Source of the DNA: Coriobacteriia bacterium
GTDB lineage: Bacteria > Actinomycetota > Coriobacteriia > Anaerosomatales > Kmv31
Assembly (NCBI GenBank): GCA_014859305.1
Contig: JACUUM010000026.1
Span: forward strand, 1-35,648
Reading direction: 5' to 3'
DNA: 35,648 bases
Positions 1-35,648 of the stretch are shown piece after piece. The position numbers and the translations under genes were made by a program. Within the stretch, counting starts at the first letter, position 1; every line of letters starts with the position of its first letter. The notes under the pieces were generated by a model, which saw nothing but the letters and a program-made list of their open reading frames with translations, was not told the origin of the DNA and did no database searches.

Positions 1-33
1 GACGCCGCGCCGCTCGGAACGACAGCGTCGGGA

Positions 34-55
34 CCCCGGGGAGCACTCCCCGGGG
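34..55 (+). terminator. GC-rich hairpin, probable terminator of an upstream gene
   Basis: A perfect 9-bp stem (CCCCGGGGA / TCCCCGGGG) closes a GCAC tetraloop. No T-run follows, so it may be a weak terminator or RNA-processing structure for a gene lying to the left of the window. Nothing else was recognised between 1 and 137. Confidence 0.45.
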
Positions 56-137
56 CCCGTCGCATCCCGGGCCCGCCCTTCCGCACGGCGGGGCGAAGGC
101 GGCGTGGGTGGCCTTCCCCTCGCCGGGCCGTAGCGTG

Positions 138-143
138 TATCAT
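138..143 (+). promoter_or_regulatory. -10 element ahead of tRNA-Pro
   Basis: TATCAT lies 12 bases before the first base of tRNA-Pro, the usual distance for a tRNA promoter in which the transcript starts a few bases before the mature 5' end. I do not see a convincing -35 hexamer at 16-18 bases upstream, so only the -10 is claimed. Confidence 0.4.
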
Positions 144-155
144 GTATCGGCCCGT

Positions 156-232
156 CGGGATGTGGCTCAGCTTGGTAGAGCGCTGCGTTCGGGACGCAGA
201 GGTCGTGGGTTCAAATCCCGCCATCCCGACCA
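156..232 (+). tRNA. tRNA-Pro(CGG)
   Basis: Full cloverleaf. The acceptor stem CGGGATG (156-162) pairs with CATCCCG (222-228). The anticodon stem CTGCG/CGCAG encloses loop TTCGGGA with anticodon CGG at 190-192, reading CCG. The T-arm has the standard TTCAAAT loop. The discriminator is A229 and CCA is encoded at 230-232. Confidence 0.95.
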
Positions 233-244
233 TCGACACCTCAT

Positions 245-269
245 GCGGCAGGTCCTCAGGGGGCCTGCC
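245..269 (+). terminator. hairpin after tRNA-Pro
   Basis: CGGCAGG and CCTGCCG form a 7-bp stem around an 11-base loop just 3' of tRNA-Pro, followed by the mixed T-rich sequence TTCGTCTTA. It probably ends the tRNA transcript and separates it from the membrane-protein gene that follows. Confidence 0.45.
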
Positions 270-295
270 GTTCGTCTTACCGGGACTTGGACGCG

Positions 296-976
296 ATGCT
301 CGAGCGCGTGCTGCACCTCATAGGGTTCGGACTCTGCCACCAGCTGCCGGAGCGGTCGTTCTTCGGCGGGGGGCTGCAGGCCCCCGTGTGCGCTCGGGAC
401 ACCGGGATGTACCTGGGCTTCACGGTCGCCGCGCTGCTGCTCCTGGCGTTGGGGCGGGACCGGCGCCCCTCGGAGGTCCCCCCCTTGCCTGTGGCGCTGG
501 TCGCGGCCGCCTTCGTCGGAGCGATGGCGTGGGACGGGGTCACCTCCTACGCCGGCCTCAGGGCCACCGACAACGACGTGCGGCTCCTGACCGGGCTGAT
601 GGCCGGTTTCGCCGCCGCGGCCTACGCGGTCCCGTTCGCGAGGCAGGCGCTCTCGCGCCGCCCCGGACGCGAACGGGTCCTCGGCCGGCCAGTAGAGGCC
701 GTCGCCTGGCTGGCGGGCGTCCCCGCCGCGTTCCTGCTGGTCCGCCTGGCTCTTCCGCTCCTCGGCGCGCTCTACCCGGTGCTCGTCGCGCTAGCGGTGC
801 TCTTCGCGTTCACCATGGTCAACCTCGTGGTCGTCGGGGTGTTCAAGCCGTTCGAGGGCTCGGTCGGGCGGCCCGCGGACCTGTCGGCGCCGCTGGCGCT
901 GGCGTTCGCGCTGACGCTCTTCGAGATCGTCGGGAGCGCCGCCCTGCGGCAGGCCCTCGTGCTCACCCTCGGCTGA
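296..976 (+). CDS. DUF2085 family membrane protein
   Basis: A 226-residue integral membrane protein. Near the N-terminus it carries the DUF2085 signature: CHQLPERSFF, then a Gly-rich turn, then CARDTGMYLG. Several hydrophobic stretches follow (roughly residues 38-55, 66-82, 98-115, 135-165 and 195-220), suggesting five or six membrane helices. The biochemical role of DUF2085 is not established; the conserved Cys/His residues hint at metal or redox chemistry, which is inference. I chose the ATG at 296; a TTG three codons upstream (287) is possible, and neither has a strong ribosome binding site. It stands alone behind tRNA-Pro. Confidence 0.75.
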   Translation: MLERVLHLIGFGLCHQLPERSFFGGGLQAPVCARDTGMYLGFTVAALLLLALGRDRRPSEVPPLPVALVAAAFVGAMAWDGVTSYAGLRATDNDVRLLTGLMAGFAAAAYAVPFARQALSRRPGRERVLGRPVEAVAWLAGVPAAFLLVRLALPLLGALYPVLVALAVLFAFTMVNLVVVGVFKPFEGSVGRPADLSAPLALAFALTLFEIVGSAALRQALVLTLG

Positions 977-1000
977 GTCGGCGGCGGCCTTCGAGGCGGG

Positions 1001-1029
1001 GTGACCTGCCGTTGCCGTTGGAGTAGATT
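1001..1029 (+). promoter_or_regulatory. possible promoter for the small protein at 1062
   Basis: GTGACC (1001-1006) and TAGATT (1024-1029) are separated by 17 bases, a moderate match to a housekeeping sigma promoter. It would start transcription about 25 bases before the AAGGGGAG ribosome binding site of the next gene. Confidence 0.35.
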
Positions 1030-1061
1030 AAGGGAGGGCGCCTCGTGGCGAAGGGGAGCGG

Positions 1062-1301
1062 ATGTACACGGAGAAGGACAAGGTCAGGGTCGTCGTCATC
1101 ACGGAGCACTACCGCATCGAAGGAGACATGCACGTGCTCGCCGGCAGCAGGCTCACCGACTCGCTGAACTCCAAGGTCAAGGAGTTCCTCGCGGTCACGG
1201 ACGCGAAGCTGTGGAACGCGCGCGACGGCGAGCTGATGTACGAGACCTCCTACATCGCGATCAACCGGGGAGCGATCGACGCCATCTTCCCCGTCGCGTG
1301 A
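1062..1301 (+). CDS. small conserved protein, DUF6812-like
   Basis: A 79-residue protein with a clear AAGGGGAG ribosome binding site seven bases or fewer from its ATG. It begins with charged residues, then a beta-rich segment (VRVVVITEHYRIEGDMHV), a loop with LTDSLNSK, and a C-terminal segment ending in NRGAIDAIFPVA. No membrane segment or signal peptide is seen. The pattern of 'I-x-G-x-hydrophobic ... LTDxLN ... F..V..A' resembles a small family annotated as DUF6812 in high-GC Gram-positives; this is from memory and no function is known. It is followed tail-to-tail by the lipoprotein on the other strand. Confidence 0.7.
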   Translation: MYTEKDKVRVVVITEHYRIEGDMHVLAGSRLTDSLNSKVKEFLAVTDAKLWNARDGELMYETSYIAINRGAIDAIFPVA

Positions 1302-1314
1302 GGCGACGCCTCCC

Positions 1315-1770
1315 TCAGTCCCCCGTGGCCGAGGAGACGACGCCGCCGCTCGCCCGGTCCAGCACCCACACGCGGCGTGACGTGAGCGCGCCCTCCCGTC
1401 CTCCCCAAGCCTCGACCAGGATCCAGGCTTCGCTGCCATCCACCATGGCGGCTTCCGCCAGCACGGGGACGGAGCGCGTGTCGAAGGGGAAGGCGGATGT
1501 GATGAGGTCGGCGAGAGCTGAGGCGCTGGCGTCGATGGATCGAAGGGCCGCGAGAGCGGCTTGCCGCGCTTCGGGGACCTCGTCCGCCGAGAGGGCGCGA
1601 GCGGCGCCGGTGTCGGCGGCTTCCATGCGGCGCAACGCTTCCTCCATGGTGTAGGTCCCCCCGTCGGGAATGTACCGGATACGGGGATCCGCCCTGCAGG
1701 CGGTCAACAGGAGCGGCGCCAGGACCGCGACGGCGGCGAGGGCACGGAGGCGCGTGGCGCAGCGGTGCAC
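1315..1770 (-). CDS. predicted lipoprotein of unknown function
   Basis: A 151-residue minus-strand protein with a classic lipoprotein signal: basic start (VHRCATRLR), hydrophobic core, and lipobox LLTAC with Cys25 as the predicted lipidated residue. The mature part holds a helical segment rich in Ala/Glu (residues about 40-95) and a C-terminal beta region that looks like a compact substrate- or cofactor-reading domain (AWILVEAWGG ... RVWVLDRASG). I place the start at the GTG at 1770 because GGAGG sits five bases before it; a GTG four codons upstream (1782) is the alternative. It is transcribed divergently from the SAM hydrolase gene. I do not recognise the family. Confidence 0.7.
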   Translation of the reverse strand: MHRCATRLRALAAVAVLAPLLLTACRADPRIRYIPDGGTYTMEEALRRMEAADTGAARALSADEVPEARQAALAALRSIDASASALADLITSAFPFDTRSVPVLAEAAMVDGSEAWILVEAWGGREGALTSRRVWVLDRASGGVVSSATGD

Positions 1771-1884
1771 GTGGTCCTCCACGAACGGCGGGGCCGATAC
1801 TACGACGGCGGCGACTACTCGTAGGCAAGGATACCAGCCGTCGGCGATGCACGGGAGGCGACGCGAGGAGAGGCGGAGCGAGCG

Positions 1885-2691
1885 GTGCAACCCCTGGTGT
1901 GCTTCGTGTCCGATTTCGGATTGGGCGACACGTGGGTCGGCGTGTGCCACGCGGTCGTCCACAAGGCGTGCCCTCACGCTCGGATGGTGGACCTCGACCA
2001 CCAGGTTCCGCCCTTCGACGTCCGCAAGGGCTCCGTCGTGGCCGCCTCGGGCGTGTGGCAGCTGCCCGAGGCCATCCACCTCGTGGTCGTGGACCCCGGC
2101 GTGGGCGGCGAGCGGCGGGACCTGTGCATGGTGTGCGAGGGTGGGACGCGCCTCGTAGGACCGGACAACGGAGTGCTGATGCCCGCCGCGAGGCGGGCCG
2201 GGGGCGTGAAGGCCGCGTATGCCGTCGACCCGGAGCGCATCGACTTCAAGCAGCCGCTCGCGACGTTCCACGCCCGCGACGTGCTGGCGCCGACCGCGGC
2301 CGCCCTGGCCTGCGGCGTCGAGCCGGCCTCCCTGGGGGCGCCCGTCGATCCGGCGGATCTGGCCCCCGCGCCGTTCGAGCCCAGCAGGATCGAGAACGGC
2401 ACCGTCGTGGCCGAGGTGCTCGACATCGACCGCTTCGGGTCGATCAGGATCGGCATCGCCGAGGAGGAGCTCGCCGGCTACGGCCTCGTCTCGGATCGGG
2501 TGACCCTCGGGATCGGGCACCTCTCCGTCGAGGTGCCGTTGCGGAGGACGTTCAGCGACGTGGAGAGCGGTGAGCCCGTCGCGCTGGTGGATTCCTCGGG
2601 ATGGTTGACGCTGGCGCTGAACCGGGCGAGCGCGGGCGAGAGGTACGGCGTGGAACCCGGGGGCGTCGTACGCGTGAGCCCGCACCACTGA
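1885..2691 (+). CDS. S-adenosyl-L-methionine hydrolase (DUF62, adenosine-forming)
   Basis: A 268-residue member of the SAM hydroxide adenosyltransferase family, related to fluorinase/chlorinase. These enzymes use water to split SAM into adenosine and methionine. Visible family motifs in order: SDFG (residues 9-12), HQVPPFDV, VVDPGVGG, GPDNG and TFHARD, the last holding the conserved His and Arg of the Asp-Arg-His triad. The C-terminal beta domain (GTVVAEVLDIDRFG) is intact. The start is GTG at 1885, with GAGGAGAGG about 10 bases upstream. It is followed closely by the OB/HD nuclease and MTA phosphorylase genes, which suggests linked SAM/adenosyl salvage. Halogenase activity is unlikely; the family at large is hydrolytic. 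Confidence 0.88.
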   Translation: MQPLVCFVSDFGLGDTWVGVCHAVVHKACPHARMVDLDHQVPPFDVRKGSVVAASGVWQLPEAIHLVVVDPGVGGERRDLCMVCEGGTRLVGPDNGVLMPAARRAGGVKAAYAVDPERIDFKQPLATFHARDVLAPTAAALACGVEPASLGAPVDPADLAPAPFEPSRIENGTVVAEVLDIDRFGSIRIGIAEEELAGYGLVSDRVTLGIGHLSVEVPLRRTFSDVESGEPVALVDSSGWLTLALNRASAGERYGVEPGGVVRVSPHH

Positions 2692-2778
2692 GCGAGCGGC
2701 GCGGCTTCCCCGTGCCGGTGTCACAGCGGCCGGTTACGCTCCGATCGTCAAGTTCCGAGGAGCGGAAGGGGCCGAGGG

Positions 2779-3747
2779 GTGAAGCGGCAGTACGTGACGG
2801 ATCTCGCCGAGGGCGTCCGGGTCGACAGCGAGTTCGTGCTGAGCAGCAAGGAGTTCAGACTCGCGCGCAGCGGAGAGGGCTATCTGGTCGTAGAACTCGG
2901 GGATCGCTCGGGCAGCGTGCCCGGGGTGCTCTTCAGGCCCGACCGCCTCGCGTGCGAGATCGCCGCGGGAACGGTGGCGACCGTGCGTGGCGTGCTCACG
3001 ACGTACCGCGGGCAGCCCCGCGTCTCGATCGAGACCCTCGCCCCGGCCGGGCGGTACCGGCGTGAGGACATGGTGCCGGGCGGCACCCGCGACAGGCGCG
3101 AGCTGCTCGCGGAGTTCAAGCGTCTGGTAGCCGCGATCGAGGCGCCCGCGCCCGCGGCGCTCGCCCGCGCCGTCTTCTCGGACAAGGCGTTCCTCGCCGC
3201 GTTCCTCGCGTCCCCGTCCTCGGCCGCCGAGGACCATCCCTACGTCGGGGGGCTGCTGGAGCATACCGTCGGCGTCGGCCGCGCGTGCGCCGCGCTGGGC
3301 AGGGCCCACCCCGAGGTCGACCCGGACCTGCTCCTGGCCGCGGCGCTCCTCCACGACGTGGGGAAGGTGGACGCGCTCGCCTGCGACACGGCCATCAGGG
3401 GGACGGACGAGGGCCGACTGCTGGGGCACGTGGCGCTGGGCCATGCCCGCGTCGCCGCCGCATCTGCCGCGTCCGCCCCGTCCCTCCCGGCGGCCGTCCT
3501 GGGGCGGCTGACCCATGCGGTCCTCGCTCACCACGACGGGGCGGGCGGGTCCGGTGTGGAGCCGGTGACGCTCGAAGCGCTGCTCCTGAGGGAGGCGGAC
3601 CGCACCGACCGCGCCTGTTCGCGGTTCCTCCTCTCGACGCTGCCCGCGGCCCGAGCGGAGGAGGACTGGACGCCCTCCCGCCCGGGGGAGCGGCGCTCGC
3701 TCAGCGTACCCGGCCCCCCAGGCCCCGGCGCGGCGTCGCGGGCGTGA
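2779..3747 (+). CDS. YhaM-like OB-fold/HD-domain 3'-5' exoribonuclease
   Basis: A 322-residue protein close in length to Bacillus YhaM (about 314). Residues 1-95 look like an OB-fold nucleic-acid-binding domain (LVVELGDRSGSVPGVLF). Residues 150-300 form an HD phosphohydrolase domain with the first His in GLLEHT, the HD pair in LLHDVGK and the downstream His pair in AVLAHHDG. YhaM trims RNA and single-stranded DNA from the 3' end, using a divalent metal. The last 30 or so residues are Pro/Gly-rich and probably disordered. The start is GTG at 2779 after a purine-rich stretch (GGAAGGGG). A general HD nucleotidase is possible, but the OB-HD architecture favours YhaM. Confidence 0.82.
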   Translation: MKRQYVTDLAEGVRVDSEFVLSSKEFRLARSGEGYLVVELGDRSGSVPGVLFRPDRLACEIAAGTVATVRGVLTTYRGQPRVSIETLAPAGRYRREDMVPGGTRDRRELLAEFKRLVAAIEAPAPAALARAVFSDKAFLAAFLASPSSAAEDHPYVGGLLEHTVGVGRACAALGRAHPEVDPDLLLAAALLHDVGKVDALACDTAIRGTDEGRLLGHVALGHARVAAASAASAPSLPAAVLGRLTHAVLAHHDGAGGSGVEPVTLEALLLREADRTDRACSRFLLSTLPAARAEEDWTPSRPGERRSLSVPGPPGPGAASRA

Positions 3748-3832
3748 GGCCGGCGCGGCGGCGGTCGCGGGTGCGGGGCGGGGATGCACTACAATGGTCG
3801 GCGACCTGAGGGCGAGCGGGAAGGGACGCAGG

Positions 3833-4627
3833 ATGGACCAGCGCAACGCGGAGATCGGCGTGTTCGGAGGCAGCGGCCTCTACGCGCTGCTCGAGGGTGC
3901 CGAGGAGGTCAAGGTCGAGACACCGTACGGGGCGCCGTCGTCGACAGTGACGGTCGGCGAGGTCGGCGGACGCCGCGTGGCCTTCCTTCCGCGGCATGGC
4001 AAGGACCACACGCTTCCTCCGCACATGATCGATTACCGCGCCAACGTCTGGGCGATGAAGTCGATGGGCGTCACGAGGATCATCGGTCCGAACGCGGCCG
4101 GTTCCCTGCAGCCGCACGTGAAGCCGGGCGAGTTCGTCGTGTGCGACCAGTTCGTCGACCGTACGTGCGGGCGCAAGGACACCTTCTACGACGGCCCCGT
4201 CACCACGCACGTCTCCTCGGCCGACCCCTACTGCCCCACGATGCGGCAGGTGGCCATCGAGAAGGCGGCCGGGCTCGGGATCACCGCCCACCCTCGGGGC
4301 ACCGTCGTGGTCGTCCAAGGACCCCGCTTCTCCACCCGGGCGGAGTCACGCTGGTACTCCTCACAGGGGTGGGAGGTCATCAACATGACGCAGTACCCGG
4401 AGTGCTACCTCGCGCGCGAACTCGAGATGTGCTACGTGAACATCTCACTGATCACGGATCACGATGTGGGAGTCGAGGGAGCGGCGCCGGTGAGCAATGA
4501 TGAGGTCGTTCGGGTATTCAACGAGAACAACGAGAGAGTGCGCGAGCTCATCTACGCCATGATCCCGGCGCTCCCCGACGTGCGAGACTGCCCGTGCGCC
4601 CACGCTCTCGAGGGCGCGAGGTTCTAG
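3833..4627 (+). CDS. mtnP: S-methyl-5'-thioadenosine phosphorylase
   Basis: A 264-residue purine nucleoside phosphorylase-fold enzyme of the MTAP type, which phosphorolyses methylthioadenosine from polyamine or SAM metabolism to adenine and methylthioribose-1-phosphate. Visible: phosphate-binding GGSGLY near the N-terminus, PRHGKDHTLPPH, RANVWAMKSMGVTRII, the INMTQYPE segment that contacts the ribose, and the TDHDVG segment carrying the base-binding Asp residues. I chose the ATG at 3833, which has AAGGGA six bases upstream, rather than an in-frame ATG at 3794. A -10-like TACAAT lies at 3790-3795. Some relatives act on methylthioinosine or guanosine, so the exact substrate is not certain. Confidence 0.88.
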   Translation: MDQRNAEIGVFGGSGLYALLEGAEEVKVETPYGAPSSTVTVGEVGGRRVAFLPRHGKDHTLPPHMIDYRANVWAMKSMGVTRIIGPNAAGSLQPHVKPGEFVVCDQFVDRTCGRKDTFYDGPVTTHVSSADPYCPTMRQVAIEKAAGLGITAHPRGTVVVVQGPRFSTRAESRWYSSQGWEVINMTQYPECYLARELEMCYVNISLITDHDVGVEGAAPVSNDEVVRVFNENNERVRELIYAMIPALPDVRDCPCAHALEGARF

Positions 4628-4665
4628 GGCGGCGCGCTTCGGGCATCCGGGGGCGAGGAGGACGG

Positions 4666-5796
4666 ATGTTCAACCTGCCTTCCATCCGCATCGGGAGCTT
4701 CTTCGGGATCCCGGTGGAAGTGAACGCGACGTGGTTCGCGATCTTCTTCCTGTTCGCATTCCTGCTCGGCTTCACCTACTTCCCGGAGCAGTTCCCCGGG
4801 CAGCCGCTGTGGGTGGACATCGCGCGAGGCGTCCTGACGGCCGTGCTCTTCTTCGCGTCCGTGGTCGTGCACGAGCTCTCGCACTCGCTGGTCGCCCGGG
4901 CCGGAGGGGTGCGGATCTCCCGCATCACGCTGTTCATCTTCGGCGGGGTCGCCCAGATGGAGGAGGAGCCCAAGACGCCCGGGCGTGAGGCGCTCATGGC
5001 GTTCGCCGGTCCCGGGATGAGCCTGCTGCTCTCGGCCGTCTTCTTCCTCGCCTACGTCCTGTCGGCCAACGCGGGAGCTCCGGACCTCGTATGGGCTCCC
5101 CTGCAGTATCTCGCGATCATCAACCTCGCCGTCGCGGTGTTCAACCTCATGCCCGGGTTCCCTCTGGACGGGGGACGCGTGTTGCGAGCGGCCGTGTGGG
5201 GGGTGACGGGGGACCTGCTCAAGTCCACGCGGTGGGCGAGCAGGGCCGGCCAGTTCATCGGCTACTCGCTGGTCACGCTCGCTGTGGTGGCGTACGTCTT
5301 CTTCCAGTCGCTCGACTTCCTGTGGATAGGCCTGGTCGGCTGGTTCATCGCCAGCATCGCCGGGAACGCGTACCGGCAGCAGCTCATCCGTTCGCGTCTC
5401 GCCGACGTGACGGTGGGCGGCGTGATGTCGCCGGAGCCCGTCGTCGTCCCGGCCGGCATCACTCTCGAGCGACTGGCGCACGACTACTTCCTGGGCCAGC
5501 GCCACAGCCGGTACCCCGTCCGCGACGACGGGCAGGTGGTGGGTCTCATCACGCTGGCCGAGGCGAAGACCGTGCCTCGGGAGCAGTGGGGCGACGTGCT
5601 CGTCAAGGACGTCGCCGACCTGGATCTCGGGAGACTCACGGTGCGCCGGAACCAGCCGCTGGACGAGGTGCTCGAGCGGCTCGGTCCGGAGGAGCCGGGC
5701 GCCTTGCTGGTCGTGGAGGACGGCGCGCTCACCGGTATCGTCACGCGCTCGGACGTGATCCGCCAGTTGCGGGTCCAGGACGCTCTCGCGCGTTAG
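4666..5796 (+). CDS. site-2 protease (M50B zinc metalloprotease) with CBS domains
   Basis: A 376-residue membrane protease of the SpoIVFB/Rip3 type, which cleaves substrates inside the membrane. The zinc-binding HELSH is at residues 69-73 within a membrane helix, and the third ligand motif is FPLDGGR at 165-171. Other hydrophobic helices lie near 20-38, 110-135, 145-163 and 197-232. Residues 247-370 are a pair of CBS modules (VGGVMSPEPVVV ... GIVTRSDVIR), likely to sense adenine nucleotides or energy state. The start is ATG at 4666, with GAGGAGG four bases upstream. It follows mtnP by 38 bases. The natural substrate, probably an anti-sigma factor or membrane regulator, cannot be told from the sequence. 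Confidence 0.9.
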   Translation: MFNLPSIRIGSFFGIPVEVNATWFAIFFLFAFLLGFTYFPEQFPGQPLWVDIARGVLTAVLFFASVVVHELSHSLVARAGGVRISRITLFIFGGVAQMEEEPKTPGREALMAFAGPGMSLLLSAVFFLAYVLSANAGAPDLVWAPLQYLAIINLAVAVFNLMPGFPLDGGRVLRAAVWGVTGDLLKSTRWASRAGQFIGYSLVTLAVVAYVFFQSLDFLWIGLVGWFIASIAGNAYRQQLIRSRLADVTVGGVMSPEPVVVPAGITLERLAHDYFLGQRHSRYPVRDDGQVVGLITLAEAKTVPREQWGDVLVKDVADLDLGRLTVRRNQPLDEVLERLGPEEPGALLVVEDGALTGIVTRSDVIRQLRVQDALAR

Positions 5797-5854
5797 AGCG
5801 CCCTGCGCCCGAACACGCCCCGCCCGTCGGCGCGGAGCCGGTCGCGCCGATGCC

Positions 5855-5883
5855 TTGTCGCACTTTGTAACAGTAGTTACTAT
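5855..5883 (+). promoter_or_regulatory. rex promoter with overlapping Rex-type operator
   Basis: TTGTCG (5855-5860) and TACTAT (5878-5883) are separated by exactly 17 bases. Inside lies the palindrome GTAAC-AGTA-GTTAC (5867-5880). Extended to 18 bases (TTGTAACAGTAGTTACTA, 5865-5882), it has the layout of Rex boxes (TTGTNAN-N4-NTNACAA), with one half imperfect. It covers the spacer and the -10 element, so a bound repressor would block RNA polymerase. Direct autoregulation of rex by NADH/NAD+ is the natural inference. Confidence 0.6.
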
Positions 5884-5931
5884 GGGTGTGCTCCTTTCGA
5901 CGCGCGGCGCGGCGCCCGACCTCTTGGACCT

Positions 5932-6630
5932 ATGGACGAGCAGGTGAAGGAACGCATACCGGAGGGCGTGATCGAACGCCTGCCCGTCTACCTCGGCGTG
6001 CTCATCCAGCTCCGCCAGGAGGGGAACGCCACCGTCTCCTCGGCGCGTCTGGGCGAGCTCACGGACATCAACCCGGCACAGATCAGACGGGACCTCACCC
6101 ACTTCGGATCGTTCGGCAAGCGAGGGGTGGGCTACGATGTGGTCTCGCTGATCGACCGGATCCAGCGGATCCTCGGATCGGACCACGTCCACCGGCTGGT
6201 GCTCGTGGGCGCCGGGAACCTGGGGTCGGCGATCGCCTCCTACAACGGACTGCGAAAGCACGGCTTCATCGTCTCGGCGGTGTTCGACAACGATGCGGAC
6301 AAGATCGGCAAGCGGATCGGCGAGATGATAGTGCAGCCGATCGAGGAGCTTCCGAGGTACGCCGCGGACCAGGCGACGCGCATCGGGGTGCTCGCGGTGC
6401 CGCCGGAGTCAGCGCAGGTCGCAGCGGATATGCTCTGCCAAGCGGGAGTGCGTGTCATACTGAACTACTCTCCGACGATGGTGCGCGTTCCGCCGGAAGT
6501 CACCCTGCACAACACCGACCCGGTGCGGGAGTTGCTCCACACCCTGTACTACCTGTCGCGCACCGACCGCGTACGGCCCCCGCGCAACGGTCCGGGGAGC
6601 AACGGCGGCGTGGCGAGGCGAGGTCGATGA
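5932..6630 (+). CDS. rex: redox-sensing transcriptional repressor Rex
   Basis: A 232-residue Rex protein, which represses respiratory and fermentative genes until NADH rises. The N-terminal winged helix carries the family's DNA-recognition segment (INPAQIRRDLTHFG, then SFGKRGVGYDV). A Rossmann domain follows with the NADH-binding GAGNLGSA and the acidic DNDADKIG turn, and the C-terminal swapped helix includes VRELLHTLYYLS. The tail after residue 215 is basic, Gly/Pro-rich and probably disordered. The start is the ATG at 5932; its ribosome binding site is poor, and an in-frame GTG at 5944 is a weaker choice. tatA follows after 76 bases. Confidence 0.95.
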   Translation: MDEQVKERIPEGVIERLPVYLGVLIQLRQEGNATVSSARLGELTDINPAQIRRDLTHFGSFGKRGVGYDVVSLIDRIQRILGSDHVHRLVLVGAGNLGSAIASYNGLRKHGFIVSAVFDNDADKIGKRIGEMIVQPIEELPRYAADQATRIGVLAVPPESAQVAADMLCQAGVRVILNYSPTMVRVPPEVTLHNTDPVRELLHTLYYLSRTDRVRPPRNGPGSNGGVARRGR

Positions 6631-6706
6631 TGGTACCCTACCCCACGGTCGAGACCGCCGGGGGCGCGAGCCGGCGTGAGAGTCTTCGAAAGCAAGGAGG
6701 CGTGTG

Positions 6707-6940
6707 ATGAGGATCTTCGGGATGGGCCCGATGGAGATCGCACTCATAGTAGGTGTGATCCTGCTCCTGTTCGGCCCCAAGCAGCTCCCCAAGCTCGCCA
6801 AGTCGCTCGGCAAGAGCGCCAAGGCGTTGCGCGAGGGGATGGAAGGCAAGCTCGAGGACGACGACGATGGGGAACTCGAGTCCCAGTCGGCCACGGCGAA
6901 GAAGGCGGCCGCTGCCTCGGCCGCCGACGACGAGGAGTAG
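6707..6940 (+). CDS. tatA: Sec-independent translocase protein TatA/E
   Basis: A 77-residue twin-arginine translocation pore subunit. It has a short N-terminal membrane helix (MEIALIVGVILLLFG), the hinge and FGPKQLPKLAKSLGKS amphipathic helix typical of TatA, and a highly charged, disordered Asp/Glu/Ala-rich tail. TatA oligomers form the channel through which folded proteins are exported. AAGGAGG (6694-6700) is six bases before the ATG; an overlapping GTG one codon earlier is also possible. No tatC is in the window, so it must lie elsewhere. It probably shares the transcript of rex. Confidence 0.9.
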   Translation: MRIFGMGPMEIALIVGVILLLFGPKQLPKLAKSLGKSAKALREGMEGKLEDDDDGELESQSATAKKAAAASAADDEE

Positions 6941-6956
6941 CGCCTTCCGGAGGCGC
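6940..6956 (+). terminator. short hairpin after tatA
   Basis: GCGCCT-TCCGG-AGGCGC forms a 6-bp stem that starts on the last base of the tatA stop codon and is followed by TTGT. It is probably a modest terminator separating rex-tatA from the greA promoter that begins at the next base. Confidence 0.5.
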
Positions 6957-6984
6957 TTGTCGCGGCGAGTTCTTCGGTTATACT
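6957..6984 (+). promoter_or_regulatory. greA promoter
   Basis: TTGTCG (6957-6962) and TATACT (6979-6984) are separated by 16 bases, a good housekeeping-sigma match. Transcription would start near 6991, leaving about a 100-base leader before greA. Confidence 0.65.
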
Positions 6985-7089
6985 GTCACCCGTTCTCGGA
7001 CCGGCGTACCGCCGCGCCCGTCACGCGTGCAGCAGCACGCACCCCCGGCCGCGCTGTGACGCCCTGATGGCCTTTGGAGCAGTTCACGT

Positions 7090-7563
7090 ATGCACAAGGA
7101 AGTAGCCCTCACGGCCGAAGGACAGACCCGCCTCGAGGAGGAGCTGCACTACCTCGAGACCGTCAGGCGACGGGAGGTCGGCGAGCGGATCAAGGAGGCC
7201 AAGGAGTTCGGCGACATAGCGGAGAACTCCGAGTACGACGACGCGAAGAACGAGCAGGCGTGGGTCGAGAGCCGCATCGCCGAGATCAACCAGATCCTCG
7301 CGCACGCCACGATCATCGACAAGCCCAAGAAGAGCGACAAGGTGACGCTGGGCTGCAAGGTCCGGCTCCAGGACACGGAGACGGGCGACGAGCACGTCTA
7401 CCAGCTCGTGGGCTCCGCCGAGGCCGACCCCACCCACGACAAGATATCGAACGAGTCCCCGGTCGGACAGGCGATCGTCGGCGCCAAGAAGGGCCAGACC
7501 GTGAAGGTGGCCACGCCGTCGGGCCGGGTGCTGGAGTACGCGGTCCTGTCCATCACCCGCTAG
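7090..7563 (+). CDS. greA: transcription elongation factor GreA
   Basis: A 157-residue GreA of normal length. It rescues backtracked RNA polymerase by inserting its coiled coil into the secondary channel and stimulating transcript cleavage. The N-terminal coiled coil (residues 8-75) contains the acidic tip in FGDIAENSEYDDAK, with the Asp and Glu that position the catalytic Mg2+. The C-terminal FKBP-like domain runs from about residue 80 (VTLGCKVRLQDTETG) to the end, with the conserved SNESPVGQAIVGAKKG. GGAG lies about 11 bases upstream of the ATG. lysS begins four bases after the stop, so the two are cotranscribed. Confidence 0.95.
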   Translation: MHKEVALTAEGQTRLEEELHYLETVRRREVGERIKEAKEFGDIAENSEYDDAKNEQAWVESRIAEINQILAHATIIDKPKKSDKVTLGCKVRLQDTETGDEHVYQLVGSAEADPTHDKISNESPVGQAIVGAKKGQTVKVATPSGRVLEYAVLSITR

Positions 7564-7566
7564 CCC

Positions 7567-9123
7567 ATGGCGGACGCCGGGCGGCCTGAGAGCGATCGCG
7601 AGCCCGGCCCAGGCGTGCCGTCCGGCGCAGAGCGGGTCCCGGACACCGAGGACGCCCGCGCAGCCCGGCGGGCGAAGCTCGACGAGGTCCGGGCGCGGGA
7701 CGAGGAACCGTACCTGGACCGGTTCGACGTCACCGCGCGCACCGCGGAGCTCCAAGAGAGGTTCGCCGACCTCGCCGACGGCGCGGAGGCCGGGGAGAAC
7801 GCCTCGGTCGCCGGCCGGCTCGTCGCCCGGCGCGACCAGGGCAGGGTCGCGTTCCTCGTGATCCGGGACGCCACGGGCGATCTCCAGCTCTTCGTACGGC
7901 CCGACGTGCTGGGCGCCGAGGCGTTCGAGCGCGCGTCGCGGCTCGACCTGGGCGATTGGGTCGGTGCGACCGGGCAGGTGCTCCGGACCCGCCGGGGCGA
8001 ACTGTCGGTGTCGCCCACGGAGCTGACGCTGCTCTCCAAGTCGCTGCGCCCCCTGCCGGACAAGTGGCACGGGCTCTCCTCGACCGAGACGCGGTACCGG
8101 CAGCGCTACCTGGACCTGATCGTGAACCGCGACGTGAAGCGGACGTTCGAGGCACGTTCCCGGCTCGTCTCGTCGGTCCGCCGCTACCTCGAGGACCAGG
8201 GCTTCATCGAGGTCGAGACCCCCATGCTGCACCCGGTGCCCGGTGGCGCGGCGGCTCGGCCCTTCGCGACGCACCACAACGCGCTCGACATGGAGCTGTA
8301 CCTGCGCATCGCTCCGGAGCTGTACCTGAAGCGCCTGCTCGTCGGCGGCTTCGACCGGGTCTTCGAGCTGAACCGCAGCTTCCGCAACGAGGGCATGTCC
8401 CCCAAGCACAACCCGGAGTTCACGATGCTCGAGGCGTACCAGGCCTTCACGAACCTCGAGGGCATGATGGGACTCACCGAGGGGCTCGTGTCCTCGTCGG
8501 CCACCGAGGTCCTCGGCAAGACGAGGGTGACGTACCAGGGGGTCGAGCTCGACTTGACTCCCCCGTTCGAGCGGCGTACCCTGCTCGCGCTCGTGGGCGA
8601 AGCAGCGGACGAGGAGGTCTCCTTCGCCCGCTCCGCCGAGGAGCTCAGGGGGCTCCTCGAGCGGCACGGGGTGCCGTACGAGGCCTCGTGGGGCAAGGGC
8701 AAGCTGGTGACGGAGCTCTTCGAGAAGCTCGTGGAGCCCGATCTCGTGCAACCGGTCTTCGTGACGGACTATCCGCTCGAGACCTCTCCGCTCGCACGCA
8801 AGAAGCCCGGCGAGCCGGAGCTCACCGAGCGCTTCGAGCTGATAGTGGCGGGCCGCGAGATCGCGAACGCGTTCTCCGAGCTGATCGACCCCGTCGATCA
8901 GCGGGAGCGGTTCGACGCGCAGATGGAGGCGAGGGCCGCCGGCGACGAGGAGACGATGGGCTACGACGAGGACTACCTGCGGGCGATGGAGTACGGCATG
9001 CCGCCCTGCGGAGGGCTCGGCGTGGGCATCGACCGCCTGGTCATGCTGCTGACGGACTCGGCGTCCATCCGGGACGTGCTCCTCTTCCCGCACCTGAGAC
9101 CGGAGGGCGCGGGCCGGGAGTGA
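7567..9123 (+). CDS. lysS: lysyl-tRNA synthetase, class II
   Basis: A 518-residue LysRS that charges tRNA-Lys. The extended N-terminal tail (residues 1-55) is charged and low in complexity. The OB-fold anticodon-binding domain covers about 75-180 (VAGRLVARRDQGRVAFLVIRD). The class II catalytic core follows, with motif 1 around EVETPML, motif 2 in FELNRSFRNEG and motif 3 in GLGVGIDRLVML. HNPEFTMLEAYQA, typical of LysRS, separates it from AspRS and AsnRS. The gene is four bases from greA; this pairing is common in Gram-positives. The long tail before the anticodon domain is the only unusual element. Confidence 0.96.
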   Translation: MADAGRPESDREPGPGVPSGAERVPDTEDARAARRAKLDEVRARDEEPYLDRFDVTARTAELQERFADLADGAEAGENASVAGRLVARRDQGRVAFLVIRDATGDLQLFVRPDVLGAEAFERASRLDLGDWVGATGQVLRTRRGELSVSPTELTLLSKSLRPLPDKWHGLSSTETRYRQRYLDLIVNRDVKRTFEARSRLVSSVRRYLEDQGFIEVETPMLHPVPGGAAARPFATHHNALDMELYLRIAPELYLKRLLVGGFDRVFELNRSFRNEGMSPKHNPEFTMLEAYQAFTNLEGMMGLTEGLVSSSATEVLGKTRVTYQGVELDLTPPFERRTLLALVGEAADEEVSFARSAEELRGLLERHGVPYEASWGKGKLVTELFEKLVEPDLVQPVFVTDYPLETSPLARKKPGEPELTERFELIVAGREIANAFSELIDPVDQRERFDAQMEARAAGDEETMGYDEDYLRAMEYGMPPCGGLGVGIDRLVMLLTDSASIRDVLLFPHLRPEGAGRE

Positions 9124-9153
9124 GCGGGGTGTGGCCGGCCGGCGCCGGCGGAA

Positions 9154-9178
9154 GATATGAGTGTCCCGCGCTCATATC
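9154..9178. repeat. perfect AT-rich inverted repeat between lysS and clpC
   Basis: GATATGAG (9154-9161) and CTCATATC (9171-9178) are perfect reverse complements separated by nine bases. The arms are far richer in A+T than the surrounding DNA and no T-run follows, so a protein-binding site is more likely than a terminator. It does not match the CtsR heptads or the HAIR element of HspR. Confidence 0.55.
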
Positions 9179-9262
9179 GGGCCCCGTTGCCGCCACTGTC
9201 CTTGGCACCCCGCTTGCTCGCTGTGCGGCACACCCCCTTCCTCGGCAGGGGTCGTGTCGGGA

Positions 9263-9291
9263 CCGACGGATGCCGAGGTAGAGGGTATACT
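9263..9291 (+). promoter_or_regulatory. clpC promoter
   Basis: TATACT (9286-9291) is a strong -10. CCGACG (9263-9268), 17 bases upstream, is a weak -35 that shares only the central GAC with the consensus. The -35 falls in a small palindrome, GTCGG-GA-CCGAC (9256-9267). A weak -35 with flanking palindromes is what a regulated stress promoter would look like; that reading is inference. Confidence 0.45.
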
Positions 9292-9348
9292 GTCGACGTG
9301 GGAGACGCGGCACTGTCGAGTAGCCGCTCACTAGAGGGAGTCCCCCAG

Positions 9349-11916
<2,568 letters not shown>

Positions 11917-11921
11917 CGCGC

Positions 11922-13310
11922 ATGGCGAAGCCCCGGGGCGTATGGCGCTGCCAGCAGTGCGGCAACGCACAGCCCCGGTGGGTGGGTCGTTGTCCCGAGT
12001 GCGGGGATTTCGGCACGTACGTCGAGGAGGCCGAGGCGGCGCGACCGCCCCGGCCTCCTTCCTCTCGCGCACGACCGGTCTCGCTCTCGGAGGCGTGCTC
12101 GGAACGGGAGCAGCGGCTGGCCAGCGGCATAGCGGAACTGGACCGCGTGCTCGGCGGCGGTCTCGTCGAGGGCTCGCTCGTGCTGATCGGCGGAGAACCG
12201 GGAGTGGGCAAGTCCACCTTGCTGCTCCAGGCGGCGGCGGCATACGCGCGGACCGGAGGTGTCCTGTACGCCACGGGTGAGGAGTCGGCCGGACAGGTGG
12301 CGAGCCGGGCGGCCCGCCTGGGGGTCGCGTGCCCCGGCGTGATGCTGCTGGCCGAGGCCGACGTCGCCGCCATCGAGGCCGTGGCGCGCGAGCGGCGCCC
12401 TTCCGTTCTCGTGATCGACTCCATGCAGACGGTCACGGACCCGGACCTGGCCGGGGCTCCCGGCACCGTGGGTCAGGTGCGGGGCTGTGCGGCCAGGCTG
12501 ATGCGGCTCGCCAAGGGGGAGAACATCTCCACGATCGTGGTCGGCCACGTCACGAAGGACGGCACGATCGCGGGACCGCGGGCGGTGGAGCATCTGGTCG
12601 ACGCGGTGCTGTACTTCGAAGGCGACCCCCATCACGCCTTCCGCGTGTTGCGCGGCGTCAAGAACCGCTTCGGGCCCGCCGGTGAGGTCGGCATCTTCGA
12701 GATGTCCGCCGAGGGGCTCGACGGCGTGGGGCAGCCCTCCGGCGCCCTGCTCGTGGGGCGGGACGGCGAGGTGGCCGGTTCCGCCGTGCTCGCCGCGACC
12801 GAGGGCTCGAGGGCCCTGCTCGTGGAGATCCAGGCGCTCGTCACGCCGGCCTTCCTGCAGGTCCCCCGCCGGCTCGCGGTCGGCGTCGAGTCCGGCCGCC
12901 TCCTGCAGACGCTCGCAGTGCTCGAGCGCCGGACGGGCCGCTCCTTCGGCCGGCACGACGTGTACGTCTCGGTCGCCGGAGGCGTGCGGCTGGCCGAGCC
13001 CGCCGCCGACCTGCCGCTCGCGCTCGCGCTCGCCGGCGCGCTGGCGGACGAGCCGCTGCCGGCCGGACTGGTCTCCTTCGGTGAGGTCGGCCTCACCGGC
13101 GAGGTCCGCCCGGTCCCCCGCGTCCCCGACCGGTTGCGCGAGGCCGCGGCGATGGGCTTCTCCTCGGCCGTGGGCGGCGCACCCGCCCGGTCCGAGATGC
13201 CCGAGGCCGTCTCGCTGACCCGCGTGCGCACGGTCGGCGAGGCGCTGGAAGCGGCCGGGATCGGCTCCGGCGCTGCCGGATGTCACGGCGGAGTGGCACA
13301 ATCCCCGTAG
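11922..13310 (+). CDS. radA: DNA repair protein RadA
   Basis: A 462-residue RadA/Sms protein, a branch-migration factor for recombination intermediates. An N-terminal zinc finger has Cys10, Cys13, Cys24 and Cys27. The RecA-like ATPase core has Walker A GEPGVGKST (91-99) and Walker B VLVIDS. The RadA-specific KNRFG motif is at 247-251. The C-terminal Lon-like domain runs through FGEVGLTGEVRPV. The ATG at 11922 lies six bases after the clpC stop, so translation is probably coupled. radA-disA adjacency is a long-conserved pairing, and RadA is known to modulate DisA in Bacillus and mycobacteria. Confidence 0.97.
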   Translation: MAKPRGVWRCQQCGNAQPRWVGRCPECGDFGTYVEEAEAARPPRPPSSRARPVSLSEACSEREQRLASGIAELDRVLGGGLVEGSLVLIGGEPGVGKSTLLLQAAAAYARTGGVLYATGEESAGQVASRAARLGVACPGVMLLAEADVAAIEAVARERRPSVLVIDSMQTVTDPDLAGAPGTVGQVRGCAARLMRLAKGENISTIVVGHVTKDGTIAGPRAVEHLVDAVLYFEGDPHHAFRVLRGVKNRFGPAGEVGIFEMSAEGLDGVGQPSGALLVGRDGEVAGSAVLAATEGSRALLVEIQALVTPAFLQVPRRLAVGVESGRLLQTLAVLERRTGRSFGRHDVYVSVAGGVRLAEPAADLPLALALAGALADEPLPAGLVSFGEVGLTGEVRPVPRVPDRLREAAAMGFSSAVGGAPARSEMPEAVSLTRVRTVGEALEAAGIGSGAAGCHGGVAQSP

Positions 13311-13341
13311 AGGTCGTGTCGAAGCGGAGGACGGGGGCCGG

Positions 13342-14400
13342 GTGGAGAGGGAGACCCAGGACCTGATGCGGTCGGCGATGGCCCGCGTGTCGCCGGGGAC
13401 GCCGCTGCGCGAGGGCATCGATCACATCCTGTCGTCGGGGACCGGGGCGTTGCTCGTCATCGGGGACGTGCAGCACGTGCTCGTCTTGTCCAACGGCGGT
13501 TTCCGGATCGAGAGCCCTTTCACGCCCGAGCGGCTCTTCGAGCTCGCCAAGATGGACGGGGCGATAGTCATCGACGCCGCGGTGGAGCGCATCCTGTTCG
13601 CGAACGTCTTCCTCGTTCCCGACCCGGAGCTGCCGACGAGCGAGACCGGGATGCGGCACCAGGCCGCCGAGCGGGTGAGCCGTCAGACCGACGCGCTCGT
13701 GATCTCGATCTCGCAGCGCCGGGACGTCGTCAGCCTGTACCTGGGCGGCGAGAAGCTGATCCTGGACGACCTGGAGGTGCTGCTGGCCAAGGCGAACCAG
13801 GCGCTGCAGACGCTCCAGCGCTTCCGCGCCCGCCTCGACGAGGTCTCCGGCCGGCTGATGGCGCTCGAGTTCGAGGACCTGGTCACGATCAACGACGTCG
13901 CGGGGGTCATCCGGCGCTTCGAGATGCTGCAGCGCGTCGCGCGCGAGGTGGGGCGTTACATCCTGGAGCTCGGCAGCGAGGGCCGTCTGCTGCGGATGCA
14001 AGCCGAGGAGCTGACTCTCGGCGTCGAGGAGGACTACCTGATGCTGCTGCGGGACTACGCTCCCGACGACAACCCGAGGAGGCTCTCCACGCTGAGGAGC
14101 CGGCTGGCCCACCTGCCCGCGGAACGGTTGCTCGAGAGCGAGGCCATCGCGGGCGCGCTGGGTTACTCGGCCGGCTCGCGGGTGACCGAGGAACACGTGC
14201 ATCCCCGGGGCTACCGGCTGCTGCGGAGGATACCGATGCTGCCGGCGACGGTCATAGGGCGGCTCGTCGACCGGTTCGGCTCGCTCTCAGGCATCGTGCA
14301 CGCGACCGAGACCCAGCTGGACGACGTCGACGGCGTGGGTGCCCGGCGCGCCAAGGCGATCGTGGACGGCGTGCGACGGATGCGCAGGGAGGTGTCGTGA
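13342..14400 (+). CDS. disA: DNA integrity scanning protein DisA (diadenylate cyclase) with altered active site
   Basis: A 352-residue DisA with the family layout: an N-terminal diadenylate cyclase domain (1-140), a linker helical domain, and a C-terminal helix-hairpin-helix DNA-binding domain (LDDVDGVGARRAKAIVDGVR). DisA makes c-di-AMP from two ATP while scanning DNA and stops at damage. The DGA motif is intact at 72-74 (KMDGAIVID). The second active-site motif, usually GTRHR, reads GMRHQ (103-107), so both the Thr and the last Arg that contact ATP are replaced. The start is GTG at 13342, with GGAGGA upstream. Activity may be reduced or changed; see findings. Confidence 0.93.
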   Translation: MERETQDLMRSAMARVSPGTPLREGIDHILSSGTGALLVIGDVQHVLVLSNGGFRIESPFTPERLFELAKMDGAIVIDAAVERILFANVFLVPDPELPTSETGMRHQAAERVSRQTDALVISISQRRDVVSLYLGGEKLILDDLEVLLAKANQALQTLQRFRARLDEVSGRLMALEFEDLVTINDVAGVIRRFEMLQRVAREVGRYILELGSEGRLLRMQAEELTLGVEEDYLMLLRDYAPDDNPRRLSTLRSRLAHLPAERLLESEAIAGALGYSAGSRVTEEHVHPRGYRLLRRIPMLPATVIGRLVDRFGSLSGIVHATETQLDDVDGVGARRAKAIVDGVRRMRREVS

Positions 14401-14527
14401 GCGGCCGTCGTCGAAGGGGGTCGCAGCGCCCCGGCGGCGAGAAGCTCCGTGATAGAATCCGGACAGGACGGCCGTGGCAGGCCGCCGGGTGTCGTCGAGA
14501 GGCAAGGGGGTGGAGGGGGCGCGGGAC

Positions 14528-15601
14528 ATGCCCGCGCCGCCGGCTGGAGGGATGATCACACACGCTACCCGTTTCGTTCTCCTCACCGCGGGCGGGTTCG
14601 GCGGGTTCGCGATCGCCCGGCTCGCCGTTTGGACGGAGCAGACGCCGTTCTCTCCTGAACACGTCATCTTGATATTCGTCATCCTCGGCTGCTCCATCGG
14701 TTACATCTTAGGCGGGATCGTCGGACGCGAGCTCGAGACGGCCTATTGCCGTGCCGAGGAGCGCCTGCAAGACCTGCTTCCAACGGACCTGGTGCTTGCG
14801 GCCACCGGTCTGGTGACGGGACTGGTCGTCGCGCTGCTCGTCTCGTATCCGCTGCGGTTCGTCTCGCCGCCCTGGCTCGCCTTCACGACCACGGGGGCGC
14901 TGCTGTTCGTCGCGGCCTACGTCGGCATCAGGGTCGGGCTCGTGAAGCGCGTCCAGGTGGCCGCGGCGTTCCCTCGGCTGAACGGGGACAAGGACAGACC
15001 CGATGCCGCCCGCCCCAAGTACCTCGACACCAGTGCGGTCATCGACGGCAGGTTCGTGGAGCTGCTGCGCAGCGGCTTCCTCGAGGGACCCGTGAAGGTC
15101 CCGCGATTCGTCGTCGCGGAGTTGCACACGCTAGCCGACTCGGCCGACGACATCAGGCGCGCGCGGGGCCGCCGCGGGCTCGACCTCCTCGAGTCGCTGT
15201 CCTCCACGGACTCCGGCTTGGAGCTCCTAGAGGTGGACTACCCCGAACTGGCCACGGTCGACGACAAGCTGGTGCGGCTGGCGGCGGACTCGGGCGGCTC
15301 GATCGTGACCGTGGACTACAACCTCTCCAAGGCCGCGCGCGTGCGCGAGGCGGGTGCGCTCAACGTCAACGAGCTCGCTCAGGCCCTGCGTCCGACCCAC
15401 CTGCCGGGCGAGACGCTCCGCCTAACGATCGTTCGCGAGGGCAAGGAGTCGGACCAGGGCGTCGGGTACCTGGAGGACGGGACGATGGTCGTCGTCCAGG
15501 GCGGACGGGAGCGCATCGGCTCGGAGGCCGAGACGGAGGTCACCTCCGTGCTGCAGACCTCCGCCGGCCGCATGATCTTCTCGAAGCTGAAGGCGGTCTG
15601 A
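14528..15601 (+). CDS. YacL-type membrane PIN/TRAM domain protein
   Basis: A 357-residue protein with about four N-terminal membrane helices (15-33, 45-65, 86-107 and 116-138), then a PIN nuclease domain starting at KYLDTSAVIDGRF with Asp167 and later acidic residues (PELATVDDKL, IVTVDYN), and a C-terminal TRAM domain (VGYLEDGTMVVVQGG). TRAM domains bind RNA, so a membrane-tethered ribonuclease is likely; the target is unknown. I chose the ATG at 14528, with GGAGG 11 bases upstream; the ATG at 14552 is an alternative with too short a spacing. A -10-like TAGAAT is at 14453-14458. The gene occupies the yacL position found after disA in Firmicutes. Confidence 0.88.
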   Translation: MPAPPAGGMITHATRFVLLTAGGFGGFAIARLAVWTEQTPFSPEHVILIFVILGCSIGYILGGIVGRELETAYCRAEERLQDLLPTDLVLAATGLVTGLVVALLVSYPLRFVSPPWLAFTTTGALLFVAAYVGIRVGLVKRVQVAAAFPRLNGDKDRPDAARPKYLDTSAVIDGRFVELLRSGFLEGPVKVPRFVVAELHTLADSADDIRRARGRRGLDLLESLSSTDSGLELLEVDYPELATVDDKLVRLAADSGGSIVTVDYNLSKAARVREAGALNVNELAQALRPTHLPGETLRLTIVREGKESDQGVGYLEDGTMVVVQGGRERIGSEAETEVTSVLQTSAGRMIFSKLKAV

Positions 15602-16812
15602 TGCCGCGGTCCGCCCAGCCCTTCGGTGCGGTGGTGGTCGCGGGCGGGTCGGGCGAGCGGTTCGGCGCTCCGGGGGGGAAGCAGTTGGCTCCGGTCGGCG
15701 GGCGGCCCCTGCTCGCTCGAACGCTCGAGGCGCTGTCCTCCGCCGAGGGTCTGAGGCATCTGGTCGTCGTGACCCACCCGGACCGGACGGAGGAGTACCG
15801 CGACGCGCTGCGCGCGGACGGGGTGCTGGATCTCTCTGGCGCCGTCGAGGTCGTTCTCGTGCCCGGCGGGGTGCGGCGGCAGGACTCCGTGGCCGCCGGC
15901 TTGGCGGTCCTGCCGCCCGAGACCCCGGTCATCGCCGTGCACGATGGGGCACGCCCGGCTGTCGACCCCGGTCTCCTCACCCGCGCGGTCGACCGGCTGT
16001 CCGAGGACGCCGGTCTGGACGGGGTGGTCGTGGGCCACCCCGCGTACGACACGATGAAGGTCGTCGACGGCCTCACCGTCGACTCGACGGCCGACCGCTC
16101 CAGGCTCTGGCATGCCCAGACGCCGCAGGTGTTCCGCGCCGAGGCGCTGAGAGGCGCGTACCACCGGGCGGTCCGGGAGGGGGTCGAGGCCACCGACGAC
16201 GCCGCGCTCGTGGAAGCGGCCGGCGGGCGGGTCGAGATGATCCTCGGCCCGCGCCACAACCTGAAGGTGACGGTGCCCGAGGACCTCGCGCTCGTGGAAG
16301 CGCTCCTCGGCGAGAGGGGGCCCGGCTTGGGCCTGAGGATCGGCATCGGCTACGACCTGCACGCGCTGGTGGAGGGACGCCCTCTCGTGATCGGCGGCGT
16401 CCCCGTCCCCTTCGAGATGGGGCTCGCGGGGCACTCCGACGCCGACGTGCTCGCCCACGCGCTCATGGACGGGATCCTCGGGGCCATGAGGGCCGGCGAC
16501 ATCGGCGCGCACTTCCCCGAGACGGACCGGGCCTTCGCCGGGATCTCGAGCCTCGAGCTTCTGGGTCGCGTGGGAGAGATGATGGCCGAAGGGGGGTTCG
16601 AGCTGCTGGACGCCGACTGTGTCGTGATGCTCGAGCGGCCCCGCATCTCCCCGTACCGGGATGCGATGAGGGTGGCGATGGCGGACGTTCTCGGCGTGGG
16701 CGCGGCGCGGATCGGCGTGAAGGCGACCACGATGGAGGGGCTGGGCTCGATAGGACGCGGCGAAGCGGCTGCCGCCGAGGCCGTCGTGCTGCTTCGGGCG
16801 CGAGGCCGATGA
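15601..16812 (+). CDS. ispDF: bifunctional IspD/IspF (MEP pathway)
   Basis: A 403-residue fusion of two steps of isoprenoid precursor synthesis. Residues 1-235 are IspD (2-C-methyl-D-erythritol 4-phosphate cytidylyltransferase), with the CTP-binding VVAGGSGERFG and KQ, then AVHDGARP and HAQTPQVF. Residues 243-403 are IspF (2C-methyl-D-erythritol 2,4-cyclodiphosphate synthase), with the zinc ligands in GIGYDLHAL and LAGHSDADVLAHALMDG, and GAHFPETD. The ATG overlaps the yacL stop by one base, so translation is coupled. In Bacillus ispD and ispF are separate neighbouring genes at this position; here they are one reading frame with no stop between them. Confidence 0.95.
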   Translation: MPRSAQPFGAVVVAGGSGERFGAPGGKQLAPVGGRPLLARTLEALSSAEGLRHLVVVTHPDRTEEYRDALRADGVLDLSGAVEVVLVPGGVRRQDSVAAGLAVLPPETPVIAVHDGARPAVDPGLLTRAVDRLSEDAGLDGVVVGHPAYDTMKVVDGLTVDSTADRSRLWHAQTPQVFRAEALRGAYHRAVREGVEATDDAALVEAAGGRVEMILGPRHNLKVTVPEDLALVEALLGERGPGLGLRIGIGYDLHALVEGRPLVIGGVPVPFEMGLAGHSDADVLAHALMDGILGAMRAGDIGAHFPETDRAFAGISSLELLGRVGEMMAEGGFELLDADCVVMLERPRISPYRDAMRVAMADVLGVGAARIGVKATTMEGLGSIGRGEAAAAEAVVLLRARGR

Positions 16813-18254
16813 CCGAGCGCCTCCGCTTCTCACCCTCACCCAGCGGCGGCCTCCACATGGGAGGAGCCCGAACGGCGCTGTTCGACTGGCTCGTCGCCAG
16901 GCGTGCCCGCGGGTCGTTCCTGCTGCGTATCGAGGACACCGACCGCACTCGTTCGACCGCCGCGGCGGAGGCCGCGATCCTCGCCGACCTCTCGTGGCTC
17001 GGGCTGGACTGGGACGAGGGGCCGGACATCGGCGGGCCGCACGCGCCGTACAGGCAGTCGGAGCGGGCAGAGCTCTACGAGCGGACACTGCTCGAGCTCC
17101 GCGCCGCCGGCGCGACCTACCCCTGCTTCTGCCCGCCCGAGCTGCTCGAGCGACAGCGCGCCGAGGACGAGGCGGCGCGTCGCCCCCCCCGCTACCGTGG
17201 CACTTGCCGCGTGCTGAGCGCCCGAGAGGCGCGTGGCCGGATCGAGGCCGGAGAGGCCGCCGCATGGCGCTTCGCGGTACCTGAGGGCCGTACCGTCGAG
17301 TGGGTGGACGGAGTGCACGGGCGCATCGCCTTCGCGGCCGCGGATATCGGCGACTTCCTGCTCGTGCGCTCCGACGGCAGGGCCCTGTACGACCTGGCCT
17401 GCGTGTCCGACGACGCGGCGATGCGCGTCACGCTGGTGCTGCGCGGCGACGACCACGTCCCCAACACTCCCCGTCAGCTGCTGCTCTACGAAGCGCTCGG
17501 CCGCACTCCGCCCGCCTTCGCCCACCTTCCGCTCGTGATCGGCGCCGACGGGGCGCCGCTGTCGAAGTCCGCGGGGGACGGAGGCATCGGGGAGCTGCGC
17601 GGGGCGGGATACCTGCCGGAGGCCGTGATCGACCACCTGGCCCGCCTGGGGTGGTCGGACCCGCTCGACCGCCCCGCCCTCACCCGCGACGAGCTGCTGG
17701 CCACCTTCGAGCTCGCTCGGATCTCGCCGGCCCCGCCGCGGCACGACCCGTCACGGCTGCGTGCCCTCAACGTGCTGCACCTGCGCGCCCTGCCTCCTTC
17801 ACGGCTCGCCGCCGCGATCAGGCCGCACCTTCCCCCGCTGCCCGGCTGGTTCGACCTGGGGGCCTTCGCCGAAGCGGTGCGAGGCGAGCTCGAGGTGGCC
17901 TCCGACGCCCGCGATCAGGCCGAGCGGCTCGTGTCCCCTCCGCCGGCCGACGAGGAGGCTCGGCGAGCCCTCGCCCAGGAGCGAGGGGCGCACGCCGTCA
18001 GGGACGCCCGCGACGTGGTCGCCGCAGCCTCGCCGTTCGAAGGCGAGGCCGCCTTCCGCGCGTTGCGCGAACGGCTCGCCGGCGAGGACGCGCGCCGCGC
18101 GCTGCCGGCCGTGCGCGCGGCGCTCACCGGTCGCGTGCACGGGCTGCCGCTGCCCGTGGTGTTCTCCCTGCTCGGGAAGGGCAGGAGTCTCGAGCGGCTC
18201 ACCCGCGCGGCCGCGGCGGCGGGAATTGACAGCCCACGTGACGGGAATGGATAG
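16809..18254 (+). CDS. gltX: glutamyl-tRNA synthetase
   Basis: A 481-residue class I synthetase that charges tRNA-Glu, and possibly tRNA-Gln in organisms without GlnRS. The HIGH-type motif is HMGG (16-19), followed by RIEDTDR (40-46). Zinc ligands appear as Cys106, Cys108, Tyr129 and Cys133. RGDDHVPNTPRQ is conserved. The KLSKR signature reads PLSKS (250-254): the central Ser-Lys remains but the outer Lys and Arg are lost. The C-terminal helical anticodon-binding region is present but rich in Ala and Arg. The ATG overlaps the ispDF stop by four bases. A glutamyl-Q enzyme is excluded by length. Confidence 0.93.
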   Translation: MTERLRFSPSPSGGLHMGGARTALFDWLVARRARGSFLLRIEDTDRTRSTAAAEAAILADLSWLGLDWDEGPDIGGPHAPYRQSERAELYERTLLELRAAGATYPCFCPPELLERQRAEDEAARRPPRYRGTCRVLSAREARGRIEAGEAAAWRFAVPEGRTVEWVDGVHGRIAFAAADIGDFLLVRSDGRALYDLACVSDDAAMRVTLVLRGDDHVPNTPRQLLLYEALGRTPPAFAHLPLVIGADGAPLSKSAGDGGIGELRGAGYLPEAVIDHLARLGWSDPLDRPALTRDELLATFELARISPAPPRHDPSRLRALNVLHLRALPPSRLAAAIRPHLPPLPGWFDLGAFAEAVRGELEVASDARDQAERLVSPPPADEEARRALAQERGAHAVRDARDVVAAASPFEGEAAFRALRERLAGEDARRALPAVRAALTGRVHGLPLPVVFSLLGKGRSLERLTRAAAAAGIDSPRDGNG

Positions 18255-18314
18255 TAGGTCGCACGACCGGTGCTTCCAGCCGGTCCCGACCGGCAAGCAG
18301 GAGGGCCACCCCCC

Positions 18315-19043
18315 ATGTTCGCCCGCATCCGCGACGACATACGGGCCGTGCGCGAGCGCGACCCCGCCGCCACCTCCACGTGGAGCATCCTGCTCAACTA
18401 CCCGGGGCTGCACGCGATGTGGGCGCACAGGATCGATCATCGGCTGCACGTCGCCGGGCACCGGGGGCTGGCGCGCTTCCTCAGTCAGTGCGCGAGGTTC
18501 TTCACCGGCATCGAGATCCACCCGGGCGCGACGATCGGGGACCGTTTCTTCATCGACCACGGCATGGGCGTGGTCATCGGGGAGACGACGGTGATCGGCG
18601 ACGACGTCACCCTGTATCAAGGCGTCACGCTGGGGGGGACGGGCAAGGAACGCGGGAAGCGGCATCCTACGCTCCAGGACCACGTCGTGGTCGGTGTCGG
18701 CGCGACCGTCCTCGGCGACATCACCCTCGGGCGCGGTTCGAAGGTCGGAGGGGGAGCGGTGGTCATCAACGACGTGCCTCCCAACTCGACGGTTGTGGGC
18801 GTGCCCGGGCGCGTCGTCGTCCGCGAGGGCAGGAAGGTGGAGGCCATCGACCTGCACCACGAGGACCTGCCCGACCCCGTGGTGGAGATGTTCCGCTGCA
18901 TGCAGCGGCGGATGGATCGCCTGGAGATGCGAGTGTCCGCGGCGGAGGACCGCGCCGAGGAGCGTGGCGCGGTGGCCAGCGGCGGAGGCGAGGCGGCGGA
19001 GGCCACCTCCTCGGCGAGCGAGGCCGAGAGCTGCGAGCTGTGA
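18315..19043 (+). CDS. cysE: serine O-acetyltransferase
   Basis: A 242-residue CysE, which acetylates serine with acetyl-CoA as the first step of cysteine synthesis. An N-terminal helical part (1-70) is followed by the left-handed beta-helix of hexapeptide repeats ([19 protein letters not shown], then [19 protein letters not shown]), with catalytic His in IDHG and [16 protein letters not shown] is typical of the active-site loop. The final 40 residues are an acidic, low-complexity tail. The ATG at 18315 has a weak ribosome binding site (GGAGGGCC). It sits between gltX and cysS as in Bacillus. No T-box leader is visible in the short gap before it. Confidence 0.95.
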
Positions 19044-19095
19044 GGACGCGGTCATCCTGGACGGGAGGCCGGGCTGTGACGAGGGGGGAGGGCGC

Positions 19096-20592
19096 ATGAC
19101 CATCCGCGTCCACGACACGCTGAGCCGGGCGAAGAGGGATCTGGTGACCCGGGACGAGGGCCGCGTCTCCATGTACGTCTGCGGGCCCACCGTCTATAAC
19201 CACATACACATCGGCAACGCCCGGACGTTCCTCACGTTCGACGTGATCCGCCGCTACCTCGAGTACCGGGGGTACGAGGTGGACTTCGTCCAGAACATCA
19301 CGGACATCGACGACAAGATCATCGCTCGGGCGGCCGAGGAAGGCATCCCCGCCGAGGAGGTGGCCGCCAAGTACACGATGGCGTTCCTGGAGGCGATGGA
19401 CGTCCTCGGCGTCGCCCCGCCGACGTCGCGCCCCCGCGCCACACGTACCATCCGCGAGCAGGTCGCCATGATCGAGCGCCTCATCGAGGGCGGCCACGCC
19501 TACGCCGTGGACGGCGACGTCTACTTCTCGGTCCGCTCGTTCCGCGGCTACGGCGAACTGTCCGGTCGCGACATCGACGAGCTCGAGTCCGGGGCGCGCG
19601 TCGACGTCGACGCGCGCAAGGCCGACCCGCAGGACTTCGCCCTGTGGAAGGCGGCCAAGCCCGGCGAACCGAGCTGGGAGAGCCCCTGGGGGCGGGGCCG
19701 TCCGGGCTGGCATCTTGAGTGCTCCGCCATGGCCGAAGCGGAGCTCGGGAAGACCTTCGACATCCACGGCGGCGCCAGCGACCTCATCTTCCCGCACCAC
19801 GAGAACGAGCGCGCGCAGTCGGAGGCGGCCTTCGGTGTGCCGTTCGTGCGCTACTGGCTCCACGGAGGCCTGCTGCAGGTGAACGCGGAGAAGATGAGCA
19901 AGTCGTTGGGCAACTTCATGCTGCTCAAAGAGGTGCTCTCCGCGTACCGCCCGCAGGTCGTCCGCCTGCTGATGCTGCAGACCCACTACCGCAGCCCGCT
20001 CGACTTCTCGCCGGACCGGCTCGACGAGGCGAAGGCCGCATGGGAGCGGCTCGAGAACCTGCTGCGCAACCTGCGTTGGGCGCGCGGGGCCAAGCGCGAG
20101 GGTGAAGGCGCCCCGGAAGAGGACCGAGAAGGCCTTCGAGGGGCCGCCTCGGACGCGCGCGCCAAGTTCGAGGACGAGATGGACGACGACTTCAACGCTG
20201 CGGGAGCCGTCGCCGCCGTGTTCGAGTTGGCCAGGGCGGCCAACGTCTTCATGTCCGAGCACCAGGCGCGGCTCTCCGAGGCGGACGTCGGGGCGCTCCG
20301 CGAGGCCGAGGACGAGATCGGCGAGCTCCTCGGCGTCCTCGGGGTCGACGTGGCCCCCCAGCCGGAAGCGGCCCTGCCCTATGAGCTGGTCGACATGGCG
20401 CGGGACCTGGCGGGGTACTCCGGTACGGACAAGCAAGAGGCCCTCGCGGCGCTCCTCGCGGCGCGCGCGGCGGCGCGCACGGAGCGCCACTGGGCCGCCG
20501 CCGACGCCGTCCGTGACGGGCTGGCGTCGCTGGGCTTCGTCATCGAGGACACCCCCGGCGGCTCGCGCGCGGTCTTCCGGCCGGAGGGGTGA
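19096..20592 (+). CDS. cysS: cysteinyl-tRNA synthetase
   Basis: A 498-residue class I synthetase. The HIGH motif is HIHIGN (36-41) and KMSKS is present as EKMSKSLGNF. Zinc ligands are visible as Cys29 in YVCGPTVYN, the Cys in WHLECSAM, and the His/Glu in FPHHENERAQSE. The DALR-type anticodon domain occupies the C-terminal third, ending with GFVIEDTPGGSR, a normal CysRS terminus. The start is ATG at 19096, behind a GGGGGAGGG ribosome binding site. It lies downstream of cysE, so cysteine synthesis and its charging are encoded together. Confidence 0.96.
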   Translation: MTIRVHDTLSRAKRDLVTRDEGRVSMYVCGPTVYNHIHIGNARTFLTFDVIRRYLEYRGYEVDFVQNITDIDDKIIARAAEEGIPAEEVAAKYTMAFLEAMDVLGVAPPTSRPRATRTIREQVAMIERLIEGGHAYAVDGDVYFSVRSFRGYGELSGRDIDELESGARVDVDARKADPQDFALWKAAKPGEPSWESPWGRGRPGWHLECSAMAEAELGKTFDIHGGASDLIFPHHENERAQSEAAFGVPFVRYWLHGGLLQVNAEKMSKSLGNFMLLKEVLSAYRPQVVRLLMLQTHYRSPLDFSPDRLDEAKAAWERLENLLRNLRWARGAKREGEGAPEEDREGLRGAASDARAKFEDEMDDDFNAAGAVAAVFELARAANVFMSEHQARLSEADVGALREAEDEIGELLGVLGVDVAPQPEAALPYELVDMARDLAGYSGTDKQEALAALLAARAAARTERHWAAADAVRDGLASLGFVIEDTPGGSRAVFRPEG

Positions 20593-20596
20593 GGCG

Positions 20597-21376
20597 GTGG
20601 GTGAGGGGCGCCGAGGAGGAGCCCCGCAGGGCTCGCCCCCCGCGACGATCGAGGGCAGGAACCCCGTGCTGGAGGCGCTGCGGTCCAGCCTGCCTGTCTC
20701 CCGTGTGACCTTCGCGGCCGGGCTGCGGCCCGACCGCACGCTGGACGAGATCGAGCGGCTCGCCGCAGAGGCGGGCGCGGTCGTGACGCGGTCTCCGCGG
20801 GAGGCGCTCGACCGGCGGAGCGAGCGGGGCGGCCACCAGGGCGTGATCGCCGAGGTCGCTCCTTACGTCTACGCGGAGCTCGACCCGGTCCTGACATCCG
20901 CCGAGGGGTCGGCGACGAGCCTGCTGGTCGCGCTGGACCACGTGCTGGACCCCGGCAACCTCGGCGCGGTGGCACGTAGCGCGGAGGTCGCCGGCGCCGG
21001 TGCCCTCATCGTCCCCCGCCGGCGCAGCGCGCCGGTGACCGCCGCCGCCCACAAGGCCGCCGCCGGCGCCCTGGCCTACCTGCCGGTCGTGCGCGTGACC
21101 AACCTCGCCAGGGCTCTGAAGGAGGTCAAGCGGCACGGCTACTGGGTGGCCGGCGCCAGCCAGGACGCGGAGCGCACGGTGTGGGAGTCGCCGATGGAAG
21201 GGCGGCTGTGCATCGTTCTGGGCGGCGAGGGGACCGGGCTCTCCAGGCTGGTGGAGGAGACGTGTGATTTCACCGTCCGGCTGCCGGTCGCCGGCCGGGT
21301 CGACTCGCTGAACGTGGCCCAGGCGGCGACCGCGCTCGCCTTCGAGTGGGTCCGGCGCACGGCGCAGGGGTCGTGA
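20597..21376 (+). CDS. rlmB: 23S rRNA 2'-O-ribose methyltransferase, TrmH/SpoU family
   Basis: A 259-residue SPOUT methyltransferase. The N-terminal substrate-binding domain begins at IEGRNPVLEAL. The trefoil-knot core shows motif 1 in LDHVLDPGNLGAVARSAE, motif 2 in VLGGEGTGLSRLV and motif 3 in LPVAGRVDSLNVAQAA. Family members methylate ribose 2'-OH in 23S rRNA (RlmB, G2251 in E. coli) or tRNA. I chose the GTG at 20597, five bases after the cysS stop, with GGAGGGG upstream. mrnC (Mini-III), which sits between cysS and rlmB in Bacillus, is absent. The exact target nucleotide is inferred from position and family. Confidence 0.9.
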   Translation: MGEGRRGGAPQGSPPATIEGRNPVLEALRSSLPVSRVTFAAGLRPDRTLDEIERLAAEAGAVVTRSPREALDRRSERGGHQGVIAEVAPYVYAELDPVLTSAEGSATSLLVALDHVLDPGNLGAVARSAEVAGAGALIVPRRRSAPVTAAAHKAAAGALAYLPVVRVTNLARALKEVKRHGYWVAGASQDAERTVWESPMEGRLCIVLGGEGTGLSRLVEETCDFTVRLPVAGRVDSLNVAQAATALAFEWVRRTAQGS

Positions 21377-21897
21377 GCACGATGGCAGCCCTGCCCTGGC
21401 TGATCGTCGACGGGTACAACGTCATCGGCTCCCGGCTCCCGATGCACGAGCTCGAGGCCGAGGACCTCGACGCCGCCCGAGAGCGGCTGGTCGCCCGCGT
21501 GGCCGCCTTCGCGCACGGAAGGTACCGCGCGGTCGTCGTCTTCGATGCCGCGGGCAACCCGCGCTCCGACGGGACTCCGCGGCACGTCGTCGGGGTCGCC
21601 GTCATCTTCACGCGGGCGGGTCACCAGGCCGACGAGGTGATCGAGGGTCTCGCGCGACGGGCACGCGAGCGCGGCGAGGCGGTGACGGTGGCGACTTCAG
21701 ACGCGGACACGCAGTGGACGGTGCTGGGGGAGGGAGCGCTGCGGATGTCCGCGCGCGAACTGGAGCAGGCTATGGACGAACGCGCGGGGTCGGGGGCGGG
21801 CGAGGCGAGGCTCGGTAGCGCCAGGGCCGCCATCGGGGAGCGCGTGGACGCCGAGACGAGGCGGCGACTGGCGATGTGGGCGAGGGGGCGGGCGTAG
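21373..21897 (+). CDS. rae1: Rae1/YacP-type NYN ribonuclease
   Basis: A 174-residue NYN (PIN-like) domain protein corresponding to Bacillus Rae1/YacP, a ribosome-associated endonuclease that cuts mRNA in the A site. WLIVDGYNVIG holds the first catalytic Asp, VVVFDAAGN the second, and VATSDADTQ the third, the usual NYN arrangement. The C-terminal segment is basic and helical. The GTG start overlaps the rlmB stop by four bases; an ATG at 21382 is an alternative start three codons in. Its place after rlmB and before sigH is the same as in Bacillus. Confidence 0.88.
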   Translation: MSTMAALPWLIVDGYNVIGSRLPMHELEAEDLDAARERLVARVAAFAHGRYRAVVVFDAAGNPRSDGTPRHVVGVAVIFTRAGHQADEVIEGLARRARERGEAVTVATSDADTQWTVLGEGALRMSARELEQAMDERAGSGAGEARLGSARAAIGERVDAETRRRLAMWARGRA

Positions 21898-21908
21898 CGA
21901 CGCCGTGA

Positions 21909-21957
21909 CCGGCGACTTCGTTAGTTCTCGCCGGAAGTCGTTCGCTCATGCGCGAAC
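21909..21957 (+). other. cluster of overlapping hairpins after rae1
   Basis: Three stems are packed in 49 bases: CCGGCGA (21909-21915) with TCGCCGG (21928-21934); CGACTTC (21913-21919) with GAAGTCG (21934-21940); and GTTCGC (21940-21945) with GCGAAC (21952-21957). The first two share bases and cannot form at once. They lie upstream of the sigH promoter, so they belong to the 3' end of the rae1 transcript, possibly as a terminator. Confidence 0.5.
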
Positions 21958-22009
21958 CTGGTGCTGGGGCGCCCTTCCAGTCAGACTTCTTCAGCTTCGT
22001 GTCCATTCG

Positions 22010-22039
22010 TTGACAGTTAGCGATTCGTGCGTTTATGTT
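22010..22039 (+). promoter_or_regulatory. sigH promoter
   Basis: A consensus TTGACA (22010-22015) and TATGTT (22034-22039) are separated by 18 bases in an AT-rich patch that stands out in this GC-rich DNA. The transcript would carry a leader of about 75 bases to the GGAGG of sigH. Confidence 0.65.
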
Positions 22040-22123
22040 CAAACTAGCCTCGAACCTCACGCCTCGCTACGGCGATGCTCCCCTCGGATCAAGCGCCTAG
22101 GGGTAGTCGCGGAGGGAAAGTGA

Positions 22124-22774
22124 ATGCCGGCACAAACGGGGATGCTGCGCTCCAAGAACGTCTCGCGAGACGTCGAAATGGCTCTGGTCCTAGCCGCACA
22201 GGGAGGTGACGAGCGCGCGAGTCGCCGGCTGATCGAGCGGTACAAGGGTTTCGTCAGGTGCAAGGCGCGCTCCTACTTCCTCGCCGGGGGTGACAAGGAC
22301 GACGTCATCCAGGAGGGGATGATCGGCCTGTTCAAGGCGATCCGCGACTACGACCACGCCCGTCAGTCGAGCTTCCGCTCCTTCGCCGAGTTGTGCGTGA
22401 CCCGTCAGCTCATCACCGCCATCAAGACGGCCACGCGGCAGAAGCACACCCCCTTGAACGGATACGTCTCGCTGTCCCGCTCCACGTCGATGGAGGAGGA
22501 GGGTGAGCGGCTGCTGTCCGACATCCTCGCCGCCAAGGAGGTCTGCGACCCCGCCGAGATCGTCATCTCGGCCTGGGAGCGCGCCTACATCCGGCAGGGT
22601 TTCGCCGAAGCGCTGTCGCCCTTCGAATCCCAGGTGCTGCGCCTGTACGTGGAGGGCCGCTCGTACCAGGAGATCGCAGAGCACCTCGGCCGCCACGTGA
22701 AGTCGGTGGACAACGCCCTGCAGCGCATCAAGCGCAAGGTAGAGGTGCAGATCCGGCGCTGCCAGGCCTGCTGA
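22124..22774 (+). CDS. sigH: SigH-type RNA polymerase sigma factor
   Basis: A 216-residue sigma-70 family factor that best fits the Spo0H/SigH group. Region 2 contains RYKGFVRCKARSYFLAGGDKDDVIQEGMIGLFKAIRDYD split over residues 39-77. Region 4 near the C-terminus has LSPFESQVLRLYVEGRSYQEIA, then a recognition helix in LGRHVKSVDNALQRIKRKV. GGAGGGAAAG is well placed before the ATG. It lies directly after rae1, as in Bacillus. In Bacillus SigH serves sporulation and competence; the role here is unknown, and no sporulation genes are seen in the window. No anti-sigma gene is adjacent. Confidence 0.93.
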   Translation: MPAQTGMLRSKNVSRDVEMALVLAAQGGDERASRRLIERYKGFVRCKARSYFLAGGDKDDVIQEGMIGLFKAIRDYDHARQSSFRSFAELCVTRQLITAIKTATRQKHTPLNGYVSLSRSTSMEEEGERLLSDILAAKEVCDPAEIVISAWERAYIRQGFAEALSPFESQVLRLYVEGRSYQEIAEHLGRHVKSVDNALQRIKRKVEVQIRRCQAC

Positions 22775-22872
22775 GGCCGGGCCCGTCCAGTCGCCTCGTC
22801 GCCGCGGCACGCCCGCGCGCGTCCCCGACACCACGGCCTCGCGCGCCGCTGGCCCCCTCGGCCCGCGCCCCG

Positions 22873-22878
22873 TACAAT
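22873..22878 (+). promoter_or_regulatory. -10 element of tRNA-Thr(TGT)
   Basis: TACAAT lies nine bases before the mature 5' end of the tRNA. No good -35 is visible 16-18 bases upstream, in a very GC-rich stretch. Confidence 0.4.
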
Positions 22879-22887
22879 GTGCCGCGA

Positions 22888-22962
22888 GCCGGCGTAGCTC
22901 AACGGCAGAGCAACGGTTTTGTAAACCGTAGGTTGCGGGTTCGACTCCTGTCGCCGGCTCCA
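22888..22962 (+). tRNA. tRNA-Thr(TGT)
   Basis: The acceptor GCCGGCG (22888-22894) pairs with CGCCGGC (22952-22958). The anticodon stem ACGGT/ACCGT encloses TTTGTAA with anticodon TGT at 22920-22922, reading ACA. The T-loop is TTCGACT, the discriminator is T, and CCA is encoded at 22960-22962. Confidence 0.95.
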
Positions 22963-22973
22963 TAGACCACCAG

Positions 22974-22994
22974 GACGCGCCCGCGGGCGGCGTC
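22974..22994. terminator. hairpin between convergent tRNA-Thr and cyclase gene
   Basis: GACGC/GCGTC with an inner GCCC-GC-GGGC stem and one bulged G forms a compact hairpin in the 36 bases between the tRNA 3' end and the cyclase stop codon. It could end transcription in both directions, although neither side has a T-run. Confidence 0.4.
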
Positions 22995-22998
22995 TCCC

Positions 22999-24531
22999 TC
23001 ACCCCCCGGCGGCCTTCCGCTGCGCGGGTTCCCACGGCACCTCGACGACTTCGACCTCGCCGGGGATGTTCTTCAGCTCGTAGGAGCCCTTCGGCGCCGT
23101 CGCGGGCGCTCGTCGCCCGGCGTGCGCGACGACGTCGGCGCACGCGAGGATCTGCCCTCCGTCGGCGAGGTTCATCACCCGGGCGGCCTTGTTCAGGCCG
23201 CTTCCGATGAAGGGACACCCGCCCCTGTCCAGCACGACCTCGCCGAACCCTATGCCGATGCGGATGAGCATCGCCCTGTCACCCGAGTTGGTCTCGTTGT
23301 ACGCGTCGAGGGTCTGCTGCATGTCCACGGCCGCATGCAGGGCTGCGACGGGGTCGTCGAATGCCGCGACGAGGCCGTCGCCGCCGGTCGACTTGCCGTG
23401 TCCTCCGTGCGCGGAGATCACCGGCAGCAGCAGATCGCGGTGGCGCTGGATGCGCTTGGCCGACATCACGCTCCCGTCCTCCTCGGTCATCGCCGAGAAC
23501 GCCTTCATGTCCGTGATCAGGACCGCACCCTCCATGGTGTGCTTGGCGGCGAGCTCCTCCTCGGCGCTGGCGATGACGCGCAGCAGTTCGTCGACGTCGG
23601 CGTCCTCGGCCTGGATGCCCGTCAGCGGCGGCGCCTCGGGCTCGGGCACCGGCAGCGGCGGGAAGAGCCCCTCGAGGGCCGCGCCCGCGAAGGCGGCGAC
23701 GGCGGCGGAGGTCAGCGCCGCGGGGACCAGGACGCCGGCGGCGAGCGGCGAGCCGAGAGCGCGCAGGGCCATGCTTCCGAGGGCAACCACGACGACGCCT
23801 CCCGCGGCGGCGGACGCCGCAAGCGCGACCCTGGCGGCTCCGGCCTTCCCTGGGAGGCGTCGGGCCGCCGTGCCGGCCACGCCCGCTCCCGCCGCCCACA
23901 CGAGCGGCTGCAGCAGCAGCACCGGCAGCGGGGAGGCCGACTTGAACGCGGCGACCGCCCCGGCCGGGTCGGCGGAGCGCAGCGACGACGGCAGCCACGA
24001 GAACGTCACGGCTCCCTCGGGCGCCTCGGCCAGTGTGAGCACCGCCGTGCCGCCGCCTGTGGCGGTGGCACCCATCGCGGGCACGCCGAGCACGATCCCC
24101 GTGGCCTCGAGCACCGCGCAGGCCACGAGGGTGGCGACCAGGCCGTCCGACGCCCCGAGGACGTATCCGGCCATGGCGACGACCGCCCACTCGAGCTTCA
24201 GCAGCGACGCGATGAAGGCGAGCACGACGACGACGAACGGCCGCGCGCCGTCCCCGCCGAGGTATCGGACCGCGGCGAGCCCGACGACGAGGAACGCCAC
24301 GCCTACGATCACGTCCTCCGCGATCAGCGGGAGCGACAGCGCGACGACGAAGGCGGCGACCCCGATCCGGGGGGAGAGCAGGCCGAGGGCGGCCACACCC
24401 GCCGCCACGGCCAGCCGGAGCGGCGCGGGGAAGAACGGCGCCCGCGAGAGCGCCGCGGCCGCGCCGGCCAGGAAGGCCGCCGCGCGCATCCATCGGAACG
24501 CACCGGAGTAGCGCCTTCTTCCCCGATCCAT
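22999..24531 (-). CDS. membrane-anchored class III nucleotide cyclase domain protein
   Basis: A 510-residue protein. The first 320 residues hold about eight to ten hydrophobic helices; the last 190 form a class III adenylate/guanylate cyclase domain. Visible motifs: the first metal Asp in VLITDMKAFS, the second in GGDGLVAAF, RIGIGFGEVV, and GLNKAARVMNL with the transition-state Asn and Arg. Two positions deviate: the substrate Lys before the second metal Asp is shifted by one (GKSTGGDG), and the residue that usually selects ATP or GTP appears as Pro in CPFIGSGLN. The ATG at 24531 has GGAGG upstream, and it follows the DUF3307 gene by eight bases on the same strand. Catalysis is therefore plausible but unproven. 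Confidence 0.82.
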   Translation of the reverse strand: MDRGRRRYSGAFRWMRAAAFLAGAAAALSRAPFFPAPLRLAVAAGVAALGLLSPRIGVAAFVVALSLPLIAEDVIVGVAFLVVGLAAVRYLGGDGARPFVVVVLAFIASLLKLEWAVVAMAGYVLGASDGLVATLVACAVLEATGIVLGVPAMGATATGGGTAVLTLAEAPEGAVTFSWLPSSLRSADPAGAVAAFKSASPLPVLLLQPLVWAAGAGVAGTAARRLPGKAGAARVALAASAAAGGVVVVALGSMALRALGSPLAAGVLVPAALTSAAVAAFAGAALEGLFPPLPVPEPEAPPLTGIQAEDADVDELLRVIASAEEELAAKHTMEGAVLITDMKAFSAMTEEDGSVMSAKRIQRHRDLLLPVISAHGGHGKSTGGDGLVAAFDDPVAALHAAVDMQQTLDAYNETNSGDRAMLIRIGIGFGEVVLDRGGCPFIGSGLNKAARVMNLADGGQILACADVVAHAGRRAPATAPKGSYELKNIPGEVEVVEVPWEPAQRKAAGG

Positions 24532-24539
24532 CTTTCCTC

Positions 24540-25259
24540 CTAGAGGTACCCGAGGGAGACGGCCGCCGCCACGGCGGCCACGAACGCGTAGGCAGCGGCG
24601 CACAGCAGCAGCCCCGACACCGCGATCGTCACCTGGCGGAGACGGTCGCGGGGCTGCAGGCGCAGCGCGGCGAGGGTCCGGGGCAGGAACGGCAGCGCGA
24701 GCAGCGCCGGTCCGGCGAGCAGGGCGGCTCCGAGCGAGGTCCCGCGTTCGACCATCCCGAGCAGCCGCGCGGCGTCCAGCGGCAGGAGCGGCTCGTCGCG
24801 CGCTTCAGCCGTCTCGGACGCCTCGAACACCAGGATCGACCCGAAGAAGACGACGGTCGCCATGGCGGTCACGGCCGCGAGGCGCGCGACGTCGAGCTGA
24901 TACCCGAAGGTCGCCGGCTTCACGGAGACCTCCGTGCCCAGCATGAGGACGGGCGGGACGAGAGAGGCCAGGTGCAGCGCCTGGTCGAGACCGAAGACGA
25001 ACAGGCCGCGCGCCGCGCGCCCGCGACGCGCGTGGATCGTGACCACCTCGATCAGGAGATGGGCCGCCGCCACGTACGCCACCACGCGCCACAGACTCGC
25101 CAGGTCGCTCACCAGGACGGCGGCCGTGCAAGCAGCCACGACCGCCACGTGCCCGAGTAGCCCCGCGAGCCGGTTGCGCTTCGCCATCACCAGGCGTCCG
25201 GGCTGGAGCACGAAGTCCCCGAGCACGTGCCCGAGGAACATGTTGAGATACAGGACCAT
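24540..25259 (-). CDS. DUF3307 family membrane protein
   Basis: A 239-residue integral membrane protein. The N-terminus shows the DUF3307 pattern: LGHVLGDFVLQPGRLVMAKRNRLAGLLGHV, split as a His/Asp-containing helix then a second His helix. About six further hydrophobic segments follow. The function is not known for the family, although the conserved His and Asp look like active or metal-binding residues. The ATG at 25259 has GGAGG five bases away. It is first in a two-gene minus-strand operon with the cyclase and divergent from the cNMP-binding protein, so a part in the same signalling is likely but inferred. Confidence 0.7.
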   Translation of the reverse strand: MVLYLNMFLGHVLGDFVLQPGRLVMAKRNRLAGLLGHVAVVAACTAAVLVSDLASLWRVVAYVAAAHLLIEVVTIHARRGRAARGLFVFGLDQALHLASLVPPVLMLGTEVSVKPATFGYQLDVARLAAVTAMATVVFFGSILVFEASETAEARDEPLLPLDAARLLGMVERGTSLGAALLAGPALLALPFLPRTLAALRLQPRDRLRQVTIAVSGLLLCAAAYAFVAAVAAAVSLGYL

Positions 25260-25294
25260 GCCGCCTCCCGTACCGGTCGCAGCCGATTGTGACA

Positions 25295-25324
25295 CTGACG
25301 GCCCCTCGCGTCTTGCTATAGAAT
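25295..25324 (+). promoter_or_regulatory. possible promoter for the cNMP-binding protein
   Basis: CTGACG (25295-25300) and TAGAAT (25319-25324) are 18 bases apart in the 109-base divergent region. A shifted -10, TATAGA (25317-25322), overlaps it. The position, 45 bases before the start codon, is reasonable. Confidence 0.4.
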
Positions 25325-25368
25325 CGACGCACGAGGGCCGGAGGATGAGAGGCGAGGAGGCGCGCCGC

Positions 25369-25782
25369 ATGGGCTACGAGGAGTTCCTCGCCCAAGTGCC
25401 GCTCTTCGCGAACTGCTCGCCCGAGGAGATCGCCGCGATCGCGGCGATCTCCCGGCAGGACTCGTTCGAGCCGGACGAGGTCATAGTGACGCAGGGCACA
25501 CCGGGACAGGCCTTCTACCTCATCCTCTCCGGTCGCGTGGAGATCCTGCGCGACGAGTCCTCGTTGGGCACGTTCGGTCCGGGGGACTTCTTCGGCGAGA
25601 TGTCCCTTCTCGACCAGGCGCCTCGCTCGGCCACCATCCGCGCCTTCGAGCCGACGACGTGCCTCATGCTGGCGGCGCAGGACCTGCGGATGCTGCTCGA
25701 GAGCGTCCCTTCGATCGCGCTGAGACTGCTGGAGGTGCTCTGCCGCCGGTTGCGCGTGACGGGTGAGCGGCTGGGACAATGA
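25369..25782 (+). CDS. stand-alone cyclic nucleotide-binding domain protein
   Basis: A 137-residue protein made of a single CRP-type cNMP-binding domain with no DNA-binding helix. The phosphate-binding cassette is well preserved: FGEMSLL (75-81) and PRSATIRA (85-92), with the Glu that binds ribose and the Arg/Ser that bind the cyclic phosphate. The N-terminal helix PLFANCSPEEIAAI and the beta roll (VIVTQGTPGQAFYLILSGRVEI) are typical. I chose the ATG at 25369, with GAGGAGG eight bases upstream; the ATG at 25345 lacks a usable site. It lies divergent to the cyclase operon and probably reads its product by protein-protein contact. Confidence 0.85.
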   Translation: MGYEEFLAQVPLFANCSPEEIAAIAAISRQDSFEPDEVIVTQGTPGQAFYLILSGRVEILRDESSLGTFGPGDFFGEMSLLDQAPRSATIRAFEPTTCLMLAAQDLRMLLESVPSIALRLLEVLCRRLRVTGERLGQ

Positions 25783-25829
25783 CATAGGAGGCCCGGAGGG
25801 GTGGCGGGCCACGACGCACGGGGGGTGCG

Positions 25830-26489
25830 TTGAGCGTACGCGAGGGGAGCGGGCTCCTTCACGCGGTCGCGGAACGGATCGTGGTGCGTTACCTGGAGGA
25901 ACGCTACGGGGGCCAGGTGGCGGTGCTCGACGGGTCGCGAGAAGGGTGGCTGACCGCGGTCGACCTCAGCTACACCGGCGGGGACGGCGCCTCGCCGGAT
26001 ATCGGCGTCAAGGTCCAGGCGGACGCGTACTGCGGTACGGATCTCGAGAAGGCGGCCGACCGCTCGCTGGTCTTCTACCGGCCGGCGTCGAGTTCGTACG
26101 CGTTCGAGACCGTCTCGGACAACCGCACCGGGGTGCCCGGCTGGATGTTCCGCTCCACGGCCGAGGAGCTGTTCTACTACAGACTGGCCATCGCTCAGCC
26201 CGAGGACGAGGTCTCCACCCTGATGTCCGAGCCCGACGCGGTGTTCTTCTCGGAGCTGGCCGTCGAGAGGGACGAGCTGGACGTCCTGCCGATGGCCGCG
26301 ACACGCGAGTGGCTCCGTGCGAACCAGGACCGCTACGCCTCGCGCCCGGTCGCCGTCGGTGACCACGCGTCGTGGGTGCGGCTGGTGCCGCGCCGCGACG
26401 TCTCCTCGGCGGTGTCGGGCATACGGTTCGAGGGACCGGTCTTCGGGTCCCTCGGCCCGACGAGACGGGGCGACCCCCGCGGCGCGTAG
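25830..26489 (+). CDS. protein of unknown function, possibly PD-(D/E)XK-like fold
   Basis: A 219-residue soluble protein I cannot assign. Visible features: an N-terminal helix (AERIVVRYLEERYG), then PDIGVKVQAD (56-65), AFETVSDNRTGVPGW (91-105) and AEELFYYRLA (111-120), then DVLPMAATREWLRAN (151-165). The order Asp...Val-Lys...Asp...Phe-Glu...Pro-Gly-Trp...Phe-Tyr-Tyr recalls restriction-endonuclease-like proteins seen in phages, but the usual acidic-x-Lys is IGVK here. The start is TTG at 25830 after a run of Gs; no ATG or GTG fits better. It follows the cNMP-binding gene by 47 bases and could share its transcript. The C-terminus is Arg/Gly-rich. Confidence 0.6.
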   Translation: MSVREGSGLLHAVAERIVVRYLEERYGGQVAVLDGSREGWLTAVDLSYTGGDGASPDIGVKVQADAYCGTDLEKAADRSLVFYRPASSSYAFETVSDNRTGVPGWMFRSTAEELFYYRLAIAQPEDEVSTLMSEPDAVFFSELAVERDELDVLPMAATREWLRANQDRYASRPVAVGDHASWVRLVPRRDVSSAVSGIRFEGPVFGSLGPTRRGDPRGA

Positions 26490-26564
26490 CAGCCGCGCCG
26501 CACAGCCTCGCCGGCGGTCGGCGACAGGGCCGCCGCATGGAAACGCCCGGACGCGTTGTCGTCG

Positions 26565-26593
26565 TTGACACCCCGGGGGCCATGCAGTAATAT
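26565..26593 (+). promoter_or_regulatory. strong promoter of the tRNA-tuf operon
   Basis: A consensus TTGACA (26565-26570) and TAATAT (26588-26593) are separated by exactly 17 bases, the best promoter in the window. The leader of about 60 bases before tRNA-Tyr contains a run of seven Ts (26645-26651) with no convincing stem before it. Confidence 0.8.
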
Positions 26594-26660
26594 TCACGTG
26601 CTCTAAGGGCGGTACGGCAACTTGAAAAGTAGAGATAGCAGGCCTTTTTTTCTTGTCTGC

Positions 26661-26745
26661 GGGGGTGTGCCCGAGTGGCTAAAGGGGACGGGCTGTAAAC
26701 CCGTTGGCTATGCCTACCCAGGTTCGAATCCTGGCGCCCCCACCA
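26661..26745 (+). tRNA. tRNA-Tyr(GTA)
   Basis: A class II tRNA with a long variable arm. The acceptor GGGGGTG (26661-26667) pairs with CGCCCCC (26735-26741). The anticodon stem ACGGG/CCCGT encloses CTGTAAA with GTA at 26695-26697. The T-arm is CCAGG/CCTGG with loop TTCGAAT, the discriminator is A, and CCA is encoded. Confidence 0.95.
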
Positions 26746-26780
26746 TCGATACGTGAACGCGGTGCCGAACCGCGGCGCAT

Positions 26781-26856
<76 letters not shown>

Positions 26857-26897
26857 TGCAGACGAAACGACCGGCGTCCAGCCGCCCGGTCGGGGAC

Positions 26898-26973
26898 GGC
26901 GGTGTAGCTCAGCGGTTAGAGCACACGGTTCATACCCGTGGAGTCACTGGTTCGAATCCAGTCACCGCTACCA
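26898..26973 (+). tRNA. tRNA-Met(CAT), elongator type
   Basis: The acceptor GGCGGTG (26898-26904) pairs with CACCGCT (26963-26969), with a G-U at the first pair. The anticodon stem CACGG/CCGTG encloses TTCATAC with CAT at 26931-26933. The first pair is not the unpaired C-A of initiator tRNA, so this is elongator Met; a lysidine-modified Ile tRNA with the same CAT cannot be excluded. CCA is encoded. Confidence 0.88.
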
Positions 26974-27128
26974 ACGTCATCAAGCGCTTCTGCGCGCAGC
27001 GATCGCCGAGGAGAGTCGAAGCGCCTCGAGCGTGCGGGGCGGCTGATAACGGACAGTCGAGATGTGTGACGGGCAGCCGGTCGGCCACCGAGGTCGATTC
27101 CGTCGAAGGTCCCCCGAAGGAGGAGACT

Positions 27129-28316
27129 ATGGCGAAGAAGAAGTTCGAGCGCACCAAGCCGCACGTCAACGTCGGCACGATCGGCCACGTCGACCACGGT
27201 AAGACCACGCTGACCGCCGCCATCACCAAGACGCTGGCCGAGAAGGGCTGGGCCGACTTCACGCCGTTCGACCAGATCGACAAGGCGCCCGAGGAGCGCG
27301 AGCGCGGCATCACCATCGCGATCGCCCACGTCGAGTACGAGACCGAGAACCGCCACTTCGCGCATGTCGACTGCCCGGGCCACGCCGACTACGTGAAGAA
27401 CATGATCACCGGCGCCGCGCAGATGGACGGCGCGATCCTCGTCGTCTCCGCCGCCGACGGGCCGATGCCGCAGACGCGCGAGCACATCCTGCTCGCCCGG
27501 CAGGTCGGCGTCCCGTACATCATCGTGTACCTGAACAAGGTCGATATGGTGGACGACCCCGAGCTGCTCGAGCTCGTCGAGATGGAGGTCCGCGAGCTTC
27601 TCTCCGAGTACGAGTTCCCCGGCGACGACACGCCGGTCATCAAGGGCTCGGCCCTGAAGGCGCTCGAAGGTGACGAGGAGTCCAAGAAGACCATCTGGGA
27701 GCTGATGGAGGCCGTCGACAACTACATCCCGGAGCCCCAGCGCGACATCGACAAGCCGTTCCTGATGGCGATCGAGGACGTCTTCACCATCACCGGCCGG
27801 GGCACCGTCGCCACCGGGCGCGTGGAACGCGGGGTCGTGAAGGTCAGCGACGAGGTCGAGATCGTCGGGATCCACGAGGAGACCAAGAAGACGGTCGTCA
27901 CCGGCGTCGAGATGTTCCGCAAGCTGCTGGACCAGGCGCAGGCCGGCGACAACATCGGCGTGTTGCTGCGCGGCATCGCCCGCACGGAGATCGAGCGCGG
28001 CCAGGTCCTGTGCAAGCCCGGCTCCATCACGCCGCACACGGAGTTCATGAGCCAGGTCTACGTGCTGACCAAGGAGGAGGGCGGACGCCACACGCCGTTC
28101 TTCGACGGATATCGCCCGCAGTTCTACTTCCGCACCACCGACGTGACCGGCATCGCCCACCTGCCCGAGGGCACCGAGATGGTCATGCCGGGCGACAACG
28201 TCGAGATCCGCGGCGAGCTCATCGCGCCGATCGCCATGGAGGAGGGTCTTCGCTTCGCCATCCGCGAAGGCGGACGGACCGTCGGGTCCGGGCGCGTCAC
28301 GAAGATCCTCAAGTAG
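27129..28316 (+). CDS. tuf: elongation factor Tu
   Basis: A 395-residue EF-Tu that delivers aminoacyl-tRNA to the ribosome. The GTPase motifs are all present: GHVDHGKTT (P-loop), RGITI (switch I), DCPGH, NKVDM and GSALKA. Domains 2 and 3 are complete ([13 protein letters not shown], then the C-terminal [13 protein letters not shown]). The ATG at 27129 follows AAGGAGGAG. The gene follows three tRNAs and precedes rpmG, tRNA-Trp, secE and nusG, the layout known from Thermus and E. coli tufB. The 155-base stretch between tRNA-Met and tuf holds no gene I can see. Confidence 0.98.
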
Positions 28317-28338
28317 TCGCTTCAGGATCGACTCTCGA

Positions 28339-28365
28339 GGGGCCCGGCTCTCGCAGCCGGGCCCC
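28339..28365 (+). terminator. strong hairpin after tuf
   Basis: GGGGCCCGGCT and AGCCGGGCCCC form a perfect 11-bp stem with a five-base loop, 22 bases after the tuf stop codon, followed by GTCGTTCG. It probably ends or attenuates the tRNA-tuf transcript, and the rpmG promoter follows. Confidence 0.7.
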
Positions 28366-28401
28366 GTCGTTCGAGGCGGGTGCGCGATACGCCCGGCGGC
28401 G

Positions 28402-28431
28402 TTGACAGTGCGAGAGGGCGGGTGTTACAGT
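28402..28431 (+). promoter_or_regulatory. promoter for rpmG and the downstream cluster
   Basis: Consensus TTGACA (28402-28407) and TACAGT (28426-28431) are 18 bases apart, directly after the tuf terminator. It would drive rpmG, tRNA-Trp, secE, nusG, rplK and rplA. Confidence 0.7.
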
Positions 28432-28488
28432 ACCCTACCGCGTCCGGGGGAGCATCGCCCCTGCTCGGCGCGGGTCTTTGGAGGACGA

Positions 28489-28638
28489 ATGAGGACGTTG
28501 GTCACCCTGGCATGCACCCAGTGCAAGCGCCGGAACTACACCACGGACAAGAACAAGCAGAGCAACCCCGAGCGCATCGAGTTCAAGAAGTACTGCAAGT
28601 GGTGCCGGTGCCATACGGTCCACAAGGAGACGCGGTAA
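28489..28638 (+). CDS. rpmG: 50S ribosomal protein bL33
   Basis: A 49-residue ribosomal protein of the zinc-binding bL33 form: two Cys pairs are visible in CTQCKRRNY and [10 protein letters not shown]. The [11 protein letters not shown] segment is characteristic. GGAGG lies four bases before the ATG at 28489. The Cys-containing version is the zinc-requiring form, usually replaced under zinc limitation by a Cys-free paralogue; none is seen in this window. tRNA-Trp follows immediately. Confidence 0.96.
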
Positions 28639-28661
28639 GGTTTCGAGGGGGACCGCAGGAC

Positions 28662-28738
28662 AGGCCAGTAGCTCCAATTGGCAGAGCGCCGGTCTCCAAA
28701 ACCGGATGTTGGGGGTTCGAGTCCCTCCTGGCCTGCCA
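28662..28738 (+). tRNA. tRNA-Trp(CCA)
   Basis: The acceptor AGGCCAG (28662-28668) pairs with CTGGCCT (28728-28734). The anticodon stem CCGGT/ACCGG encloses CTCCAAA with CCA at 28696-28698. The discriminator is G and the CCA tail is encoded at 28736-28738. Confidence 0.96.
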
Positions 28739-28750
28739 TCGATGCCGGAT

Positions 28751-28810
28751 CCGCCGCACGGGCGCGGCCCGTGCGGCGGTGTATGGACGGGCCGCCCACG
28801 GGTGGGCGGC
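28751..28810 (+). other. two tandem hairpins between tRNA-Trp and secE
   Basis: The first is a perfect 13-bp stem with a three-base loop (28751-28763 with 28767-28779). The second is an 8-bp stem, GCCGCCCA/TGGGCGGC, with loop CGGG (28791-28798 with 28803-28810). They may release the tRNA from the mRNA by processing or partially terminate before secE. Confidence 0.55.
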
Positions 28811-28826
28811 GGAGAGAAGGGCGAGG

Positions 28827-29054
28827 ATGGCTCAGGGCGGCAAGGCGGCCAAGCCGAACATCTCCCAGCGGCTGGCGCAGTACCTTCGAGACGTGCGAGC
28901 CGAGATGCGCCGCGTCGTATGGCCGAACCGCGCCGAGGTGACGAACTCGAGCGTGGTCGTCATCACGACGCTCCTCATCTTCGTGATCATGGTCTTCGTC
29001 ACGGACCAAGTCGTGCTCTTCCTGGTCAACGCCGTCGCCTCGATCGGACGGTAG
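28827..29054 (+). CDS. secE: preprotein translocase subunit SecE
   Basis: A 75-residue SecE of the short single-helix form found in Gram-positives. The amphipathic segment LAQYLRDVRAEMRRVVWPNRAEV is the conserved cytoplasmic helix with its Trp-Pro, and one membrane helix follows (TTLLIFVIMVFVTDQVVLFLV, residues about 47-67). SecE clamps SecY in the protein-conducting channel. GAGAGAAGGG precedes the ATG at 28827. nusG begins three bases after the stop, the universally conserved secE-nusG pair. Confidence 0.95.
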   Translation: MAQGGKAAKPNISQRLAQYLRDVRAEMRRVVWPNRAEVTNSSVVVITTLLIFVIMVFVTDQVVLFLVNAVASIGR

Positions 29055-29057
29055 CGC

Positions 29058-29588
29058 ATGGCCAAGAAGTGGTACGTCATACACACGTACTCCGGCTACG
29101 AGAACAAGGTGGCCGCGAACCTGCGCCATCGCATCGAGTCGATGGGGATGCAGGACAAGATCTTCGACGTCTTCATCCCCAAGGAGAGCGTCACCGATCT
29201 CAAGGCCGGCGGCCGCAAGGTCACCCAGGAGAAGAAGGTCTTCCCCGGCTACATCCTCGTGCAGATGGAGCTGGGCGACGACTCCTGGTACGTGGTGCGC
29301 AACACCCCCGGCGTGACCGGTTTCGTCGGCTCCGCGGCCAAGCCCGTGCCCCTCTCGCGCGGCGAGGTGGAGCGCATCCGCAAGCGCACCGCCGTCGGCG
29401 CGAAGCCCAAGACGTTCACGGACTTCTCCGAGGGGATGGCGGTCAAGGTCACAGCCGGCCCGCTGGCGGACTTCGACGGGGTGATCTCGGAGGTCAACCC
29501 GGACCAGGGCAAAGTCCGCGTTATGGTGTCCATCTTCGGCAGGGAGACCCCGGTGGAACTCGGGTTCGACCAGGTCGCCAAGTTGTAG
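29058..29588 (+). CDS. nusG: transcription termination/antitermination protein NusG
   Basis: A 176-residue NusG of standard two-domain form. The N-terminal NGN domain begins with [19 protein letters not shown] and contains FPGYILVQM and the [10 protein letters not shown] segment that contacts RNA polymerase. The C-terminal KOW domain holds [18 protein letters not shown]. NusG couples transcription to translation and modulates pausing. There is no separate ribosome binding site in the three-base gap from secE, so the two are translationally coupled. Confidence 0.98.
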
Positions 29589-29601
29589 GAGAGAGATCCG
29601 C

Positions 29602-30027
29602 ATGGCCAAGAAGGTCGCAGGTTACATCAAGCTACAGATCCCCGCGGGGCAGGCGAACCCGGCTCCGCCGGTCGGTCCCGCGCTCGGTCAGCACCAGGTC
29701 AACATCATGCAGTTCTGTCAGGCGTTCAACGCCGCGACCCAGAACCAGGCGGGCACGATCATCCCGGTGGAGATCACGGTCTACGAGGACCGCAGCTTCG
29801 ACTTCATCACGAAGACGCCGCCGGCGGCGGTGCTGCTCAAGCAGGCCGCTGGGATCGAGAGCGGCTCGGCGGAGCCGAACCGGACCAAGGTCGCCGAGGT
29901 GACGCGCGACCAGGTGCGCGAGATCGCGGAGACCAAGATGCCGGACCTGAACGCGAACGACGTCGAGCACGCGATGCGGATCATCGAGGGCACGGCGCGC
30001 TCGATGGGGATCACGGTGGCCGACTAG
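29602..30027 (+). CDS. rplK: 50S ribosomal protein uL11
   Basis: A 141-residue L11, the stalk-base protein that binds 23S rRNA in the GTPase-associated centre and helps sense starvation. [20 protein letters not shown] is the Pro-rich N-terminal linker, and the C-terminal RNA-binding domain ends with [18 protein letters not shown] lies upstream of the ATG. It follows nusG by 13 bases. Confidence 0.98.
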
Positions 30028-30129
30028 CCGGCCTCCCGGCGGCAGCGCGGGTCGCGCGCCGGCCGGCACGAACCGACACGAGTGGGAGGGCGGGGTCGTC
30101 CGCCCGCAGGGACCACGGGAGGTAGCAGC

Positions 30130-30843
30130 GTGAAGCGAGGCAAGAAGTACGAGGCGGCGTTCGCCAGGATAGACAAGGACCGCCTGTACCCGCCCTTGGA
30201 GGCCGTCCGGCTCGCCAAGGAGGTCGCGTCGGCCTCCTTCGATGAGACCGTCGAGGCCCACTTCCGGCTCAGCATCGACACCCGCCAGGCCGACCAGCAG
30301 GTGCGCGGCAGCGTCTCGCTGCCGCACGGCACGGGCAAGTCGGTTCGCGTGGCGGTCTTCGCCGAGGGCGACAAGGCGCGCGAGGCCGAGGCGGCGGGCG
30401 CGGACCTCGTCGGGTCCGACGACCTGGTCGAGCGCATCCAGGCCGGGTTCACCGATTTCGACGCGGCCGTGGCGACCCCGGACCAGATGGGCAAGGTCGG
30501 CAAGCTGGGCAAGGTCCTCGGCCCGCGCGGGTTGATGCCGAACCCCAAGCTCGGCACAGTCACCATGGACGTCGAGCGGGTGGTCAAGGAGCTCAAGGCC
30601 GGCAAGGTCGAGTACCGCGCCGACAAGTTCGGCATCGCCCACGTCGGCATCGGCAAGAAGTCGTTCGCGCCGGAGGCGCTCGTGGAGAACTACTCCGCGG
30701 TGCTCGACGAGATCAACCGCGCGAAGCCCGCCGCGGCGAAGGGCCGGTACATCAGGTCCATCACGATCAGCACCACCATGGGCCCCGGCGTGAGGGTGGA
30801 CCCGAGCAAGACCCGCAACCTCCTGGAGGAGGCGGGAGTCTGA
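30130..30843 (+). CDS. rplA: 50S ribosomal protein uL1
   Basis: A 237-residue L1, which forms the mobile stalk at the ribosomal E site. [35 protein letters not shown] and [11 protein letters not shown] are the family signatures. The start is GTG at 30130, with GGGAGGT six bases upstream. A 102-base gap separates it from rplK; it contains GC-rich inverted repeats (such as GGGCGG/CCGCCC near 30090-30110) but no defined regulatory element I can recognise. Confidence 0.98.
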
Positions 30844-30887
30844 CCCCGGCTCGTGGGGCCGCACGGCGCCCCGGAGCCCCCGGACGC

Positions 30888-30917
30888 TTGCGCGGCGGCC
30901 GCGAACGGGGCTATGAT
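30888..30917 (+). promoter_or_regulatory. rplJ-rplL promoter
   Basis: TTGCGC (30888-30893) and TATGAT (30912-30917) are 18 bases apart. The start site would lie about 20-25 bases before the L10 leader structure, so rplJ-rplL can be transcribed separately from rplA. Confidence 0.5.
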
Positions 30918-30949
30918 GTGCCGCGTTTGACAACCGCACACGCGACCGC

Positions 30950-31104
30950 TGCCTGAGACAGCCGGTGCCCGGTGATACCGGGCGTAATGGGGCCCGCGAG
31001 GGTCCCGCCTGCCGAGGCGGACGGCTTCACGATGGAAGTGCCCCTCGAGGGGCGCGATGCGAGAACCATCAGTGGCCTCCGCCGTGGACGGCGGGGGCCA
31101 CTCT
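30950..31104 (+). ncRNA. ribosomal L10 leader (autoregulatory mRNA element) with terminator
   Basis: The conserved strands of the bacterial L10 leader are recognisable: GAGACAGCCGGTG at the 5' side and CCTGCCGAGGC at the 3' side. Between them are two hairpins, GCCCGG/CCGGGC (30967-30972, 30978-30983) and GGGGCCC/GGGTCCC with a GCGA loop (30989-30995, 31000-31006). A 13-bp terminator-like stem follows at 31072-31084 with 31089-31101, loop TGGA. In the known mechanism, excess L10 (with L7/L12) binds the leader and lowers expression. The whole 371-base gap between rplA and rplJ is taken up by this promoter, leader and spacer. Confidence 0.75.
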
Positions 31105-31214
31105 CGTTCCCGCACCTCTTACAGGCGCGGCGTGGCCCGCGGCGCGGCGGCGCGACGGCGAGCAGCCGTCGGGCCGGACGCGGGTCGCGCGTGCGAACGG
31201 AGAGGAGGGAAGGG

Positions 31215-31739
31215 ATGCCCACAGAGCAGAAGCGCGAGACGGTCGAGGAGATCAAGGAGCGGTTCTCCGGTGCGGCGGCCGTCATCATGGCCGACTACCG
31301 GGGCTTGAGCGTCAAGGAGATGCAGGAGCTCCGCCGCAAGCTGCGCGCCTCCGGCGGCGACGTGAAGATCTACAAGAACACGCTGACGGAGATCGCGCTC
31401 AGAGAGCTCGCGCTGTCCGAGGACCTCGTCCGCTATCTCGACGGGCCCACGGCGTTCGTGTTCTCGCAGGCCGACGCCGTGGCGCCATCGAAGGCGATCG
31501 TGGACTTCGCCAAGGAGCACAAGGCCCTCGAGGTGAAGGGCGGGTTGGTCGAGAACGCGGTGGTAGGCCCTGACGCCGTCCGGTCGATCGCGGCGCTGCC
31601 GTCGCGTGAGGAGTTGATCGCGAAGCTCCTCGGCACGATGCAGAACCCGGTCGCGCGGATGATGAGGGTCATGAACGGCCCCGCCGCGGCGTTCGCGAGA
31701 GCCGTCGCCGCCGTGGCCGGGCAGAAGGCGGCGGTGTAG
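31215..31739 (+). CDS. rplJ: 50S ribosomal protein uL10
   Basis: A 174-residue L10 that anchors the L7/L12 dimers to the ribosome. The N-terminal rRNA-binding domain shows AAAVIMADYRGLSVKEMQELR and YKNTLTEIAL. The long C-terminal helix that holds L7/L12 ends with AFARAVAAVAGQKAAV. GGAGGGAAGGG precedes the ATG at 31215. It forms an operon with rplL 88 bases downstream, under the L10 leader. Confidence 0.97.
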   Translation: MPTEQKRETVEEIKERFSGAAAVIMADYRGLSVKEMQELRRKLRASGGDVKIYKNTLTEIALRELALSEDLVRYLDGPTAFVFSQADAVAPSKAIVDFAKEHKALEVKGGLVENAVVGPDAVRSIAALPSREELIAKLLGTMQNPVARMMRVMNGPAAAFARAVAAVAGQKAAV

Positions 31740-31827
31740 CGCCGGCGCTGACCGGCCGATGGGCCGGAGGAGTGGCGAACGGACGCGGCGGAGCGCCGCG
31801 CACCCGGATGGATGAAGGAGACGACGG

Positions 31828-32214
31828 ATGGCTGTCAGCAAGGACGAGATCATCGAGGCGATCAAGGAGATGCCCGCCCTGCAGCTCTCCGAGCTCGTGA
31901 AGGAGCTCGAGGACATCTTCGGCGTCTCGGCCGCCGCACCCGCCGCGGTCGCCGGCGCCGCGCCGGCCGAAGGCGCCGCAGAGGCCGCCGTGGCGGAGGA
32001 GAAGGACACGTTCGATGTCGTGCTCGCCGGTGTGGGCGCGCAGAAGATCCAGGTCATCAAGGTGGTGCGTGCGTTGACGAACCTCGGCCTGAAGGAGGCC
32101 AAGGACCTCGTCGACGGCGCGCCGAAGCCCGTTCTGGAGGGCGTCAACAAGGAGCAGGCCGACAAGGCCAAGGCCGACCTCGAGGAGGCCGGCGCCACCA
32201 TCGAGCTCAAGTAG
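31828..32214 (+). CDS. rplL: 50S ribosomal protein bL12 (L7/L12)
   Basis: A 128-residue stalk protein present in several copies per ribosome, which recruits translational GTPases. The N-terminal dimerisation domain is [20 protein letters not shown], followed by an Ala/Pro-rich hinge (about 32-55) and the C-terminal globular domain with [20 protein letters not shown] and the LVDGAPKPV loop that binds factors. GAAGGAGACG precedes the ATG. Confidence 0.98.
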
Positions 32215-32235
32215 CTCGCGTCCGCTTGCGCGATC

Positions 32236-32263
32236 GCGGCTGGGGCCTTCGTGCCCCGGCCGC
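32236..32263 (+). terminator. hairpin between rplL and rpoB
   Basis: GCGGCTGGGGC and GCCCCGGCCGC form an 11-bp stem (one G-T pair) with loop CTTCGT, 22 bases after the rplL stop. A second, bulged stem lies at 32289-32299 with 32313-32324. Neither has a T-run, so partial attenuation that sets the ratio of L7/L12 to RNA polymerase is likely. Confidence 0.55.
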
Positions 32264-32355
32264 CGCGCGTACCGGGGAGATGGGATCCGGACGGCGGCCT
32301 ACGCGTCCCTGCGGCCGCCGGTCCTCGGGGTTAGAGGGATGCGGGAAACAGGGTA

Positions 32356-32390
32356 TTGACCTTGCTTGACTTGACCGCGTACCCTATCAT
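32356..32390 (+). promoter_or_regulatory. rpoB promoter region with TTGAC repeats
   Basis: TTGCTT (32362-32367) and TATCAT (32385-32390) are 17 bases apart. The pentamer TTGAC occurs three times in phase (32356, 32366 and 32371), giving several competing -35-like sequences. The AT-rich patch stands out from its surroundings. Confidence 0.5.
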
Positions 32391-32437
32391 TTTGCGACTT
32401 CTGTCTGTGCCGCTACCCCTGAAGGAGGAATCGCCTG

Positions 32438-35648
<3,211 letters not shown>

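Follow-up and report, generated by a model that had tools for sequence, protein, structure and literature searches.

What could a membrane-bound nucleotide cyclase, a membrane protein of the DUF3307 family and a stand-alone cyclic-nucleotide-binding (CNB) protein be doing side by side among housekeeping genes? We analyzed this trio in a 35,648-nucleotide window (the whole stretch of DNA examined, contig 26 of a 2.13 Mb assembly) from a Coriobacteriia bacterium of the order Anaerosomatales. A sequence-only reading had proposed that the genes form an inserted signalling unit. Its core, a functional module, is strongly supported by synteny, by co-loss controlled for phylogeny and compared with a control gene, by a decaying receptor in one genome, and by recurrence elsewhere. 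The notion of insertion did not survive.

Gene order and co-loss across the Anaerosomatales

Gene calls, Pfam and PDB matches confirmed the three genes at the positions first given, as follows, with the minus-strand pair divergent from the gene for the 137-aa CNB protein.

22999..24531, minus strand: membrane class III nucleotidyl cyclase (P0001), 510 aa, from PDB cyclase matches, the AF2 model and orthologues of full length throughout the order (37 aligned)
23641..24531, minus strand: N-terminal membrane domain of the cyclase, about residues 1-297, about 8 membrane helices, from the AF2 model
23038..23550, minus strand: catalytic domain of the cyclase, about residues 328-498 (the last ~170 residues), from structure matches and alignment
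24540..25259, minus strand: DUF3307 membrane protein, 239 aa (PF11750)
25260..25368, unstranded: divergent promoter region between the DUF3307 and CNB genes, with a conserved ATTGTG-type element at 25286-25291
25369..25782, plus strand: stand-alone CNB protein, 137 aa, without an output domain (PF00027)
25588..25638, plus strand: phosphate-binding cassette of the CNB protein, FFGEMSLLDQAPRSATI, residues 74-90, from the alignment of orthologues
25830..26489, plus strand: conserved 219-aa protein (the fourth gene), family not assigned, used as adjacent control and outside the module

The DUF3307 gene lies 8 bp upstream of the cyclase gene, and the two are probably co-transcribed. The divergent region showed no enrichment of the CRP-type operator TGTGA-N6-TCACA. 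As the earlier reading held, the surroundings are conserved housekeeping genes: cysS, rlmB, yacP, sigH and tRNA-Thr on one side, and tRNAs and tuf on the other. The fourth gene, which sits between the CNB gene and the tRNA cluster, matches no Pfam or NCBIfam model.

The same gene order recurs throughout the order (sigH - tRNA-Thr(TGT) - [cyclase - DUF3307] - CNB - fourth gene - tRNA-Tyr/Thr/Met - tuf), which is the conserved neighbourhood that was to be looked for in relatives; DUF3307 also recurs with CNB proteins and cyclases beyond the order. Protein identity across the order is ~38-50% for the cyclase, 39-47% for DUF3307 and 54-72% for the CNB protein. The arrangement must be old because the proteins have diverged that far, and it is far beyond chance because it is found in dozens of genomes at ~45% protein identity. 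We rejected a recent insertion or inserted island, since the locus is syntenic order-wide and the only alternative state seen is loss. From the sequence comparisons, the locus is best regarded as ancestral and vertically inherited with loss.

The cyclase is present in all 40 genomes with the CNB protein and in all 33 genomes of the order with DUF3307 (both tallies count the window's genome). We built a tree of 53 genomes of the order from cysS, rlmB, sigH and yacP (quick IQ-TREE run) and examined independent pairs in which one genome has the cyclase and the other lacks it. Across the 10 such pairs, the CNB protein changed in the same direction as the cyclase in 8-9 and in the opposite direction in none (p 0.004-0.008), and DUF3307 did so in 7 and none, respectively (p 0.016). 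The fourth gene, which is equally near the CNB gene, changed with the cyclase in only 2 of the 10. Its membership in the module was considered and rejected, as its loss does not track that of the module and it is kept where the module is gone. At eight loci that we fetched (G042, G055, G058, G061, G063, G006, G019 and G068) the trio is absent and the fourth gene comes immediately after tRNA-Thr. The trio is contiguous, so a single deletion can remove all three genes.

Partial losses were also found. G056 has lost the cyclase and DUF3307 and retains, of the CNB gene, a truncated remnant with a frameshift (residues 45-85 and 111-135), from which we conclude that the receptor decays once its producer is lost. 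Two genomes (G045 and G048) keep DUF3307 and a cyclase with an intact active site and have lost the CNB protein. Relocated cyclases without CNB or DUF3307 occur in G040 and, as an additional copy, in G027. Ten genomes retain the cyclase and lack DUF3307, and in several families DUF3307 is missing while both the cyclase and the CNB protein remain. Neither partner is therefore obligatory to the cyclase. The presence of CNB and DUF3307 depends on the cyclase, and not the reverse.

Predicted active and binding sites of the three proteins

The Pfam Guanylate_cyc model scored below threshold on the cyclase (E 0.0095); solved class III cyclases matched it with phmmer (E 6.6e-16 for 3mr7). The AF2 model of the full protein has a mean pLDDT of 90, and its catalytic domain aligned with chains of Ma1120 and Rv1900c in the PDB at TM 0.85-0.89. 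The protein has the fold, the metal-binding aspartate pair and the transition-state Asn and Arg of a class III nucleotidyl cyclase, and the residues concerned (D341, D385, N447 and R451) are invariant in 37/37 orthologues.

The base-selecting positions differ. In Ma1120, adenine is selected by K101 and D157 (PMC4215837). The corresponding positions here hold Ser381 in 31 orthologues and Pro in 6, and Pro440 in all 37. In these 37 sequences we found neither the Lys and Asp (or Thr) signature of ATP-specific adenylyl cyclases nor, at the Lys position, the Glu of guanylyl cyclases. As the adenine-selecting Lys/Asp pair is lacking, neither cAMP nor cGMP can be assumed as the product, and the atypical base pocket leaves room for a non-cAMP signal. 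The same positions vary widely among other sampled class III cyclases in the phylum; the Ser/Pro and Pro combination therefore proves neither inactivity nor an exotic nucleotide.

The N-terminal membrane domain matches no Pfam family. It occurs elsewhere fused to GGDEF (G399) and to tandem AAA+ domains (G371, where AAA+ was read from the sequence), and because of these fusions we regard it as a transferable module. Compared with class III cyclases that carry membrane domains, the window cyclase shares the catalytic fold, the aspartate pair and the transition-state Asn/Arg but differs in its base-selecting residues (Ser or Pro with Pro instead of Lys/Asp) and in an N-terminal domain that lies outside Pfam and is also found on GGDEF and AAA+ proteins.

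The CNB protein scored 84.3 bits against PF00027 (cut-off 27.5) and has the Glu and Arg of the phosphate-binding cassette. Gly76, Arg86 and Ser87 of the cassette are conserved in 32/32 orthologues and Glu77 in 30/32. No helix-turn-helix (HTH) match was found and the protein ends at residue 137, so it does not qualify as a member of the CRP/FNR family. The original description of an intact cassette with no DNA-binding domain was thus accurate. The CNB fold and the cassette are common to the CRP/FNR and PKA-type domains, whereas the window protein is a single domain without HTH, kinase or channel. An output-less, stand-alone CNB protein that is present only where the cyclase is present is an unusual receptor design.

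In CRP, Ser128 contacts the base (PMC11224242). The equivalent residue is Asp in 31/32 of the CNB orthologues and Gly in the window copy. Asp is also found at this position in the DUF3307-adjoining CNB proteins of other lineages, and the CRP-like factor of the window's own genome lacks it. We considered this Asp as a sign of cGMP and rejected it, because it also occurs in CNB proteins paired with canonical adenylyl-type cyclases.

The DUF3307 protein is a member of its family above the cut-off (PF11750, 53.8 bits against 23). Residues D15, Q19, H37, H67, D92, Q93, H96, E171 and R172 (window numbering) are invariant across lineages, and H11, E146 and R165 are nearly so. Judged from this conservation, they suggest a polar or metal site in the protein interior more than a plain anchor. 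The predicted model is mostly helical (pLDDT 92.7, pTM 0.89), and no solved structure in the PDB matched it (best E 0.33). In the full-text literature searched, a single paper names the family and no function is described.

DUF3307, cyclases and SatD in other lineages

We found DUF3307 in 15/397 sampled genomes of the phylum. Outside the order, in two genomes (G363 and G324; loci L182 and L185) it accompanies an AAA/TPR-cyclase and a 143-aa CNB protein, in G121 (L184) a CNB-cyclase fusion and a 139-aa CNB protein, and in G343 (L181) a GAF-GAF-HD protein and a 122-aa CNB protein with no adjoining cyclase. At all four loci, the gene for DUF3307 comes immediately after that for the CNB protein. 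The genome G363 is that of Candidatus Subteraquimicrobium carltonvillense (Actinomycetota). SatD neighbours DUF3307 in G097, G100 and G111. No cyclase, CNB, GAF-HD or SatD gene adjoins it in G075, G231, G260 and G277, where the DUF3307 matches are mostly low-scoring or partial.

A scan of named genomes with a narrower DUF3307 alignment, covering a small sample of other phyla, returned 13 loci. Two were those of G363 and G121 again, ten others had a cyclase or SatD-like gene adjoining or one gene away, and one Clostridia locus had neither near DUF3307. CHASE2-cyclases lie beside DUF3307 or one gene from it in Desantisbacteria and Omnitrophota. SatD or SatD-like genes accompany it in Clostridia, Polaribacter, Sphingobacterium, Flavobacteriales, Aeromonas, two streptococci and Anaerolineaceae; some of these matches are below the Pfam cut-off, and those of Sphingobacterium and the second streptococcus were judged by alignment only. 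The paired SatD and DUF3307 genes of Bacteroidota, Firmicutes, Aeromonas, Anaerolineaceae and other Coriobacteriia often overlap by a few bases. At the base-selecting positions, the five DUF3307-linked cyclases from other lineages all carry the canonical Lys and Thr.

The N-terminal domain of SatD matched a diverse class III cyclase profile with an hhalign probability of 94.5 (E 8.2e-8, score 51.8), whereas no unrelated profile scored above 18.6 and none of 30 column-shuffled profiles above 14.7. Three features line up in register: the first of the metal aspartates, the GDE/GDG turn and a strand with R-x-G-I-G. The match to a narrow, order-specific cyclase profile (A1) was weak, and the SatD profile found class III cyclases in the PDB at E 0.02-0.8 only. 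On this good but not final evidence, the domain seems to be remotely homologous to class III cyclases. The transition-state Asn is absent from the conserved columns of the SatD alignment (A7); we therefore do not claim SatD as an active cyclase, and it may not be one. The SatD-DUF3307 pair resembles the window trio in placing a cyclase-like domain by DUF3307 and differs from it in that SatD has no membrane domain or CNB partner and, in several members, an HTH-like C-terminus. In the window, a true class III cyclase takes the place that SatD has in that pair.

We lean, if only slightly, towards the view that cyclase-fold proteins of different bacterial phyla share DUF3307 as a general membrane partner, be it as regulator or as output. 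These cyclase-fold proteins would be class III cyclases of membrane, TPR, CNB and CHASE2 types, joined in some lineages by one-domain CNB proteins, and elsewhere SatD, which would be a distant, so far unrecognised member of the class III cyclase fold.

A proposed signalling circuit and its alternatives

We interpret the locus as probably an ancestral cyclase-receptor module for a cyclic nucleotide. The membrane domain of the cyclase would sense something in or across the membrane and drive the catalytic domain, in the cytoplasm, to synthesise a cyclic nucleoside monophosphate, which the diffusible one-domain CNB protein would read locally. Because it lacks an output domain, the CNB protein must act through another protein. 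It would then most likely bind either DUF3307, as the output or regulator in the membrane, or the cyclase, as a form of feedback. DUF3307 is the first candidate, because the CNB protein is output-less and DUF3307 comes directly after it at four other loci. In this circuit we infer the enzymatic activity, the identity of the nucleotide, its binding by the CNB protein and the physical contact with DUF3307. A CRP-like regulator with an HTH encoded in the same genome (L161) could also read the signal.

A possible, though rather unlikely, alternative places DUF3307 on the input side. There it would sense a membrane or extracellular condition (or transport or modify a ligand) and set the activity of the cyclase membrane domain, and the CNB protein would be a buffer, feedback element or relay to a soluble target. 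This would suit the 8-bp spacing and probable co-transcription with the cyclase, the pairing of DUF3307 with several cyclase or SatD types where CNB is not always present, and its absence from several families that retain the cyclase and CNB protein. However, its position directly after the CNB gene at L181, L182, L184 and L185, in the first case without an adjoining cyclase, favours a role on the CNB side.

It is doubtful that the cyclase acts alone through CRP-type transcription factors, with CNB and DUF3307 as syntenic hitchhikers lost in single contiguous deletions. The HTH-bearing CRP-like regulator, the CRP-sized CNB proteins in genomes without the module, and the relocated cyclases without both partners are consistent with it; yet the equally near control gene was retained in 8/10 independent losses, the CNB gene is decaying in place in G056, and the DUF3307-CNB-cyclase association recurs at unrelated loci. 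A degenerate cyclase that senses nucleotides without catalysis is more improbable still. Both adenine-selecting positions are indeed replaced in 37/37 orthologues, but the same sequences keep both metal aspartates and the transition-state Asn and Arg without exception, such replacements are common among the sampled class III cyclases of the phylum, and the linked CNB protein retains its phosphate pocket. A Pycsar-type anti-phage system, which likewise sets a cyclase (PycC) beside a CNB receptor (PycTM or PycTIR) and gave weak PADLOC matches here (PycC on the cyclase, E 7.6e-6; the CNB part of PycTIR on the receptor, E 4e-20), is hardly credible and was rejected, as the PycTIR match spans only the generic CNB domain, the single-domain CNB protein has no fused TIR or TM effector, the cyclase is membrane-bound, and the locus is not mobile, being at a fixed housekeeping location and inherited vertically with loss rather than hopping between islands.

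The cyclase-receptor module is built from parts of known kinds. The searched literature held nothing on gene neighbourhoods of stand-alone CNB proteins with cyclases, and the cyclase-CNB-DUF3307 association, with the light it sheds on DUF3307 and SatD, appears to be new in that literature. The association is also more general than the single-locus observation from which it started. DUF3307 spans several bacterial phyla and includes members in streptococci, flavobacteria and Aeromonas. Its tie, together with SatD, to nucleotide-cyclase signalling suggests a direct, testable role and is the first concrete functional lead for DUF3307. If true, both families would move from unknown function into nucleotide signalling.

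The divergent intergenic region and module loss

An ATTGTG(CATGAA)-type element was found in the divergent region between the DUF3307 or cyclase gene and the gene for the stand-alone cyclic-nucleotide-binding protein (CNB) in 20 of 28 genomes, against 0.30 expected. It is possibly a promoter or operator.

25286-25291: element copy in the window, with equivalent sites in other genomes

Between the CNB gene and tRNA-Tyr lies a gene conserved across the order (25830-26489, plus strand). Its 219-residue product, which gave no match to Pfam or NCBIfam models, is kept in genomes that have lost the module. In genome G056, the CNB gene is a frameshifted remnant (L150:1753-2415), and the cyclase and DUF3307 genes are deleted.

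Other CNB and DUF3307 matches

Away from the module, genomes of the order carry a second gene for a stand-alone CNB-type protein, with PHP-type and aminotransferase-like genes nearby.

L143:5091-5543; L144:5521-5973; L146:5273-6184: second CNB-type protein

The start of an ORF in G075 (L099:7237-9543) matches DUF3307 weakly and only in part (residues 3-75), and the rest of the ORF matches AAA_11/AAA_12 helicase and DUF2726 models. This joining may be an ORF-calling artefact.

The cyclase and its membrane domain

Relocated cyclases in two genomes adjoin neither CNB nor DUF3307 genes.

L065:508-2037: relocated copy, G040
L086:9157-10695: relocated extra copy, G027

By profile comparison, the N-terminal domain of SatD (PF16264; L196-L204, P0005-P0007) appears distantly homologous to class III cyclases; several SatD members have an HTH-like C-terminus.

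The cyclase's N-terminal membrane domain, for which there is no Pfam entry, also occurs in other fusions.

L209:265-2400, minus: fusion with GGDEF, G399
L225:1444-4122, minus: fusion with putative tandem AAA+ domains, G371

Given the GGDEF and apparent AAA+ fusions, this domain is a transferable membrane module.
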